Source of the DNA: Nitrospirota bacterium
GTDB taxonomy: Bacteria > Nitrospirota > Thermodesulfovibrionia > UBA6902
Assembly (NCBI GenBank): GCA_016234115.1
Contig: JACRHD010000067.1
Location: 77,875-141,874 of the forward strand
Direction: 5' to 3'
DNA: 64,000 bases
A model generated the notes under the pieces. It was not told where the DNA came from, did not search any database, and was given only the letters and a program-made list of their open reading frames with translations. The position numbers and the translations under genes are program-made. Shown here piece after piece: positions 1-64,000 of the stretch; the stretch's first letter is position 1, and each line of letters starts with the position of its first letter.

Positions 1-992
1 CCAATTTCTTGATGACCTCATCAATATCCGCGTTATCACGAATATAGTATTCATGATGCTCAGTGCCATATTGCCTTGAAAACTCCTTTGCGTATTCAGC
101 CTCATTATGCGCCGACTCATCAAACCCTATGGTGCATGTCTTTACCGGTCCCTCCAGCGTGCCGGCCATCAGCGCCACGACTGCGCTCGAATCTATTCCC
201 CCGCTTAAAAAAGCCCCAAGAGGCACATCTGATATCAATCTCGTTTTAACACTGTCAGAGATAATTGCCAGCAACTGCCCGGCTATGTCTTCCGCATTCC
301 AGTTTAAAGGTTTTGAGAAATCAATGTCCCAGTACTGATCGATATTTATTTTTCCTTTCTTATAAATAAGAAAGTGGCCGGGTTCAAGTTTAAAGATATT
401 CTTATATATGCTCTTCGGGTGAGGGACATATAGATACTTCAAATAATCGATGACGGACGTAGGGTCGATCACTTTATGGACACATGGGATTTGCAGCATC
501 GACTTGATTTCCGAAGCAAAGGCAATACTCTCGCCGTCGTAATAATAATAAAGGGGTTTCTTCCCGATCCTGTCTCTGCACAAAAATAATTCTTTCCTAC
601 TTATATCCCATATGGCAAAGGCATACATACCCCTGATCTTTTGCAAACACTCAACCCCATATTCTCTATAAGCGCTCAACAAAACTTCCGTGTCGGTTTT
701 TGTCCTGAATTGATGGCCCTTTCCCTGAAGCTCCTTCCTGAGTTCGAGGAAATTATAAATTTCGCCGTTGAATACAATAGTGAATTTCCCGTCGGCGGAT
801 TGCATAGGCTGCCGCCCGTCTGACGACAAATCAATGATACTAAGCCTCCTGTGACATAAAGCAACGTCATTATCAAAAAAGAAATCGCCGTCATCAGGTC
901 CCCTGTGAAGCATAACGTCATTCATCTTCTGAAGATAAGCCTCAGGGTTATCCTGTATCAAGGCAAACGAACAACCGGCTATCCCGCACATA
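1..992 (-). CDS. asnB: Asparagine synthetase (glutamine-hydrolysing), C-terminus cut by window edge
   Basis: Glutamine-dependent amidotransferase making asparagine, or amidating a sugar or amino acid in this EPS setting. I translated it by hand from the ATG at 990-992: it begins MCGIAG, so Cys2 is the class II glutaminase nucleophile, followed by RGPDD, HRRLSI and NGEIYN. The synthetase domain starts near residue 230 and the SGGIDSS ATP-pyrophosphatase loop is visible. About 330 residues are present; family members run about 600-650, so roughly half is beyond position 1. It starts 4 bp after the upstream glycosyltransferase stop, in the same operon. Asparagine synthetases are common members of XrtA/EPS loci (established), but the specific substrate here is unknown. 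Confidence 0.93.
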
Positions 993-996
993 TTAA

Positions 997-1989
997 TTAA
1001 AAGCTCATCCTCATATTGATTCCAAATTCCACAAGCGTCTCTTCCAGATTTTTCATGTCCATTTTGAACTTTTCGTCGAGAATCCGCTTCTCATGTTCAA
1101 TCATCTCAGATCTCTTTGCCTCTTCTGCCCTAAGAGTCTTAAGTGCTGATAATATAGACGCGGAATTATTATCCGTATAAATCGGGGCGCAGCCGAAATA
1201 TCCCTGCATTGCCTCTGTCCGTGATAGAATTACCGGCTTCCCCGCGGCAAAGGCCTCATAAGCGCCGCAGCAGAGACAGCCTTCTTCTTTTGTCAATACC
1301 ATTACTCCATCGACAGATAAAAGAAGCTGATCATATTCATCGCCGGGAATAAATCCCAGGAAATGTATATTCCGAAGGTCAGGGAGTGATGCAAACTTTT
1401 TTCTCCAGTTTCCCGTCACCATAATATCGAACTGATCAAGTTCGTCATCTATCGCCAAAACCTCCTTGATCGGTTCATCTTCCCCAAATGAGCTCACAAG
1501 AAGAATTCTAATTTTTCCATCCGTACCTGCGAGATGTTTATTCCCATTCAACGGCATACTGAGCTCGGGCAAAGGATCAGGGATAACTACAATGTTTGGA
1601 TTAAGAGATAGAATGGAATTCCGGAAAATTTCATTCGTAACGATAACGATGTCTGACCGCTTTATCCCTGAATGAAAGAAGACTTCGAACATTTTTTTTT
1701 TAAATCCGGAAAGCCTGATATTGGGAGTATGGAGATCTGTAACTAAACGGAACTTATACACCCCCTTAAGCAGGGATAACCACCAGCTCGAAAAGATGGA
1801 CGGATTCATTGTAAAACATACAGCCGGTTTTTCCCTCTGTACAATTTTCCATGATTCATAAAACTCTCTTACAAGACGAATCCAGCCGGGGCAGTCCCTC
1901 TCAGTCATGAACAGCTTTGCGCCGACCGCCGCCGCCAAACCGATATTCCGCCTTTGTTCGTTCCAGCTTATCCAGACTCTATCAGCCAA
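997..1989 (-). CDS. Glycosyltransferase, GT4/GT-B-like
   Basis: Predicted cytoplasmic glycosyltransferase of 330 residues, short for GT4. The C-terminal half has the GT-B nucleotide-sugar face: a segment near residue 190 with GDEYDQLL...VDGVMVLTKEEG, then GAYEAFAAGKPVILS, the usual 'E-x7-E'-like acceptor of GT4 enzymes. The N-terminal half has weaker resemblance, as is normal for the acceptor-binding domain. It lies between a repeat-filled gap and asnB, 4 bp before the latter. Donor and acceptor cannot be read from the sequence. The fold is likely; the exact family is less sure. Confidence 0.75.
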   Translation of the reverse strand: MADRVWISWNEQRRNIGLAAAVGAKLFMTERDCPGWIRLVREFYESWKIVQREKPAVCFTMNPSIFSSWWLSLLKGVYKFRLVTDLHTPNIRLSGFKKKMFEVFFHSGIKRSDIVIVTNEIFRNSILSLNPNIVVIPDPLPELSMPLNGNKHLAGTDGKIRILLVSSFGEDEPIKEVLAIDDELDQFDIMVTGNWRKKFASLPDLRNIHFLGFIPGDEYDQLLLSVDGVMVLTKEEGCLCCGAYEAFAAGKPVILSRTEAMQGYFGCAPIYTDNNSASILSALKTLRAEEAKRSEMIEHEKRILDEKFKMDMKNLEETLVEFGINMRMSF

Positions 1990-2005
1990 TAAACTTCTCC
2001 ATTTT

Positions 2006-2144
2006 ACTTTTTGCCGCAGAGAGCACAGAGCAAAGAATTGAATAAAATAAGAACTTGTAATGGGAAAGAAGATATCCTTGATTCATTCTTTTAAATTTCT
2101 TATATTTTCTCTGTGTGATCTCTGTGTCCTCTGTGGCAAAATAT
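2006..2144. repeat. Palindromic element, CACAGAG family
   Basis: Occupies nearly the whole 157 bp gap between two glycosyltransferase genes. The left arm (2011-2030) reads GCCGCAGAGAGCACAGAG and the right arm (2119-2137) is its imperfect inverse, made of repeated CTCTGTG units. Another member of the same family lies at 59629-59692 between nifX and nifI1, and a half copy near 18926. The arms are far apart (about 90 bp), so this may be a hairpin with a long loop or a decayed element. Confidence 0.75.
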
Positions 2145-2146
2145 CA

Positions 2147-4573
2147 TCAGAACGCTTCCGTCTCCCGGCTGAATTTTTGCCATTTGACAGGCTGCTTGCT
2201 GAATAAGCCTTTATATATGCCATATAAGGCCGCCCCGTTTACAAGACAGAAGTAGAAAGGGAGAGAAGTTATTCTCAGCCTGATTATTTTTGCAATAAAC
2301 ATATCAGCCGCTGCAAGCAAATAGAATATAGTCTGCGCTTTAATGGTAACAGCATATATGAATTCTCCGGTCAGATAGTATAAACGCAGATTGACGATAA
2401 ACAGGATTATAAGGATTAGAGGGATCATCCAGCGCAGAAACTTATGTGACGCATAGCAAAAAAAGACGCCCTTCTGTCGTACCGTAGGGACCCCCTCTTT
2501 CTGCATAATGGATTGGATCGCCCCGGCAATGACCCTCGATTTCCGCAAAAATTCCGTCTTCGGCGAATCAGAGCTCTTCTCATAACCTAAAGCCTCTCTG
2601 TCATAGACCAGCCGTTGACCGCCCAGGACCACATTCATTGAAATGACGAAATCATCGAGAATTATATTAGATGAAGGCTGGACAAACAGGCGTCTTCTGA
2701 TGGCGTACATGCCCCCGTCCGCGCCGATTATGGAACCGAACTCCGACTCCTTTTGCTGTATCCAGCGTTCATACCGGTAGTATAAAGATTCTGACTTGCC
2801 GAATGTCGCCTCATTATGAAGGACCACGTCTGCGCTCACCGCGCCGACCGACGGGTCATTAAAATTACGGGCCAATTTCTTTATGGCGTCTTCCCGATAC
2901 ATGGTATTGGCGTCTGAAAAGACAATAATTTCACTTTCAAGCTTCGGAACGGTATCGTTAATAACGGTCATCTTGCCTCTTCGCTCAGGATAATCCATCA
3001 AAATAAGACGTTCATCAACATATCCGCGAACTATATCATTTGTTCTGTCCGTTGAGCCGTCGGAAGCGATTACAATCTTCAGCTTCCTGCGCGGGTAATC
3101 AAGTTGGAGGCAGTTTTTTACTTTTTCTTCGATCACTTCTTCTTCATTATACGCACAAATCAGCAGAGTCACCTCAGGCTCTATCTCCCGCTTGTGAACA
3201 GGTTTATGGAAATATCCCGACAGGAGTTTCAATATCAATGGGTAGCCCATATATACATACAGAATTATCGCAACGGCCGACCAATATGTGATCTTCTCAG
3301 GCAGGAGAGAAACGCCGGCAAGCCTGCCCGTTATCTGCAGGAAACCCGGCAATGAAATAAAGAAGAAGACATGAATCATGCTCCTGGAAACGCTGTAGTT
3401 CCCGGTTCTGTCTCCATCGTTTGCCCTGACCGTTTCCCATGTTGTCTGAATCTCGCCCTTAAAACTCCTTCCCACGCCTATTAATGACGCCATATTTACC
3501 ATGACAAAATAATAGGGGTAATAGAAAACAGGCGAAATAGAGAAGTCGGCGAATAAATAGCCGGCATATGCAAACCACATAAATAAAATGATGGACAGGG
3601 ATATCCAGTGAAATATTTTCACACCCAGCAGGGAAAGGGCGAAACAGGATATGATTAAACAGATTAAAAAAAGAGGAACAAACCACCTTAGCAGTTTATG
3701 CGAGACAATTTCAAAACTGAAAATGCCCGTCTTAAACGGATTCAGCACCGCCTTCATGCGCAGAAGACCGCTGAGGCTGCGGTTTATGATGCGGATTTTC
3801 CGCCGGAATTCTTTCTGGAAACTCCCCGCGGAATCTTCCCAGCAGACCGCCTCTTTTTCGTAAATGCCCCGATAGCCTTTCAGTATGATCTGCAAGGGAT
3901 TGACAAAATCGTTGATATCCGTCTCCAGCAATTTTTCGTACAATTCTCTTCGTATTGCATATATGGCTCCGTCGCCTCCGACAACAGAGTGAATATAACT
4001 CTCCATTTTCTTTAGTAATATTTCAAGCCTCCAGTATGTGGATTCACTCCTGGTTGCAGCGGTATTAGTCGCATCCCTGTATTTTGCCTCGCCCACTGCA
4101 TAACCGACCTTTTCGTCATAGAAATTACGGACCAGTCTTAGGATCGCATCAGGCTGATACATGGCGTTTGCATCCGAGAAGACCAATATTTCACCGGTAG
4201 TCTGCTCCACGGCAATATTTAAGGCCGATGTCTTGCCGAGGTTCCTGTCCTGCCTGACAAGTCTTACCCCCCGCGCTGCATATTCCCCGGTGATTTCATC
4301 CGTTCTGTCCGTTGAAGCGTCGGAGACAACTATGATCTCAAGTTTGCCTTCAGGATAATCGATAGCCAGGCTGTTTTCCAGTTTTTCACGTATTACTGCT
4401 TCCTCATTAAAACATGAAATCAGCAGACTTACTCTCGGATAAATTTCTTTTTTATGGACCTTATGTTCGGGAAGAATGCCTCGCAGAAGGAGCAGAATCG
4501 CAGGATACCCGAGATAAACATACAGAAGGAGCGCCGTCATCAAAAATGCGGCAATTTCAAAAAAACTTATCAT
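2147..4573 (-). CDS. Tandem double-domain GT2 glycosyltransferase
   Basis: An 808-residue membrane protein with two complete GT2 modules. Module 1 (about residues 45-300) has SCFNEE, VVSDASTDRT, DRNLGKT and FSDANAMY; module 2 (about 465-720) has CAYNEE, IASDGSTDRT, ERRGKM and FSDANTMY. Each is preceded by a transmembrane helix with an LYVYLGYP / LYVYMGYP motif and followed by several hydrophobic helices, so the whole unit, membrane part included, was duplicated. Both copies keep the Asp residues of a working GT-A site. It overlaps the FemAB gene by 4 bp (ATGA). Likely role: processive or two-step addition of sugars at the inner membrane face. Each half resembles cellulose/hyaluronan-synthase-like GT2 enzymes. 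Confidence 0.9.
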   Translation of the reverse strand: MISFFEIAAFLMTALLLYVYLGYPAILLLLRGILPEHKVHKKEIYPRVSLLISCFNEEAVIREKLENSLAIDYPEGKLEIIVVSDASTDRTDEITGEYAARGVRLVRQDRNLGKTSALNIAVEQTTGEILVFSDANAMYQPDAILRLVRNFYDEKVGYAVGEAKYRDATNTAATRSESTYWRLEILLKKMESYIHSVVGGDGAIYAIRRELYEKLLETDINDFVNPLQIILKGYRGIYEKEAVCWEDSAGSFQKEFRRKIRIINRSLSGLLRMKAVLNPFKTGIFSFEIVSHKLLRWFVPLFLICLIISCFALSLLGVKIFHWISLSIILFMWFAYAGYLFADFSISPVFYYPYYFVMVNMASLIGVGRSFKGEIQTTWETVRANDGDRTGNYSVSRSMIHVFFFISLPGFLQITGRLAGVSLLPEKITYWSAVAIILYVYMGYPLILKLLSGYFHKPVHKREIEPEVTLLICAYNEEEVIEEKVKNCLQLDYPRRKLKIVIASDGSTDRTNDIVRGYVDERLILMDYPERRGKMTVINDTVPKLESEIIVFSDANTMYREDAIKKLARNFNDPSVGAVSADVVLHNEATFGKSESLYYRYERWIQQKESEFGSIIGADGGMYAIRRRLFVQPSSNIILDDFVISMNVVLGGQRLVYDREALGYEKSSDSPKTEFLRKSRVIAGAIQSIMQKEGVPTVRQKGVFFCYASHKFLRWMIPLILIILFIVNLRLYYLTGEFIYAVTIKAQTIFYLLAAADMFIAKIIRLRITSLPFYFCLVNGAALYGIYKGLFSKQPVKWQKFSRETEAF

Positions 4574-5649
4574 AAACTTATATATTTTCTTATGGCAGGC
4601 CCGAGACGGTTCGCCACACCGATTGGAAGTTTCTGCCAGAGGCGCGCCATATTATCTCTCCCTGAAGAAGGCGCTTCATCTAAACCAGTACTGCTTTTTT
4701 CCATTACGATATAATGCCAGCATAAAGGAACCGGCATTGCTCCCCACTGTTCCTTGAATTTATAAGTCCCTTCACCCGGCGTAGAACGGCCGAAATCAAA
4801 AGTCTTATATCCGTTATCAGATGCATATTTCAGAAAATTCCAGTAAAGCAGCATGTTGGGCGAAAGCTGATTATATTCGCGCAGCGTTGACGCCCATGGA
4901 AGGCAAATCATATTGTTTACGCTCAAGACGACGCCGGCCCCGATTAACTGTCGGCCGCAATAGGTTAGTCCCAGGCGAATATTCTTCCCGTAATTTCTCA
5001 GGACCGCGTCAAACCATTCTCTCGCATGGACCGGCGAACCGAGGTCCCTCATATTTCGGCTGAAGACAAAATAAAAGCTGTCCATATCCCCGGAGCCGCC
5101 CCATTCAAAGCTCAGATTATTTTTTTCTGCCTTTCTGATCTGACTGCGAAGCTTCGACTTAAAGCCGTCCCACAGCATCTCTGATGATTCAGGCAGCTCC
5201 AAAAGCATTCTCACCTTATGAGACCGCCTATTTACCGGTAGGTTCAGATATTCAAAAGATGACAAACGGGCCTGCCGGCTCCTTAATTCAATAAATTTCA
5301 CATTCAGCCTCTTAGCCAGCGCCGCCGCCTCCATAATGAGCTTTTCCTCAGTGTCTTCATCGTCAGTCAGAACATCTCCGACGTCGCTGAATGGAAGAGA
5401 AACGAGGCAGCCGGAAATAAAAGGGGGATTAAAATATATTAAAGGCAGGACCCCTTTCACAACATTATCTTCCTCAGCCAATAGATAATATGCCCTGTGA
5501 CCGTAAGCCTCCTCGACTGCCTTCTTCCACGCAAACAGATGATATGCAGATGCGTAGGGATGCCCTCGTACGTAGGCATCCCATCTGTCTTTATCACCGT
5601 CCCCCGCCGGTCGAATATTAATCCGGTTCAGCAGCTTCGGTGTCGTCAT
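4570..5649 (-). CDS. FemAB-family XrtA/PEP-CTERM system-associated protein
   Basis: A 359-residue protein with the double GNAT-like fold of FemAB/methicillin-resistance proteins. Visible marks are WDAYVRGHPYASAYHLFAWK near the start and FDFGRSTPGEGTYKFKEQWG near the end, both typical of the XrtA-associated FemAB family. FemX/FemAB relatives transfer amino acids from aminoacyl-tRNA; in EPS loci they may aminoacylate a sugar, which is inference. It overlaps both neighbours by 4 bp, so it is translationally coupled with the deacetylase upstream and the GT2 downstream. Confidence 0.88.
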   Translation of the reverse strand: MTTPKLLNRINIRPAGDGDKDRWDAYVRGHPYASAYHLFAWKKAVEEAYGHRAYYLLAEEDNVVKGVLPLIYFNPPFISGCLVSLPFSDVGDVLTDDEDTEEKLIMEAAALAKRLNVKFIELRSRQARLSSFEYLNLPVNRRSHKVRMLLELPESSEMLWDGFKSKLRSQIRKAEKNNLSFEWGGSGDMDSFYFVFSRNMRDLGSPVHAREWFDAVLRNYGKNIRLGLTYCGRQLIGAGVVLSVNNMICLPWASTLREYNQLSPNMLLYWNFLKYASDNGYKTFDFGRSTPGEGTYKFKEQWGAMPVPLCWHYIVMEKSSTGLDEAPSSGRDNMARLWQKLPIGVANRLGPAIRKYISL

Positions 5650-6488
5650 TGAATAATAGGCCCGAATTTAAAATCCCCAAGCAGCTTCCTGAAACGTCCC
5701 TCCGCCTCTCCGAGATTGTTATAATGCCTGAATTTCGATATAAGGCCTGTTCCGTTTATCCTCGGTTGGGCGGGATCTATCTCCCAGGGATGAATATAGA
5801 AAATGAAAGGCTGATTTTCATCCTTATTGATCTTGGCTAAAAGTATTTTCGTAAAACAATAGGGAAACAGCCGGAAATATCCTCCGCCGGAAACAGGAAC
5901 CCTAAGGCCGCAAAAGACGGAAGTGGATATCGGATACTCAACCAGGTTCCTGCCGGGAAGACTGTATCTGAATCTCGGGAAGTCAGGCATTCCATAACGG
6001 TCATGAACAATCGGGAATATGCTGGAATCATACCTGAAGCCGAGCTCTTCAATAACATCCAGCGCCCATAATGAATCACTTGTAATAGAATAGCTCGGAG
6101 CGCGGTAACCCATGATACGGCTCCCGGTAATCTGCTCGAGAATGTCCCTGGCCATTCTTGTATCCTCCTTAAATTCCTCCGGAGTGAGATTATAAATCAG
6201 CCGGTGATAAAAGCTGTGGCACCCTATCTCGTGTCCTCTGCCGTGAATCTCTCTCACGAGATGAGGAAACTTCATGGCAATCCAGCCAAGCACAAAAAAA
6301 GTGGCCTTCGTATCATAGTGTTCAAGCAGGTCCAGTATGGCTCTTGTATTGTCCACAACCCTCGATCTGTATATGTCCCAGTTACCGTGTCCGACAACCC
6401 GCTCAAATGCCGAAACATGATAGTAATCTTCAACATCTATTGTTAAGTAGTTTGAAATATTGCCGGTCGTCCGCATAACCTGAGTCAC
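5646..6488 (-). CDS. Polysaccharide deacetylase, XrtA-associated
   Basis: A 280-residue NodB-homology carbohydrate esterase 4. The metal triad is visible: TIDVEDYYH near residue 16 (catalytic and metal Asp) and GHEIGCHSFYHR near residue 86 (two His ligands). MGYRAPSYSI carries the conserved Arg, and FYIHPWEIDP near the C-terminus is characteristic of the DUF3473 tail of PEP-CTERM-locus deacetylases. It probably removes N-acetyl groups from EPS amino sugars. No signal peptide is apparent. Overlaps of 4 bp on both sides place it inside the operon. Confidence 0.92.
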   Translation of the reverse strand: MTQVMRTTGNISNYLTIDVEDYYHVSAFERVVGHGNWDIYRSRVVDNTRAILDLLEHYDTKATFFVLGWIAMKFPHLVREIHGRGHEIGCHSFYHRLIYNLTPEEFKEDTRMARDILEQITGSRIMGYRAPSYSITSDSLWALDVIEELGFRYDSSIFPIVHDRYGMPDFPRFRYSLPGRNLVEYPISTSVFCGLRVPVSGGGYFRLFPYCFTKILLAKINKDENQPFIFYIHPWEIDPAQPRINGTGLISKFRHYNNLGEAEGRFRKLLGDFKFGPIIQ

Positions 6489-8296
6489 GATATCCTGAAT
6501 ATTTTTATTGTCGGTCCCGGCAAATCCATATCAGAGGCATTAAACTCTTTTATCAGCGTACCCCTCGCAAACAAATCGTCGTAAAACTTCTTGTAGGACG
6601 GGAAATTGACTGCCCTGTCTCCGCCTCTCATAAAAAACAGTTTATAAATCTCTTCGCTTGTAATCACATACTTATAACCTTCCGCCGCATAATAATCATA
6701 ATTGTTAATGCCGACTTCTTTAACAGGATTGGCCATCTCCCTGTCGAATTCCGAAAGCGCGTAAGTTTCTCCCCCGGCAATCTCCCTGCTCCTCCACCAG
6801 ATATGCCTTATTTCCTTGATATCATAAGTAACGCCGCCGGCAGCCATCATCTGATAGGAATAATATTTTTCCAGATGTGTTGTAAACTGTCCTGCGCCGA
6901 ACGCCTTCGATCTCTCTATCAGCATCTCATAATTCTTCCTGTTCATCCTTAAAGGCACGCAGGAATCATCCACCATGATCTTTGTTGAGGGCGGGATATG
7001 CGTCTCGACCCAGTTTTTCGCGACCGTCCTGACATCCGGCTTTGATACAAATATGTTATTCCCGGTTATTGACGTCATAGGGAAGACCAGGAGAGCGGTT
7101 ACGGTCAAGTCCAGTATCCAGCCCCGTCTGAGCATACCGGAAATCTCCGCAAAGACAATGCCCGTAATAAGCGCAAAAAACGGATATAACGGCATTTGAT
7201 GTCTCTGCTCGGTGTACGAAGGAAACAGGACAATAGAAATAGCCGAGAATAATACGGGAAACGACAGAAGCACCATCCTCCTGAATGAAGACTTTCGCAT
7301 GAGTAACATGACTGATAGTATGAATATCGTCCCGACTACAAGCCCGGCGCCCTCCCTGGAAAAAAATACCCTGAAATAGTCGATAAGCGAGTGACCGTAT
7401 GCCATAATTTTATCGCTCCCCGTTAATTTCACCCCTTCTCCCCCCTGGACCGGACTGAAAACGTTTAACCTGAACAGAGACAGTTTATTCCACATTGCTA
7501 CGATACTTCCAAAGGTCGCCTGCCTGCCGAGCGGATCGAGAAAGTTGTATGGCGAAGCGATAAAGTAAATTCCCCAGAAGGCGATAGATGAGTACAGGTA
7601 TTTCAGAAGATGACCGGGTTTTTTATCCCGGAACGCTTCATAAATGCATACCATGAGAACAGGCACGAGCATGACTATCGAATAATATTTTGTGGCCGCC
7701 CCCAGGCCCGCAAATAGTCCCGTGAGCGCATAGTCGCGGGTCTTGTAACCTTCGGACAGGACCTTCATCAGATAGTATAAAGACAGGACGGTAAAAAAAG
7801 CCGTCGGCACGTCTTCTTTGACATCCTGCCCGCAAAATACATGAGCATATGAGAGGGCAAGGAACAGTGAGGAAATTACGGCAGCTCTCCTGGACCAGAA
7901 TCTTTCGCCTGTTTTATATACAACATAGACAGTTGCGATGCCGAAAAGCGTTACAGTGATCCGGCCGATCAATATGAAGGGCCAGCTATTATTGAAGTAA
8001 TATATAGCAAACGAATCGACGCTTGGAAACATGCCGATGATTTTTCCGATAAAATAGAAAATGCCGTACTCGAAGAAAAGCGTATACATAAGGAACGCGG
8101 GCTTGTGAAACCAGTGAGGATTCAAGTCTCCGCTTCCGAATGCGAGCGCGCGATTCACAAGGTGCTGCTCATCAGGGTAATAAGAATGGGGATAGCCGTG
8201 CCATATCCCCCAGAACCTCAGTACGGAGGCCAACAGAATAATCAGAACTACGGGTTTTTCCAATAGTCGTTGCATGAAATTACTCTCGGTCTCCAT
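6485..8296 (-). CDS. GT39/ArnT-like membrane glycosyltransferase
   Basis: A 603-residue polytopic protein with around ten to twelve hydrophobic helices. After the first helix it carries SYYPDEQHLV, the periplasmic acidic motif that holds the catalytic Asp in GT39/GT83 (protein mannosyltransferase/ArnT-like) enzymes. Such enzymes use polyprenyl-phosphate sugars on the outer face of the inner membrane. The C-terminal 170 residues are a soluble periplasmic-type domain. Its stop overlaps the deacetylase start by 4 bp and its ATG overlaps the preceding TAA by one base (TAATG). Confidence 0.85.
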   Translation of the reverse strand: METESNFMQRLLEKPVVLIILLASVLRFWGIWHGYPHSYYPDEQHLVNRALAFGSGDLNPHWFHKPAFLMYTLFFEYGIFYFIGKIIGMFPSVDSFAIYYFNNSWPFILIGRITVTLFGIATVYVVYKTGERFWSRRAAVISSLFLALSYAHVFCGQDVKEDVPTAFFTVLSLYYLMKVLSEGYKTRDYALTGLFAGLGAATKYYSIVMLVPVLMVCIYEAFRDKKPGHLLKYLYSSIAFWGIYFIASPYNFLDPLGRQATFGSIVAMWNKLSLFRLNVFSPVQGGEGVKLTGSDKIMAYGHSLIDYFRVFFSREGAGLVVGTIFILSVMLLMRKSSFRRMVLLSFPVLFSAISIVLFPSYTEQRHQMPLYPFFALITGIVFAEISGMLRRGWILDLTVTALLVFPMTSITGNNIFVSKPDVRTVAKNWVETHIPPSTKIMVDDSCVPLRMNRKNYEMLIERSKAFGAGQFTTHLEKYYSYQMMAAGGVTYDIKEIRHIWWRSREIAGGETYALSEFDREMANPVKEVGINNYDYYAAEGYKYVITSEEIYKLFFMRGGDRAVNFPSYKKFYDDLFARGTLIKEFNASDMDLPGPTIKIFRIS

Positions 8297-9426
8297 TAAC
8301 CCCGTGCGAATCCGTGCCCTAAATCAATAAACGGCTTTTCTATCGTTTTATTGAGAACCAAAGATACGATGATCGTAACCGGGACGGAAAGAAGAGTAAG
8401 CATTGTCAGCATCACCTGCTTGCCGGCTTCAGGGAACATTTGCAGAATAAACCATTGGCATAGATATATGACAGGGAGATGACACAGATACGTCGAATAA
8501 GATACATCCCCCAGTTTGCGCAGGTATTTATTATTCAATATGCCGGCTGCGAATCTGCCGTAGATGCCCGACCCGGAATTGTACTTGACCATTACCGTCC
8601 CGAACACAGCCGCCCATACGGCCAACGGAATTAACAGGGCATGATCGTTTATAAAGATAATTATTAAAACAATAAGGGACGCCGCCAGATAAGTCCATCT
8701 GCGGGAATGGAAACGCTCTCTGTTCTGCTGAGAGAACCTGAACAGATAAAAAGAGACCCCTCCCAGCCAGAACAGATTCGCCTTTAAAGGCAGAAACGCG
8801 GGATTTGGATAGTGTCCGGATATACCGGCAAATCTGTTGAACAGCATAATTACCGCAAAGCTTGCCGGAAAGAACAGCCATGACCTCTTAAGCAGAATAA
8901 TGATGAGCGGCGCTATCAGATAAAATTGCCATTCAAGCGAGGTGCTCCAGGCCGGAGACAGAAAGGCATTTGTGCTGTTGGGAAGAAGTTCATCAGGAAA
9001 AATGCCGTGCAGCATCGCAGCATGAGCCAATGCATGCTTTAAGAGATAAAGACGCTCTCCCCTGATCCGCGCAAGGTAATCTGTAATTTCCCGCGTCCAG
9101 GCCAGGGATTCCATATTCTGAACTACAATCCCCGAGATAAGCACAGAGACGGCGAAGCATACTATATATACGGGATAAATACGGAAAAATCTTCTGAGAA
9201 GAAAGACATTATACTTTTCCTTTCTGTCTTCCAGCAAAAAGAATATCACAAAGCCGCTGAGTATGATGAAGACATCGACTGCGGAACTCCCTTTCCTCAG
9301 CGCCTTCAGTATTATATTCACCCCGGCGTCCGTTCCCAGGCCGCTGTTATATAAAAGATGAGTAGCCACCACCCACCACGCAAGCGCTCCCCTGAGCCCC
9401 TCAAATTCTGTAATTCTATGCGTCAT
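8296..9426 (-). CDS. Acyltransferase-3 family membrane protein
   Basis: A 376-residue integral membrane acyltransferase (OafA/NodX type) expected to O-acetylate or O-succinylate the polysaccharide. It begins ITEFEGLRGALAWWVVATHLLY, matching the family's E-LRG-A...H motif with the catalytic His in helix 1. FIILSGFVIFF follows near residue 55, and about ten transmembrane helices fill the rest. One of two such proteins in the locus (the other is at 12113-13105), so the polymer may carry more than one acyl substituent. The gene overlaps the GT39 gene by 1 bp. Confidence 0.88.
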   Translation of the reverse strand: MTHRITEFEGLRGALAWWVVATHLLYNSGLGTDAGVNIILKALRKGSSAVDVFIILSGFVIFFLLEDRKEKYNVFLLRRFFRIYPVYIVCFAVSVLISGIVVQNMESLAWTREITDYLARIRGERLYLLKHALAHAAMLHGIFPDELLPNSTNAFLSPAWSTSLEWQFYLIAPLIIILLKRSWLFFPASFAVIMLFNRFAGISGHYPNPAFLPLKANLFWLGGVSFYLFRFSQQNRERFHSRRWTYLAASLIVLIIIFINDHALLIPLAVWAAVFGTVMVKYNSGSGIYGRFAAGILNNKYLRKLGDVSYSTYLCHLPVIYLCQWFILQMFPEAGKQVMLTMLTLLSVPVTIIVSLVLNKTIEKPFIDLGHGFARG

Positions 9427-9433
9427 CTGCTGA

Positions 9434-10930
9434 TTATTTAATCGTATGGTTGCGGTACAAATAAATATGTTGCGGAACCTTTGTCCTGGATTCCCAGCCT
9501 ACCATACCTCCGAAAAGCACGTCCTGGTCGCCGTCGTTGTCGACGTCGCCGACGGCAACTGCGTTTGAAAGGGTCTTCATTTCAGTCTGCCATTCCGCAG
9601 CAGGATTAAGCGCTCCATTGCGGTTAAAATAAATTTTGTCCGTCTTCCCTTCATCAGGATTTCCTACCCATGTTGATTTGGCGACCACAAGGTCAAGACC
9701 GGTTGAATACACGTAATCAATGCGGACCTCTTTTGCAGTTTTCAATATAGATTGCCTTAATGAAATCCAGCCGTCCTTCAGGTTGAAGCAATAATCCTCA
9801 AGCGCTATCTGCCGGGAATCAACAAATACGGCATTGACCGATTGAACCGGGCGGTGATCAAGGTAAACAACTTTTTTCACCTTTTCTCCCGAAAAGAAAA
9901 CTGTGTCCTTAACCAGTCCGTCATTATCCACATCAGCAAGCGTCAAATCAAAAGAGGATTCACCATCAGATGTTTGCCATAACGGAGCTTGCTGTAAATT
10001 CCCCCCGGTATTGCCGAACACCGTAACGGGGCCGTTTCCATTGGTCGCGGCAAGTTCGGGGAATCCGTCTCCATCAATATCGCCCCAGGCCAGCCTGCCG
10101 GGATACTTTATGGAGTGAGTCTGCCATGAAGCCGTTTTTGTTAAGAATATTCCAAGCATCGGAAGATACTGCTTCGCCTTGTCAGGGACAAATGAACGAT
10201 GCTCCGGGAGCTTGCCGTTGCTGCTTTTAAATACATATATCCCGCCAGGCGGCCTGTCGTTATGATTCGACACGGCAAGATCAAAATCTCCGTCATTATC
10301 CATGTCGGTCCAGTCCACGTCCTGGAAATCGAGGGCTTCATAACTTTCCCATTTTGCGCGTGCTGATACTTTCCCGTCCATATTCTCATATATTTTGACG
10401 CCCGAATAAGCAGCGGCAACAGACAGGTCCAGATCACCGTCCTGATCATAATCCACCCAGTCCAGCCCGTGGCTGACGCTTGCATCGTCGGATTCCCACG
10501 CCGGATTGTGATCAAAAAAGCCCCCGTCATTCTTAAATATCAAATCCCGTTTCTCAAAAACGTTTCCCACGGCAAGGTCAAGGTCCCCGTCATTGTCATA
10601 ATCGCCCATAGCAATGTTCCAGCTCCCGACATTCTCTTTCATTTTGATTACCTGGCTTGCCGTCCCTTCAAAGTTTCCCCCGATGTTTTTATATACTTTA
10701 ATGTCCGCTTTATTGTTTTTTGTATAGCCTTCCCCTCTTATAATATTTGCCGTTATCAATTCCGGATAACCGTCATTGTCAAGGTCCGCCAATTGGATCC
10801 TGCTGGTCCAGTCGGGCTTTTCATTCTTCCATAAAGGCTTGGTATCCAAATCAACGGCATGAGCGCTCATGCCTGTCAAAATAATCGGGACCGCCAGATT
10901 AAATACCGTCTTCCGTATCCTCCATCTCAT
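9434..10930 (-). CDS. Secreted FG-GAP/VCBS-repeat protein
   Basis: A 498-residue exported protein. A Sec signal peptide occupies residues 1 to about 26 (basic RWRIRK, then a hydrophobic core ending SAHA). Seven Ca-binding blades of D-x-D-x-D-G-x-x-D type are spaced through the chain: DLDNDGYPE, DYDNDGDLD, DYDQDGDLD, DMDNDGDFD, DIDGDGFPE, DVDNDGLVK and DVDNDGDQD. This suggests a seven-bladed integrin-like propeller. A roughly 90-residue stretch without blades lies between the sixth and seventh. Function unknown: a surface or EPS-binding protein or a lyase-like scaffold are possibilities. It overlaps the following GT4 gene by 4 bp. Confidence 0.85.
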   Translation of the reverse strand: MRWRIRKTVFNLAVPIILTGMSAHAVDLDTKPLWKNEKPDWTSRIQLADLDNDGYPELITANIIRGEGYTKNNKADIKVYKNIGGNFEGTASQVIKMKENVGSWNIAMGDYDNDGDLDLAVGNVFEKRDLIFKNDGGFFDHNPAWESDDASVSHGLDWVDYDQDGDLDLSVAAAYSGVKIYENMDGKVSARAKWESYEALDFQDVDWTDMDNDGDFDLAVSNHNDRPPGGIYVFKSSNGKLPEHRSFVPDKAKQYLPMLGIFLTKTASWQTHSIKYPGRLAWGDIDGDGFPELAATNGNGPVTVFGNTGGNLQQAPLWQTSDGESSFDLTLADVDNDGLVKDTVFFSGEKVKKVVYLDHRPVQSVNAVFVDSRQIALEDYCFNLKDGWISLRQSILKTAKEVRIDYVYSTGLDLVVAKSTWVGNPDEGKTDKIYFNRNGALNPAAEWQTEMKTLSNAVAVGDVDNDGDQDVLFGGMVGWESRTKVPQHIYLYRNHTIK

Positions 10931-12123
10931 AAGATATTACGCTCTCCGATCAAGCCTGCATTATCGGTCATACGCGAAGAACAAATATCCATAATCTTTT
11001 TTCCCATGATCTCGGCAGTGAAGTTATTCATTATCCTGCTCCTGCCGTTTCTGCCCATTTCCGTCATCAGAGTCCTGTTATCGACAAGCTTCATAATCGC
11101 CTCAGCAAGGCCCTCAGGGTCTCCCGGGGGGACCACAAAACCCGTAACTCCTTCTTCAACCGCTTCAGCAGAACCGCCAACATTTGTAGTTACAGAAGGT
11201 ACGCCCGCAGCCATGGCCTCCAGTAATGCAATGGGGAAGCCTTCCCGTATAGAAGGCAATACGTGCATATCGATACCTCGCATTATCCGGGGAATGTCCT
11301 TCCTGTGATTTAAAAACAGGAAATACCGAGACAAACCTTTCTTTTCAATACGCTCTGTTAATGAGTCCCTTTCCGGACCGTCGCCTACGAACACAAACCT
11401 TACTCCCGGTCCATTATTCTTCAGTACAAGTTCAGCGGCGTCTATCAGATACTCATGGGCCTTGGCCCTGTCTAAGCGGCCTACCGTGCCGATAACGACC
11501 TGATCTTCATCGGCGCCGATTTCATTTCTGAATGACATCCTCTGCTCCGCGTCGTCCTGCTCTTCATATCCGGACACGTCGATCCCATTGTAGACTATCC
11601 GCAACTTTTCCTCCGGAGCTATCCTGCGCTTCAAGGCGGTCGCGCGGTCGGCGCGGGACTGGACAATGATAATATCCGTCAAGGATGAGAGGAATCTCTC
11701 AATCGAAATGTATATCCTTTCAACAATCGGGGACCTGAACCTGCCCTCCAGCCTGTACCCGTGACACGAATGCAGAATATGCCTTGTCCCGGCAATTCTT
11801 GCCGCAAGGCGTCCGATAAACCCGGCCTTGACGGTCTGCGTATGAACAATATCGAAGTCATGTTTTTTTATGACCGCTATCCAGTAAAAAAGATGAAAGA
11901 TATCGGTCAAAGGATGGATATGCCCTCTTATCCCCCTGTCATTCAGCAATGTTATGCCATGTTTTCGAAATTCATCCCTTGCCCCGGGAACGTCATTCGC
12001 CATTACAAAAACTTCATGCCCCTGCCGCATCTGATATTGCGAAAGCAGTCTGACCATGACGGTTGCCCCGCCGAACGCCGTCCCAACAAGTATGTGAAGG
12101 ATTTTCAGCTTCCTATCTGCCAT
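10927..12123 (-). CDS. GT4 glycosyltransferase
   Basis: A 398-residue GT-B enzyme. The N-terminus has ILHILVGTAFGGA, the glycine-rich loop of GT4. VIGTVGRLDRAKAHEYLI sits near residue 210, and the catalytic E-x7-E region reads PSIREGFPIALLEAMAAG near residue 300. I place the start at the ATG at 12121-12123; a TTG two codons upstream is also possible. The gene begins inside the end of the preceding acyltransferase gene and overlaps the FG-GAP gene at its own end. It probably adds one residue of the EPS repeat unit. Confidence 0.9.
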   Translation of the reverse strand: MADRKLKILHILVGTAFGGATVMVRLLSQYQMRQGHEVFVMANDVPGARDEFRKHGITLLNDRGIRGHIHPLTDIFHLFYWIAVIKKHDFDIVHTQTVKAGFIGRLAARIAGTRHILHSCHGYRLEGRFRSPIVERIYISIERFLSSLTDIIIVQSRADRATALKRRIAPEEKLRIVYNGIDVSGYEEQDDAEQRMSFRNEIGADEDQVVIGTVGRLDRAKAHEYLIDAAELVLKNNGPGVRFVFVGDGPERDSLTERIEKKGLSRYFLFLNHRKDIPRIMRGIDMHVLPSIREGFPIALLEAMAAGVPSVTTNVGGSAEAVEEGVTGFVVPPGDPEGLAEAIMKLVDNRTLMTEMGRNGRSRIMNNFTAEIMGKKIMDICSSRMTDNAGLIGERNIL

Positions 12124-13105
12124 AAACAAATTTATGAAACGCGTATTTTCTGAATACGGACGCAGCTATGAAAGACATGAGAAAGACCGAGATGAAATTA
12201 TAAGGGAACGGGTGCTGCGTCCCGGTGACCTTCTGAAACACTTTTATAAAAAGGACATGATTGAGATATATCCCGAAGGAAGCCAGCGATATTTTGTCAA
12301 ACAGGTCCACCGCATATCTCCTGGATTTCAGATAAACGGACAAGGAGTAGAAGAAGACAATCCCGGCAGACTGCACCAGAAATCCGGTCACCCTGAAATA
12401 GTGCAGATTGAACTTGCCAAAGATATTATAATGGTTCCGGCCGTCCATAAGATCGGCAGACAGGCACGCAACCCATATAAGCATTATCGCTAAAATATAT
12501 TTCTTCACGAAATCTTCCAGATTCGGACAAAGCGCGGCCGCCTGCCCCATAAAGAAGAAACCTGCCCACGGGATGAACACTTTCTGAAAACCTTCCTCAG
12601 ATGTAATTATTTTTTTATAATAAAGGACCTCGACAACAAGGTAATACAGAAAGCTCGCAAGGACCGACCAGTAAAGAAACTTCCGGGGATTATTCTCTAT
12701 CTTATTTTTAAAAATTATGTAAAACGCGTACAGTTGAAAGATCATGAAAATGAAAAAGAGATGTCCCCAGCCGGTGAATAAATATATCATCGGCTTCAAT
12801 GTGAAGATTTCCCCCGCATCTTTTCTGAAGCTTATAAAGATGTAGATGACGGACCAGAAAATATAAGGAACCCCGAGAAGCAGGACCCTGTTTTTCAGAT
12901 AAGTCCCGGACTCGATTTTCTTGTTGTTGTATTTCCAGGCCAAAAGGTATCCGCTCAGGAACACAAAGCCGGGAACGCTGAACCTCGCTATCTGATTGGC
13001 AGTAAGCAGCCACGGCGAGAAGGAGCCTGAGACATCGGAGGTATGTATCACCAGCACCCCGATAATGCAAAAAGCCCTCAATATGTTCAATTCGGTCAGC
13101 GCCAC
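12113..13105 (-). CDS. Acyltransferase-3 family membrane protein
   Basis: A 330-residue polytopic protein with about ten hydrophobic helices. It opens with LTELNILRAFCIIGVLVIHTSD: the family His lies in helix 1 (VIHTS) as in WecH/OatA-type acyltransferases, and a second motif, VPGFVFLSGYLLAW, follows. It probably acylates lipid-linked or polymeric sugars. It starts directly at the stop of the GT39 gene upstream and its last 11-17 bp overlap the next GT4 gene. Confidence 0.85.
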   Translation of the reverse strand: MALTELNILRAFCIIGVLVIHTSDVSGSFSPWLLTANQIARFSVPGFVFLSGYLLAWKYNNKKIESGTYLKNRVLLLGVPYIFWSVIYIFISFRKDAGEIFTLKPMIYLFTGWGHLFFIFMIFQLYAFYIIFKNKIENNPRKFLYWSVLASFLYYLVVEVLYYKKIITSEEGFQKVFIPWAGFFFMGQAAALCPNLEDFVKKYILAIMLIWVACLSADLMDGRNHYNIFGKFNLHYFRVTGFLVQSAGIVFFYSLSVYLKSRRYAVDLFDKISLASFGIYLNHVLFIKVFQKVTGTQHPFPYNFISVFLMSFIAASVFRKYAFHKFVYGR

Positions 13106-14851
13106 TTATCGCACGTCGTAAATAAGGATTGAATTGCCGACTATATCCACGGGCTCATGCCTGCTTAACCATTTGTAGGAATATTCAGAATTTGTGTCGA
13201 ATTTTTCTCCATCCCAGTATCCCGTCAGTTGCAGAGATGTCGCGCTTACGGCATAAATGCCTTTGCCCGGCAGGGTCGTGCCTTTAAAATCGTCCGGCTT
13301 TTTAATCCTGTTATGACTCCAGAGATATTCATAATTTATGCCGTAATAGTCCGGGCTCGCAGTCCCGAAATATGCCAGCTTCACCCTGTCGATTTTTTTC
13401 TCGTCCATGTATTTCTTCAGCTTTTTAAGGTCTTGTCCCCAATCCGTGTTTGAATCGATAAAGTATTTATATCCGTTGCCTGGGCCGCCCGCAAATTCAT
13501 TATAGTAAGGAATATAATCCGGGAAAGCATTGACAGAAGAAATAACATACCACAGCATCAACAGGCCCGCGGCTGCGTTCATTATTTTCGGGTATTTCTT
13601 TACAGTCGTGACTCCAGCGGTAAATACAAACATGAATGGATACATCGGCAATATATGTCGCAGCCCCTTGTCCGCAACTCCGCCTATGACCGACTGGAGG
13701 AGAAAGAAAACTGCAACCATCATCGACAATTTAGTCTCCGTTGAATAGCTGAAGAAAAAAGCCGAAGACATCAGCAGCAGCGCCAGCGCCGGAACCGGCG
13801 TTTTCATCAAAAATGCGACGATGTGATAAGACCTCCATCCCCTCTCTGACCTCTCGCCCATAAAAAACAGCGGCTGGCTGCGTCCGGCGTCGCTTATTAC
13901 ATTCCCCAAGCCCTTCAGATATGTGCCGGGTGACGGGATGAAAGACGCGGCAGTCACTAAAATATCAGGCGAGAGATGTAACCGGCCGGCAACTTTTTGA
14001 ATCTTTGCGGAATCGCTCCCGACATCATATAGCGTACTGACTGTTTCCACCTTGAAAAAATAAAAACTCCACAAGATAAAGACCCCGATGAACCCGGTTA
14101 TGGCAAAGTCCCTGACAAAGCCGTACATTTTTTTTTTATTGAATCCGGTTGTCTGTTGCCGATAAAACGCTGCGGTCAACAATAAAACAGGAAACAGAAA
14201 GAGGGCCGTAACTTTTGAAGAGAGCGCTAACCCGACAAAAACGCCTGTCTTAAGGACGCCCTTAAACGACGGCTGTTTCAGGTATTTAAAAAAATAATAC
14301 ATCGAAATGAAAATAAAGCACGTAACGCCGACATCCGTCGTAATTAATTTTGTGTTCGCCAGTATCACGGGAGAAAAAGAATACAACATGAGGGACAGCA
14401 ATGATCCTCTCAGACCATAAATTTCATAACTCCACCTGAATACATAAAAGCCGAGCAATACGCCAAGCAGCACCACCGGCAGCCTTCCCCAAAACAGCAG
14501 CGTATCCGCATCATTCCCTCGATAATAAAAAAACTGGTCGGCTATCTCGTAATCGTCGGCTTTACCGCGCGCCCCGATAAGTTCTTCAGGGAAATTCAGG
14601 TCCATGAATAACAAAGGCAGGGCCGAAAGCATGGTCACAAGCGGAGGGTTCTGCGGCTCCATGCTGAAATCGCCGTATCTTAACTGCGCGTAACCCTTTG
14701 TCAGATGCATCGGCTCGTCAATAGTCGGGGACTCCTCTTTCATGCTCAGGATGGCCTCAGCAGAAAAGATAATGCAGAATATAAGCAGGACCGTGACCAT
14801 AAAGCCTCTGCTATTACATTTACCGGCAGACATATAATTAAAGCTGTTCAT
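13106..14851 (-). CDS. GT39-like polyprenyl-phosphate-sugar-dependent glycosyltransferase
   Basis: A 581-residue membrane protein. After one helix comes SPTIDEPMHLTKGYAQLRYG, the acidic 'DE' motif of protein-mannosyltransferase-like GT39 enzymes, followed by PQNPPLVTMLSALP. Around eleven further helices and a C-terminal soluble domain (about residue 450 on, with FIDSNTDWGQDL) follow. This differs clearly in sequence from the 6485-8296 enzyme, so the locus has two separate periplasmic-face transferases. The upstream gap is 18 bp. Confidence 0.83.
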   Translation of the reverse strand: MNSFNYMSAGKCNSRGFMVTVLLIFCIIFSAEAILSMKEESPTIDEPMHLTKGYAQLRYGDFSMEPQNPPLVTMLSALPLLFMDLNFPEELIGARGKADDYEIADQFFYYRGNDADTLLFWGRLPVVLLGVLLGFYVFRWSYEIYGLRGSLLSLMLYSFSPVILANTKLITTDVGVTCFIFISMYYFFKYLKQPSFKGVLKTGVFVGLALSSKVTALFLFPVLLLTAAFYRQQTTGFNKKKMYGFVRDFAITGFIGVFILWSFYFFKVETVSTLYDVGSDSAKIQKVAGRLHLSPDILVTAASFIPSPGTYLKGLGNVISDAGRSQPLFFMGERSERGWRSYHIVAFLMKTPVPALALLLMSSAFFFSYSTETKLSMMVAVFFLLQSVIGGVADKGLRHILPMYPFMFVFTAGVTTVKKYPKIMNAAAGLLMLWYVISSVNAFPDYIPYYNEFAGGPGNGYKYFIDSNTDWGQDLKKLKKYMDEKKIDRVKLAYFGTASPDYYGINYEYLWSHNRIKKPDDFKGTTLPGKGIYAVSATSLQLTGYWDGEKFDTNSEYSYKWLSRHEPVDIVGNSILIYDVR

Positions 14852-14869
14852 ATTAAAAACAGGTCAGTT

Positions 14870-16288
14870 TCAGCTTTTGGATGCAAGCAGCTTTAGAAAA
14901 CCGTAAAACCCTTTCCCGATTTTGAAGAAGGTCTTGGGGCTTTTGATCATCGCAACAAAGGAAATGAGGGTTTCAGGCCGCAGATAAAAATTCCTCATAA
15001 TTGTTTTATAGGAGGTTACAAGATCGTCTTCCGTCAGGTTTTCGGGAAGATAGACGACGTTATAAAACGTAAACTTCGACCAGTGTGCCCGTATTGAACC
15101 GTACCTGCCGCATTCATCGGACATCTCCGACCCCGGGAAAGGAGTGAAGTATGACACTCTTATGGTATTAAGCGGTATCCGCCTGCAGAAAGCGACGGTC
15201 TCGGCGATTGTTTCAGTGGTTTCAAAGGGAGTTCCCAGAATGAAATACCCGTTGGCCTTAATGCCGTATTTTCTGACCAGCCCGAGTTTTTCAATCACCT
15301 GGGCCGGGACGATCTTTTTGTTCATGGATTGCAGTATCCTTTCCGAACCGCTTTCAATGCCGAAGGATATTTGCCAGCATCCCGCCTTTTTCATCATCTC
15401 GAGATTTACTTCATTAATCTGATCAATCCTTGAGTTACAGCTCCAGACAAAATCATATTTCCTGCGAATCAGATAATCGCATAACTCTTTAAACGTGTCC
15501 TTCAGTACCAGCAGGGTGTCATCCTGGAAATAAACGGATTTGATGCCGTAGTTGCGGATCAGGTGTTCCAGATTCCGGATGATATTATCAATCCCCATAG
15601 ACCGGACCCTGTTGCCGAAAACGCTCCGGTCGCAAAAGGCGCATCTGAAGGGACATCCCCGTGAGGTGATGATGTCGGTATAGGGAGTTTTGGAAAAATA
15701 CGTTGACGCCGCGGAATACCTGTCCGGAAAGCCTTCCAGCATGTCCCACGCCAACAGGCCGATCCCGGTCATATCAAAATAGTCCTTCGAAACGGGATTC
15801 AGAACAACATTCCCGCCGCTGCGGTAACACAAGCCGGGAACAGCATCAAGGCATCCGCCGTTTTTCAGCGCCTTCAGCAGGGCCGGCAGTGACCCTTCCG
15901 CCTCGCCGACAAGGGCATATTCAAATACTTCGTACAGGTTAAACGTCTCTGCCGGAACAGCGGATATATGAGGGCCCCCTATTATTATTTTCACTTTGGG
16001 GAACCTGCCTCTTATCATTGCGGACAGGGAAGCCGTCCTGTCAATGCTTATGGTTGACGCCGTAATCCCGATATAATCAGGCCGGACATTATCAATATAT
16101 TCAAGAACGTCGCCGACCGTCATCATGCGGGCTGAAGCGTCGAGTATCCTGACGTCGTAACCGTGCCTTTTCATAACGGCGCCTAAATAAAGGAACGCAT
16201 GAGGACAGTTTTCAGCGCCTGCCGCCGCCAGAGAACCGTATCTTTCGGCCAGAGCCAGAGGGGGGTTGATGAATAATATCGTTTCCAA
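14870..16288 (-). CDS. B12-binding-domain radical SAM protein
   Basis: A 472-residue enzyme. The N-terminal Rossmann-like cobalamin-binding domain (about 1-150) includes IIIGGPHISAVP and YALVGEAEGSLP. The radical SAM domain follows with Cys212-x3-Cys216-x2-Cys219 (GCPFRCAFC) binding the 4Fe-4S cluster and IFGIESGSER-like SAM-binding elements (SFGIESGSER). Class B radical SAM enzymes often methylate unactivated carbons. The substrate here is unknown; sugar, lipid carrier or another pathway are all open. It is one of three such genes in the locus and lies 6 bp downstream of the next one. Confidence 0.88.
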   Translation of the reverse strand: METILFINPPLALAERYGSLAAAGAENCPHAFLYLGAVMKRHGYDVRILDASARMMTVGDVLEYIDNVRPDYIGITASTISIDRTASLSAMIRGRFPKVKIIIGGPHISAVPAETFNLYEVFEYALVGEAEGSLPALLKALKNGGCLDAVPGLCYRSGGNVVLNPVSKDYFDMTGIGLLAWDMLEGFPDRYSAASTYFSKTPYTDIITSRGCPFRCAFCDRSVFGNRVRSMGIDNIIRNLEHLIRNYGIKSVYFQDDTLLVLKDTFKELCDYLIRRKYDFVWSCNSRIDQINEVNLEMMKKAGCWQISFGIESGSERILQSMNKKIVPAQVIEKLGLVRKYGIKANGYFILGTPFETTETIAETVAFCRRIPLNTIRVSYFTPFPGSEMSDECGRYGSIRAHWSKFTFYNVVYLPENLTEDDLVTSYKTIMRNFYLRPETLISFVAMIKSPKTFFKIGKGFYGFLKLLASKS

Positions 16289-16294
16289 AATATC

Positions 16295-17680
16295 TTAATT
16301 TTTCTTCAGAAGCGACCAGCATTCGCTGACCTGCTCCCTGATCTCCAAAACCGAGGAAATGCCCCTGAGCCTCTTGAAGATATATCCGGGACGGAGGTAG
16401 AATTCCCTGACGGCCTTTCTTTTCAGTTCAAGCATCTCGGCCCTGGAAAGATGGTCAGTTGCCATAGCTATTATATCTCCGGAATGGTCAAGGTTTACAT
16501 CATCCTTGCCTATTAAATTCTTCTTCAGGCTCTCCTTGCGGAGTTCCGTGCCCGCCCTTGGGACCGCCACATTGAATGACGCAAAATCGCAATCAAGCTC
16601 CATTGCAAAACCGATGGTTTCCATGCATGTTTCCCTTGTCTCCTCGGGCAGTCCGAGGATGAATGTGCCTACAGTTCTAATGCCGGCTTTTTTGCACAGT
16701 CGAAAGGCGGCGGCGACCTGCTCCTTGGTGAATTTTTTATTATACAGCTCCAATATCCTCTCGTTCCCCGATTCCACGCCGAAAATAATCGTATGGCATC
16801 CAGCCTCTTTCATCCTGTGCAGCATATCTTCCTTCAATACGTCCACCCTGGAGAAACAGGACCAGGATATGTTTAACGCTTTTTCCATGATCAGGTCAAG
16901 CAGTATCCCGGTATTCTTATGCGGGATGCCGAAGGTATAATCCTCAAAAAATATCTCCTGTATCCCTAATTCCTTCAGCGCGGAAAGCTCCTCTAACGTA
17001 TTCTCCGGGGCCCTTGCGGCAAACCCTATATTGCCGCCTATGCAAAACCGGCAGCGATACGGACATCCGAAGGTTGACAGGACGGTGGCATAAGGATACT
17101 TCTTCACAAATGGAAAACGGTAGCGGCCGCCTACGAAGAGCTCTTGCCTGGGGGCCGGGAAATCATCGAGGTCCCCGGGACCGGGCTTGTTTCTCCTTAA
17201 AACAATTCTCCCGTCCTGTCTGAAGGCCATATTCTTTATATGATCGAATCTTCCTTCGATAAAACAGTTTATGTCGTCGGAGATAAAGTCCAGGTATATG
17301 GCCGACAGGACCGGGCACTTGATCAGAAATTCTGCCGGCTCGTCAAGGAAGACGTCTCCGCCTGCGATAATTTGCGTCGCGGGAAGCCGCGTCTTTATCA
17401 TATTGAAAAAATCGGAGTCTTCGCTCCATGATACGCATCCGGTCAGGGCGACGACGACCTCAGGGTTGACCGACATTATTCTTTCAAGCGCCTTCTCCGG
17501 ACTCAGGCGCTCTGCAATCGCGTCCAGAAAAAACAGTTTGTTCCCCGCCGCTTTTAAGCGTCCGCTGAGCATTATCAGGTCTATCGGATGAAAAAGATAG
17601 TTGGCCTTTGACGTGGAGCTGCAATAATAATTTCTGACGTATATGTTTTTGCCCGGCGGATTCAGGAGCAGTATTCTCAT
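16295..17680 (-). CDS. B12-binding-domain radical SAM protein
   Basis: A 461-residue paralogue of its downstream neighbour. A cobalamin-binding-like domain opens with LLLNPPGKN and contains IIAGGDVFLDEPAEF. The radical SAM cluster ligands are Cys206, Cys210 and Cys213 (GCPYRCRFC), followed by FFEDYTFG and IFGVESGNER. C-terminal KRKAVREFYLRPGYI resembles the equivalent LRPE tail of the 14870 gene. The gene overlaps the upstream GT9 gene by 4 bp, so it is co-translated with an EPS or lipopolysaccharide sugar transferase. Confidence 0.88.
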   Translation of the reverse strand: MRILLLNPPGKNIYVRNYYCSSTSKANYLFHPIDLIMLSGRLKAAGNKLFFLDAIAERLSPEKALERIMSVNPEVVVALTGCVSWSEDSDFFNMIKTRLPATQIIAGGDVFLDEPAEFLIKCPVLSAIYLDFISDDINCFIEGRFDHIKNMAFRQDGRIVLRRNKPGPGDLDDFPAPRQELFVGGRYRFPFVKKYPYATVLSTFGCPYRCRFCIGGNIGFAARAPENTLEELSALKELGIQEIFFEDYTFGIPHKNTGILLDLIMEKALNISWSCFSRVDVLKEDMLHRMKEAGCHTIIFGVESGNERILELYNKKFTKEQVAAAFRLCKKAGIRTVGTFILGLPEETRETCMETIGFAMELDCDFASFNVAVPRAGTELRKESLKKNLIGKDDVNLDHSGDIIAMATDHLSRAEMLELKRKAVREFYLRPGYIFKRLRGISSVLEIREQVSECWSLLKKN

Positions 17681-18909
17681 AAAGAACTTGCGGGTTCTCC
17701 GGAGGTGAACAATTCAGGGAAGGTCTGAACGATCTTTTCATATACCTCCTCCGAGGAAATCAACTGCATGCACCTGTTGTCGCCGCCGCACATCGACCTC
17801 TTTGCGTTGTAGACATTCAGGCAGGGGCTGCAATAAAGTTCCTTGCATATGACCACATTCCTGCTTCCAAGCGGACCGTAGCGTACAGGTGTTTCAGGTC
17901 CGAATAGAGATATGGTCGGCGTATGCAACGCCGCAGCAAGATGAAGGGGGCCGCTGTCGCACGTTATCAATGCCTCGCTGTGCTTCAATAACAGGGCCAA
18001 TTCTCTGAGACTGACCAGCCCGCTTAAATTTACTGCCCGCTGCCTCTTATCTCTGATCAACGAGAATGCGGATTGCACGTACTCCCTTTCCGACTCCGAG
18101 CCGATGAAGACCAGAAACAGATCGTCCGTCCGCTCCAGGAGCTTTTCAGTCAGTTCGACAAATCTCTCTTTGGGCCATCGCCTGTCAATGGAAAGCTCGC
18201 TTGAATTAATATTAATGCAGACAATCCTTTCACCGGGCCGCAGCTCGACGCCTTTCCCTGATAATATTTCCCTGACTGCGCCGGCTCTTCCGTCGTTTAT
18301 CTCTATGAGCGGGAAGCCGATCTCTTTTTCATCTATCCCCAGAGGCGAGGTAACTGCAGCAAAGCCTTTCGTTATGTGCTTAAAGTGATTAAAGTATATT
18401 TGATACGTCAGGAAATTCCCCCTCCAGACCTTCCGCAAAAAGTATCCTATCCTGATCTTTGCCCCGCTGAGTAAAAGCAGAATTACCGTAAAGCGGGAAA
18501 AAAACTCAAGGTCAAATGCCAGGTCTATCCGCGCCCGCTGAAGCCTGATAAGCGCCCTGGCTATGTCTACGGCAAAATTGATCAGGTTGCCTTTTCTGAT
18601 ATAAACGCAGTAATCGGCTATCTTCAGTATATCGCAGATGTCCTCATTGGACCTGAAGGTCATGAAAAAAACCGTTGCGCCGGGATATTTCTTCTTTACC
18701 GCCTTTATCGAAGGAGACGCCAGAATAATGCTTCCCATGCCGAAGAACTTGATGAACAGAATGCTTTTAACGTCTCTGGTTACCACGGGGGCCCTTCCCC
18801 GGAATTCCTTTAACGTAAGAATGCCGTATGCTTTTGTGATTATCGTCAGCATGAAGCATAGTACGCTGCCGATATAATCATCCAGCCATCGCATTGTGTC
18901 TATTTTCAT
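17677..18909 (-). CDS. GT9 (heptosyltransferase-type) glycosyltransferase
   Basis: A 410-residue GT-B enzyme of the ADP-heptose:LPS heptosyltransferase family. Visible marks: SILFIKFFGMGSIILASPSIKAV near residue 50, the N-terminal GD/S-like loop; WPKERFVELTEKLL; and ALITCDSGPLHLAAAL followed by PTISLFGPETPVRYGP, the highly conserved C-terminal donor site. An N-terminal hydrophobic stretch may anchor it to the membrane. Late CSPCLN and KRSMCGGDNRCM cysteines are also common in the family. Heptose is not proven; other nucleotide sugars are possible. Confidence 0.88.
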   Translation of the reverse strand: MKIDTMRWLDDYIGSVLCFMLTIITKAYGILTLKEFRGRAPVVTRDVKSILFIKFFGMGSIILASPSIKAVKKKYPGATVFFMTFRSNEDICDILKIADYCVYIRKGNLINFAVDIARALIRLQRARIDLAFDLEFFSRFTVILLLLSGAKIRIGYFLRKVWRGNFLTYQIYFNHFKHITKGFAAVTSPLGIDEKEIGFPLIEINDGRAGAVREILSGKGVELRPGERIVCININSSELSIDRRWPKERFVELTEKLLERTDDLFLVFIGSESEREYVQSAFSLIRDKRQRAVNLSGLVSLRELALLLKHSEALITCDSGPLHLAAALHTPTISLFGPETPVRYGPLGSRNVVICKELYCSPCLNVYNAKRSMCGGDNRCMQLISSEEVYEKIVQTFPELFTSGEPASSL

Positions 18910-18923
18910 AATGTATCCTTAAA

Positions 18924-18952
18924 CAGCAATTGCCGCAGAGGGCGCTGAGACA
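18924..18952. repeat. Half copy of the CACAGAG-family element
   Basis: In the 66 bp gap between the GT9 and methyltransferase genes the sequence GCCGCAGAGGGCGCTGAGA matches one arm of the elements at 2006-2144 and 59629-59692. No inverse arm is nearby, so it is probably a decayed copy. The short length makes this call weak. Confidence 0.35.
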
Positions 18953-18975
18953 AAAGAACCTGCCGCTCTATCCGC

Positions 18976-19740
18976 TTAACTTTCGCAGAGGACAAAAAAA
19001 TCAACGCCGTCAACGCTCTGAAATATTTGCCTGACGACTGCATAAGGCAGCTTGCCGAGTAAGACAAATAAGCAGTATTTAAGCTTCGCAAGCCGGCCCT
19101 TTTTCGCCTTCATCCGGCCCATCCTGTGTTCGCTGAACATCGCGTCCTTAGGCATGAACGCCGTCCTGGCCCTGAGAATTTTCAATCCCGCCTGTCTCAG
19201 GAGACGCTCCACGTCCCGGCGGCTGAATTCATACAAGTGTCCTTCGGATTCAAAAAACCTGCTTCTGTTCTCTTTAAGGTGAAGACTATTCAGGACACGA
19301 ATGAGCCACGTCCTTTCCAGGGGGACCTTGATCCCGATGTATCTGCCTGAATTCCCGGCTGATTGAAGGGCCGCCGGAATATTGTCCATGTGCTCCAGGA
19401 CATCAATAAACGTGACAAGGTCCGCTCTGTAGTTTTCAAGCTCTTCAATACCTCCGAGCACAAATTTATATCCGGGATAATTTCTTCCCGCATACCCGAT
19501 CATCGCCGACGAAATATCGATTCCTACGGCCTCGGAAGCATCAAGATGCCGTGCGAGAAAGGCGAGATTATCGCCCAATCCGCATCCGAAATCGATAATA
19601 CGTTTAACTTTTAATCCCTCCATCAGGGCGCAGAGGTTTGAAGACTTGTACAGGCCGGTAAGCTGTTCCACGCAACGACGGTCCGTGGCCGACCATTCAG
19701 TTCCATAATTTTCATAGAAGCCCTGATCGGGTCTGTCCAT
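18976..19740 (-). CDS. Class I SAM-dependent methyltransferase
   Basis: A 254-residue protein with a Rossmann SAM-binding fold. Motif I is VKRIIDFGCGLGDNLAFL near residue 65, motif II acidic turn AVGIDISSAM, and post-motif LVTFIDVLEHMDN. It starts MDRPDQGFYENYG, a common opening of methyltransferases in surface-polysaccharide loci. Probably methylates a sugar or a carrier intermediate. It is 6 bp downstream of the flippase-like gene. No substrate can be named. Confidence 0.85.
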   Translation of the reverse strand: MDRPDQGFYENYGTEWSATDRRCVEQLTGLYKSSNLCALMEGLKVKRIIDFGCGLGDNLAFLARHLDASEAVGIDISSAMIGYAGRNYPGYKFVLGGIEELENYRADLVTFIDVLEHMDNIPAALQSAGNSGRYIGIKVPLERTWLIRVLNSLHLKENRSRFFESEGHLYEFSRRDVERLLRQAGLKILRARTAFMPKDAMFSEHRMGRMKAKKGRLAKLKYCLFVLLGKLPYAVVRQIFQSVDGVDFFVLCES

Positions 19741-19746
19741 ATTACA

Positions 19747-20718
19747 CTACAGGCCGGTCCCGGCGCCGGCGGGCAAATGCCTTCTGAAGGCAAAAATAAT
19801 CCCGCCTGCCACCGCCTGGCTTATCACCAGTACAAATCCCATCCACGACAGCAGCACCGCATCGGTCGAAGTCAATCCCGCCTGGGAGAATAAATATAAA
19901 TAGGCCCCTTCCCTGATGCCTATTCCGGAGATCGAAACAGGGACCATCATTATGAGAATCGTGATAGGTATGAAGATAAAAAAATACACCAGGGGGACAT
20001 TGAACCCCGACGCCTGAGAATTGAAGAAATTCACGACGACCCTCAGGATATTCAGCAGAAAGGCGATCAGCAGATTGCCGACAAACAGCGTCTTGTGATA
20101 TTTATAGCCGCGGATGGATGCAAACAGGCCCTCCAGTTTCTCTTTGGCCGACAAAAAAAACCGGCCGCGCGGAGAAAACAGGCTGAAGACTTGTTCATGA
20201 AATCGCTGATTGAAGACAAAGAAAGAACCGGCAACTACCGCCGCCAGAAAAACTATGCTGAATGTACTTATCTGAAAACCGACGACGCCTTGCGAAACAA
20301 GGACAGAGAACGCGCTTATGAATGAAAGACTGACTATCCCGCTCCACCTTTCCATAAAAACCGACGATACGGTATCCACTGCCCGTGATGAGTATTTTGA
20401 GAAATCATACATCTTTGCGATATCTCCTCCGAAATTGGTGGGAAGGAACATCCCGAAAAACATCCCGACGAATGTAAATGAAAGAGACTGTCCGAACGAT
20501 ATGTCGATGCCCTTGGCATGAAGCAGCAGTTTCCATCTGTAAGCCCTCAGCGAAGTATCTGCAAACGTCAGCAGGAATGCGACGGCATACAGCGCCGCAT
20601 TGATCGATTTTACATTTCCCGCAAATTCATCCCAGTTGATTTTCGACAGGATGGCGAAGATCAGCAGGGAGCTGACGCCGACTTTGAAAAGACTTTTTCC
20701 AAGGAATCTTTTATCCAC
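19747..20718 (-). CDS. Flippase-like integral membrane protein (UPF0104 / lysylphosphatidylglycerol synthase TM family)
   Basis: A 323-residue protein with about eight transmembrane helices. It begins with a short basic segment and SLLIFAILSKINWDEF, then TFADTSLRAYRWKLLL near residue 55, and SFTFVGMFFGMFLPTNFGGDIAKMY near 90. The last two match the R-W and 'P-x-x-x-G-G-D' signatures of the MprF-type transmembrane family. GIGIREGAYLYLF lies near the C-terminus. Members accompany glycosyltransferase loci (AglD-like) and may move lipid-linked intermediates; this is inference. Overlaps the SGNH gene by 8 bp. Confidence 0.83.
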   Translation of the reverse strand: MDKRFLGKSLFKVGVSSLLIFAILSKINWDEFAGNVKSINAALYAVAFLLTFADTSLRAYRWKLLLHAKGIDISFGQSLSFTFVGMFFGMFLPTNFGGDIAKMYDFSKYSSRAVDTVSSVFMERWSGIVSLSFISAFSVLVSQGVVGFQISTFSIVFLAAVVAGSFFVFNQRFHEQVFSLFSPRGRFFLSAKEKLEGLFASIRGYKYHKTLFVGNLLIAFLLNILRVVVNFFNSQASGFNVPLVYFFIFIPITILIMMVPVSISGIGIREGAYLYLFSQAGLTSTDAVLLSWMGFVLVISQAVAGGIIFAFRRHLPAGAGTGL

Positions 20719-21799
20719 TTATCCCCGGCCCGTATAAGTCCTTTACCAGCGTCTTCCGGATAATCTCCGCAGTCGCCCTGTGACCTTGCGGTGAAAAATG
20801 GCCGTCATTAATAAAATACAGTTTTTCTCCCTGGTGCGCTTCCGCCCACTCCGACAGTTCAGGGGTCAGGTCTAAATACTCAATCCCGGTCCTGTCAAGC
20901 ATGTCCCTCATCCCTCTGATGGTCCTGTGATGTATCGCTTTGATCAACGGGTTCCCGTATACTGCCTGGCTGGAAGGGATGATAACAACCAGTAATTTTG
21001 AGCCGGCGTCCGATACGCTCCTCTGCATTTTTTTCACGATGGCCTCGGTGACCTCCCATGATTCTCCATATCCGAGATGCTGAAGAAGCCACAGAGCGCG
21101 CTCGGAGAATATCCGGTAAATCCGTGAATGTCTTTCAACTGACTGAAATAGTGTGTCGGGCTGCCGCATGTCCGTCACTTCCGGAACAGGGACATTCGTC
21201 AGAACGAGGTCGCCGTTTGAGAGCTTAAATACGGGTTTCTGGGCATTGCCGTGATACCTTTCCACGTTCCTGAAAATATCGCCTTTATAAAAACCCAGGA
21301 CCACGAGGTCGGGTCTGTACCTGAGACCTTTCTTCTGCAGAAGGAGCAGTTGCTGATCGGTGCCGTAACCTGAAACGGCAAAATTCAACACTTCCGTACC
21401 GTCAAGGGTCTTCTCGAGGATATCAGGGTATGTGTCGCCATTATTGATACCATGCCCGAAAGTAAATGAGTCTCCTGCAACTAAAATCCGTCGCTTACCG
21501 GGGATTCGGTCCGGCGAATAATCATGGTCGGAGCGCAGGCCGTCCGAATTGATTTTGACGGCGGCATGAAACTCCGGCGCGTCGTACCTGAAATTTGCGT
21601 TCGGCGCCCATACCCAGCCGATCAATTCATCATACCTCACGACATCTTCGGCCCTCTTCTGTTTTTCCGGGTACGCATCGGGCTTTTCATGGTAAATAAT
21701 CCCCAGCGTCACCTCGCAGACAACCAGCATTATCAGCGCTAAAGACAGAAAAGCGACTGCGCCGAAAACGCATTTCCTCAATGTAATTCCTCGCTCCAT
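20711..21799 (-). CDS. Membrane-anchored SGNH/GDSL hydrolase
   Basis: A 362-residue protein with one N-terminal transmembrane helix (about residues 10-32) and a periplasmic SGNH domain. Block I is ILVAGDSFTFGHG (catalytic Ser), block II Gly is in NFAVSGYGTDQ, and block V is INDGHFSPQGH with the Asp-x-x-His of the triad (D near residue 338). Such AlgJ/AlgX-like or esterase proteins add or remove O-acyl groups on polysaccharide, fitting the two acyltransferase-3 proteins in the locus. 3 bp separate it from the upstream radical SAM gene. Confidence 0.83.
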   Translation of the reverse strand: MERGITLRKCVFGAVAFLSLALIMLVVCEVTLGIIYHEKPDAYPEKQKRAEDVVRYDELIGWVWAPNANFRYDAPEFHAAVKINSDGLRSDHDYSPDRIPGKRRILVAGDSFTFGHGINNGDTYPDILEKTLDGTEVLNFAVSGYGTDQQLLLLQKKGLRYRPDLVVLGFYKGDIFRNVERYHGNAQKPVFKLSNGDLVLTNVPVPEVTDMRQPDTLFQSVERHSRIYRIFSERALWLLQHLGYGESWEVTEAIVKKMQRSVSDAGSKLLVVIIPSSQAVYGNPLIKAIHHRTIRGMRDMLDRTGIEYLDLTPELSEWAEAHQGEKLYFINDGHFSPQGHRATAEIIRKTLVKDLYGPGISG

Positions 21800-21802
21800 T
21801 TA

Positions 21803-23170
21803 TCAAAGGATCCTTTCTTCGATCCTGTCGAACAACTTTATCAGGAAGGGGTCGTAATCCCTGACCCTCTGCATGATCTTGTACCACTCGCCTTCCTTTA
21901 TCAGGTTCTTGAAATTAATGATCCATCCCTTGTTGTCGATCTTCCTGATAAAATTCTCGTCTATCCCGAGATGTCTGCTGCTGTCGATGCCGTGCATTGT
22001 GACTTTCGCCCAGCCTTCAATGCTGTCCGGCGGCGCAAACAGGCCCGAACTGACCGCCTCATCGTAAAGTTCCGAACCGGGATAAGGGGAATAAACGCAA
22101 TACGTGCGGCGCGTCGGGCTGATTTCCTTCATAAAATCCAGGGTCATCCTGATCTCTTCCATCGTTTCCGTCGGAGCGCCGAGGATTACCGACGCCTTGG
22201 TGCGTATGTTTTGCTGTTTCCCGCACAATTCAAAGGCGCGTCTTATTTGTTCAGTGGTTATTTTTTTCCTGTATTTTTCGAGCATCCTTTCCGAGCCGGA
22301 CTCGACCCCGAAAGACAGCCACACCCTTTTGAATTTCTTCAGGAGATCAAGGAACCTCTGGTTGACAAAGGTAACGCGAGTGTATAACAACAACGAGTAG
22401 TCGCCGGACAGATAATCGAATATCTCCCTGCAATAGTCGTAATTGGACGTAAAAAAGTCGTCGTGGAACTTTAAATGTTTATTACCGGTCAGTCTCTCCG
22501 TCCTTTTTATCTCTTCTATGACCCTCCCGGCGCTGAGACACCTGTAGCGATGCTCCCTGCCGAATCTTCCGCTGATGCAGAAGGTGCAACTGAAGGGACA
22601 CCCCCTCGACGTTACCAGGACGATCTCAATGTCAAAATATTTTTTCGCCTGGACCAGGTCCCACGGCAGCATCGGAAGGGCATCGAGGTCCTTCACCGCG
22701 GGTCTGCGTTCATTTACGATGATCTCTCCTTCCCGTTTAAAGGCCAGTCCCCTGATCTCCTGAAAATTATTTTTCCCGCTGCTCAAGGCCTCCACTAATT
22801 CCAGGAAGGTGTATTCACCTTCGCCGGCCACGACATAATCTATAAATTCATTTGCCAAAGTCTCTCCGGGGAGTATCGAAGCATGGACGCCGCCCCATAC
22901 CACCGGGACATCGCCGCCGAAAATTTTCTTGACCTGCCTGGTCACATGCAGGGCGTCCAGAAGCATGGGTCCGGTCATTGCAGTGACCCCGACGATATCA
23001 GGTCTGAATTTCCTTATCTTCGTCAGAGAAAAATAATCAATATTCCTGTCTAATATCTTTACTTCGTGTCCTGCTTCCCTCGCAACCGCTCCCACATACA
23101 TTATGCCGATGGGTGGGCAAATCGTCCCCCTCAAAGTGCTGGTGTTCGGCTGAACGAGCAATATTTTCAT
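21803..23170 (-). CDS. B12-binding-domain radical SAM protein
   Basis: A 455-residue enzyme with an N-terminal cobalamin-binding domain (LVQPNTSTLRG, then VPVVWGGVHASILPGETL and VVAGEGEYTF) and a radical SAM domain with Cys191-x3-Cys195-x2-Cys198 (GCPFSCTFC). WLSFGVESGSERML is the SAM-binding strand. Third B12/radical SAM gene in the locus, separated from the other two by four genes, and somewhat different in sequence. Its start overlaps the GlpD-like gene by 4 bp. Substrate unknown. Confidence 0.88.
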   Translation of the reverse strand: MKILLVQPNTSTLRGTICPPIGIMYVGAVAREAGHEVKILDRNIDYFSLTKIRKFRPDIVGVTAMTGPMLLDALHVTRQVKKIFGGDVPVVWGGVHASILPGETLANEFIDYVVAGEGEYTFLELVEALSSGKNNFQEIRGLAFKREGEIIVNERRPAVKDLDALPMLPWDLVQAKKYFDIEIVLVTSRGCPFSCTFCISGRFGREHRYRCLSAGRVIEEIKRTERLTGNKHLKFHDDFFTSNYDYCREIFDYLSGDYSLLLYTRVTFVNQRFLDLLKKFKRVWLSFGVESGSERMLEKYRKKITTEQIRRAFELCGKQQNIRTKASVILGAPTETMEEIRMTLDFMKEISPTRRTYCVYSPYPGSELYDEAVSSGLFAPPDSIEGWAKVTMHGIDSSRHLGIDENFIRKIDNKGWIINFKNLIKEGEWYKIMQRVRDYDPFLIKLFDRIEERIL

Positions 23171-24915
23171 AAAGCTTTAGATGTTGCCGGTCCGGCCCCC
23201 GAGGCCGACAGTCCCGATATCTGATTTCCACCTGACACCGACACCCTCTGCAACAGCCCCTTTACTTCCGTAATTTCTTCCCGTATACGCGCATCGTCCC
23301 ATCCCTTTTCAGCCGCCATCATTTCCGCGCAATACCTCAGCTCATCGTCGCCCGGATATCCTCCTGCCGCAAGGTCCGTTCTTCTGAAGACAACATCTCC
23401 CAGCTTTTGCGCCATCTCTTCACGGACGGCATGAAGGACCTCCGCCTTGATAACGCCGGAGTCCCCTATGGTTTCAGCCGTCCCGGGGTTTTCCTCGACA
23501 TACCTGATCAGCTCCGTATATTCCGAGCCGTAATTATGCAGCAGAGAACGCATGACATCTTCCCCGAAGATATGGGAATAACGTCTGCTTTCATGAGTTA
23601 TGAATTCCTCAAAGCGGTCAATGCGTCCGCCGTAGATCGGGGTCTCGTCAATCGCGGATGCAGGCGCCCTCCGTCCCAGCTTATTAAATATAAGACTTAC
23701 GGCCTCCGAGGCGTCGCGCTTTGCAGTAGTAAACCGCGCCCCGATCAGGGTCACAAGGCCTTCTATCCCGTGTTCATTTGCGTGATCGACAAGGCGGGAC
23801 TGTTTTCCGTAACTGATGTCCTTTGCTCCGGGATCATTGTCTCCGGTCAGGACGATCCCCGCGTTCCACATCGATACGTCGCCCGGCGTAAGCTCAATGC
23901 CCGGATACACCTCATTGATCTCGTCGATACAGTCCCGTACCTCTTCCTGCGATACCGAAAAATCCGGAGTCCGTCCGTCATGCACGCAATGCCAGACGCC
24001 TATCAGCGTGTAATTACGCCATGGGACAATAAAGAGATGCCGCTTCTTCCTGCTCAGGATGGCGTCAGGGTCTTTCGTCCTTCCCTGTACGGCGACTGCA
24101 TAGTTTCCGAACCGGCGCGGCACGATAAAACACAGGTCCCTCGAATACGTCGACCCCGGTCTGAGCCGCAATCCCATGGCGCCTTTAAGCATCATTTCAG
24201 CCCACGGGCCCGATGCATTCAACACAGTCTTGCAGCGAATCCGCACTTCTTCTCCTGTCAGCAAATCACGGGCCGTTACACCCGCAATCCCCCCCGGACG
24301 CCTGATAAAATCCACTGCTTCCATATAATTTGCGGCAACCGCGCCCGCGTCAACGGCCGACCTCAAAAAAGACAGGACCAGACGCGAGGGGTTGTGTATC
24401 TGGCCGTCGTGGAATATAGCGCCGCCCGTCAAGCCTTCTCTGATTAGACCCGGAAACAGTTTGAGTGTCTCCTCCCTCGAAATAAAGCGTCCGCCGGGGA
24501 TCCTTCTTTCCCTGTCGCGTATTCCCCTGTTGCGGTCAAAAGCCACAAAATCGTAGAGGCAAAAACCCGCCCTCAATATCGCCTTGCCCTTCATCCCATG
24601 ACCGTATGTCGGAACTACTATAGGCAGCGGATATACGAGGTGGGGCGCGATGCGCATGAACGAGCGTCTTTCATTCATTGATTTGCGGACCCTTCTGAAG
24701 TTTGCGTGCTGAAGATAACGTATGCCCCCATGGACCATCCTGAAAGAATTTGATGAAGTGGCGTGCGCAAAATCATTCTTTTCGATAAGCGCGGCCGAGA
24801 GTCCGCGTGACGCCGCGTCCCAGACGGCACAGGCCCCGAATATCCCCCCTCCCACGATTACGACATCGAATTCCCTGTCGGCGAGATGTCCCGTGTTTCT
24901 CGTAAAGCCGCCCAT
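23167..24915 (-). CDS. FAD-dependent glycerol-3-phosphate dehydrogenase/oxidase-like protein
   Basis: A 582-residue GlpD-family flavoprotein. The FAD-binding GxGxxG reads IVGGGIFGACAVWDAASRG near residue 20. The family signature TSSNSFRMVHGGIRYLQH near residue 53 and NASGPWAEMM near residue 235 support the family. A C-terminal helical domain (about 430 on) is present. GlpD oxidises sn-glycerol-3-phosphate to dihydroxyacetone phosphate; why it lies in an EPS operon is unclear, possibly handling a glycerol-phosphate-like substituent. It overlaps neighbours by 4 bp and 1 bp, so it is a true operon member. The last 25 residues are low-complexity (Ser/Gly/Ala rich). Confidence 0.87.
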   Translation of the reverse strand: MGGFTRNTGHLADREFDVVIVGGGIFGACAVWDAASRGLSAALIEKNDFAHATSSNSFRMVHGGIRYLQHANFRRVRKSMNERRSFMRIAPHLVYPLPIVVPTYGHGMKGKAILRAGFCLYDFVAFDRNRGIRDRERRIPGGRFISREETLKLFPGLIREGLTGGAIFHDGQIHNPSRLVLSFLRSAVDAGAVAANYMEAVDFIRRPGGIAGVTARDLLTGEEVRIRCKTVLNASGPWAEMMLKGAMGLRLRPGSTYSRDLCFIVPRRFGNYAVAVQGRTKDPDAILSRKKRHLFIVPWRNYTLIGVWHCVHDGRTPDFSVSQEEVRDCIDEINEVYPGIELTPGDVSMWNAGIVLTGDNDPGAKDISYGKQSRLVDHANEHGIEGLVTLIGARFTTAKRDASEAVSLIFNKLGRRAPASAIDETPIYGGRIDRFEEFITHESRRYSHIFGEDVMRSLLHNYGSEYTELIRYVEENPGTAETIGDSGVIKAEVLHAVREEMAQKLGDVVFRRTDLAAGGYPGDDELRYCAEMMAAEKGWDDARIREEITEVKGLLQRVSVSGGNQISGLSASGAGPATSKAL

Positions 24916-26090
24916 TAGTTTACGGGTTTCACCTCGCCGGCCGAAATAATTCCCTCAAAGAGCGAGAGATAATCGGCGGCGCATTTGTCGATATAATAAT
25001 TCCGGACGATTTCTTTGTTATAGGCCCCCATCCTTTTCACGAGCTCGCTGTTTGTCATCAGTTCGACGGTCCTTTTTTTCATTTCTTCCTCGTTCCCGAG
25101 CCGCACCAGAAATCCCGTCCTGCCGTCCGCCAGAAAGTCGTTCTGCCCGCCGCAGTCATAGCATATGACCGGCAGTCCGCATTCCATGGCTTCAAGAAAG
25201 ACCAGACCGAACCCCTCATGCAGCGAGGTCGAAAGGTAAATATCGGACGCAGCCATGATTTGAAACTTCTTCTCGTCCGGGACATTTCCAAGTATAAACA
25301 CGCTGTCTTTCAGACCGGACCCGGCGATGCTCTTTTCAAGACACCCCCTCTCCGGACCATCACCTATTATCAGGAGCCTGAATCTGTATTTGTCCTTGAT
25401 CCCGGAGAGAATTGTTATCAAACCGCCGACGTTCTTGCGCTCGACCAATCTTCCGACCGTACAGAAAATCGTCTCATCCGCTTCAAAGCCCAGTTCGAGC
25501 CGGCTCTTCTTCTGAAAGCAGGTCCTGCCGATACCAAGCGGTATTACATTTATTTCCCTTTTTATCCGATAATTGCAAATTGCCCTTTGTTTAGTGTCCT
25601 GTGACTGGGCGACCACGCACTCGGCTTTGTTAAGCATTGCGCGGACTACGGTTGAAAGGCCCGGGGTGCGGTGAGGGGAAAGGGCCTTGCCGGGATCAAA
25701 TATGTCTCCCCCGTGAATTGATAAAACATTAGGGATTCTAAACGCCCTGGCTAAAATATATCCGGTGGGTCCTGAAGGGATCGCGAAATGCGTATTGATA
25801 ATATCATACGCGCCCCTGTTCATTGAAAGATACGCCCTATAAACACTTGATGGAAAATACGACAACATGGATGGCAGATTAGCGGCTTCCTTTTTATTTC
25901 TGAACAACACCGGCACGCGTACCACGTCGACTCCGTTTACGTTTTCTTTTTTTTTGAGGCCCCTGAACAGGCTTGTCAATACGGTGACTCCATGCCCGAG
26001 CCCGGCCATACACTCGGCAATATCTCTTGTAAATAAACCGCCGCCGCCGCCTATCGGGGGATATTCATAATTGACAATCAGGATTTGCAT
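24915..26090 (-). CDS. GT4 glycosyltransferase
   Basis: A 391-residue GT-B enzyme. The N-terminal acceptor loop is NYEYPPIGGGGGLFTRDIAE, and NTHFAIPSGPTGYILA lies near residue 105. The donor domain has FCTVGRLVERKNVGGLI near 215 and the catalytic E-x7-E region in STSLHEGFGLVFLEAMECGLPVI near 295. It shares one base with the GlpD-like gene stop/start junction. Likely adds a sugar during repeat-unit assembly. Confidence 0.9.
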   Translation of the reverse strand: MQILIVNYEYPPIGGGGGLFTRDIAECMAGLGHGVTVLTSLFRGLKKKENVNGVDVVRVPVLFRNKKEAANLPSMLSYFPSSVYRAYLSMNRGAYDIINTHFAIPSGPTGYILARAFRIPNVLSIHGGDIFDPGKALSPHRTPGLSTVVRAMLNKAECVVAQSQDTKQRAICNYRIKREINVIPLGIGRTCFQKKSRLELGFEADETIFCTVGRLVERKNVGGLITILSGIKDKYRFRLLIIGDGPERGCLEKSIAGSGLKDSVFILGNVPDEKKFQIMAASDIYLSTSLHEGFGLVFLEAMECGLPVICYDCGGQNDFLADGRTGFLVRLGNEEEMKKRTVELMTNSELVKRMGAYNKEIVRNYYIDKCAADYLSLFEGIISAGEVKPVN

Positions 26091-26123
26091 GTTATATGTT
26101 GGTCATCCGGCGCATAATGCCGC

Positions 26124-27080
26124 CTATATTATTTCTTCAATGACATACTCCCTCTTTTTGCGACCGAGCGTAAAAATTATAATCTCACCCAACAGACCCG
26201 TGCCCACAATCTGAATACCGATGATCATGGAAACAATGGCCAGAATAAAGGACGGACGGTTGCCCAGAAGCTGGTCCATAAACAGCTTCTGGAAAAAAAT
26301 AAAACCGAATATGCATATGCCGGTCAGAAAAAACAACAACCCGATGTAACTGAAAAGCCGCAGGGGCTTTTTTGTAAACGACGTATTCAGGTAAATAGTA
26401 AAAATATCAATCATCCTTCCTACGTATGAAGACATCCTGTAAAATCCGGCGCGCGCCTCGCGAGGTTCTCCATGATCTTTAAAATGTTCGCATTTGACTT
26501 CTTTGCTCTTGAACCCTTTCCGGACGGCAAATACCGGCAAATACTGATACATGTTCCCGTACAGCTCGATTTTTTCAAGGACCGGTCTTCTGAATATCCT
26601 TACATTGCAGCTCAAATCATGCATGCTTGTCCCCGTTATCCGCCTGACAAGCATGTTAAACAGATCGGACTGCATTCTGTAGAAAACCGGATCAAACCTG
26701 TCCTGCCTCCACACGCTGACAATATCATCATCGTCATCAACCGAAAGCAGCAGCTTTTCAAAAGAACTGATCGTGATCTGCTGATAGGAGCCGCAGACCA
26801 CAATGAACTCGCCGCTGCATTCCCCGATTACGGAATTGAGACATACGGCCTGATGCGCCCTTCTGCTCATATCAAAGGCCTTGATATTCGGGGGATAGAA
26901 ATGGTCGCCCTTCAGCAGATTTCTCAAAAATCCTCCCTTCCCGTTGGCTATTATAAGGACCTCTACGTCCCAGCGCGCGGAGAAAGTCCTGTAAACGTTC
27001 TCAACGTACTGAAAGAAATCCCTGTTCTCTTTTTCCAGCAGGAAGACTATGGAATATTTCATCCGGCGGATATTATTCAT
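26124..27080 (-). CDS. GT2-like protein lacking the catalytic Asp motifs
   Basis: A 318-residue homologue of the next gene upstream, aligning end to end: shared landmarks include TGTSMHDLSCNVRIFRRPV against TGIKLHDHGCTIKVYEAAC, plus two C-terminal transmembrane helices. But where the partner has FVDDGSDDGT this protein has IIANGKGGFL, and where it has MDGDLQND (the D-x-D metal site) this one has VCGSYQQI. Both nucleotide-sugar/metal motifs of a GT-A enzyme are therefore gone. It may be a regulatory or structural partner of the active paralogue. Start: M1 overlaps the upstream gene by 8 bp; Met7 at 27062 is an alternative. Confidence 0.8.
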   Translation of the reverse strand: MNNIRRMKYSIVFLLEKENRDFFQYVENVYRTFSARWDVEVLIIANGKGGFLRNLLKGDHFYPPNIKAFDMSRRAHQAVCLNSVIGECSGEFIVVCGSYQQITISSFEKLLLSVDDDDDIVSVWRQDRFDPVFYRMQSDLFNMLVRRITGTSMHDLSCNVRIFRRPVLEKIELYGNMYQYLPVFAVRKGFKSKEVKCEHFKDHGEPREARAGFYRMSSYVGRMIDIFTIYLNTSFTKKPLRLFSYIGLLFFLTGICIFGFIFFQKLFMDQLLGNRPSFILAIVSMIIGIQIVGTGLLGEIIIFTLGRKKREYVIEEII

Positions 27081-28029
27081 TTGAATCGGAAAAGATGGGT
27101 ATTGATTTCCTGGTAATTTCAGGCAGTCTCGTATGGGACAAGTCGCTGTTTCTTACCACCACCTCTCCCAGGATTCCCAACATGACAAGATGCATGGCGG
27201 CGATTACATTGAGGACCGATGCGATCATAAAAAAAAGGACCTTGCCGTACGTCCAGTCATACGTCCACGCCAGCAGCGTCAGGATGCAAAAGCAGAAGGT
27301 CAGCAACAGGAAGGGAATGGAAAGAAAGACAAAGCCCTTCAACGGGGTTGAAGAAAATCTGATGATTAAATTGATCGAAAAAATATCCATAAAGACTTTA
27401 TATACCCGATCAAATCCGTACTTTGAAGCGCCGTATGTTCTCGGACGGTGCTTCACCGGGATTTCGGTCACCCTGGCCCCCGTCATACTCGCCAGAACGG
27501 GGAAGAACCTGTGCATCTCTCCGTAGGCGCTCAAAGACTTTATGCAGGCGGCCTCATATACTTTGATGGTACAGCCGTGGTCATGCAGCTTGATCCCGGT
27601 CGTCAACGAAATAATAAAGTTTGCCATCCTGGAGAAGACCGTTCTCAGAAAAGTATCTTTTCTGTCTTTTCGCCACCCGCTGACCACATCATACCCCTCC
27701 CTTATTTTCTCAAGCAGTACGGGAATGTCCGAAGGATCATTCTGTAAATCGCCGTCCATGGTTATGATATACCGGCCTGAAGCATTGTCGAACCCTGCGG
27801 CCATGGCCTCCGTCTGGCCGAAATTTCTTTTCAGGGCGATCAGCCTGAGGTCCGGCGCTGTTTTCCTCATTTCCCTGATTTTTTCCCTGGTGCCGTCATC
27901 CGAACCGTCGTCCACAAAGATGATCTCATATGAAATCGGAAGTTTCCGCAATTCAGCCCTTATGCTGTAATAAAGGGGTTCCACGTTTTCCAGCTCATTG
28001 AATATGGGGACTACAACCGACAGGTCCAT
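27073..28029 (-). CDS. GT2 glycosyltransferase, DPM1/ArnC-like
   Basis: A 318-residue polyprenyl-phosphate glycosyltransferase-like enzyme. It has the full GT-A motif set: VVVPIFNE at the start, FVDDGSDDGT near residue 38, LKRNFGQTEAM near 70, and TMDGDLQNDPSDIP near 90 with the D-x-D metal site. RPRTYGASKYG near 195 is the usual motif before two C-terminal transmembrane helices. ArnC/DPM-type enzymes charge undecaprenyl phosphate with one sugar, which would supply the donor to the GT39 enzymes in this locus (inference). First gene after a 259 bp gap. Confidence 0.92.
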   Translation of the reverse strand: MDLSVVVPIFNELENVEPLYYSIRAELRKLPISYEIIFVDDGSDDGTREKIREMRKTAPDLRLIALKRNFGQTEAMAAGFDNASGRYIITMDGDLQNDPSDIPVLLEKIREGYDVVSGWRKDRKDTFLRTVFSRMANFIISLTTGIKLHDHGCTIKVYEAACIKSLSAYGEMHRFFPVLASMTGARVTEIPVKHRPRTYGASKYGFDRVYKVFMDIFSINLIIRFSSTPLKGFVFLSIPFLLLTFCFCILTLLAWTYDWTYGKVLFFMIASVLNVIAAMHLVMLGILGEVVVRNSDLSHTRLPEITRKSIPIFSDSNE

Positions 28030-28209
28030 ATGATCTCAATAATATTCACTTCAGGTTTAGAGAAGAGGATCAACATTGTTCAACTCTGAATGCCTCAAGT
28101 CCGTACATCCGGACCCGGGCCATATGCGCAAGCGCGGCTCCGCCCTCTCAGTCACAGTTGCCGACTGACGAGGGACCGGCAGACCGCCTTTTCATGAACA
28201 CAATACACC

Positions 28210-28235
28210 TGTCATAATTTAGACTGCTTATGACA
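28210..28235. promoter_or_regulatory. Operator-like inverted repeat upstream of the glycosyltransferase block
   Basis: TGTCATAA (28210-28217) and TTATGACA (28228-28235) form an exact 8 bp inverted repeat with a 10 bp centre. It lies in the 28030-28288 gap, the only sizeable gap between the export genes and the assembly block, about 180 bp before the GT2 start. The gap shows no reading frame of note. Binding by a regulator is inference; its TGTCA/TGACA half-sites also occur at 42310-42328. Confidence 0.4.
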
Positions 28236-28288
28236 ACGCCATTATCCGGCGCGCTGTGATGACACCTGATCCTGCGTCCTGATAAGCC

Positions 28289-29470
28289 TTACAGGCCCTT
28301 CAGTCTTTCGTTCAGGCATATGATTATTTTAGTTGCCGACTCGATCTGGTCTTCAAGATGTCGTAATTCACCATGCGCATGATTTTCTTTTTCAGCCTGC
28401 AGATGTACGCCGACCGGCGCATTCTTAAGCTCTTTCAGGAGGTCCAGGATTTCTGTTGTCCCGCTTTTCTCAAATATTTTTATTACCTCTGCAGTATCGT
28501 TCCCGATATTGCCGATCTTGTCGGACATCGATGTAATCTCGGATATATTGTTATTGACTTTTTCTTCGAGCCTGATCAGCCTGAGAGCAATGTCCTCTAA
28601 ATTCAGTCCACCCCGGGTCCTGCCGCTTTCTGGTTCCGCCGCAACCTGTGATTCATTCCAGTAATCGCCTGATTCGAGGTCTCTTGCGACCTCTCCGACT
28701 GTCCCGGCAGTTACCTCGGCGCTGCCTTCCACATATGCGCTCAACAGAGTAAAATCACAGAGGATATTAATCAGTCTCGGTATCCCGCGGCTGAAACGGT
28801 AGATAGTATTAAGCATGTCGTCCTGAAATTTAATTGCCTCCGGGTTCCCGGCAATGGCCAGCCGGTGCCGGATGTAATCAGCCGTCTCATCAATCGTCAG
28901 CGGAGCAATGTGATAACTCACGCTAATACGCTGCCGCAACTGCAGGAGCTCAGGCAGCATGAGGGTCTTTTTCAGTTCGGGCTGGCCTACGAGTATTATC
29001 TGCACCAGCTTGGCCCTGTCGGTCTCGAGGTTTGAGAGCAGCCTTATTTCTTCCAGAAGGTCCGCTGAAAGGTTCTGCGCTTCATCGATAAGCAATACCG
29101 GCTGCAGTTTCTTCGAGTACTGATCAACAAGAAACAGGTTTAATTCGCTCAGCAGGCGGGTCTTGTTTTTCCCCTCCACATCCAGCCCGAAATCTTCATT
29201 GATCATTGATATCAGTTGCTCGGAAGAGACCTTTGTATTGTTTATTTTTGAAAGCCTGATCGTGCCCTCAAGGTTCTTAATGAGATTCCGGATAATCGTG
29301 GTCTTGCCTGAGCCGATTTCGCCCGTCAGAAGAATAAAGCCCACTTTTTCCTTTATCCCGTAATTAAGATAAGTGATGGCTTTATGATGGGTTTTGCTTA
29401 AAAAAAGAAAATCGGGATTCGGGACCAGATCAAACGGCTTGTATTTGAAATTAAAGTGCTTCTCATACAT
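28289..29470 (-). CDS. XrtA/PEP-CTERM system-associated AAA ATPase (ExeA/GspA-like)
   Basis: A 393-residue ATPase. It begins MYEKHFNFKYKPFDLVPNPDFLF, the standard opening of this family, with Walker A GEIGSGKTT near residue 48 and Walker B LLIDEAQNL near 125, then the sensor-like LLSNLET. A C-terminal coiled-coil-like region follows (about 300-390). I choose the ATG at 29468-29470: an in-frame upstream extension would run into the preceding gene, and AGGTG lies 8 bp before this ATG. 10 bp follow the outer-membrane gene stop. Probable role in coordinating EPS export or chain length. Confidence 0.9.
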   Translation of the reverse strand: MYEKHFNFKYKPFDLVPNPDFLFLSKTHHKAITYLNYGIKEKVGFILLTGEIGSGKTTIIRNLIKNLEGTIRLSKINNTKVSSEQLISMINEDFGLDVEGKNKTRLLSELNLFLVDQYSKKLQPVLLIDEAQNLSADLLEEIRLLSNLETDRAKLVQIILVGQPELKKTLMLPELLQLRQRISVSYHIAPLTIDETADYIRHRLAIAGNPEAIKFQDDMLNTIYRFSRGIPRLINILCDFTLLSAYVEGSAEVTAGTVGEVARDLESGDYWNESQVAAEPESGRTRGGLNLEDIALRLIRLEEKVNNNISEITSMSDKIGNIGNDTAEVIKIFEKSGTTEILDLLKELKNAPVGVHLQAEKENHAHGELRHLEDQIESATKIIICLNERLKGL

Positions 29471-29480
29471 TTCCAAACAC

Positions 29481-30731
29481 CTAAAAAGCCGCCTTCGCCT
29501 GAAGCCACGCAATATTGTTCACAAAATCTTCAGTCTCTATGTCCGAATCTCTGTTGCTGTATCTGTATCCGAGTTCAGCCGATATGTTCCGCGTCAGCCT
29601 ATAATTGATCCTGCCTGCCGCGCCGTATCTGACGACTTTTTCATCTCCTGGCGAAAATTTCTGTCTCTCCCATTCTCCATCAACTGCAATGTCCATGACG
29701 GATGTCAGGGGACGCGTCAGCCCGGCGGTCACCCCTGCCGCCCTGTCTTTCCTGTCGATTTGTAAAAATTCATCTTCCAAATAATAAGGCCTCAACGTCA
29801 AAGTCAGGACCTTGCCGGCAGTCAGGCTGATATCGGCCCTTCGATGCCTGTATGTCCCGTCAATAGGAGAATCCTCAAAGGACGTCCCGTAGCCCAGAGT
29901 CATTGAGGCATCCTTCGTGATCCTGAACCTGTAATCGGTATTGATATTCCAGAAAGTCCTGCCGAGGTCGTCCGTTGCCTCGTAGTCGAATTCCGCCCTT
30001 CCGACTTCCCCCTTGATCACGAAATCCGGCGTTACCTCATATGCGGCAAAGACGGACGCCCGATGGCTGTTATATTCTTCAATTATGCCCGCGACTTCCG
30101 ATTCAGGGAGGTATATATAATATTTGTATCTTAATTCTCCGCTCAGGTTGGTCAAGATCTTCCTGCTGAGCGTTAAGAAAGCGGAATGACTTTCAGAATC
30201 CGTATCCTCTTCAGCCCGGTACCATATATTCTGATACTGGTATCCCATCGTTGCGGCGACGGCCCGTCCTATCGGCAACACCGTATACGGGGATACTGAA
30301 AAAATGTTGTTTTCGGTCATATTGACCAATAGATTATCAGCGGCAAAGCGTTCCCTGATATCGACAGGGACCCTCCGATAGGTATCGGCGACATCGATAA
30401 AGACCCTGCTGAGAGGAGCGGCATGTGCCTGGAAATCGATGTTCTGGGAATCTTTCAAACTCGTATCGTTAAATTCGTCGTGACGGCTGTAAAATCTGAA
30501 ATTCAGGCTGTAATCAAGTTTCAGGTCCAGCATCTTGCCGGGCGAATATTCAACCGCAAGATTCGGCGTAATGGTTGTAATGAAATCGTCCTCGGCGCCG
30601 GATTCCGTAAGCAGGAGATTATCATTATATTCTTCTCTTATGCTGACGCCGGGGGTTATCGTCTTCGCATACAGGGCCGCTTCCGTTAAGAGCAGCGCCG
30701 CCGCAAGCATGAAAAATATTGCCCTCTTCAT
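29481..30731 (-). CDS. Outer-membrane beta-barrel protein, PEP-CTERM system-associated
   Basis: A 416-residue protein with a signal peptide (residues 1-22, ending LYAK) and many alternating amphipathic strands, such as DLKLDYSLNFRFYS and ISAELGYRYSNRDSD, and a C-terminal AWLQAKAAF ending in Phe, as outer-membrane barrels do. ITPGVSIREEYNDNLLLTE near the start is the hallmark opening of the PEP-CTERM-associated outer-membrane family. It may form the EPS secretion pore together with the Wza-like protein. It overlaps the kinase gene by 4 bp. Confidence 0.85.
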   Translation of the reverse strand: MKRAIFFMLAAALLLTEAALYAKTITPGVSIREEYNDNLLLTESGAEDDFITTITPNLAVEYSPGKMLDLKLDYSLNFRFYSRHDEFNDTSLKDSQNIDFQAHAAPLSRVFIDVADTYRRVPVDIRERFAADNLLVNMTENNIFSVSPYTVLPIGRAVAATMGYQYQNIWYRAEEDTDSESHSAFLTLSRKILTNLSGELRYKYYIYLPESEVAGIIEEYNSHRASVFAAYEVTPDFVIKGEVGRAEFDYEATDDLGRTFWNINTDYRFRITKDASMTLGYGTSFEDSPIDGTYRHRRADISLTAGKVLTLTLRPYYLEDEFLQIDRKDRAAGVTAGLTRPLTSVMDIAVDGEWERQKFSPGDEKVVRYGAAGRINYRLTRNISAELGYRYSNRDSDIETEDFVNNIAWLQAKAAF

Positions 30732-31546
30732 TTTTTCTCCTTCTTCCTGTCTTTATAATTATAATAATAGTACCGTGAATAATGACCGTCCAGGTTTTCG
30801 ACGCTCGCATGATTAAACACCACGCCCAATATCCTTGATTCCTTGAGCAGGTTCACTGCGTTCTCAATGGAGTTCTTATGTGCCCGACCTTCCCTGATGA
30901 CAAAAATTACGCCGTCCACAAATTCGCCGAGAGTTATCGCGTCCGCAAAAGGCAATATCGGCGGGGTATCGATAATAACGTACCGGTCCATGTACCTGTG
31001 CTTGACTTCTTTGACAAGCGCCTTCATCTTGTCGGATGAAAGCAGCTCCACGGGATTCTCTGGGCCGCGGCCTGCAGGCAGAAACATCAGGTTGCCGATG
31101 CCTGTCTTCACAAGGATCTCGGAAAGGTCCATATCACGGGTCAGATAGTCCGCGAGGCCGTATTCATAAGTTATCCCGAGATATTTGTGTATCATGGGTT
31201 TTCTCATGTCCGCGTCTATCAGCAGGATCGAATGATCTATCTCCTGCGCCAATGTTATCGCAAGATTCAGCGCGGTAAGACTCTTGCCTTCGCTGTCGAC
31301 CGAACTCGTGATCATGACGGTATTGAGAAAATCCTCTTTTGTTTCCCTGATCAGCATGGACTTGAGTCTCCTGTATTCTTCGGCGACGGGTGAATCAGGC
31401 CGGGTGATCGTTACAAGGCAGTGATTGCTTACGCTGGACGGACTGGGTCTCTCTGAAAAATCCTGTCTCCTGCCCCGGACCACGGAAGCGGTCCCGGTCT
31501 CCCTCATCTTTGCTGCCTTTTCCAATGCCTCTTCGATTTTACTCAT
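30728..31546 (-). CDS. XrtA-associated tyrosine autokinase (BY-kinase, CpsD-like)
   Basis: A 272-residue cytoplasmic bacterial tyrosine kinase. MSKIEEALEKAAKMRE is the usual start. Walker A is SSVDSEGKSLTALNLA, with Asp in place of the usual Pro-Gly; Walker A' is LLIDADMRKP, and Walker B is VIIDTPPIL. The C-terminal tail has a tyrosine cluster (YSRYYYYNY, residues about 255-264), the autophosphorylation site. It acts with the adjacent Wzz-like protein to set chain length; in some systems the two are fused, here they are separate and 36 bp apart. Confidence 0.92.
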   Translation of the reverse strand: MSKIEEALEKAAKMRETGTASVVRGRRQDFSERPSPSSVSNHCLVTITRPDSPVAEEYRRLKSMLIRETKEDFLNTVMITSSVDSEGKSLTALNLAITLAQEIDHSILLIDADMRKPMIHKYLGITYEYGLADYLTRDMDLSEILVKTGIGNLMFLPAGRGPENPVELLSSDKMKALVKEVKHRYMDRYVIIDTPPILPFADAITLGEFVDGVIFVIREGRAHKNSIENAVNLLKESRILGVVFNHASVENLDGHYSRYYYYNYKDRKKEKK

Positions 31547-31582
31547 TCGATAACCTCTTGGTCTCCTTAAATTTCAATACCC

Positions 31583-33142
31583 TCAGAAAAATTTCCCGAA
31601 TGTCTCTCTTACAAGAAGAAGTCCTATAAGCGAAAGATATGTTAAAGAGACGGCATAAACAGTCCTGTCCGTCTTCTTCTTTTTCATTATTTCCTCTTCC
31701 GTAACGATCTGCGGGATCACGGCGAGGACCGGGGCTTTAAATATCTTTCTGAGATCATCAACCGTTTTTACGGAATGGTCCAGGTTATACAGCAGCAAAA
31801 CAGTCCCGAAACCAGCCGCAATGCCTGCGACGATTCCGGCAAGTATCATCATGACCCTGTTGGGGCTTACAGGCTTCGTCGGCAGGATTGCAGGGTCGAT
31901 GATCCTGAAGGTTTCCGTCTTGTCCTGGATCTCCATCTGCTTGGAAACCTCGCTCTGTCCGAGCTTTAATACAAGTTCATCATCAATTTTTTTGTATGTG
32001 TCCCTTTCTCTTTCAAGGTCCGCAAGGGTCTTCTTCTCCGTCGGTATGTCTCTCAGATATGATTTCTTTGTTTCAATGCGTTCCTTCTGATGTCTCGCCT
32101 TCGCAGCAAGCGCCGCCAGGTCGGTGTCTATTTTTGAAAGCTCTTCTTTAAGCTTCTGATGAATGGGATTCAGGGTCGTCATCTCCGTTTCGGAGCCCTG
32201 ACGGTTTTCCTCCTCCTGAGGATTGTTCCGCAACTGTCTCGTGAGGGTCTCAATCTCGGCCTTGATCCTGATGACCTCGGGATAGTTGTCCGTAAACTTT
32301 ACCAGCAGCTCATTTAATCTGTTCTGCAGCGCAATTAGTCTGTCGCTTACGGAATCCCCTTTCGTACGGCCCAGCATCGCCACAGTATACGGTTTCTCGT
32401 CTTTGAGCTGCTTCTCGATTAAAGATTTCCTTGCATTCAATTCCATTTGCTGCGATCCGATGGACTCTAAATCCTCCTGCGCCCGTTTGATCTCATCCAC
32501 AACCGACTTCTCGTCGATGGATATAAAAATCCCTCTATTCTTCCTGTAGGTTATTATCTTCTCTTCCGCCAGGTCCATTTTTTCCTTGAAAAATTTCCTC
32601 TGGTCGGTAAGAAACTTGTTGGCTTCATAAGACTCATCTCTCTTTGCCGACAGGTTTTCCTCGACATACCGCCTTACCAGCGTATTGACGTAGTCTCTTG
32701 CAAGCGTAGGGTTCTTGTCCCTGTAAGTAACCGAGAACCAGTCTGCTTCGTTCCCGCCTTTATTGACCATTTTGATCACGGTCCTGGCCTGAAAGTTCCG
32801 GACGAGCTCCTCCATCTCCCTGGGTTTGTCCCTCTCCGTGTCAGTTTCAATCTCGTCCACTACCTTCATAATGAGGTTCCTGCTTGTCATGGTATAAGAC
32901 AGCACACGGATCCTTTCATCCAGTGACGGAGTTATGGCGATATTCTGAACAAGACGGTTGATGACGTTTCTCTCGACCAGAACGGTACACTGCGCTTCAT
33001 ACATTTTAGGCACAAAATAGCTGCCCCATACTATGACCGACATGCAAAACATTGAAACAGCAATAAACAGGTATCGCCGTCCCATAATAATCTGCCAGTA
33101 TTTCTTGATATCTATCTGCACATTCTCATTCGGGATCCGCAT
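31583..33142 (-). CDS. XrtA-associated chain-length determinant (Wzz/PCP-2-like)
   Basis: A 519-residue inner-membrane protein. It begins with a short cytoplasmic part (IDIKKYWQIIMGRRYLFIAV), has a first transmembrane helix near residues 25-45, and a large periplasmic coiled coil with long Glu/Lys-rich helices. A Pro-rich PTKPVSPNRVMMILAGIVAGIAAG segment forms the second helix near 430. These are the features of polysaccharide co-polymerases. A third hydrophobic stretch near 495-512 closes the chain. Lies between the Wza-like and kinase genes. Confidence 0.92.
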   Translation of the reverse strand: MRIPNENVQIDIKKYWQIIMGRRYLFIAVSMFCMSVIVWGSYFVPKMYEAQCTVLVERNVINRLVQNIAITPSLDERIRVLSYTMTSRNLIMKVVDEIETDTERDKPREMEELVRNFQARTVIKMVNKGGNEADWFSVTYRDKNPTLARDYVNTLVRRYVEENLSAKRDESYEANKFLTDQRKFFKEKMDLAEEKIITYRKNRGIFISIDEKSVVDEIKRAQEDLESIGSQQMELNARKSLIEKQLKDEKPYTVAMLGRTKGDSVSDRLIALQNRLNELLVKFTDNYPEVIRIKAEIETLTRQLRNNPQEEENRQGSETEMTTLNPIHQKLKEELSKIDTDLAALAAKARHQKERIETKKSYLRDIPTEKKTLADLERERDTYKKIDDELVLKLGQSEVSKQMEIQDKTETFRIIDPAILPTKPVSPNRVMMILAGIVAGIAAGFGTVLLLYNLDHSVKTVDDLRKIFKAPVLAVIPQIVTEEEIMKKKKTDRTVYAVSLTYLSLIGLLLVRETFGKFF

Positions 33143-33154
33143 TGTGTTCTCCTT

Positions 33155-33955
33155 CTAAAACAGCCTTTCCTTTACGACAACGACGTCACCGGGCATAATG
33201 GCCACGTTTCTGGTCAAATCGCCCTTCATCAGGTCTTTCGCGTTGACGGAGATTTTCGAGCTCTCGCCGCTTTCGTTTTTCCTGAAGACCTCCACGTCGC
33301 TCTCCTTCGCAAATTCCGTAAATCCACCCGCGTTCAGGATGACGTCCATAACAGTAAGTCCCTCTCTGTAAGGGACGGTGGCCGGCTTGATGACGGCGCC
33401 GACGATGCTGACCCTGTTGTCGAAATTGTCCGGGATGAAAAGCATGTCGTCAGGCTCCAGCACAATGTCCCGGGCAAAATCTCCTTTTTCAAATAATTTG
33501 GAAAACCCGTTCATTATCTTTTTCTTGTCCCTGACCAGATACGCATTTTCCATGTCCGCGTTTTCCATCGAACCCAGTTGAGAAAGAAACTCAAGGAGGG
33601 TCGTTTCCCTGGTAAGTGTCCTGACCCCGGCGACAGCGCCCTTGCCAAAAACAAATATCCGGTAATTGGTCATGCCCGTCACTATGACGGTGACGATCGG
33701 CGTTTTTATTACTTTGGCAAGTTCCCGCTCAAGGACGCCGGTCAATTCCTTGGGGGTCAGCCCGGAGGCCTTTAGTTCCCCTAATGACGGGATCGATATT
33801 TTTCCGTCCGGCCTGACCGTTGTCGATAGGCTTAACTCGGGACTTCCCCATACGGATATCTGGAGCGCGTCCCCGCCGCCTATGACATAGTCCCCGGCAA
33901 AGGCGCCGGCCGTAAGGAAAATACAACATAATGCCGTAAAAATAATTTTTTTCAT
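33155..33955 (-). CDS. Wza-like polysaccharide export protein (XrtA-associated)
   Basis: A 266-residue periplasmic/outer-membrane protein. I choose the ATG at 33953-33955: it gives a clean signal peptide MKKIIFTALCCIFLTAGAFA and has GGAGAGG 6 bp upstream. After cleavage come YVIGGGDALQISVWGSPELS and RPDGKISIPSLGELKASG, the poly_export domain, then two SLBB-type segments (IFVFGKGAVAGV and VSIVGAVIKPATVP). No lipobox Cys follows the cleavage site although the signal contains CC. It forms the outer-membrane export channel or its periplasmic part. Confidence 0.92.
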   Translation of the reverse strand: MKKIIFTALCCIFLTAGAFAGDYVIGGGDALQISVWGSPELSLSTTVRPDGKISIPSLGELKASGLTPKELTGVLERELAKVIKTPIVTVIVTGMTNYRIFVFGKGAVAGVRTLTRETTLLEFLSQLGSMENADMENAYLVRDKKKIMNGFSKLFEKGDFARDIVLEPDDMLFIPDNFDNRVSIVGAVIKPATVPYREGLTVMDVILNAGGFTEFAKESDVEVFRKNESGESSKISVNAKDLMKGDLTRNVAIMPGDVVVVKERLF

Positions 33956-34021
33956 ACCCTCTCCGCTACGTTTAGTTTCGGCTGACAAACAGTAATCCTT
34001 TAACCTCAAATCCCGCCCCGA

Positions 34022-35407
34022 TTATCTGCCGCCTCTGCCGAAAATAATGACCTTGACAGTATTCAGAATAATAAGCATATCAATGGAGAAAGATTGATAT
34101 TTTATATAGTAAAGGTCATATCTCAACTTTTCAATGGCGTCCTCCATCGAATCTCCGTATTCATATTTTACCTGGGCCCATCCGGTGACCCCGGGCTTTG
34201 TGCAATGCCTTTCAGAATAATAGGGAATCTGTTTTTTCAACGATTCGACAAAAAAAGGTCTTTCGGGCCTTGGACCGATGAAACTCATTTCGCCGCGAAC
34301 AACGTTGAACAACTGGGGCAGCTCATCCAGGCGGGTCTTCCTCAAGAGTTTTCCCACTTTCGTAATACGCTTGTCGCCTGCCTGGGACCACACAGGACCC
34401 GTATTCTTTTCAGCGTCCTGGATCATGGTCCTGAATTTGTACAGGGTGAAATGCCTTTCACCTTCTCCAACCCGCTTTTGCCTGAATAATACGGGCCCCT
34501 TCGAACCCAATTTGATCAGGGCGGGAATTATTAATAGAAAAGGTAGCGACAGGACAATGCCGGAGATCGCGAAAAATACGTCAAACAGGCGTTTGATATA
34601 CCGCCAAAACGGGGTGACCCTGAATCCGTCCGAAAAAATAAGGTGGCTTGGGTTCATGTTTTCAATAAGTAATTTACCTGTCATCTGCTCGTAAAAAGAC
34701 GGCCCGTCGATTATATCTATGCCCTGCAGCTTGCAATTGAGGACCTCTCTGACAGGGAAAGCGCCCCTTCTTTCGCTGAGAGAAACCACTATCTTTTGTA
34801 CCTTCTCTTTCGACGCGATGGAAAGCAGACCATCTCCGTTGCCTATTACGTAATCCTTCGGGACGTGAATCGGCTCATCGGTACAGTTGATATAACCGGC
34901 CAGCGCAAAACCGTTATTATTGCTGAGAAGAAGGTTCCCCATTGTCTCGGCTACAGGACCCGTCCCGATAATCAGGACCTTTTTGGCCACCACAGGCAGT
35001 CTTAAAACCATCACGTAACCGACGTGCCAGACGGCCTGCAGCAGGATCGAATAGACTATGGAAAAAATCAGGATGCCTCTGCCGATCTGGACATAGGGTA
35101 TAAAATAATAAAATGCGCCAAGCGCAAGAAACGCCAGGAAATTCGCAAGCGTTATCCGCAGGAAGACCTCTTTCTTGTCAGTTATGTTGTCGTCGTCATA
35201 AAGGTCTACCAGAAAACACATGAACACCACAATTATGGAAAATGTAAGCGCCCTTGGAATAAGAGGATCATATGTGCTCAATACTTGAGGGGGACCGCCC
35301 ATAAACCTCTGAAAAATGCCGGCATAAACGGCCGCGAAAGAGATAATAATATCCCCCCCGATTAAAAAGGCGCTTTTTGACGCTAAATGGTTCCTCAGAA
35401 AGTTCAT
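34022..35407 (-). CDS. Initiating undecaprenyl-phosphate sugar phosphotransferase (polyisoprenyl-phosphate hexose-1-P transferase)
   Basis: A 461-residue enzyme with four to five N-terminal helices, a central Rossmann-like CoA-binding domain (KVLIIGTGPVAETM near residue 142), one re-entrant helix near 280, and a catalytic C-terminal domain. The latter has KFRTM, KRITKVGKLLRKTRLDELPQ and SFIGPRPERP, the standard motifs. It transfers a sugar-1-phosphate to undecaprenyl phosphate, starting EPS repeat synthesis. Its ATG overlaps the PrsT stop by 4 bp. Confidence 0.94.
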   Translation of the reverse strand: MNFLRNHLASKSAFLIGGDIIISFAAVYAGIFQRFMGGPPQVLSTYDPLIPRALTFSIIVVFMCFLVDLYDDDNITDKKEVFLRITLANFLAFLALGAFYYFIPYVQIGRGILIFSIVYSILLQAVWHVGYVMVLRLPVVAKKVLIIGTGPVAETMGNLLLSNNNGFALAGYINCTDEPIHVPKDYVIGNGDGLLSIASKEKVQKIVVSLSERRGAFPVREVLNCKLQGIDIIDGPSFYEQMTGKLLIENMNPSHLIFSDGFRVTPFWRYIKRLFDVFFAISGIVLSLPFLLIIPALIKLGSKGPVLFRQKRVGEGERHFTLYKFRTMIQDAEKNTGPVWSQAGDKRITKVGKLLRKTRLDELPQLFNVVRGEMSFIGPRPERPFFVESLKKQIPYYSERHCTKPGVTGWAQVKYEYGDSMEDAIEKLRYDLYYIKYQSFSIDMLIILNTVKVIIFGRGGR

Positions 35408-38169
35408 TGTCCTTTTATGTCATCAAGGTATTTTTGAGCAGTTTCGTAAAAGGCAAAGGGCGCAAGCCGCCCAAGACGGATTGAGTTTTTCATCTGCTCT
35501 TCCGCCTTGTTTTTCATTCCCTTTTTAAGATACGTCAATCCGAGGTGATACCGCACGGTAGGGTCCCCGGGGATATAATAGGTCGCCTCTATAAGATATT
35601 TCAGGGCGTCGTCATATTTACCGGCGTTATAAAGTACCCAGCCCAGAGTATCGGTAACGCTGCCGTCCTTCGGCGCCAGATGTTTTGCCCGGAGGGCCAG
35701 ATCTTCGGCCCTGTCAAGGGGGCCGTGTCCCTCCGTGTAGAGATATGCAAGGTTATTCAGGGCCGGTACATAGTCTTTCGAAAGCTCCAGCACTTTCTGA
35801 TATTTCAGAGCGGCGTCCTTCTTCTTCCCCGTCTGCTCAAGGATGCTCGCCTGATAAAAATAAGCGGGCGCATATTTATGGTCCGCAGTTATCATGCCGC
35901 TGAAGACTTCCTCCGCCTTCCCGAACTCTTTCACGGCAATATAAATCCTGCCGATCGCCCCCTCTGTTTCAACGCTGCCGGGATTCAATTCCTGCGCCTT
36001 CTTTAAGGCGGCGAGGGCCTGATCATACCGTTTTTCTTCGGTATATACCGACGCAAGCGCGCGATGCCCGATGTCCTTTCCAGGGTGAAGGGAGATTATC
36101 TCCCTGGCCGTCTTTTCAGCCAAAATGAAGTCTTTTTTCCTTATATAGAGATTTGTCAGACCCTTCAGGACATTTGTCCTGTCATCACCGGCGTCCAGCA
36201 GCCGCTTTAACTCCCTTACGGCGCCGTCATAGTCGCCCATTTCCGCATAAACATTAGCCATACCTGCCGAGCCCGTTTCCATGGATATGTCCTTTATATC
36301 CTGATACACGGACAGGGCTTCCTTATATTTTCCGTCGGACGCATGCATGAGCCCCAGTATCTCCCTGGCCCGGACGTTCTTGGGGTCCACATGCAATGCC
36401 TCTTCAATAACTTTTACGGCCTGCCCCGTATCATTTCTTCTCTGATAATAGCCCGCCAGCGCTATATAGGCCGCTGTTTTCCCGCCCTCCTTTGCCTTCA
36501 TATAATATGACAGCGCTTCCGCATCGTTGTTGCCGGATTCCATGATCCTTGCCAGCGTCAATAATGCCGTTATGTTGGAGGGGTCAAACTCGAGTACTTT
36601 TTTGTATTCTTTTATCGCCTTTTCCTTCTCGCCCTTACTGATATAAAGGACTGCCAGATTGAAATAAGACATGAACATATTCTTGTCCGCGGATACGGCC
36701 TTTTCAAAACTCTGCTTCGCTTTCTCAATGTCCCTGTCGATGAGATGCGCCGTTCCGATCATGTTATAGAGAATTGCATCGCCCGCTTTCCCTTTCAGCC
36801 CTTCATTCAGGGTCCTGAGGGCGTCACGGGACCTGTTGTTTCTAAGGTAATACTTCGCAAGAATGATCCTGCTGTCGAGCACATCGGGAGCCATTTTGAC
36901 CGCGCTGACAAATTCTTTTTCAGCCTCCTGCGCATCTCCGGACAACAGGTTGAACGCGCCCTTCTTCAGATGGGCGTCAACCAGCCCCGGATTAAGCTCG
37001 ATAGCTTTATCGAATTCTTCCATTGCCAGGTCCCCTTTGTTCATTGCAAGATAAGCGCTGCCCAGGAGGTTATGGGCAAAGGCATTGTTTTCATCCACCG
37101 CCAATACCTTTTTGGCCTCTCTTTCCGTTTCTTCCGCCCTGCCCTTTTTCAGGTGTGTAAAGGCGAGTAAAAGATGCGGCTGCGCCAGGTCGGGTCTTCT
37201 GTCGACCACTTTCTGGAATTCACTGACCGCCTGTTCGAGGTTTCCCTTTTGAAGGTTACATAAACCGAGATAATAATACGCGCCCGGCACAGGAGATTTT
37301 TTTACGGCTTCATGGAGGGAGCCTATTGCGTCATCTATTTTCTTTTCATGATAGAAAATCAACCCCTTGAGATACGGGATCTCGGGGCGGTCTTTATTCG
37401 TCTTTTCCATTTGTTCAACCAGGGTCCGGGCTTTTTCCGTTCTGTTACCCGTCAGATATGCCAGCCCCTGTTCAAACTGCGCGGTAATGTCCTCAGGATA
37501 CTTGTCAATTACTCTCTGATATACGGCTATCACATCTTCCGTCCGGCCCTGAGCCTGCCGGATCCTGGCAAGCATATACAGCGCCTTTATATTGTCGCTT
37601 TCGGAACCGAGGACTTCGTTTATCAGTGTCTCGGCCTGTGTCGCTTTCTTCTGCGCCAGATAAAGGTCCGAAAGAATTATCTTTGAAGATATTCTCTGCG
37701 GGGATATCTTCAGCGCCCTGTACAGGTATTCCTCCGCTTTTGGATAGTCCCTCCTGACTGCATATATGGAAGCGGCGACCTCATATGCTTCCGCGTTATC
37801 GCCGACCTTGCTCAGATAAAGTTCAATCTCATTAACGGCGTCATTTATCTTTGACAGCCCGGTGTATGCCCTTGCAAGAGCTATGTGCGTTTCATGATAA
37901 GACGGATTTAATTTAAGCGCCTTGAGCAATTCTTTTTCAGCCGGGTCATATTGTCCCAGAGCAATATATGCCAGGCCGAGCCGATACCTCGCTTCAAAAT
38001 TGTTCTGCTCATTTTCAATGGCCTTCTTGAAGGCAATGACCGCCCCGCCGGCATTTCCGCTTTCAAGATACTTAACGCCCTTCTCGTAATACTGCTGTTT
38101 GCTGAGGTCCCTGCTGCAGCCCGCGGTTATTGCAAGCAGTATAACAGTAAGGACAATTACACTACGCAA
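35404..38169 (-). CDS. prsT: PEP-CTERM system TPR-repeat lipoprotein PrsT
   Basis: A 921-residue exported lipoprotein. The signal peptide ends in the lipobox ITAGC (Cys near residue 18). The rest is a solenoid of about twenty-two TPR units with typical W/L-G-Y-A-F-A-P spacing, for example ARYRLGLAYIALGQYDPAEKELLKALKLNP. PrsT is a marker of XrtA-type EPS/protein-sorting loci. The start is a TTG at 38167-38169: GGAGGG lies 9 bp before it inside the last codons of the preceding receiver gene, no nearby ATG keeps the signal peptide, and the two genes overlap by 8 bp. Confidence 0.93.
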   Translation of the reverse strand: MRSVIVLTVILLAITAGCSRDLSKQQYYEKGVKYLESGNAGGAVIAFKKAIENEQNNFEARYRLGLAYIALGQYDPAEKELLKALKLNPSYHETHIALARAYTGLSKINDAVNEIELYLSKVGDNAEAYEVAASIYAVRRDYPKAEEYLYRALKISPQRISSKIILSDLYLAQKKATQAETLINEVLGSESDNIKALYMLARIRQAQGRTEDVIAVYQRVIDKYPEDITAQFEQGLAYLTGNRTEKARTLVEQMEKTNKDRPEIPYLKGLIFYHEKKIDDAIGSLHEAVKKSPVPGAYYYLGLCNLQKGNLEQAVSEFQKVVDRRPDLAQPHLLLAFTHLKKGRAEETEREAKKVLAVDENNAFAHNLLGSAYLAMNKGDLAMEEFDKAIELNPGLVDAHLKKGAFNLLSGDAQEAEKEFVSAVKMAPDVLDSRIILAKYYLRNNRSRDALRTLNEGLKGKAGDAILYNMIGTAHLIDRDIEKAKQSFEKAVSADKNMFMSYFNLAVLYISKGEKEKAIKEYKKVLEFDPSNITALLTLARIMESGNNDAEALSYYMKAKEGGKTAAYIALAGYYQRRNDTGQAVKVIEEALHVDPKNVRAREILGLMHASDGKYKEALSVYQDIKDISMETGSAGMANVYAEMGDYDGAVRELKRLLDAGDDRTNVLKGLTNLYIRKKDFILAEKTAREIISLHPGKDIGHRALASVYTEEKRYDQALAALKKAQELNPGSVETEGAIGRIYIAVKEFGKAEEVFSGMITADHKYAPAYFYQASILEQTGKKKDAALKYQKVLELSKDYVPALNNLAYLYTEGHGPLDRAEDLALRAKHLAPKDGSVTDTLGWVLYNAGKYDDALKYLIEATYYIPGDPTVRYHLGLTYLKKGMKNKAEEQMKNSIRLGRLAPFAFYETAQKYLDDIKGQ

Positions 38170-38542
38170 TGATGTTCCCTCCGGATATGTTTAAATAACC
38201 ATTTACGACCCCGTGCACTATATATTTAAACCTCTCGAAATCAATCGGCTTTAATAAGCAGACTGAATTCGTAATGCGCTTCATTGTCTCTATCAACTCA
38301 TCATTCAGTTCGTCTGATAACACTATAGTCGGTATATCCTTCATAATTCTTGACTTCAAAAGCGGCTGAACAAAGGAATAATCCAGGACTATCAGGGAGA
38401 TACCGTTATTTGAAACAAGCCGTACTGCTTCACTTGCAGACAGCGCAAGCCTTGTTTCAAAGCCTTCGTCATTGAGAATGGCGGAGCATATCCTGGAAAA
38501 GCCGTCTTCTTCAATAATAAGTATTTTTTTTGAGTTAGGCAT
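38162..38542 (-). CDS. Stand-alone response-regulator receiver protein
   Basis: A 126-residue CheY-like protein with no output domain. Acidic pair EED lies near residues 11-13, the phospho-acceptor Asp is in LIVLDYS near 54, the Thr/Ser position is IVLSD, and the conserved Lys is in LLKPIDF near 103. I choose the ATG at 38540-38542: an upstream in-frame ATG at 38593 lies beyond the sigma-54 promoter (38571-38586) and so would not be transcribed, while this one has AAGG before it. First gene of the PrsT/EPS operon. Its partner is unknown. Confidence 0.85.
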   Translation of the reverse strand: MPNSKKILIIEEDGFSRICSAILNDEGFETRLALSASEAVRLVSNNGISLIVLDYSFVQPLLKSRIMKDIPTIVLSDELNDELIETMKRITNSVCLLKPIDFERFKYIVHGVVNGYLNISGGNIIA

Positions 38543-38570
38543 TGTTGACCTTTTGGGACAGAGTGTACTT

Positions 38571-38586
38571 GCAATTTCAATGCCAA
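38571..38586 (-). promoter_or_regulatory. Sigma-54 (-24/-12) promoter of the prsT/EPS operon
   Basis: Read on the minus strand the sequence is TTGGCAT-TGAAA-TTGCA, an exact match to the -24 TGGCAY and -12 TTGCW boxes with the obligatory GG-to-GC spacing. The predicted transcript starts near 38559, about 17 nt before the receiver ATG. The sigma-54 activator PrsR is encoded next door. Confidence 0.88.
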
Positions 38587-38825
38587 ATTCCAACAGGCAT
38601 GTTCAAATGGGAATAATTAAATGTCCGTCAGGAGGTAACAGGCCGAATTAATGATTTATTTGCCCGTAGGGGGGATAAGAGACGTGGTATGTTATTCTTT
38701 TATTCGGGGGAGGATGCCAGGGAGGAATGTGTATCCAAAGGGAACAATCTGCTATTTATCAGCTAAATAACCTTTTATAATTAGAGAGTTGGAATTTATG
38801 GGTAAAACGGATACGGTACACTTCT

Positions 38826-40178
38826 CTATTTTACATTTTCAAGCTTTTTGTACAGCGCCTTCCTGGTTATTCCAAGCGCCCTTGCCGCCTTCGATTTGTT
38901 ACCCTGAAATGTGTTCAACGCCTGCTTCACCATTTCAAGCTCAATCTCCTTTAACGGTTTGAGGTCCCCTACGCTATGCGCCCGATTTCTGACTTCCTTC
39001 CTGAACTCCGCGGGTATGTCCCGCAGACCTATAACGTCTCCCTTGGCAAGGACAACGGCCCTCTCAATAACATTTTCAAGTTCTCTCACATTGCCCGGCC
39101 AGTCGTATTGCAGCAATACATGCATGACTTCGGGCAAAACCGAGGTGACTCCTCTATTCTCCCGATCGGCAAACTTGTCGATAAAATGGGTAATCAGCAG
39201 GGGCAGGTCTGTCTTCCTTTCCCTCAAGGGCGGCAGTTTAATCTGCACTACGTTCAAGCGGTAATAAAGGTCGGCACGGAAACTTTTTTTCCTGACCTCC
39301 TTTGCCAGATCGCGGTTTGTCGATGCAATTAAACGCACATCGACCTTTATTTTGTTGTTCCCGCCGATGCGTTCAATTTCCTTTTCCTGAATCGCACGCA
39401 GCAATTTTGCCTGGAGCGACAGCTCCATCTCCCCGATCTCATCGAGAAACAGCGTGCCCGTGTCCGCGCTTTCGAACTTCCCGGCCCTGCCCGATGCCGC
39501 GCCAGTAAAGGCGCCTTTTTCATGACCGAAAAATTCCGCCTCCATGAGCTCGCGCGGCACCGCGGCGCAGTTTACCGCCACAAACGGTCTGTAATGCCTG
39601 CGGCTGGTATAATGTATCGCGCGCGCGAGCAGCTCCTTCCCCGTGCCGGTTTCTCCGGCTATAAGGACGTTGGTCGAGGAGTCCTTGATCATCTCGACCG
39701 TCCTGAAAACATCTACCATCCCGGGACTTTTCCCTATGATGCTCGAAAACTTATAAGTTGTTTCCAGCCGGCTTCTGAGGTCCGCGATCTCGTTCCTGAG
39801 TTTTTTTTGTTCCACCGCCTTTGCCAGTATCGCCTTGAGCTTCACGTAATCCGGCGGTTTGATGAAATAAAAAAAAGCGCCCTCGGTCATTGCGGTAACG
39901 GCAGAGTCGACCGTGCCGAAGGCCGTCAGGAAAATAACCGGCAAATCGGGGTAGTATGATTTCAGGTGATGAAAGAGCTGCAAGCCGTCCTTTCCCGGCA
40001 TCTTTAAATCCGTAATAACGGCATCAATGTTTTCTGCGGAGACGATCTCCAGAGCCTCATCGACGCCTGCCGCCTGGTATGTATTGTATGAAGCTTCCCT
40101 GAGTATGGCCGACAAGACCCTTAACGCATTCGGTTCGTCATCGACCAACAAAATATTTGACCTGAATCCGGAGTCCAT
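38826..40178 (-). CDS. prsR: PrsR-type sigma-54-dependent response regulator
   Basis: A 450-residue NtrC-family activator. The receiver domain has Asp13-Asp14 and phospho-acceptor Asp57 (ITDLKMPG). The AAA+ domain has Walker A GETGTGKE, the sigma-54-contacting GAFTGA loop, and Walker B TLFLDEIGEM. A C-terminal Fis-type helix-turn-helix (KSKAARALGITRKALYKKL) completes it. Together with the neighbouring PEP-CTERM genes this is the PrsR regulator expected to fire the two sigma-54 promoters at 38571 and 42421. It lies 42 bp downstream of the kinase gene. Confidence 0.92.
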   Translation of the reverse strand: MDSGFRSNILLVDDEPNALRVLSAILREASYNTYQAAGVDEALEIVSAENIDAVITDLKMPGKDGLQLFHHLKSYYPDLPVIFLTAFGTVDSAVTAMTEGAFFYFIKPPDYVKLKAILAKAVEQKKLRNEIADLRSRLETTYKFSSIIGKSPGMVDVFRTVEMIKDSSTNVLIAGETGTGKELLARAIHYTSRRHYRPFVAVNCAAVPRELMEAEFFGHEKGAFTGAASGRAGKFESADTGTLFLDEIGEMELSLQAKLLRAIQEKEIERIGGNNKIKVDVRLIASTNRDLAKEVRKKSFRADLYYRLNVVQIKLPPLRERKTDLPLLITHFIDKFADRENRGVTSVLPEVMHVLLQYDWPGNVRELENVIERAVVLAKGDVIGLRDIPAEFRKEVRNRAHSVGDLKPLKEIELEMVKQALNTFQGNKSKAARALGITRKALYKKLENVK

Positions 40179-40220
40179 GTTCCTGTACCTGACCTTCTTC
40201 CCCTCTGTTGTGCCCGGCGG

Positions 40221-41249
40221 TTAACCGGGTCCCGCCTGCCGTTGAGCGCCGGCCGGCAGATAAATCCTGAATGCCGTGCCCTTGCCCCCGACGCTCTCCC
40301 ATAACAGCTTGCCGCCGTGAGATTTTATGATCTCGCGGGACAGGAAAATACCGAACCCTCTGTCGCTTTTTCCGGACCTTCCTGAAAGCCTGCCGAGCCG
40401 CTTCAATTTTTCCCTCGGGATGCCCTTGCCGCTATCGGATATGTCTATTACGGCAAAGTCCCTGTCCTTCTCCCATTTAAGGGAGGTCCTGATCAAAAGG
40501 ACTCCGCCGTCCGGCATGGCTTCGACGGCGTTATTTATAATATTGAAAAGCGCCTGCTCGATCTGGAAAGAATCCGCGTTGATGTGAGGCAGTGAGGAAA
40601 GGTCGTGTGTGATCCTGATATTCTGTATTTCAGCGCGCGGTCTTACCATTGCGGTAATCCTTTTCAGGATATCATTCAGCACGACGGGGGCGGATTCCAT
40701 TTCGCCCCTCGCGGCGCTGAGAAAGTCGGAGATGAACGAATCAAGTTTGTCGATTTCAACGTTCATTATTGTGCTGAATTCAAGAAGGGTCGGCTCATGC
40801 CCGTATTTTTCTCTCAGGTAGACGACCGCTCCTTTTATGGCATTCAGGGGGTTTCTGACGCCATGAGCAAGGGACGAGGCTATCTTCCCTATTTCGATCA
40901 TCTTTTCCTCGGACTCGGAGAGCTTCCTGTTGAGGTGGCATTCCATTGAAACTTCATCAAAGACCACGAACACCTCTTTTACTTTCCCTTTCTCATTTTT
41001 TACAGGAATGAGCTCAGCGCGGGAATAGAGGTTTGCCCCCGTGATGCACGTCTGCCTGAAGTCCCTGACTCTTCTCTTCCTGCCGTCGCTGAAAACAAGC
41101 TTTACCTTCTCATATAAAGGTGGGAAAATTTCCTGGATCTTCCTGTCGTTAATGCTGTCCGCCATACCACGGGCCGTTTTTTTCAGGTCCGGGTCCTGGA
41201 CTTTAATTGTGAAATCCTTGCCTATAGAAATACTGAACCTGTTTATCAT
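40221..41249 (-). CDS. Histidine kinase, probable partner of PrsR
   Basis: A 342-residue kinase. Residues 1-110 are PAS-like (TIKVQDPDLKK, then CITGANLYSRAELIPV and VFVVFDEVS). HisKA has His129 in SLAHGVRNPLNAIKG, and HATPase_c has N box FNIINNAVEAMP, G1 DSGKGIP and G2 GFGIFLSREIIKSHGG. No transmembrane helix is seen, so it would sense a cytoplasmic signal. Usual PrsK proteins are larger and membrane-bound, so this is a kinase in the PrsK position rather than a clear PrsK. 42 bp upstream of prsR. Confidence 0.88.
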   Translation of the reverse strand: MINRFSISIGKDFTIKVQDPDLKKTARGMADSINDRKIQEIFPPLYEKVKLVFSDGRKRRVRDFRQTCITGANLYSRAELIPVKNEKGKVKEVFVVFDEVSMECHLNRKLSESEEKMIEIGKIASSLAHGVRNPLNAIKGAVVYLREKYGHEPTLLEFSTIMNVEIDKLDSFISDFLSAARGEMESAPVVLNDILKRITAMVRPRAEIQNIRITHDLSSLPHINADSFQIEQALFNIINNAVEAMPDGGVLLIRTSLKWEKDRDFAVIDISDSGKGIPREKLKRLGRLSGRSGKSDRGFGIFLSREIIKSHGGKLLWESVGGKGTAFRIYLPAGAQRQAGPG

Positions 41250-41295
41250 GCTCTGTTAAGGGAACAAATAGCGTCACTGCAAATCCGGGCGTTCT

Positions 41296-42045
41296 TTACA
41301 AGCCTCCGACGAATTCTTCATACAACTCCGGGTCCTTCTTTGAAATCCCTTCTTCTATCTTACTCAGCTCACCCAGGTACGGAGTGCGTATGCCGCGATA
41401 ATCGACAGGATCGCCGATGGCCTCGAACTTCAGTCCCAACCCGTCAAGCAGGGTCACGATACCTTTTGTCATGACAGCGTACCAGTTGCTTATCTGTCGT
41501 CGCCTGCTTTCCCTGTAAATTGCTTTATAAAGGCCCACGACAATCTCGTGCCTTTTCCGCCTCTCGCCCTGGGACATATTGCCCCGTTGCTGTCCCTGTC
41601 TGTATTTGTTCCTGTCTTCATACCGTCTGGTATAAGAATAATTCTGCTCAAAGGCGAAACTTCCGATGCTCCTTCTCTCCTCGTCGGGCCCATAGATATA
41701 TTTATCTTCCACCCTTCTCCTGTAATCCCTGTGCACCACGAATCTCGTAATCTCCGCCGTTTTCTCCCGAGGGAGCTTTGAGACATCGATATCGAGGTCG
41801 CAGTACTGTTCAATGGGGAATTTCCCGTCGGTCTGCAGAATCAGACTCATCGCGCCGACGACCTTATGGGACTGATCTCTTGCAGCAAAATGAAGGGCAT
41901 GACTGTCGTAATTGTCCGTTAATAACCCATCCGGATGGTTGTCCGGTTTTTCAAAACCCCATTCCAGACAATATACCTTGTATCTCAATCTGAAAATTTC
42001 CGCCAATTCTTTTTCTTCCGATGCAATGTTGACCGTGAATGACAT
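41296..42045 (-). CDS. PEP-CTERM/exosortase system-associated acyltransferase
   Basis: A 249-residue protein of the GNAT/autoinducer-synthase-like family found in exosortase genomes. The start has EIFRLRYKVYCLEWGFE, then the SHALHFAARD strand, VVGAMSLI, and AEITRFVVHRDYRRR, all typical; NWYAVMTKGIVTLLDGLGL lies near 190. Relatives include N-acyl amino acid synthases; the product here is unknown. It heads a small operon with the kinase and prsR and faces the PEP-CTERM gene across a 627 bp gap. Confidence 0.88.
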   Translation of the reverse strand: MSFTVNIASEEKELAEIFRLRYKVYCLEWGFEKPDNHPDGLLTDNYDSHALHFAARDQSHKVVGAMSLILQTDGKFPIEQYCDLDIDVSKLPREKTAEITRFVVHRDYRRRVEDKYIYGPDEERRSIGSFAFEQNYSYTRRYEDRNKYRQGQQRGNMSQGERRKRHEIVVGLYKAIYRESRRRQISNWYAVMTKGIVTLLDGLGLKFEAIGDPVDYRGIRTPYLGELSKIEEGISKKDPELYEEFVGGL

Positions 42046-42309
42046 AATAATTCTCTCTCCAGGAGTTGCTCTGATCGGGAATTATAAAATGATCGCCTTT
42101 CTTGCTCCCCGCCGGGAAATTTATAATAACATAATAGTGTGACATGGCAAAAGTTGAACATTATTGTGACACAGTAAGAAGACTGGTTTTATTTCCCCGG
42201 TATTAAATAAATTTTACGACGCATCAATATCCTGATGGTGACCGTTTGCGTCATTTATTCAATATATTGTCTTGTCCCTCCGGCTTGACCCGGACTTACA
42301 GGTTTGTCT

Positions 42310-42328
42310 TTGTCATCTATCGTGACAA
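42310..42328. promoter_or_regulatory. Candidate activator (PrsR-type) binding site
   Basis: Exact inverted repeat TTGTCA-N7-TGACAA. Its centre is about 103 bp before the GG of the sigma-54 promoter, the usual enhancer distance for NtrC-family activators. The binding protein is inferred from context only. Confidence 0.5.
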
Positions 42329-42420
42329 TTGTTTTTACATGTGCACTCCTTTATCTATATATTCGTGAAGATAAGTCAGATTATTAATTTTTTCAGTAAG
42401 TTATATAGCCTCTCAGGCAA

Positions 42421-42436
42421 TGGCATAACAATTGCT
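42421..42436 (+). promoter_or_regulatory. Sigma-54 (-24/-12) promoter of the PEP-CTERM gene
   Basis: TGGCAT-AACAA-TTGCT gives both consensus boxes at exact spacing. The start of transcription would be near 42447, leaving a leader of about 225 nt before the ATG at 42673. Confidence 0.87.
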
Positions 42437-42672
42437 AAAATATTTTGAAGCCATAGGGGACATGGTTGGGCTTTAATATCTATACTGCATCCGGTAAGAC
42501 AAGCTGCGACCTGAAGTGCGAAATGCGTATTTTTTCCCGGCCCAATGGCATCATTTCACAGGGAGGGGACATGAAAATCAAAAACAGATCTCAGCCGTAA
42601 TTCACATACCGGACAATCATCAGTCTTTAATTAAAATCCAAACTTCAAAATCAGAAAGGCAGGGAAAACCTT

Positions 42673-43242
42673 ATGAAGAAAACTTCTTTGTTCACAGCAG
42701 CAACCGTACTTCTGCTGACGATTGCATCTGCGAACGCGGGGCTTATCGACCGCGGCAACGGGCTTATCTACGATGACGATCTGAATATCACCTGGCTGCA
42801 GGATGCAAATTATTCGGGACAAACATACACGTGGGATGAAGCAAATACCTGGGCGGAAGATCTTGTATTCCAGGGCTTCGATGACTGGAGACTTCCTTTC
42901 TCGGACGCCTGTTCCGGAAACAACTGCGCCGGGAGCGAGATGGGTCATCTGTTTTATTCTGAAGGCATATCATCGGGCTCGAGCGGGTCATTTACAAACG
43001 TCAAGCCGTCCATATACTGGACCGCGACAGAAAATGAAGGCGACCCTCTGCAGGCGGCACGCTTTAATTTCCTCTACGGCACCCAGGGGTTCAGCGACAA
43101 GACGACAACGCGCTACGCATGGGCCGTAAGGGACGGAGACGCAGCTCCGCCGGTCGCCCCCGAGCCGGTCAGCTCGTTACTGTTCATTACGGGCGGGACC
43201 CTCCTGGCGGCAAGGAGATATCGTGGACGATTGAAAAGGTAA
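42673..43242 (+). CDS. PEP-CTERM sorted protein with DUF1566/Lcl domain
   Basis: A 189-residue exported protein. The signal peptide is residues 1-22 (MKKTSLFTAATVLLLTIASANA). A DUF1566-like domain spans about 25-155 (GLIYDDDLNITWLQDANY, DDWRLP, YWTATE, YAWAVRDGD). The PEP-CTERM sorting tail has APEPVSS near residue 163, a hydrophobic helix LLFITGGTLLAA, and the basic end RRYRGRLKR. It should be cleaved by an exosortase (not encoded in this window) and released to the surface or EPS. Its SD is weak (GGGAAAACCTT). The gene ends at a large palindrome. Confidence 0.92.
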   Translation: MKKTSLFTAATVLLLTIASANAGLIDRGNGLIYDDDLNITWLQDANYSGQTYTWDEANTWAEDLVFQGFDDWRLPFSDACSGNNCAGSEMGHLFYSEGISSGSSGSFTNVKPSIYWTATENEGDPLQAARFNFLYGTQGFSDKTTTRYAWAVRDGDAAPPVAPEPVSSLLFITGGTLLAARRYRGRLKR

Positions 43243-43251
43243 TGCAGAAGG

Positions 43252-43283
43252 TTGTAGGGGCGATTCATGAATCGCCCCTACAA
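43252..43283. terminator. 32 bp perfect palindrome between convergent genes
   Basis: The sequence from 43252 to 43283 is its own exact reverse complement (left half TTGTAGGGGCGATTCA). It lies 10 bp after the PEP-CTERM stop and 8 bp before the rnhB stop, so it can act as a bidirectional terminator. It is followed by a short A/T run on the rnhB side. It may also be a dispersed palindrome. Confidence 0.75.
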
Positions 43284-43290
43284 AATTAAT

Positions 43291-43944
43291 CTAAATCTCA
43301 AACGGGAGCTGCACGTCAGCGACTTTTCTGAAGCTTTTTCTGTGAATGGGACAGGGACCATATTTACTGATACACTCCATGTGCTCATTCGTGGAGTATC
43401 CTTTATGGCTCCTGAAGTTGTACGCGGGATATTTGTCATGATGGTCCAGCATGATGTCGTCCCTTGCGACTTTTGCAATGATCGACGCGGCTGCTACAGA
43501 GGCGCTGACGGACTCGCCTTTTATGATAGACCTCTGCTCAAGAGGTAAATTGGAAAGTCTGACCGCGTCTATCAACAAAATATCGGGTTTCCTGTCCAGG
43601 TCCGCCACTGCCAGCTTCATCGCAAGTCTTGTAGCTTCAAGAATATTGATCCTGTCGATAACATCCGCCTCGACGATTCCGACCCCGATGGAGACGGCGC
43701 AGTTTGCGATCTTCCAGAAGAGTGTTTTCCTTTCGTGTTCGGCGGGGACTTTCTTTGAATCCCTGAGACCCTCGATGACAATGCCTGTGGGGAGTACGAC
43801 GGCGGCAGCCACCACCGGCCCCGCCAACGGCCCACGCCCTGCTTCATCTATGCCTGCGACCGCGGGGTGGTCCTTTCTGACCTGTTCGTCGTAATGGAAG
43901 ATGGAAGGGACTTCCGACTTTTTTGAAGTCTTGCGAGATGACAT
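43291..43944 (-). CDS. rnhB: Ribonuclease HII
   Basis: A 217-residue RNase HII removing RNA from RNA-DNA hybrids and single ribonucleotides. The signature VAGIDEAGRGPLAGPVV (catalytic Asp-Glu) lies near residue 30; ILLIDAV and SASIIAKVARD near 150 carry the remaining active-site residues. KGYSTNEHMECISKYGPCPIHRKSF is the usual C-terminus. The first 20 residues are Lys/Ser-rich and possibly unstructured. It is the last gene of the ffh-rpsP-trmD-rplS group, after a 59 bp gap with a hairpin. Confidence 0.95.
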   Translation of the reverse strand: MSSRKTSKKSEVPSIFHYDEQVRKDHPAVAGIDEAGRGPLAGPVVAAAVVLPTGIVIEGLRDSKKVPAEHERKTLFWKIANCAVSIGVGIVEADVIDRINILEATRLAMKLAVADLDRKPDILLIDAVRLSNLPLEQRSIIKGESVSASVAAASIIAKVARDDIMLDHHDKYPAYNFRSHKGYSTNEHMECISKYGPCPIHRKSFRKVADVQLPFEI

Positions 43945-43958
43945 GAACGGTCGGCCTT

Positions 43959-43994
43959 GAGTCGTCAGTTGTCAGTTCTGAAAACCGACGACTC
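43959..43994. repeat. Heptad-built hairpin, GTCGTCA family
   Basis: Between rplS and rnhB: GAGTCGTC (43959-43966) and GACGACTC (43987-43994) pair exactly. The left arm is a run of 7-nt units GTCGTCA-GTTGTCA-GTTCTGA. Its position between cotranscribed genes suggests an mRNA hairpin. Confidence 0.7.
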
Positions 43995-44003
43995 ATTATA
44001 TTA

Positions 44004-44366
44004 TTATTTCTGCTTCGCTGCGCTGAAAGGCTTGTCCTTGACCTTGGTCGCGGCCTTGCCCTTCTTTCCCCTGAGGTAATACAGTTTTGCCCTTCTTACA
44101 TGACCTTCCTTGACGACCTTTATATCTTCGATCAGAGGAGAATGGAGAGGGAATATCTTTTCGACCCCGATCCCATAGGAGATCTTTCTGACCATGAAGG
44201 TCTCACGGGTCCCGCTTCCTTTCCTGCCGATGACGACCCCTGTAAACGTCTGGACCCTTTCCTTCTCGCCTTCCCTGACCTTCATGTTAACGCTCACGGT
44301 GTCGCCTACCCTGAAGTCGGCAATAGCTTTTCTGTATCCTTCTTCTACTACCCTCATTGCGTTCAT
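44004..44366 (-). CDS. rplS: Ribosomal protein L19
   Basis: A 120-residue 50S protein at the 30S-50S interface. Conserved elements are [29 protein letters not shown], then [31 protein letters not shown] and [23 protein letters not shown] lies 7-8 bp before the ATG. It overlaps the trmD stop by 4 bp. The Lys-rich tail is ordinary for the family. Confidence 0.96.
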
Positions 44367-45097
44367 ACTTTCTCCTCCTCTATTTCCTTCAGTAATTTTT
44401 TGTCCGTATCCGACAAGTCAAACTTTTCAATGAGGTCAGGCCTCATCTCCACTGTCTTTCTCAGGGCTTCTCTTCTGCGCCAGAGATATATCTGCCTGTG
44501 ATTTCCCGAGAAAAGCACCTCGGGCACTTTCATCCCCCTGAATTCCCTCGGTCTCGTATAATGCGGATAATCGAGCAGCCCCCGTGAAAATGAATCTTCC
44601 TCCGCAGACTTTTCATCTCCGAGGGCCCCGGGGACCAGCCTTGTTACCGCATCGATGATAACAAGCGCGGCCAGCTCTCCGCCCGTTATCACATAATCCC
44701 CGATGGACACTTCCTCATCCACAAGGGTCATTACCCTTTCATCAACTCCTTCATAACGGCCGCAGATAAAAACAAATCTCCGGGTCTCGCGAGAGTAATC
44801 TTCCGCCGTCGCCTGATTAAACGGCCTTCCCTGAGGGCTCAGAAGAATTACCTTTCGCGGTTCGCCGTCATCCCGCAAAAAATCCAGCGCGCTGAACAGG
44901 GGCTCCGGTTTGAACACCATGCCGGCGCCGCCCCCGTAAGGGGAATCATCGACTGTCCTGTGCGGCCCGGTTGCAAAGTCCCTTATATTATACAGCCTTG
45001 TCTCAAGCAGGTCCTTTTCGCACGCCCGCTTGAGAATGCTCTCGTTAAGATATGCCTCCAGAACTTCAGGAAAGAGCGTCAGAACATCGCATTTCAT
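44363..45097 (-). CDS. trmD: tRNA (guanine-N1)-methyltransferase
   Basis: A 244-residue SPOUT methyltransferase making m1G37 in t[25 protein letters not shown] is the family start. The trefoil knot region has [24 protein letters not shown] and [22 protein letters not shown] choose the ATG at 45095-45097; a TTG two codons upstream exists, but no clear SD is seen for either because a heptad repeat abuts the start. Confidence 0.95.
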
Positions 45098-45101
45098 TTT
45101 C

Positions 45102-45191
45102 AAGTAAGAAGCAAGAAGTAGCTATTAAGAAGCATGGTCTATAATAATTAGTTCATTAAAATTCTTACTTCTTAGTTCTCACTTCTTACTT
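45102..45191. repeat. Heptad-built palindromic element, GAAGTNN family
   Basis: Fills the gap between trmD and khpA, the position where rimM is often found. The left arm has AAGTAAGAAGCAAGAAGTAG and the right arm the inverse CTTACTTCTTAGTTCTCACTT with 7-nt periodicity. Related copies are at 54621-54706 and 60041-60131 in the nif operon. It reaches to within 5 bp of the trmD ATG, leaving no separate ribosome binding site. Confidence 0.8.
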
Positions 45192-45194
45192 ATA

Positions 45195-45425
45195 TTATTC
45201 CAGTATCTCGAGAACACAACGCTTGCCGAGCTTTGTCCCTGAAGCGCTCAGAATGGTCCTCATGGCATGGGCCGTCCTGCCCTGTTTGCCTATAATTTTA
45301 CCCAAATCAGAAGTGGCAACGCGGAGTTCATAGACTGTGGTCCTCTCCCCTTCTATTTCAGCCACTCCGACCTCTTCCGGCCTATCTACAAGGGACTTCG
45401 CCATTAGTTCAATAAGCGCCTTCAT
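45195..45425 (-). CDS. khpA: KH-domain RNA-binding protein KhpA
   Basis: A 76-residue single KH domain protein (YlqC-like) that lies in the rpsP-trmD operon in many bacteria. The KH signature [18 protein letters not shown] is near residue 45. I choose the ATG at 45423-45425 because GGAGGTG lies 4-5 bp upstream; an ATG four codons earlier has no such site. Confidence 0.92.
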
Positions 45426-45454
45426 ATCCACCTCCATAGGGTCCCGGGTAATCT

Positions 45455-45691
45455 CTACATACCCGAAATTTTCAAAAGTTTCTTTACTACGGACGTCGGT
45501 TGTGCTCCACAGCCAATCCAGTATTTTGCCCTGTCGGTATCTATTTTAACCTCAGAGGGGTCTTTCATGGGATCATAGGTGCCGATAATCTCCAGGAACG
45601 GACCGTCTCTCCTGACGCTTGATTCCGCCACAATCACCCTGTAAAAGGGCCTCTTCTTTGCTCCTTTTCTTGTTAACCTTATCTTTACCAA
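45455..45691 (-). CDS. rpsP: Ribosomal protein S16
   Basis: A 78-residue 30S protein. [33 protein letters not shown] and IGTYDP are family signatures; [11 protein letters not shown] is the end. The start codon is TTG (45689-45691), with GGAGG 7 bp before it. First gene after a 160 bp gap that holds a likely promoter. Confidence 0.95.
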
Positions 45692-45738
45692 ATTAATTCC
45701 TCCACATCAAATAGTTTAAATGATACAGGATACAAAAT

Positions 45739-45767
45739 TTTATATAAAACATGCAAGTAACCTGCAA
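45739..45767 (-). promoter_or_regulatory. Possible sigma-70 promoter of rpsP operon
   Basis: On the minus strand TTGCAG-N17-TATAAA precedes rpsP by about 45 bp. The -10 box matches five of six, the -35 box three of six. Read-through from ffh is also possible. Confidence 0.4.
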
Positions 45768-45851
45768 GCAATCACAGCAGCAGTGAGAATTTTTTTTCAG
45801 AATCGCTTCCGGGAAGCCTGAAGACTTTTTAAGGTCAATGACCAGAGATAA

Positions 45852-47168
45852 TCAGAACTTGAATTGAGGCATCCTGAACTTGCCGCTTTTAAACCTCTTC
45901 AGCATTTTCTTCATTTCCATGTACTGCTTGAGCAGCCTGTTTACATCAGCCACTGTGGTCCCGCTGCCGTCGGCAATCCTCTTTTTCCGGCTGCCGTTAA
46001 GCATAACATAATTGCTTCTTTCCTGCCTTGTCATGGAATTGATTATGGCCTCGACCTTGCCGAAGGCCCTGTCGTCTATGTTCACGCCCTTCATCTGCTT
46101 GCCGAGTCCGGGGATCATACCGAGAATATTTTCAAGAGGCCCCATTTTTTTGATCTGCCTGATCTGGTTTTTGAGGTCTTCAAAGGTGAAGCCGTCCTTC
46201 CTTAGCTTTTCGTCTAATTTGAGGGCCTCCTCCATATCAACAGCTTCCCGGGCCTTTTCAACAAGGGTCACCACGTCTCCCATTCCCAGTATCCTTGAAG
46301 CCATTCGCTCCGGGTGAAACGGTTCGAGGAAGTCTATCTTTTCGCCCACGCCGATTAATTTTATGGGTTTCCCGGTCACGGCGGCTATGGACAGCGCCGC
46401 CCCGCCGCGGGCGTCTCCGTCCATTTTTGTCAGAATGACTCCGTCTATGTTGAGTTTCTCGTCAAAGGATTTCGAGATATTTACCGCGTCCTGCCCCGTC
46501 ATAGCGTCAGCGACGAGCAGGATTTCTTTCGGATTAGCCGTTTTTTTCAGCTCTTCAAGCTCTTTCATCAACTGCTCGTCTATATGCAGCCTGCCCGCTG
46601 TGTCGAGTATTATAACGTCCCTGCCTTCCAGGTTTGCCTTCCGGAGCGCCTCGGGGAAGATCCTCACCGGATTGTCTCCGGGCTTTGTCGCGTAAACAGG
46701 CACGTCGATCTGCGCGCCAAGAGAGATCAACTGGTCGATTGCGGCCGGCCGGCCCGTATCGAGGGCCACCAGCATCGGTCTCTTGCCGTCCTTTTTGAAA
46801 TTGAATGCAAGCTTCGCGGAGGTCGTTGTCTTGCCTGAGCCATGAAGACCGACCAGCATAAGAATGGTGGGAGGGTTAGGCGCGAGGTTGATCTTCCGGA
46901 AGCCGCCGCCCATGAGGGCGCAAAGCTCATCATGAACGATCTTGACGACCTGCTGCCCCGGAGTAATACTCTCGACCACCTCTTTGCCGACGGCGCGTTC
47001 CCTGACCTTTTCAGTAAAGTCCTTTACGACCCTGAAGTTGACGTCGGCTTCAAGGAGCGCCATCCTGATCTCTTTCATGGCCGCGACAACGTCTTCTTCC
47101 CTGATGAGCCCCCGGCCCTTGAGCTTCTTGAATACGCCCTCTAATTTTTCAGATAATGATTCGAACAT
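45852..47168 (-). CDS. ffh: Signal recognition particle protein Ffh
   Basis: A 438-residue SRP54 GTPase delivering membrane proteins to the translocon. The N-domain is residues 1-90. The G-domain has G1 GLHGSGKTTTSAKLA near 108, G3 DTAGRL near 190, and G4 TKMDGDARGGAAL near 247. The Met-rich M-domain has GKQMKGVN and GSGTTVADVNRLLKQYMEMKKMLK, the SRP RNA binding helix-turn-helix. It ends with GKFRMPQFKF. It is preceded by a heptad repeat that separates it from trxB. Confidence 0.97.
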   Translation of the reverse strand: MFESLSEKLEGVFKKLKGRGLIREEDVVAAMKEIRMALLEADVNFRVVKDFTEKVRERAVGKEVVESITPGQQVVKIVHDELCALMGGGFRKINLAPNPPTILMLVGLHGSGKTTTSAKLAFNFKKDGKRPMLVALDTGRPAAIDQLISLGAQIDVPVYATKPGDNPVRIFPEALRKANLEGRDVIILDTAGRLHIDEQLMKELEELKKTANPKEILLVADAMTGQDAVNISKSFDEKLNIDGVILTKMDGDARGGAALSIAAVTGKPIKLIGVGEKIDFLEPFHPERMASRILGMGDVVTLVEKAREAVDMEEALKLDEKLRKDGFTFEDLKNQIRQIKKMGPLENILGMIPGLGKQMKGVNIDDRAFGKVEAIINSMTRQERSNYVMLNGSRKKRIADGSGTTVADVNRLLKQYMEMKKMLKRFKSGKFRMPQFKF

Positions 47169-47169
47169 A

Positions 47170-47256
47170 ATAAAAAATCAAAATTATGGAAAAGATTTAT
47201 TAAAAAAATAACTTCCTTAATTTTGCATTTTGATTTTTAATTTTTGATTTTTGATC
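47170..47256. repeat. A/T-rich heptad-built palindromic element
   Basis: Fills the gap between trxB and ffh. Read on the minus strand the right-hand arm is AAAAATC-AAAAATT-AAAAATC and further 7-nt units; the inverse arm lies at 47170-47188. Being upstream of ffh it may hide the promoter or act as a weak terminator for trxB. Confidence 0.7.
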
Positions 47257-47260
47257 TTGC

Positions 47261-48181
47261 TTAGAAATTCTCCTCTATATACTTAACTGCCGCCATAGCG
47301 GCCGTCGCCCCTTCTCCGACCGCGGTGGTAATCTGCTTCAGCGGCTTACTCCTGACATCGCCGGCCGCGTATACTCCGGGGACGTTTGTCGCCATATTTT
47401 CATCAGTTACAATGTAATTGTTTCCGTTGGTTTCGACCATCCCCCCGAGCATCTCGGTGTTGGGATTATATCCTATATAGATAAAAATACCGTGCACGGC
47501 AAGCTCCGATTTCTCCCCTGTCTTGAGGTTCCTGATATGCAGGGCGTTCACGCCTCCTTCTCCGGCTATTTTCTCCGCCACCGAGTCCCATATAAATTTT
47601 ATCTTGGGATTGGAGAAGGCCCTCTCCTGGAGTATCTTTTCAGACCTGAGCTTGTCTCTCCGGTGAATGACGTAGACGAGCCCGGCAAACTTCGTCAGGA
47701 ATATCGCCTCCTGAACGGCCGAATCCCCGCCCCCGACTACGGCTATTGTTTTGTCCCTGAAAAAAGCCCCGTCACAGGTGGCGCAATAGGAAACGCCTTT
47801 TCCCCGGAACTCGTCTTCACCTTCTATTTGCAGAAGTCTCGGGTGCGCCCCGGTGCAAAGTATGATGCTTTTGGCCAGGTAACGAGCGCCGCCTTCGAGG
47901 GTTATTTCTTTAAGCTTGTCATTAAGGGAAATACCGGTAACGGCGCCCTGGATTATTTCCAGCCCGAACTTCACGGCCTGTTTTTCCATTTTCATGGCGA
48001 GCTCGACCCCAAGGATGCCCTCTTCGAAGCCGGGATAATTCTCAACCCATTCCGTGGTTGTAACGAGTCCGCCGGGAAGGCCTTTTTCAATCAGGAGGCT
48101 CTTTAGCCTCGCCCTTGAAGCATAAAGCCCTGCCGTAAGGCCGGCAGGGCCTCCTCCGATGATTATCACGTCATAAGTCAT
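47261..48181 (-). CDS. trxB: Thioredoxin reductase
   Basis: A 306-residue flavoprotein transferring electrons from NADPH to thioredoxin. The FAD motif is IIGGGPAGLTAGLYASRA, the redox centre is CATCDG near residue 134, and the NAD(P)H motif is VVGGGDSAVQEA near 152. The C-terminal FAD contact is VYAAGDVRSKPLKQ. It lies 3 bp after trxA, so both are cotranscribed. Confidence 0.96.
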   Translation of the reverse strand: MTYDVIIIGGGPAGLTAGLYASRARLKSLLIEKGLPGGLVTTTEWVENYPGFEEGILGVELAMKMEKQAVKFGLEIIQGAVTGISLNDKLKEITLEGGARYLAKSIILCTGAHPRLLQIEGEDEFRGKGVSYCATCDGAFFRDKTIAVVGGGDSAVQEAIFLTKFAGLVYVIHRRDKLRSEKILQERAFSNPKIKFIWDSVAEKIAGEGGVNALHIRNLKTGEKSELAVHGIFIYIGYNPNTEMLGGMVETNGNNYIVTDENMATNVPGVYAAGDVRSKPLKQITTAVGEGATAAMAAVKYIEENF

Positions 48182-48184
48182 TGC

Positions 48185-48508
48185 TTAAATTAGGGACTCC
48201 AACTTGGATTTAAGCTGTGCTTTCGGCACAGCTCCGACTACCTGGTCGAGTATTTTGCCGTCCTTAAAAAATATAAGGGTAGGGATCCCCCTGATGTTGT
48301 AACGACCGGCCAGATCGGGATTCTCATCCGTATTCACCTTTGCAAAAGTGACCTTGCCTTCATACTCCTTGGCAAGCTCTTCAATAACAGGCGCTATTAT
48401 TTTGCAGGGGCCGCACCATGTTGCCCAGAAATCGACCATTACAAGACTCTGCGACTTTACCGTCTGATCGAAAGAATCAGCAGTTAGATTTTTCACTGCG
48501 TCCGACAT
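48185..48508 (-). CDS. trxA: Thioredoxin
   Basis: A 107-residue thioredoxin with the active site WCGPC near residue 32 and cis-Pro GIPTL near 76. I choose the ATG at 48506-48508: it has GAGGAGG 8 bp upstream, and a more distant in-frame start at 48544 would coincide with the predicted transcription start. Transcribed from the perfect promoter at 48547-48575 together with trxB. Confidence 0.96.
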   Translation of the reverse strand: MSDAVKNLTADSFDQTVKSQSLVMVDFWATWCGPCKIIAPVIEELAKEYEGKVTFAKVNTDENPDLAGRYNIRGIPTLIFFKDGKILDQVVGAVPKAQLKSKLESLI

Positions 48509-48546
48509 GAATATTTCCTCCTCAAAGAGTTTATTTATCGACAATA

Positions 48547-48575
48547 ATTATATTCCCCCTGAGATTTCTTGTCAA
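48547..48575 (-). promoter_or_regulatory. Consensus sigma-70 promoter of trxA-trxB
   Basis: On the minus strand TTGACA (48575-48570), a 17 bp spacer, and TATAAT (48552-48547): both boxes match exactly at the ideal distance. The 5' leader of trxA would be about 32 nt. Confidence 0.9.
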
Positions 48576-48654
48576 TTTTTCAGCATAAACCCGAATTGCC
48601 GGACTCGCACCTCCGGGCATGATTGTGATATTATTTCAGAAGAAAAGCTCATCC

Positions 48655-48707
48655 TAACTCTGATTCTGCGATGCTCTGATGCACTGACACTTTGACGCTC
48701 TGACACT
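48655..48707. repeat. Octad direct-repeat element, CTCTGAC family
   Basis: Five to six degenerate 8-nt units such as GCTCTGAT, GCACTGAC, ACTTTGAC and GCTCTGAC run directly into the DUF488 start codon. No inverse arm is seen, unlike the other elements. It takes the place where a ribosome binding site would be expected. Confidence 0.65.
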
Positions 48708-49154
48708 ATGAAAAAGATATATACCCTGGGCACCGGCTTGCGCAGCCTGGAGGACTTCATGGAAATCCTCAACTCTTACGATATAACATCGGTAATCGAC
48801 GTGAGGAGTTTTCCGGCGAGCAAGTTTGAACACTTCACAAGGGCGCGTCTTGAGACCTCCCTGAAAAAAGAACTCTTCGATTACCATTATGCCGGTAAAG
48901 AACTCGGCGGGTTCCGGAAAGGCGGTTATGAAAATTACACCCGCACGGCAGAGTTTGCAAACGGCATAAGCGCGCTGGAAGCGATCGCTTCATCAAAGAT
49001 GTCCGTAATTATTTGTGCCGAGAGGTTCCCGTGGAAATGCCACAGGAGATATATAGCGCGGGAGCTGCAAAACAGGGGGTGGGCCGTCGGGCATATCCTC
49101 GACAAGGGAAAGGTCTGGGCGCCGAAGCGCCCCGGAGACAGCGTCGAAGGGTAA
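48708..49154 (+). CDS. DUF488 family protein
   Basis: A 148-residue protein of unknown function. Marks of the family: YTLGTGLRSLEDFMEIL, VIDVRSFPASKFEHF near residue 30, and ICAERFPWKCHRRYIA near 105, with the conserved Cys/His cluster. GKELGGFRKGGYENY lies near 63. No SD is obvious because repeats abut the start. It faces trxA across a 130 bp divergent region. Confidence 0.88.
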   Translation: MKKIYTLGTGLRSLEDFMEILNSYDITSVIDVRSFPASKFEHFTRARLETSLKKELFDYHYAGKELGGFRKGGYENYTRTAEFANGISALEAIASSKMSVIICAERFPWKCHRRYIARELQNRGWAVGHILDKGKVWAPKRPGDSVEG

Positions 49155-49295
49155 AAAATTTGGCGGTATGTTAAAATTCGGGCTGTTCTTTAAGAAGCGC
49201 TCTCACCGGAGCGTAAGAGTATCCAGAGTGTTTCGGGAAGTGTCCCCGAGACGCAAAAATTGACACCCGAATCAATTTGATTTCAAGGAGGATGT

Positions 49296-49676
49296 ATGAC
49301 CGAAATTAAAAGCCGCGAGGACAGACCTCTGCCCGGCATAGAATATTCAGAAATTTTCATATCCGATGAAAATGATCTCGGCACCGGCGTCTTCACAACG
49401 GTTGTTGAACAAAGGGCGCTGGCGAAAATTAATCCGATAATAAGCTCAATAATAAACGAGCCTGAATTCCAGTTGGTTCTCAATATCAATTCCGCGCAGG
49501 AGGAGGCGACCGTCCTCCTCGGGAAAGCAGACAACAGCCCCGCCCTTTCACGAAAGGTGTTCATAATACCGGAAGACACCGCGATACAGGAAGCGCACAC
49601 CTTCACAATAAATTTCAGCGGGTGGGACATCAAAACACTGGAACTGGACGGCAATAAATTGCAGTCGGCGGAGTAG
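49296..49676 (+). CDS. Hypothetical protein, no recognised family
   Basis: A 126-residue acidic soluble protein. I do not recognise a domain. It has no signal peptide, no transmembrane helix and no cysteine. AAGGAGG lies 5 bp before the ATG, good evidence that it is translated. The end is a beta-rich stretch (HTFTINFSGWDIKTLELDGNKLQ). It is followed 6 bp later by the dCMP deaminase-like gene, so the two are probably cotranscribed. Confidence 0.65.
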   Translation: MTEIKSREDRPLPGIEYSEIFISDENDLGTGVFTTVVEQRALAKINPIISSIINEPEFQLVLNINSAQEEATVLLGKADNSPALSRKVFIIPEDTAIQEAHTFTINFSGWDIKTLELDGNKLQSAE

Positions 49677-49682
49677 CGCTTT

Positions 49683-50120
49683 ATGCGTCCTGACTGGGAC
49701 AATTATTTCATTGAAATAGCAAAAGTCGTTTCGTCGCGGTCCACGTGCCTGCGCCGGAAATACGGCGCCGTAATTGTCAGGGACCGCGTGATAGTAAGCA
49801 CGGGTTATAACGGCTCCCCCCGCGGAATGGTCAACTGCATCGACACGGAAAAGTGCACCAGAAAGGAGCTCAATATCCCGTCGGGAGAGCGTTATGAGCT
49901 GTGCGAGGCAGTTCATGCCGAGCAAAACGCGATCATCAGCGCCCCGCCTGAAAGGATGAAAGGCTCGATCATCTACATCGCCGGATTTGAAGAGGACAGG
50001 AGTATCGCCAGCGGCAAACCGTGCAAGCTGTGCGACCGGATGATAAGAAACGCCCAGATTGAAGAGGTGGTATATCTGAAAGCCGATGGGGGCTTTGAGC
50101 GGATGAGGGTCAAGAAATGA
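49683..50120 (+). CDS. dCMP/cytidine deaminase family protein (ComEB-like)
   Basis: A 145-residue zinc-dependent deaminase, probably converting dCMP to dUMP for thymidylate synthesis. The zinc motif is HAEQNAI near residue 80 (His ligand, catalytic Glu) and PCKLC near 118 (two Cys ligands). WDNYFIEIAKVVSSRSTC and GYNGSPRGM near the start are typical of dCMP deaminases. The following 159 bp (50121-50279) show no gene, only a weak GGCCGGCGAGG/CCGGCCTCG inverted repeat near 50145. Confidence 0.92.
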   Translation: MRPDWDNYFIEIAKVVSSRSTCLRRKYGAVIVRDRVIVSTGYNGSPRGMVNCIDTEKCTRKELNIPSGERYELCEAVHAEQNAIISAPPERMKGSIIYIAGFEEDRSIASGKPCKLCDRMIRNAQIEEVVYLKADGGFERMRVKK

Positions 50121-50279
50121 GCAGATGGTTTGATCATAAGGAAGGCCGGCGAGGGTGGAGAGAAATTCCGGCCTCGTGTTAATCGAGAAAAGTCTTTACG
50201 ACCCTGCAGCTTATCTCATCCATGGCTGTCAGCGATTATGTTATCAGAATCTGCTTAAGCCGTTCAAACGGACCGGGCC

Positions 50280-51173
50280 TCAGTCCTTACGGAGCTTCTT
50301 GCGAAGGTGCATGTTTTCATCCGCCTTTGAAAGCACCTCTTCAATGAGGACCGGACATCCCGGATTATAAAAAGACACCCCGAGGCTCAAGGACAATTCC
50401 GGAGGTCCGCTCTTGCCCGCATTGTGCTTCGCGATGTTGTCATCCAGGCGGGAAATTATCATTTCCTCCGTCTTCTCGGAAGACACGAGGGTCGAGACGA
50501 CAAACTCGTCTCCCCCTGTCCGCGCAAGGACGTCCGCCTCGCGGAAGGTCTTTCTGAGGATGTTCGCCGTATCCATCAGTATGCCGTCTCCCGCCTCGCG
50601 TCCGTAGACCTCGTTTATCGACCGCATACCGTCCACGCCCGCGTATATGACCAGCATTTCTTTCTTTTCACGGTGGGCCGTCTTTATCTGCTGCTCGGAC
50701 ATGCTCAGAAAGGTGTGAATATTATAGAGCCCCGTCAGCTCATCTTTCGCGCTCAGGTATTGAAAAAGTTTGTCGGCGTGCTTGCGCTCGGTGACGTCGA
50801 ACGCGGTCCCCTGAGTGCCGACGATTTCCCGGTCGCCGCTATACAGCGGGATCAGGTTGATCGCCAGGTAGACCTCGTCGCCTTTCTTTGAGAAGAACGC
50901 GGTTTCGTGGCCTATTACCTGTTCGCCGATGAGGCAGTTTCTGAACGCGTTGACATAATGCCCTGCGGCGTCGGTCGCCTGAAAATCCGAGAAATTCCTG
51001 CCTAACATCTCCTCGTTTCCATACCCGTACACCTTTTCCCACGCGGGATTGAGAAAAGTAAACCTCCCCTCCGCGTCCGTGCGCCAAATGAGTGTATTTG
51101 TCGATTCCACAATGTCCTTGTACAGGGAAAGCATCTCTTCCCTCTTCTGTTTTGTCCTGCCGTTTGTTTTCAT
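50280..51173 (-). CDS. PAS-GGDEF protein, active site partly degenerate
   Basis: A 297-residue cytoplasmic signalling protein. The PAS domain is about residues 15-135 (STNTLIWRTDAEGRFTFLNPAWEKVYGY), and the GGDEF domain about 140-297, starting DELTGLYNIHTFL with intact GGDEF. The metal-binding strand reads YAGVDGMRSINE where active cyclases have a D-x-D pair, so the first Asp is Gly and the Lys is Arg. No EAL domain or membrane helix is seen. It may be a weak or inactive diguanylate cyclase. Confidence 0.88.
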   Translation of the reverse strand: MKTNGRTKQKREEMLSLYKDIVESTNTLIWRTDAEGRFTFLNPAWEKVYGYGNEEMLGRNFSDFQATDAAGHYVNAFRNCLIGEQVIGHETAFFSKKGDEVYLAINLIPLYSGDREIVGTQGTAFDVTERKHADKLFQYLSAKDELTGLYNIHTFLSMSEQQIKTAHREKKEMLVIYAGVDGMRSINEVYGREAGDGILMDTANILRKTFREADVLARTGGDEFVVSTLVSSEKTEEMIISRLDDNIAKHNAGKSGPPELSLSLGVSFYNPGCPVLIEEVLSKADENMHLRKKLRKD

Positions 51174-51224
51174 AGCATGCTCCTTTATAATATGACGACG
51201 CCGGGATTATGAGACTTTTAGTAC

Positions 51225-52012
51225 CTATTCGGAATCAGCGGATTTATTCTTTAACTCCCGGAGTCCTCCGCCGTGCACAGGCAGATCAATTATGACCCTG
51301 GTGAACTCCCCTTCCGCGCTTTCCAGCGTCAGCTTGCCGCCGTGATCTTTGATAATGTTATAACTTATGCTCAATCCCAGCCCCGTTCCCAGGCCCTCCG
51401 GTTTTGTCGAATAAAAGGGGGACAGGACCTTGTGAATGACGCCGGAAGGTATCCCGGCGCCGTGATCATGAAAAATCACCCTTACATACGGACCGTCGTC
51501 CGCCGTAACCTCCAGTCCCGAAATCTCCATCACCTTGTCTTCATTTACCGACGGGTATCTCTGGTTCAGGGCGTATCTTGCGTTGCTCAGGACGTTGAGA
51601 AAGACCTGCTCTATCTGCTGAAAGTTTGCGGTTATCAAAGGCAGGTCTTGAGGGAGACGTTTTTTAAATATAATACCGTCCTTCCGCATCTGCACGCCTG
51701 TCAGGGTCAACGACTCCGCCAATATTTCATCGACGCGGATTCCCTTCTTTTTGTCCTCCTGCACCCTCGAAAAAGAAAGAAGGCCCCTGACGATCTCGGC
51801 TATCCGGTCGCCTTCCCTGATGATCCTTCCGGCGATATCGCCCCCCGGGGCGTCCTTGCCGAGCCTGTTTACCAGTAGCCTTGCGGAAATGAACGAGATC
51901 ATGCGCGTTCTTCTCATTTAATTCGTCCATGGTCCAGCCCAGGAGACGCTCGGCCTCGGGATTCATAAAGACAATCTGCCCGTCTTCATTGTAGACATAA
52001 ATGCCCTCTCCG
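51225..52012 (-). pseudogene. Broken PAS-histidine kinase with internal deletion
   Basis: From the C-terminus: an intact HATPase_c domain with N box LNVLSNARYAL, G1 DHGAGIP, and G2 GTGLGLSISYNIIKDHGG. Upstream comes the tail of the HisKA domain (RIIREGDRIAEIVRGLLSFSR), but the phospho-His box is missing. At about 51880 the frame jumps into a PAS fragment (NPEAERLLGWTMDELNEKNAHDLVHFRK, positions about 51880-52010), which is in another frame and has no upstream start. So a deletion joined PAS to the kinase core out of frame and the gene also lost its 5' end. The C-terminal part could still be made from 51917, but without a phosphorylatable His. Confidence 0.82.
51884..52010. repeat. Left copy of a 127 bp PAS-coding direct repeat flanking nif
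   Basis: Aligns without gaps to 63837-63963; I count 110 identical of 127 positions by hand. Both copies have the same orientation and are 11,953 bp apart, with the nif operon between. Both encode NPEAERLLGWTM and its surroundings. Confidence 0.85.
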
Positions 52013-52144
52013 CGCGAGGCATCAGATCATTATACTGATATAGCGGCCTGAGGGCAAATTAAGAGACATTTTTGTAAAGAGCAGGGGACAGTCAGGCATA
52101 ACAGGAGAGACGGGCAAGACAATATTGAAGCACTGATACATTAT

Positions 52145-52160
52145 TGTTCTAAATACTACA
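52145..52160. promoter_or_regulatory. NifA-type upstream activator site
   Basis: Exact TGT-N10-ACA. The site is about 55 bp before the -24 box and about 90 bp before the predicted start, within the range used by NifA. Confidence 0.7.
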
Positions 52161-52213
52161 TTAGTGTTCCAAGGGCATAATCTTCTCCTGTGAAATAACA
52201 GCACGTTATGGGC

Positions 52214-52229
52214 TGGCATGGTTCTGGCA
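52214..52229 (+). promoter_or_regulatory. Sigma-54 promoter of the nif operon
   Basis: TGGCAT-GGTTC-TGGCA has the invariant GG and GC at exact spacing; the -12 box has TGGC where TTGC is consensus. Transcription would start near 52240, 36 nt before nifH. Together with the TGT-N10-ACA site it indicates NifA control. No nifA gene is in the window. Confidence 0.75.
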
Positions 52230-52233
52230 ATAG

Positions 52234-53183
<950 letters not shown>

Positions 53184-53199
53184 AATTAAGGAGGAATAA

Positions 53200-54627
53200 A
53201 TGAGCACTGCAATTAAAGAGACCCAAAAAATGATAGAAGAAGTTCTTGACGCGTATCCTGAGAAGGCGAAGAAGGACCGCGCCAGGCACCTTGCAGCCAA
53301 TGACCCGACGGGGCAGTGCAGCGCCTGCCAGGTCAAGTCAAACATAAAATCCCGTCCCGGGGTCATGACGGTCAGGGGATGCGCGTACGCAGGCGCGAAG
53401 GGCGTTGTCTGGGGGCCTGTCAAGGACCAGATTACCATCAGCCACGGCCCTGTCGGGTGCGGCCAGTATAGCTGGTGGTCCAGGAGAAATTATTACAACG
53501 GTCAGACCGGTATCGATACATTCGGAACAATGCACATCACAACAGACTTTCAGGAGAAGGACATTGTGTACGGAGGCGACAAGAATTTAGATGCGGCGTT
53601 GCGCGAATTGAAGGAGCTGTTCCCGTTGGCCAAAAGCATGGGCATACTCTCGGAATGCCCTGTCGGTCTTATAGGAGACGACATCGAAGCGGTATCCAAA
53701 AAGGCTGAAAAGGAATTTGCCATGCCTGTCGTGCCGGTGAGATGCGAGGGATTCAGGGGCGTGAGCCAGTCGCTTGGACATCACATCGCCAACGATACCA
53801 TAAGGGACCACATCCTCGGCAAGGGACAGCTTGAATCGTCCACGCCCTATGATGTCGCGCTTATCGGAGATTACAACATCGGCGGAGACGCATGGGCGTC
53901 GAGGAAGATGCTTGAGGAGCTCGGTCTCAGAGTTATCGCGCAGTGGACCGGCGACGCCTCGATAAACGAGATGGGGATAGCGCACAAGGCAAAGGTGAAT
54001 CTTGTCCACTGTTACCGTTCCATGAATTACATTTGCAGGCATATGGAAGAGCAGTACGGCATCCCGTGGACGGAGTTTAATTTCTTCGGCCCGACAAAGA
54101 TATACCAGAGCCTCAGAAAGATCGCCTCGCATTTTGATGACGGTATCAAAGAGAATGCCGAGAAGATGATCGCTAAATACAAGCCGGTGATGGACGCGGT
54201 CATAGAGGAGTTCAAACCGGGACTTGAAGGCAAGAGGGTAATGCTTTATGTAGGCGGTTTGAGGCCGAGGCATACCATCGGCGCATATGAAGACCTCGGC
54301 ATGGAGGTCGTGGCTTCAGGCTATGAATTCGGCCACAGCGACGATTATAAAAGGACCTATCCCGAGATGAAGGAAGGAGCTGTGATCATGGACGATGCAA
54401 CGCTTTACGAGCTCGAAGAGTTCACCAGAAGGCTCAATCCCGATATGGTCGGCTCGGGGATCAAAGAGAAATATTCCTATCATAAGCTCGGGGTGCCTTT
54501 CAGACAGATGCACTCCTGGGATTATTCAGGGCCGTATCACGGTTTTGACGGATTTCCCGTTTTCGCCAGAGATATGGACATGACGGTAAACAGCCCGACA
54601 TGGGGTTTGATAAGAAAGAACAAGTGA
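53200..54627 (+). CDS. nifD: Nitrogenase MoFe protein alpha chain
   Basis: A 475-residue subunit of the N2-reducing alpha2beta2 enzyme. P-cluster ligands are Cys61, Cys87 and Cys153; FeMo-cofactor ligands are Cys271 (LVHCYRS) and His438 ([14 protein letters not shown]). N-terminal [22 protein letters not shown] and the lack of a long mid-chain insertion resemble group I (proteobacterial-type) Mo nitrogenase. AAGGAGG precedes the ATG. The last Lys codon and TGA stop (54622-54627) are the first bases of a heptad repeat. Confidence 0.98.
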
Positions 54628-54706
54628 GAAGTTAAAAGTGGGAAGTGAGAAGTAAAGACAACCGACCCTTTTTACTTCCCACTTCCTACTTCCTACTTCT
54701 TACTTA
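54621..54706. repeat. Heptad-built palindromic element, GAAGTNN family
   Basis: Between nifD and nifK, including the nifD stop codon. The left arm is CAAGTGA-GAAGTTA-AAAGTGG units; the right arm (about 54671-54706) is the inverse with the same 7-nt period. The nifK ribosome binding site starts immediately after it. Confidence 0.85.
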
Positions 54707-54722
54707 ATATAAGGAGGAACAC

Positions 54723-56228
54723 ATGAAGATAAAAGACCACAATGAACTATTTCAGGAGCAGGAGTACGTCGAGCAGTTTGAGCGGAAGAAGGAGTTTGAG
54801 AATTGTCCGTCTGCTGAGGAAGTGCAGCGTATAGGGGAATGGACAAAGACAGAGGAGTACAGGGAACTCAATTTCAAACGGCAGAACATAAAGATCAATC
54901 CGGCGAAGGCATGCCAGCCTCTGGGCGCGGTATTCTGCGCCTCGGGTTTTGAAGGGACGCTGCCCTTTGTGCAAGGAGCGCAGGGGTGTGTCGCTTATTT
55001 CAGGAGCCATCTGAGCAGGCATTTTAAAGAACCGATGACAGCGGTATCCACCTCCATGACGGAAGACGCGGCGGTGTTCGGCGGATTGAACAACATGCTT
55101 GAAGGACTTGAGAATGCCTACACTCTTTATCATCCGAAGATGCTTGCGGTCTGCACAACATGTATGGCAGAGGTGATCGGCGATGACCTCAATGCCTACA
55201 TAAGGACCGCGCGGGAAAAAGGGGCCATCCCTCAGGAGCTGCCGGTCCCCTTTGCGCACACGCCGAGTTTTGTCGGCTCAAATATCACCGGGTACGACAA
55301 TATGATGAAGGGCATACTCACCGCCGTTACGGCAGGCAGGAAAGGCGAGCCGAATGGAAAGATAAATATTATCCCCGGCTTTGATACTTATACGGGGAAT
55401 TACCGGGAATTGAAAAGGCTTCTCGATATAATGGAAGTAAGGCATACGATTTTAGCCGACGTGAGCGATATTTATGATTCTCCCAATTCGGGTGAGTATA
55501 AATTGTATCCGGGCGGAACACTACTTGCCGACGCCGCGGATTCGATTAATGCAACGGCAACCATTGCACTTCAGAAGTATTCGACTGCAAAGACACTGGA
55601 CTATATCAGCAAGGAATGGAGCCAGACTGTTTCAGCGCTTCCTCCTGTCGGCATAAAGAATACGGACAGCTTTTTTGAAGAGATAGGCAAAATTACCGGC
55701 AAGCCGGTCCCGCAGGAAATTGAGGACGAAAGAGGACGCGCAGTGGATGCGATGATTGATTCGCACCCCTATGTTCACGGCAAGAGGTTTGCCCTTGTCG
55801 GCGATCCCGACCTCCTGCTTGGATTGATAAGTTTCCTGATGGAGATCGGCGGGTCCCCTGTTCATATCGTCTGTACAAACGGTGACAAAAAATTCAGGGA
55901 AGACGCCGAAGCCATTTTAAGTGAAAGTCCGTTCGGACAGGAAGGCAAGGTTTATATCCATAAAGACATGTGGCACCTGCGTTCATTGATGTTTACAGAG
56001 CCGGTGGATTTTCTCATAGGGAATTCCTACGCGAAGCTTCTCTGGCGCGACACGGGGACCCCGCTTATCAGGATAGGGTTCCCGCTGTTTGACAGGCACC
56101 ACCTCCACAGGTATCCGATTATCGGCTATCACGGAGCGCTGAACCTGGTGTGCCTGATTGTCAACACAGTGCTTGATGAAATGGACAGAAAGACAATGAA
56201 CACAACGAGCTTTGATGTGATACGGTGA
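54723..56228 (+). CDS. nifK: Nitrogenase MoFe protein beta chain
   Basis: A 501-residue subunit. P-cluster ligands are Cys64 (AKACQPLGA), Cys89 (GAQGCVAYF) and Cys147 (CTTCMAEVIGDD). The N-terminal extension of about 55 residues before the core is of intermediate length, and VEQFERKKEFENCPS is typical of the group I family. AAGGAGG is 5 bp before the ATG. It is followed by an 106 bp gap filled by another hairpin element. Confidence 0.98.
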   Translation: MKIKDHNELFQEQEYVEQFERKKEFENCPSAEEVQRIGEWTKTEEYRELNFKRQNIKINPAKACQPLGAVFCASGFEGTLPFVQGAQGCVAYFRSHLSRHFKEPMTAVSTSMTEDAAVFGGLNNMLEGLENAYTLYHPKMLAVCTTCMAEVIGDDLNAYIRTAREKGAIPQELPVPFAHTPSFVGSNITGYDNMMKGILTAVTAGRKGEPNGKINIIPGFDTYTGNYRELKRLLDIMEVRHTILADVSDIYDSPNSGEYKLYPGGTLLADAADSINATATIALQKYSTAKTLDYISKEWSQTVSALPPVGIKNTDSFFEEIGKITGKPVPQEIEDERGRAVDAMIDSHPYVHGKRFALVGDPDLLLGLISFLMEIGGSPVHIVCTNGDKKFREDAEAILSESPFGQEGKVYIHKDMWHLRSLMFTEPVDFLIGNSYAKLLWRDTGTPLIRIGFPLFDRHHLHRYPIIGYHGALNLVCLIVNTVLDEMDRKTMNTTSFDVIR

Positions 56229-56230
56229 AG

Positions 56231-56313
56231 GATAACTCCCCCTTCCCCCTCTTACATTAAGAGGGGGTTTAGTCCCTCCCCTTATTTAAGGGGAGGTTAG
56301 GAGGGGTTATTAA
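56231..56313. repeat. Palindromic element, CTCCCCC/GAGGGGG family
   Basis: Between nifK and nifEN. Two nested hairpins: CCCCCTCTTA / TAAGAGGGGG (loop of 2-4 nt) and CTCCCCTTATTTAAGGGGAG. A related copy is inside nifEN at 56862-56951. Confidence 0.85.
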
Positions 56314-56334
56314 ATAAAAGAGGAAGGTTCAACC

Positions 56335-59001
56335 ATGCTGACAGGCATAGACAAATTAACACAAGGCGGATGCGAACGGGAAAAGAAGGACAGGATCTGC
56401 CGTTCACGCGGAGGCGAGTCCTGCGCCTTTGACGGCGCGATGATTGTGCTCCAGCCCATTGCCGACACAGCGCACGTTGTTCACGGCCCTATTGCATGCT
56501 GCGGGAACTCCTGGGAAGGAAGAGGCACGTCATCTTCAAAAGGCTACCTGCACCGCATGGGATTTACAACAGACATGAATGAAATGGACATCGTTTACGG
56601 TTCAGAGGAAAAACTTTTCCTTGCCGTCAGGAGGGCTTATGAGACGGTAAAACCAAAGGCGATATTTGTTTATGCAACTTGCGTAAGCGGCCTGACAGGA
56701 GAGGATATAGAGTCCGTATGCAAAAAAGCTGAAGCAGAGCTGTCGATACGCGTTATCCCGGTGAATGCGCCGGGTTTTGTGGGACCGAAGAATCTCGGAA
56801 ATAGAATAGCGGGAGAAGTGCTTCTTGATTATGTAATAGGGACGGGTACCCCCCGCTCCGGAAATCCTAACTCCCCCTGTCCCCCTCTCATTTTAAGAGG
56901 GGGTGACGAAGCCGGGGGCGTTACTCTTAAGGGCGAAACTCAAGGGGGTATCAACCTTATCGGCGAGTACAACATCGCAGGCGACCTGTGGCTTGTTGAA
57001 CCGGTTTTAAAGGATGCCGGAATAAGAATCCTCTCAAGGATTACAGGAGATTCAACTTTTGAAGAAATTACATACGCACATCGGGCGGAACTGAATGTCG
57101 TCGTTTGCAGCCGGGCATTGATAAACGTAGCAAAAGAAATGGAGAAGCGGTACGGCATTCCTTATATTGAAGTTTCTTTTTTCGGAAAGACGGAGATGAA
57201 GAAGGCGCTGAGAATAATAGGGTCAAGGGTCAAGGGGCAAGGGGCAAGGGAAATAGAATCAATCATCGCAAGAGAAGAGAAACAGCTTGAAGAAAAATTG
57301 AAAGCATACTCATATCTGAAAGGCAAAAAAGCCGTTCTCTACACCGGCGGGGTGAAGAGCTGGTCCTTTATTTCCGCGCTTCTTGATCTGGGGATTGAGA
57401 TTGTTGCAGTCGGCACAAAGAAGAGCACATTTGAAGACGAAGAGAAGATGAAAGAGATACTCGGAAAGGATGCTCCTCTTGTTGAAGATGTGACGCCCAG
57501 GAACCTGCTGAGACTCCTGAAAGAGAAAAACGCCGACATCCTTGTGGCGGGAGGCAGGAATCAGTATCTTGCTGTAAAGGCAGGTTCCCCTTTTGTGGAC
57601 GTGAATCAGGAAAGACATACTGCATATGCAGGCTATGAAGGGTTGGTTAATTTTGCGGAGCAGATAAGCAACAGCATGAAGTTCTACGACGGGGGCAGGG
57701 GTCAAGGGGCAAGGGTCATGGGGCAGGGAAGAATTGCTCTTACACCTAAACGTGAGGTTGTCATTAACCCTCTCAGTCACTCCCAGTCCATAGGCGCTGC
57801 GATTGCGTTTCAGGGCGTTAATAATTCGATACCGGTCATTCACGGGGCGCAGGGCTGTACATTCCTTGGTAAAGTGCTTTTGACAAAACATTTCAGAGAA
57901 CCCATCGCGCTTGAAAGTACGAAGCTTTTTACCGAAGACGTGGTGATGGGCAGTGATGAAAATCTCGCTAAAACCATCGAGGGGATTATAGAGAAGAACA
58001 GCCCTGATGTTATCGGAGTTCTGACTTCGGGACTCTCTGAGGTAAAGGGGGATGACGTGGCAGGCTCTTTGAAAAGGGGCCAGGGGCCGGGGTCCCGGGT
58101 CAAGGTTATCCATGTCCCGACTCCTGATTATGAAGGTGGTTTGGAAACAGGTTACGCAAAGGCGGTAGAGGCTTTGTTGGGCGCTATTTTGACTTGCCCC
58201 TTGCCCCTTGCCCCTTGCCCCTCCAATCAGATCAACGTCCTTGCCGGTTCACATCTGACCCCTGCCGATTTTACGGAGCTAAGGGAGATCGTTGAAGCGT
58301 TCGGATTAAGACCGATTATACTTCCCGACCTTTCCGCGCTTGACGGCAGCAGGCAGGGATTCTCTGCAATCGCGGTTGGGGGGACTGACGTTGAAGATAT
58401 AAAGAGAATGGCAAGCTCTGCGTTTACACTTGCCGTAGGAGCGAGCATGGGACCGGCCGCAAGGCTGTTGAATGAAAAGTTCGGCATCGAATATTCGGTA
58501 TTTGAAAGCGTGTCGGGGTTGAATGATACGGACATCTTTGTGCAGACGCTTGTATTTCTAAGCGGCAAGCCGGTCCCCGCCAGATACGAAAGGCAGAGGA
58601 GAATACTGATCGACGGTATGAGGGACGCTCATTTTTATTTCGGAGGGAAAAAAGTCTGTATTGCCCTTGAGCCTGATCCGGCTATTCAGACTTCAGTATG
58701 GATTAGTGAAATAGGCGCAGAGACAACACTTGCGGTCATTCCTCAGAATACAATAAACGCAGGGAAAATTCTTGCGAAAGAAGTGCTTGTCTCAGACCTG
58801 TTTTCGGTAGATGGTGATTATGACCTGCTCATTTCAAACTCACACGCTGAAGACACGGCAAAGAAGCTGGGAATTCCATTGTTTGAGATGGGGTTCCCTG
58901 TTTATAAAGTCATAGGGAACAGTTCAAGGATGACGATAGGGTATAGAGGAACCCTTGCCGCGATAAATGAAGCAGGTAATATTCTTTTGAGAAAGGGGTA
59001 G
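56335..59001 (+). CDS. nifEN: NifE-NifN fusion protein, FeMo-cofactor scaffold
   Basis: An 888-residue fusion of the two scaffold subunits on which the L-cluster (NifB-co) matures to FeMo-cofactor. NifE part (1 to about 445): ICRSRGGESCAFDGA, HGPIACCGNSW, VYATCVSGLTGED and TGGVKSWSF. NifN part (about 465-888): INPLSHSQSIGAAIAFQG, HGAQGCTFL, TSGLSEVKGDD and VPTPDYEGG. Five segments are encoded by G/C-rich repeats, including the joint GGRGQGARVMGQGR near residues 452-465 and a 30-35 residue insert (residues about 175-207) in the NifE half. The frame is open throughout. NifEN fusions are known from some Geobacterales; the repeat-derived parts are unusual. Confidence 0.95.
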   Translation: MLTGIDKLTQGGCEREKKDRICRSRGGESCAFDGAMIVLQPIADTAHVVHGPIACCGNSWEGRGTSSSKGYLHRMGFTTDMNEMDIVYGSEEKLFLAVRRAYETVKPKAIFVYATCVSGLTGEDIESVCKKAEAELSIRVIPVNAPGFVGPKNLGNRIAGEVLLDYVIGTGTPRSGNPNSPCPPLILRGGDEAGGVTLKGETQGGINLIGEYNIAGDLWLVEPVLKDAGIRILSRITGDSTFEEITYAHRAELNVVVCSRALINVAKEMEKRYGIPYIEVSFFGKTEMKKALRIIGSRVKGQGAREIESIIAREEKQLEEKLKAYSYLKGKKAVLYTGGVKSWSFISALLDLGIEIVAVGTKKSTFEDEEKMKEILGKDAPLVEDVTPRNLLRLLKEKNADILVAGGRNQYLAVKAGSPFVDVNQERHTAYAGYEGLVNFAEQISNSMKFYDGGRGQGARVMGQGRIALTPKREVVINPLSHSQSIGAAIAFQGVNNSIPVIHGAQGCTFLGKVLLTKHFREPIALESTKLFTEDVVMGSDENLAKTIEGIIEKNSPDVIGVLTSGLSEVKGDDVAGSLKRGQGPGSRVKVIHVPTPDYEGGLETGYAKAVEALLGAILTCPLPLAPCPSNQINVLAGSHLTPADFTELREIVEAFGLRPIILPDLSALDGSRQGFSAIAVGGTDVEDIKRMASSAFTLAVGASMGPAARLLNEKFGIEYSVFESVSGLNDTDIFVQTLVFLSGKPVPARYERQRRILIDGMRDAHFYFGGKKVCIALEPDPAIQTSVWISEIGAETTLAVIPQNTINAGKILAKEVLVSDLFSVDGDYDLLISNSHAEDTAKKLGIPLFEMGFPVYKVIGNSSRMTIGYRGTLAAINEAGNILLRKG
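56862..56951. repeat. In-frame palindromic insert in the NifE half, CTCCCCC family
   Basis: ACTCCCCCTGTCCCCCTCTCA and the inverse GAGGGGGTGA lie inside the coding region, matching the element at 56231-56313. It encodes about 30 residues (SGNPNSPCPPLILRGG and on) between YVIGTG and LIGEYN, where other NifE proteins have a loop of around 12 residues. About 90 bp, so frame is kept. Confidence 0.85.
57220..57250. repeat. In-frame heptad run in NifE half, GGGKCAA family
   Basis: GGGTCAA-GGGTCAA-GGGGCAA-GGGGCAA-GGG, exact 7-nt period. It encodes SRVKGQGARE before the helix SIIAREEKQ. No inverse arm is adjacent. Confidence 0.85.
57690..57728. repeat. Heptad run at the NifE/NifN joint, GGGKCAA family
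   Basis: GGGGGCAGGGGTCAAGGGGC and AAGGGTCATGGGGCAGGG encode the linker GGRGQGARVMGQGR between the NifE and NifN halves. The period is 7 nt with some substitutions. Confidence 0.85.
58071..58105. repeat. In-frame run in NifN half, GGGKCAA family
   Basis: AAAAGGGGCCAGGGGCCGGG and TCCCGGGTCAAGG encode LKRGQGPGSRVKV. The inverse sequence CTTGCCCC lies at 58191-58223, so the two runs could pair across about 85 nt of message. Confidence 0.8.
58191..58223. repeat. In-frame heptad run in NifN half, inverse orientation
   Basis: CTTGCCC repeated four times with exact 7-nt period. It encodes TCPLPLAPCPS, an odd Cys-Pro-rich loop before QINVLAGSHLTP. It is the inverse of the runs at 57220, 57690 and 58071. 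Confidence 0.85.
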
Positions 59002-59002
59002 C

Positions 59003-59104
59003 ATGATGGACAAATTTAAAGGTGTCTTAAAACAGGCGGCACGCTTCATATTGCGGGCGCTCGATGATACGGGAGAATATTGCGAGCGAAATCAGATTTA
59101 TTAG
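59003..59104 (+). CDS. Possible 33-codon ORF between nifEN and nifX
   Basis: Starts ATGATG right after the nifEN stop, with AGGGG 5 bp before it, and encodes MMDKFKGVLKQAARFILRAL then DDTGEYCERNQIY. The first half would form a basic amphipathic helix. I know no nif family like it. It could be a true small protein, or a remnant of a lost gene; its position and SD favour translation. Confidence 0.45.
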   Translation: MMDKFKGVLKQAARFILRALDDTGEYCERNQIY

Positions 59105-59133
59105 GTAATCCTTCAGTTACAGGTAATGTTACT

Positions 59134-59168
59134 GCTTATCCCGCTCTTTGCTAAAGAGAGGGATAAGC
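59134..59168. promoter_or_regulatory. Strong hairpin before nifX
   Basis: GCTTATCCC-g-CTCTTT pairs with AAAGAG-a-GGGATAAGC around a 3-nt loop, with about 15 of 16 pairs. No U-run follows, so it is not a classical terminator. It may mark an mRNA processing or stability site between nifEN and nifX. Confidence 0.7.
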
Positions 59169-59215
59169 TCATAACCGAATGCTTACTTTATTCAAAGACA
59201 GGAGGCTGGATATAT

Positions 59216-59620
59216 ATGAAAGTGGCTTTTGCAACAACAGACGGAATAAATGTGAATGAACATTTCGGCAGGGCGGGGATGTTTGTCATATACGAATTGA
59301 TGAAGGACGGCTATAAATTTCTTGAGACAAGGCAATTCGCGGACGGCAGGGATACGGAGATTGAGGAGACAAAAGGCATGGGTCAGGTTCACGATGAAAG
59401 GGTGCAGGCAAAGGTTGATAAGCTTGAGGATTGCAGGATTATCTATCTCACGGAAATCGGCGGGCCTTCGGCTGCGAGACTTGTGAAAAAGGGGATAATG
59501 CCAATAAAGATAAAAGAGACAACATCCATTGAGGAGTCGATGCATAAACTGTTTGAAACAGTAAAAGGGTCTCCGCCGCCGTGGCTGAGGAAGGCGATTA
59601 ACAACAATTCAGATAAATGA
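59216..59620 (+). CDS. nifX: NifX-family cofactor-binding protein
   Basis: A 134-residue protein of the NifX/NafY/dinitrogenase cofactor family that carries FeMo-co precursors between NifB, NifEN and NifDK. VAFATTDGINVNEHFGRAGMFVIYEL at the start has the cofactor-binding His region. C-terminal GSPPPWLRKAI is typical of NifX. I choose the ATG at 59216: AGGAGG lies 9 bp upstream and it gives the standard family N-terminus; an in-frame ATG 30 codons upstream does not. Confidence 0.93.
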   Translation: MKVAFATTDGINVNEHFGRAGMFVIYELMKDGYKFLETRQFADGRDTEIEETKGMGQVHDERVQAKVDKLEDCRIIYLTEIGGPSAARLVKKGIMPIKIKETTSIEESMHKLFETVKGSPPPWLRKAINNNSDK

Positions 59621-59628
59621 AATCTAAA

Positions 59629-59692
59629 TCAACCACAGAGACACGGAGGCACGGAGGAGAAAAATCTCTGTGTCTCAGTGCCTCTGTGGTTT
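59629..59692. repeat. Palindromic element, CACAGAG family
   Basis: Between nifX and nifI1. AACCACAGAGACACGGAGG and its inverse CTCTGTGTCTC...CCTCTGTGGTT pair over about 26 bp with a few mismatches. Units are 8 nt. Confidence 0.88.
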
Positions 59693-59713
59693 TATAACAA
59701 AGGGAGGAAACAC

Positions 59714-60031
59714 ATGAAGATGATCAGGGCATTTATACGGCCGGAAAAGGAACAGGAGGTAGTGCTGGCGCTGGAGGGGGCGGGGTTTCCGTCGCTGACA
59801 AAGATGCCGGTATTCGGGAGGGGGAAACAGAAGGGACTTCAGGTAGGCCCGGTGCATTACGATGAGCTCCCAAAGACACTCATCATGACGGTTGTTGATA
59901 CTGAAGACGTTGAAAAGGTGGTCAGGATAATTCATGACAAGGCAAAGACAGGTTTTATCGGTGACGGAAAAATATTTGTCAGCCCTGTTGATGCAGCTTA
60001 TACGGTAAGGACAGGGGAGACAGGGTTGTGA
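59714..60031 (+). CDS. nifI1: PII-like nitrogenase switch-off regulator NifI1
   Basis: A 105-residue PII-family protein. MIRAFIRPEKEQEVVLALEGAGFPSLTKMPVFGRGKQKGLQVGPVHYDELPKT is the NifI1-type N-terminus and T-loop. GDGKIFVSPVDAAYTVRTGE is the PII C-terminal signature. In methanogens NifI1 and NifI2 together block the MoFe protein when nitrogen is ample, controlled by 2-oxoglutarate and ATP. I choose the ATG at 59714 after AGGGAGG. Here it lies after nifX, not between nifH and nifD. Confidence 0.93.
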   Translation: MKMIRAFIRPEKEQEVVLALEGAGFPSLTKMPVFGRGKQKGLQVGPVHYDELPKTLIMTVVDTEDVEKVVRIIHDKAKTGFIGDGKIFVSPVDAAYTVRTGETGL

Positions 60032-60040
60032 ACAAAAATA

Positions 60041-60131
60041 AAGTAAGAAGTGGGAAGTTAGAAGTCGGAAGTAGAAAGCAGGATATCTTATTTTTATTTT
60101 ACTTCTTACTTCTCACTTCCTACTTCTTACT
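60041..60131. repeat. Heptad-built palindromic element, GAAGTNN family
   Basis: Between nifI1 and nifI2. The left arm is GAAGTGG-GAAGTTA-GAAGTCG-GAAGTAG, exact 7-nt period; the right arm is the inverse CTTACTTCTCACTTCCTACTT. The nifI2 ribosome binding site follows. Confidence 0.9.
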
Positions 60132-60158
60132 TAAATTTAAACAAGGAGGTCGGGTGAT

Positions 60159-60575
60159 ATGAAAGAGATTACGGCGATTATAAGGAGAGACAAGCTGCCT
60201 GAAACCAAGCAGGCACTTGATGAACTGGGATATTCTTCACTGACAATACAGAGCGTAGATGGAAGGGGGAAACAGAAGGGCGCAATGTGCGCTGAGATGG
60301 ATTCTGAAATGCCTGAGAGTTTCTGCACCACGGTTAAGTTGAAACCCACGCCGTCCACTTACGCGCTTGAGCATACATTGCCGAAGATTGCCCTTTATGT
60401 GCCCAAGAGAATGCTCACGCTGATTGTGCCTGATGATGCTGTGAGCAAGCTTGTGAAATCAATTATAAAGGTCAACCAGTCAGGCAAACGCGGAGACGGA
60501 AAGATATTTGTTTCGCCCGTTGAAGGCGCAGTGAGGGTGAGGACCGGCGAGATGGATGGAGAGGCGATAACTTAA
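60159..60575 (+). CDS. nifI2: PII-like nitrogenase switch-off regulator NifI2
   Basis: A 138-residue PII-family protein, longer than NifI1 because of an extended T-loop region (about residues 45-80) as usual for NifI2. Begins MKEITAIIRRDKLPETKQALDELGYSSLT; ends GDGKIFVSPVEGAVRVRTGE. VPKRMLTLIVPDD is the family core. AAGGAGG is 9 bp before the ATG. Its partner NifI1 is just upstream across a hairpin element. Confidence 0.93.
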   Translation: MKEITAIIRRDKLPETKQALDELGYSSLTIQSVDGRGKQKGAMCAEMDSEMPESFCTTVKLKPTPSTYALEHTLPKIALYVPKRMLTLIVPDDAVSKLVKSIIKVNQSGKRGDGKIFVSPVEGAVRVRTGEMDGEAIT

Positions 60576-60579
60576 AAAC

Positions 60580-60653
60580 AGGGTCAAGGGACAGGGGGCA
60601 AGGGGCAAGTAAAGACTTTTCACCCTTGACCCGTGCCCCCTGCCCCTTGACCC
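60580..60653. repeat. Heptad-built palindromic element, GGGKCAA family
   Basis: Between nifI2 and the ferredoxin gene. GGGTCAA-GGGACAG-GGGGCAA-GGGGCAA pairs with its inverse at 60621-60653 (loop about 12 nt). It is the complete two-armed form of the runs seen inside nifEN. Confidence 0.9.
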
Positions 60654-60672
60654 ATTATTTCCTGGAGGGATT

Positions 60673-60948
60673 ATGCCGATCATCGGATACACGCGCGGCG
60701 GACAGACATGGACGCCGAGATTTATTGAATCAATAGACGTGAATAAGTGCATTGGCTGCGGACGCTGTTACAAAGTTTGCAGCAGGGACGTGCTTGAGCT
60801 GATTGAGAAACCGTTTGAGGGTGAAGACGAATATGGGGATGACATGGGCAACAAGGTAATGTCCATCGCAAAGCCTGAAAACTGCATCGGATGCGAAGCC
60901 TGCTCGAAGGCGTGCACAAAGAGATGTCATGTGCATATAGAGGCATGA
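60673..60948 (+). CDS. Nif-specific 2[4Fe-4S] ferredoxin (ferredoxin III type)
   Basis: A 91-residue electron carrier. Cluster 1 ligands are Cys26, Cys29, Cys32 and Cys36; cluster 2 ligands are Cys71, Cys74, Cys77 and Cys81, plus Cys85. A 34-residue acidic spacer separates the two, as in nif-linked ferredoxin III (FdxB-like). GYTRGGQTWTPRFIESID is the typical N-terminus. It may feed electrons to NifB or nitrogenase. CTGGAGG precedes the ATG. Confidence 0.92.
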   Translation: MPIIGYTRGGQTWTPRFIESIDVNKCIGCGRCYKVCSRDVLELIEKPFEGEDEYGDDMGNKVMSIAKPENCIGCEACSKACTKRCHVHIEA

Positions 60949-61410
60949 TTGAATTCCATGAACTTTTCAGTTCGACAGGCAAGGCCGGACGATGTCCCTG
61001 AGATGTGCGGTCTTCTTTCGGAATTATTCTCCATTGAGCAGGATTTCAGACCGGATATGGAAAAGCAGGCGGCGGGCCTGGGTCTTTTACTCGATAACAA
61101 ATCAGGCTCATCTGTCGTGCTCGTGGCTGAACGAGACAAGGAAATAATCGGCATGTGCTCTGTCCAGACATTGATCTCTACCGCGGAAGGAGGGGCGGCC
61201 GGGCTGCTTGAGGATTTAATCGTGCAAAGGGAATACAGAGGGAAAGGCGCAGGTTCAAAGCTCCTTCTGGAAGTCTTCAAGTGGTGCAGGGCGGGAAATA
61301 TATCAAGGCTCCATCTACTCAGGGACATTGAAAATAATGAGGCCCTGGATTTCTATATTCGAAAAGGCTGGAGAGATACTAAACTTGTATGCATGAGAAA
61401 GTTACTTTAG
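60949..61410 (+). CDS. GNAT-family N-acetyltransferase
   Basis: A 153-residue acetyltransferase. VRQARPDDVPEMCGLLSELF opens the fold; LLEDLIVQREYRGKGAGSKLL near 85 is the acetyl-CoA motif A (R/Q-x-x-G-x-G); EALDFYIRKGW is motif B. The start is probably the TTG at 60949, with AGAGG at ideal spacing and directly after the ferredoxin stop. The ATG at 60958 is the alternative, with poor spacing. Substrate unknown. Between ferredoxin and nifB in the same operon. Confidence 0.85.
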   Translation: MNSMNFSVRQARPDDVPEMCGLLSELFSIEQDFRPDMEKQAAGLGLLLDNKSGSSVVLVAERDKEIIGMCSVQTLISTAEGGAAGLLEDLIVQREYRGKGAGSKLLLEVFKWCRAGNISRLHLLRDIENNEALDFYIRKGWRDTKLVCMRKLL

Positions 61411-61435
61411 AGCGTCAATGAAAGAGAGGTTAGCG

Positions 61436-62332
61436 ATGAAAACAATTCTTAGGCACAGAGACAAAAGCCGTATCATAAGCACGCATCCGTGTTTCTCGCT
61501 GGAGGCGCATAGCAGGTTCGGCAGGATACATCTGCCTGTGGCCCCTGCCTGCAACATTCAGTGCAAATACTGCATCAGGAAATATGACTGCGCCAATGAA
61601 TCGAGGCCCGGTATTACGAGCAGGGTGTTGACTCCTCATGAAGCCCTGGATAGGGTCAGGTCATTAGTTGAAAGAAATGAGCGCCTGACTGTTATCGGCA
61701 TAGCCGGGCCGGGAGACCCTCTGGCAAATGACGCGACATTTGAGACATTCAGCAGGATTCACAGGGCGTATCCCGAACTGACGCTCTGTGTCTCCACAAA
61801 CGGGCTTCTGCTTTCCGACAGGCTTGATGACCTGGTCGGGGCAGGAGTAACCAGTCTGACAGTTACCATAAATGCAGTGAGACCCGAGATCGCTGAAAAG
61901 ATATATTCATGGGTATCGTACAAAGGCACGCTTTACAAGGGGAGAGAGGCCGCCGAGTGTTTATTGAACAATCAGTGGGAAGGACCCGGCACGGCTGTTA
62001 AAGCGGGGCTTATTGTAAAGGTCAACACGGTCTTTATACCCGGCATTAATGATGAAGAGATTCCTTTGGTCTCATGGTTTGCCGCCCGCAGGGGAGCTGA
62101 GCTGATGAATATCATGCCCCTGATCCCAAAGGCTGAGTTTGAACATTTACGAAGACCGTCTCATGAAGCTTTAAACACGATACGCAGGAAATGCGAAAAG
62201 CACATTCCCCAGATGACTCATTGCAGGCAATGCAGGGCGGATGCCTGCGGCGAGCTTGGAGAGGACAGGGACATGGAGCTTGAGGTCCTGCATTCGAGGA
62301 TTGGAGAAGAGTATTGTGAAATCGTCAACTGA
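61436..62332 (+). CDS. nifB: NifB, FeMo-cofactor core (NifB-co) synthase
   Basis: A 298-residue radical SAM enzyme that fuses two 4Fe-4S clusters and inserts the central carbide. Radical SAM ligands are Cys39, Cys43 and Cys46 (ACNIQCKYC). GIAGPGDPLAN near 92 and NTVFIPGINDEEI near 205 are conserved, and HCRQCRADACGEL near the end holds cluster ligands. It is the short form with no C-terminal NifX domain. I choose the ATG at 61436: GAGAGG lies 7 bp upstream; an ATG six codons earlier has none. Confidence 0.96.
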   Translation: MKTILRHRDKSRIISTHPCFSLEAHSRFGRIHLPVAPACNIQCKYCIRKYDCANESRPGITSRVLTPHEALDRVRSLVERNERLTVIGIAGPGDPLANDATFETFSRIHRAYPELTLCVSTNGLLLSDRLDDLVGAGVTSLTVTINAVRPEIAEKIYSWVSYKGTLYKGREAAECLLNNQWEGPGTAVKAGLIVKVNTVFIPGINDEEIPLVSWFAARRGAELMNIMPLIPKAEFEHLRRPSHEALNTIRRKCEKHIPQMTHCRQCRADACGELGEDRDMELEVLHSRIGEEYCEIVN

Positions 62333-63086
62333 AAAAAGCAGCCGGCTCTCTGATGTGGAAATGGAGCGTTACCGCAGGCAATTGATGCTCCACGGATTCA
62401 CCGAGGAACATCAGCAGAAGCTGAAAGATTCGACCGCGCTGATTGCAGGCATCGGCGGCCTCGGCGGGACTGCGGCAATCTATCTTGCTGTGGCAGGAAT
62501 AGGGAAAATGGTCTTTGCCCATTACGGCAACCTGACCCTGTCGAATATGAACAGGCAGATATTGATGAAGCATGACCGGATAGGCGGCAGCAGGGTTGTG
62601 CAGGCGAAAAAGACAATTAAAGAAATAAATCCCGATGTGGAGGTCAGGATATTCGATGAAAGAATATCAGGAGACAATATAGGGGACTTTCTCGAAGGTG
62701 TACGGATTGCCCTTTCCGCCCGCCCCAATTTTATTGAAAGAAGGACACTGAACGAGGCCTGCATCAGGAGAGATATTCCATTGGTTGAAGCAGCCATGAA
62801 CGGCATGGAGGGATACCTTTTCAATATCGTCCCGCGAGTGACCCCCTGCCTTCATTGTCTGTATCCCGAAGACAATCCTGAATGGGAGGAACTCGGCTTC
62901 CCGGTGCTTGGCGCCGTATCCGGCATCCTCGGCTGCATGATGAGCATCGAGGAGATAAAGCTGCTGACGGGATACGGGAAACCGCTGCATTCTGAAATGC
63001 TGGTATTCAATACCGTGAATATGGATTTCAGAAAACTGAAGACACGGAAAGACGCTCAGTGCACGGTGTGCGGCGCCGAAATTTAA
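62316..63086 (+). CDS. HesA/MoeB/ThiF-family adenylyltransferase-like protein
   Basis: A 256-residue E1-like protein often found in nif clusters as HesA. The nucleotide-binding loop is GIGGLGGTAAIYLAVAGIG near residue 48; NLTLSNMNRQILM near 73 has the conserved Arg; CLHC and CTVC form the structural zinc site. The start is a GTG at 62316 with GGAGAAG 6 bp upstream, inside the nifB end (17 bp overlap). Role in nif is unclear, possibly sulfur or Mo/cofactor handling. It meets the next gene tail to tail with a 4 bp overlap and no terminator. Confidence 0.88.
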   Translation: MKSSTEKSSRLSDVEMERYRRQLMLHGFTEEHQQKLKDSTALIAGIGGLGGTAAIYLAVAGIGKMVFAHYGNLTLSNMNRQILMKHDRIGGSRVVQAKKTIKEINPDVEVRIFDERISGDNIGDFLEGVRIALSARPNFIERRTLNEACIRRDIPLVEAAMNGMEGYLFNIVPRVTPCLHCLYPEDNPEWEELGFPVLGAVSGILGCMMSIEEIKLLTGYGKPLHSEMLVFNTVNMDFRKLKTRKDAQCTVCGAEI

Positions 63087-64000
63087 AGATCCTGCCGCCC
63101 GGAGTTTATGCCGGCATTGAAAAAAAAGAACCTGTCCCCGCCCGATTCCTTTGCTCGATACATGGCTGTGTCCGCGTTCCTCAGCAGGGCATCGATATGT
63201 TCACCGTCTTGAGGATAAACGCTTATCCCGATACTGGTCAGTATGCGTAGTTCACTGCCCTCGACAATATGCGGCTCTCTAAAGGCAGCCAGGATTTTTT
63301 CGGCTATTACAGCCGCATCGCTCGCATGGTTTACATCCGGCTGCAATATATTGAATTCATCCCCTCCCATGCGGGCCACTATATCGGATTCGCGGATGCA
63401 GGCCTTGATCCGGAGCGCGGCCTCATGGAGAATCTTATCGCCTACGGCGTGCCCGAGCGTATCATTAATTTTTTTGAAGCCGTCAAGGTCCAGCAGCAGC
63501 ACCGCGAGTTTTTTACGGTTGCGGCGTGCCTCGGCTATCTCATGAGAGAGGTGGTCGATAAACAGGTTCCTGTTGGGCAACCCCGTAAGGCTGTCGTGAT
63601 ATGCCTGGTGCATTATCATTATCTCTAATTGCTTCCGGTCCGTGATGTCCCGGAACGCGGTTACGGAAGCGATTACCTTCCCGTCTTCTATAATCGGAGT
63701 GGTGACAACGGAGATGGGGAAGGCCGTGCCGTCCTTTCGCACAAAGAGTTCATTCATGGAAGAGTAGGGCTTGCCGGTTTTAACGACCCTGTGCATGCTG
63801 CACTCTTCAAAGGGAAGCTGCGTCCCGTCCGGCTTCCGGAAATGGACGAGGTCATGCGCGCCCTTTTCATTTAACTCTTCCATAGTCCAGCCCAAAAGCC
63901 GCTCGGCCTCGGGGTTCATAAAGACGATCTCACCGTGTTCATTATAGACATAAATGCCCTCTCCCAGACTCGAGGTGATATTCTTTAATTTTTTTTCGCT
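63083..64000 (-). CDS. PAS-GGDEF diguanylate cyclase, 5' end beyond window
   Basis: At least 305 residues; the frame runs through to position 64000 (SEKKLKNITSSLGEGIYVYN before the first Met). The PAS domain (NPEAERLLGWTMEELNEKG ... FRDITDRKQLE) is followed by GGDEF: DSLTGLPNRNLF, LLDLDGFKKINDTLGHAVGD, and RMGGDEF, all active-site residues intact. It ends with a basic/Phe-rich tail. Its PAS segment is a near copy of the fragment at 51884-52010. It makes c-di-GMP, which could influence EPS output (inference). Confidence 0.93.
   Translation of the reverse strand, partial: SEKKLKNITSSLGEGIYVYNEHGEIVFMNPEAERLLGWTMEELNEKGAHDLVHFRKPDGTQLPFEECSMHRVVKTGKPYSSMNELFVRKDGTAFPISVVTTPIIEDGKVIASVTAFRDITDRKQLEIMIMHQAYHDSLTGLPNRNLFIDHLSHEIAEARRNRKKLAVLLLDLDGFKKINDTLGHAVGDKILHEAALRIKACIRESDIVARMGGDEFNILQPDVNHASDAAVIAEKILAAFREPHIVEGSELRILTSIGISVYPQDGEHIDALLRNADTAMYRAKESGGDRFFFFNAGINSGRQDL
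63837..63963. repeat. Right copy of the 127 bp PAS-coding direct repeat flanking nif
   Basis: Part of the intact PAS-GGDEF gene; see the left copy at 51884-52010. Ungapped, about 87% identical by hand count. Confidence 0.85.

Follow-up and report, generated by a model that had tools for sequence, protein, structure and literature searches.

Repeat DNA in frame in the loops of NifEN and other enzymes of Thermodesulfovibrionia

The window analysed here, a stretch of 64,000 nucleotides from a Nitrospirota genome, contains a fused nifEN gene with five segments of in-frame repeat DNA, S1-S5 (Table 1), and it raises the question of how such repeats, at S2-S5 built of a unit of seven nucleotides, can lie within an open frame and what they have become there. 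The initial annotation had reported five repeat segments in the open frame of nifEN and complete two-armed copies of the same families in nearby gaps, and both statements held. The host gene is securely identified: its product exceeds the cut-offs of two NCBIfam equivalog profiles, nifE (586.5 bits, cut-off 505.1) and nifN (448.8 bits, cut-off 326.8), and its top PDB matches by sequence are the NifEN chains 9i0g and 3pdi.

Table 1. Coordinates of the nifEN gene, its repeat sites and intergenic copies within the window
Feature	Position	Strand	Description
Fused nifEN gene	56335-59001	+	single uninterrupted ORF, 888 aa, hosting the in-frame repeats; NifE part ~residues 1-450, NifN part ~residues 470-888
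S1	56862-56951	+	palindromic element, core CCCCCTCTCATTTTAAGAGGGGG; within residues 172-205; peptide ...GNPNSPCPPLILRGGDEAGGVTLKGETQGG
S2	57219-57250	+	GGGTCAA/GGGGCAA heptad array; residues ~296-306 (GSRVKGQGAR)
S3	57690-57728	+	degenerate array of GGGTCAA heptads in the linker joining NifE and NifN; residues ~452-465 (GGRGQGARVMGQG)
S4	58071-58105	+	degenerate GGGTCAA-type heptad array; residues ~579-591 (KRGQGPGSRVK)
S5	58191-58223	+	TTGCCCC heptad array; residues ~619-630 (TCPLPLAPCPS)
Intergenic two-armed GGGTCAA-family copy	60574-60660		arms 60574-60609 and 60625-60660, 15-nt spacer, 83% complementary (I6)
Intergenic copy of S1 palindrome family	56226-56330		D5/I24; second genome match of S1 DNA, E 4.3e-6
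Intergenic hairpin, AAGTNNG heptad arms	54610-54710		I4; tandem repeats 54622-54653 and 54673-54705; other family
Intergenic hairpin, AAGTNNG heptad arms	60035-60138		I2; arms 60035-60076 and 60097-60138, 83% complementary

The five sites differ in the regularity of their repeats. The S2 array has a period of 7 with 4.6 copies at 96%, and that of S5 has the same period at 100%, while S4 matches at 12 of 14 positions at lag 7 and S3 fails this 12/14 cut-off, with a period of 14 at 86% and of 7 at 77%. The heptad arrays themselves span 57692-57728 at S3 and 58193-58222 at S5. The S5 unit, TTGCCCC, is the reverse-strand form of the GGGGCAA family and is free of stops, whereas the alternative TTGACCC would yield TGA. 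The S1 element belongs to a palindrome type with a core of ~36 bp; it pairs as a repeat with 56238-56268 (rows D5/I24), and its DNA has four further short copies elsewhere in the genome. The five segments are best regarded as in-frame copies, mostly of single arms, of repeat families dispersed through the genome and the class.

An alignment of 84 NifEN orthologs, almost all from separate genomes, places the only internal variable stretches longer than 2 residues at 177-203, 299-305, 453-474, 582-590 and 617-631, and these variable loops are the repeat sites. The relatives are nearly all metagenome assemblies, and the species entering the counts are not independent samples. All 84 reading frames are open, without a stop or a frameshift. 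Arrays at lag 7 were found in 81 of the 420 loops compared with 0.25 expected in size-matched core segments, which excludes chance without the choice of any particular repeat family. Other periods gave 0-5 arrays in the loops, except 14, a multiple of 7, and the identity at lag 7 was 0.35 in loops versus 0.25 in the core, with other lags near background. Inverted repeats alone were present in 68 loops versus 28 core segments per 420; the loops had been preselected as variable, so this count was not used and, because it did not by itself show an excess in loops, the case was rested on the heptads.

The same five loops are filled by differing repeat families in different relatives, with ~49 distinct heptad units among them, so that repetitive DNA has repeatedly been made into protein loops. 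Relatives with the same residues and no repeat pattern would have spoken against this view, but the relatives hold either other repeats or, at some of the sites filled in the nifEN of the window, a short native loop. S2 carries AAGTCAG, AAATCTC, AAAATTC or ACAGTTC heptads or palindromes in other species, and S3 of some relatives holds entire two-armed elements (heptads in L013, the HCEARSAEAIS palindrome in L057). S1 is empty in L018, L041 and L088, and no heptads were found there in any of the 84 genomes, the site taking palindromic repeats only. A 21-nt step in loop length is clear only at S4 (16, 23 (+7) and 58 (+42) residues, also 20 and 27 (+7)) and at S2 (13, 20 and 27). The simple insertion implied by the initial annotation was only partly borne out: at some sites, and at S4 in particular, native codons have given way to the array while the length of the loop stayed constant, usually at 16 residues, so the array was not simply added. 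Moreover, 23 of the 24 S4 arrays containing TCA keep it in an identical register when counted from the 3' flank, whatever the family (GGGTCAA, GATTCAC, AATTCAA, GAGTCAG and GTCAGCA; p ~5e-18 against a uniform distribution). The window shares its S1, S2, S4 and S5 inserts with one relative, L049, and third-position identity between the two is 0.71 in the loops and 0.50 far off, the reverse of the pattern seen when the window is compared with closer relatives. Gene conversion of loops between species may be involved, but it remains only a lead, as the flank test was weak, the observed value being attained by 64 of 727 circular shifts.

Outside nifEN the heptad families occur between genes and on both strands. 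The GGGNCAA family gave 326 matches genome-wide compared with 0 for the reversed control pattern. In sampled stretches totalling ~464 kb there were 25 arrays in 51 kb of intergenic DNA versus 15 in 412 kb of coding DNA, with few arrays of periods 5-6 and 8-12, yet at 78 nif loci 44 of the 56 arrays (13/14 or better) lie in NifEN, 8 are intergenic and 4 are in other coding sequence, 3 of these at ORF ends. These coding and intergenic counts, like part of the evidence on other genes described below, rest on simple ORF calls. An inverted partner within 150 nt accompanies 21 of the 25 intergenic arrays compared with 3% of controls, which makes the intergenic copies heptad-armed hairpins, while only 5 of the 15 in-gene arrays have such a partner and most are therefore single-armed. 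In several genomes the abundance of a family tracks its occupancy of NifEN: GGGTCAA has 146 matches in G000 and 17 in G027, AAGTCAG has 120 in G006 and 71 in G003, and the heptad families are near zero in G036 and G039, both of which lack NifEN heptads. AATTCAA, however, has 138 matches in G000 and is absent from the NifEN of that genome, so abundance alone does not decide occupancy. We do not claim that all heptads share a TCA core, the reversed control pattern being also frequent.

The compatibility of a 7-bp unit with an open frame follows from simple arithmetic. The initial annotation had stated that heptad units shift the frame while the total keeps it, and this can be refined: since 7 and 3 are coprime, a perfect heptad array reads as one and the same cyclic heptapeptide in every frame, and a unit or strand free of stops is therefore open in any phase. 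Inside a gene only the total length of the array needs to be a multiple of 3. Accordingly, the sense unit is stop-free in 74 of 88 arrays in NifEN and 27 of 31 in other genes of G000, compared with 22 of 76 intergenic strands (Fisher p 5e-13 and 3e-8, respectively). It is likely that only stop-free units and strands survive inside genes, although selection is here inferred from sequence alone.

The NifEN core has a dN/dS of ~0.1, indicating purifying selection on the host protein. In an alignment-based AlphaFold model (pLDDT 84.9, pTM 0.83), the fold of which matches 9i0g and 3pdi, all five sites lie between secondary-structure elements, and pLDDT falls below 50 at residues 179-201 of S1 and 453-471 of S3. 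The sites thus probably represent structurally permissive loops, as far as a predicted model allows one to judge. In our view the loops may be tolerated rather than useful, but no expression or activity data support this inference.

In-frame loop repeats are not special to nifEN, and the claim of rarity made in the initial annotation failed. HemC carries 38 arrays, all of period 7, in two loops across 31 sequences, those of loop 1 mostly in two neighbouring registers; in Tgt a native 4-residue loop expands to more than 30 residues, and repeat inserts are carried by Tgt as well as MqnC, KdsB, CobB and the Mur ligases MurC/D/E.

We consider it likely that the heptads of S2-S5 and the GC-rich palindrome of S1 occupy permissive loops and have a history of many gains, exchanges and losses. 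This is supported by the differing families at the same sites, the genome-wide copies with inverted partners, the enrichment limited to loops and to period 7, the depletion of stop-containing units, the purifying selection on the core and the recurrence of this pattern in HemC and Tgt. The reading of the initial annotation, interspersed repeats turned into protein loops and filtered by selection, is thereby supported, the selection itself remaining an inference. Replication slippage or template switching, possibly anchored on short similarity to native codons, would bring repeat arms into genes, where they would then expand or contract, the frame-safe step being three units (21 bp, 7 codons). 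Selection would remove frameshifts, stop-containing units and insertions into the folded core, and arrays would remain in the loops between helices or strands and in the fusion linker. The shared register at S4 speaks against this explanation, as simple random insertion does not predict it. A bolder reading, which is possible but which we would not yet favour, regards heptads as a propagating class of DNA suited to genes, because a stop-free heptad, 7 being coprime to 3, is open in every frame and could be accepted by any gene whatever the phase; in Thermodesulfovibrionia such DNA would keep invading and rewriting fixed surface loops of essential enzymes, with families switching in register (S4 of NifEN, loop 1 of HemC).

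The S4 register, together with the usually constant 16-residue loop and the two neighbouring registers of HemC loop 1, is the argument for a rival view in which each site received one ancient array that later evolved in concert in place, its units being homogenised and its register kept. We regard this as unlikely. On the core tree, presence and absence switch 10 times at S4 and 15 times at S3; the S3 registers are spread across all seven phases; and palindromes unrelated to heptads replace them at S2, S3 and S5 in relatives. Sites within one species also share units above expectation (p 0.008), which indicates a genome-wide source, and the fixed register could stem from selection on the adjoining beta-strand or from anchoring on native codons. 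It is similarly unlikely that a RAYT-type (Y1 HUH) transposase moves the repeats as REP/REPIN-like elements. Y1_Tnp genes are present in 35 of 41 related genomes, their count correlates weakly with that of heptads (rank rho 0.39, p 0.012) and the intergenic copies are hairpins. However, G010, G016 and G024 have heptads, several of them in the NifEN of G010, without a Y1_Tnp match (although drafts may miss genes), and G028 has 17 matches and few heptads, so that RAYT as the sole driver is not supported; besides, the heptad arms consist of tandem units without a common sequence, unlike a conserved REP bearing a tetranucleotide tag.

Two more sceptical readings can be all but dismissed. If these were ordinary low-complexity variable loops, the DNA pattern would be a by-product of amino-acid composition, and NifE of other phyla is indeed also variable at S1 (Azotobacter). 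The composition of a peptide, however, cannot account for a nucleotide period of 7, which 3 does not divide; the excess identity at lag 7 sets loops apart from the core, and the same DNA families occur between genes on both strands. Assembly or binning artefacts at G/C-rich repeats could be suspected in metagenome assemblies, but in each of three unrelated enzymes the arrays keep to the same loops, AT-rich families behave alike, and G040, a single-contig genome, has heptads in both NifEN and HemC. Assembly error is thus implausible because 84 open orthologs place differing in-frame repeats in the same loops, a judgement based on orthologs and not on reads. A function of the in-gene repeats as regulatory RNA hairpins or adaptive binding loops appears very improbable: the intergenic copies do form hairpins and the heptad elements of Geobacter metallireducens have been proposed to be regulatory (PMC2700814), but the in-gene copies are mostly single-armed and no family or peptide is conserved at any site across species.

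Intragenic heptads and in-frame palindromic elements are already known elsewhere. The closest parallel is provided by the Rickettsia palindromic elements (RPE), found in frame in protein genes, for which an insert-bearing Gmk was shown to be translated and active (PMC2229807). As with RPE, dispersed repeats are present in intergenic DNA and also, in frame, within conserved protein genes, and some orthologs have empty sites with the gene open (S1, the Tgt loop). RPE are, however, single palindromes of 105-146 bp with a conserved sequence, whereas here we find mostly tandem heptads of dozens of families, one loop holding different families in different species; and translation and activity of the NifEN inserts are only inferred, from the open frame, the low dN/dS and the confident fold. 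With bacterial heptads of the STRR type our repeats share tandem 7-bp units dispersed genome-wide. In G. metallireducens four GGACCGG repeats form an element present in 49 copies (PMC2700814), which is one family in one genome, and the relevant sections of that paper contain no loop mapping, cross-species turnover at fixed sites or reading-frame argument. The TAACTGA heptads of Beggiatoaceae and cyanobacteria include 10 sets inside ORFs in reverse orientation (PMC4679880), their genic placement being limited, as here, by stop codons on one strand, but they are mostly of a single family, lie upstream of start codons, very rarely form inverted pairs and do not recur in fixed loops of conserved enzymes. 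The GGGNATC heptads of Xanthomonas and Nostoc also form genome-wide arrays, mostly intergenic; they are G-rich, depleted in coding sequence and explained by G-quadruplex formation (PMC4692102), an account that we reject as a general cause because many of our families are AT-rich. In Borgs all tandem repeat units within ORFs are divisible by three (PMC9879509); there, as here, in-gene tandem DNA makes new, often disordered protein segments with the open frame selected, but with a unit of 7 it is the net length, together with units free of stops, that preserves the frame. The literature that we searched yielded no case of class-wide turnover of multiple families at fixed enzyme loops.

Where non-coding repeats have become protein, usually only isolated relics are seen, while in this group of groundwater bacteria, the class Thermodesulfovibrionia, the change has taken place many times in parallel in the same loops of NifEN, HemC and Tgt, and unfilled sites, lone arms, complete hairpins and changes of family can be compared side by side. 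The 7-bp unit illustrates in a simple way that a repeat need not be divisible by three to be frame-safe. Those who model, annotate or engineer NifEN of these organisms should treat the loops as repeat-derived and probably dispensable, although activity data are lacking. The steps by which repeats enter coding DNA become testable in terms of the units allowed, the step size, the position in the fold and the cost and, if the bolder reading were true, the loops would document the turnover of repeats as it proceeds and would keep supplying new stretches of protein.

The open reading frame at 56335-59001 of the window encodes a fused NifE-NifN of 888 aa, both halves of which exceed the NCBIfam cut-offs, with nifH, nifD and nifK lying upstream. 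The window belongs to a draft genome of 3.5 Mb; the relatives that carry names are MAGs of Nitrospirota/Thermodesulfovibrionales, many of groundwater origin. Fifteen fused NifEN from a first search and 77 further loci yielded 84 distinct orthologs, none of which (0/84) contains an internal stop. Outside the loops the dN/dS was 0.09-0.12 (window versus seven relatives), indicating that the gene is maintained. Fused NifEN closely resembling the Nitrospirota form was also present in MAGs labelled as Actinobacteria (L050, L110, L113, L114) and Aquicultor (L070), which may reflect either transfer or mislabelled bins.

The initial annotation had claimed five repeat segments in frame within nifEN at loop positions. 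All five proved to be real at the places listed in the table, and they coincide with the five stretches of more than two residues that vary in the 84-ortholog alignment, chain ends excluded (residues 177-203, 299-305, 453-474, 582-590 and 617-631). The GGGNCAA family has 326 matches across the window's genome, while the reversed control pattern has none. A 201-aa open frame in a relative (L028:1501-1599; G029:C27:2107-2205) matches the S1 insert only, with 67% identity over 33 residues; the palindromic element is therefore read in another ORF too. A short intergenic hairpin upstream of a P-II family gene (59631-59691; AACCACAGAGACACGGAGGCACGGAG plus its inverted copy) is probably one more dispersed repeat.

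In-frame repeat sites of nifEN in the window (S1-S5) and enzyme genes with in-frame heptad arrays (L numbers denote individual loci)
Feature	Position	Strand	Content
S1	56862-56951		GC-rich palindrome; same family also upstream of nifEN
S2	57219-57250		array of GGGTCAA/GGGGCAA type or reverse TTGCCCC
S3	57690-57728		array of GGGTCAA/GGGGCAA type or reverse TTGCCCC
S4	58071-58105		degenerate array, same kind as S2/S3/S5 (GGGTCAA/GGGGCAA)
S5	58191-58223		TTGCCCC array (reverse of GGGGCAA)
Tgt	L129:7965-9185	-	arrays, window's genome
HemC (hydroxymethylbilane synthase)	L145:943-1959	+	two arrays
MurC, MurD, MurE	L158		arrays, window's genome
CobB	L144		arrays, window's genome
MqnC	L133		arrays, window's genome
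KdsB	L137		arrays, window's genome
NAD(P)HX epimerase/dehydratase	L148		arrays, window's genome

The same loops are filled by different repeats in different relatives, including heptads of AAGTCAG (peptide QKSEVRS), AATTCAA (SKFKIQN), GTCAGCA and TTCACGA, palindromes read as PPFVKGG, HCEARSAEAIS...RNDR or IPACRESSFKNDPGQAGM, and in some cases a short native loop in place of a repeat. About 49 heptad units occur across the NifEN loops. On the NifEN core tree the family label changes 22, 25, 22 and 13 times at S2, S3, S4 and S5, respectively, and heptad presence 11, 15, 10 and 8 times; these are upper figures, near-identical units being scored as changes. The loop inserts of window 56830-58254 and of the relative L049:5188-7893 are near-identical, yet their cores have diverged more than those of the window and other relatives; recombinational loop exchange is one possibility.

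The periodicity does not depend on the choice of a family. When the fraction of identical bases was compared at each lag, loops exceeded core only at lag 7 (0.351 versus 0.252) and lag 14. Arrays (at least 12/14 matches at lag 7) were found in 81 of 420 NifEN loops versus 0.25 in size-matched core segments, and other periods gave 0-5 per 420 loops apart from period 14, whose 62 arrays are expected of a multiple of 7. S1 contained palindromes only, with no heptad array in the 84 orthologs.

Since 7 and 3 are coprime, 21 nt of perfect array cover all phases and all frames yield one and the same cyclic heptapeptide, so that on each strand a unit is free of stops in all frames or in none. Sense units without a stop accounted for 74/88 in NifEN, for 27/31 in other genes of the window's genome and for just 22/76 on intergenic strands (Fisher p 5e-13 and 3e-8), and the use of TTGCCCC rather than TTGACCC at S5 is a direct case of such choice. 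A stop-codon limit was already noted by MacGregor for TAACTGA repeats (PMC4679880). At two sites, S4 (16, 23, 58 and 20, 27 residues) and S2 (13, 20, 27 residues), loop lengths are consistent with changes in steps of 21 nt.

The AlphaFold model of NifEN (78 sequences; pLDDT 84.9, pTM 0.83) matches the NifEN structures 9i0g and 3pdi (target TM 0.88-0.92 for 3pdi). In this model S3 corresponds to the fusion linker, S2 connects two helices, and S1, S4 and S5 each join a helix to the core strand that follows it; pLDDT falls below 50 at S1 (179-201) and S3 (453-471). That the repeat-derived segments are translated as protein loops, and that the proteins bearing them are active, is inferred from sequence alone, and any function of the loops is hypothetical.

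At S4 (residues 577-592, 84 orthologs) the TCA register relative to the 3' flank is identical in 23/24 arrays across families (p ~5e-18 versus uniform registers, relatedness ignored), often in a loop of constant 16 residues. HemC loop 1 is likewise almost locked, while the S3 registers are spread, unlike those of S4. The arrays may be anchored on heptad-like native codons, selection on the adjoining strand could set the register, or an old array might have been re-templated in place; none of the three is favoured over the others.

Across 805 kb from 78 nif loci, 44 strict arrays lay in NifEN, 4 in other ORFs (3/4 at ORF ends) and 8 in intergenic DNA, and 464 kb of the window's genome held 25 intergenic and 15 in-ORF arrays. 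NifEN is thus an array hotspot of its own locus, yet not the sole host gene in the genome. Many in-ORF arrays sit in conserved enzymes scoring above or near NCBIfam cut-offs, the survey gene calls being simple ORF calls. Among HemC sequences (L172-L201 as relatives) 38 arrays, 38/38 of period 7, occupied two loops in 31 sequences, the window genome's copy being entered twice; the arrays differ in most relatives, and loop 2 often combines two families. Tgt of the window's genome and relatives (L202-L231) has 14 period-7 arrays, and nearly all of them fall in a single loop. Several relatives have only 4-6 residues in this loop versus >30 in the window's genome, where three arrays (GGGTCAA, AATTCAA, TTGCCCC) are stacked in it.

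An inverted same-family partner lies within 150 nt of 21/25 intergenic arrays versus 3% at random places, with spacers typically of 16-50 nt; the intergenic elements are hairpins whose arms are heptad arrays. Most in-gene copies are single arms, since just 5/15 have a partner; complete copies with both arms are found in frame as well, as in CobB and the NifEN linker of the relative L013. The family occupying NifEN is also abundant genome-wide in several genomes, and NifEN is free of heptads in two genomes that have hardly any overall (G036, G039). Unit sharing between different sites of one species exceeds expectation (p 0.008). Y1 transposases are common in related genomes, and heptad number shows a weak positive correlation with their count (rho 0.39); some heptad-bearing genomes, which are drafts, gave no Y1 match. 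Nearly all genomes compared are metagenome assemblies, and the species are non-independent samples.

Rickettsia provides an established case of dispersed repeats in frame (RPE; PMC2229807), and heptads within genes are likewise established in Geobacter metallireducens (PMC2700814) and Beggiatoaceae (PMC4679880). Borgs possess repeat-made disordered protein segments (PMC9879509); their in-ORF units are only those divisible by three, whereas the NifEN unit is 7. No account of the turnover of many heptad families in shared loops of conserved enzymes, class-wide, was found in the open-licence literature searched. Given such precedents and the lack of such an account, we regard the phenomenon as a known kind in a new form: in-frame dispersed repeats and in-gene heptads were already known, and their class-wide, multi-family turnover in loops is, as far as the open-licence literature shows, the new part.
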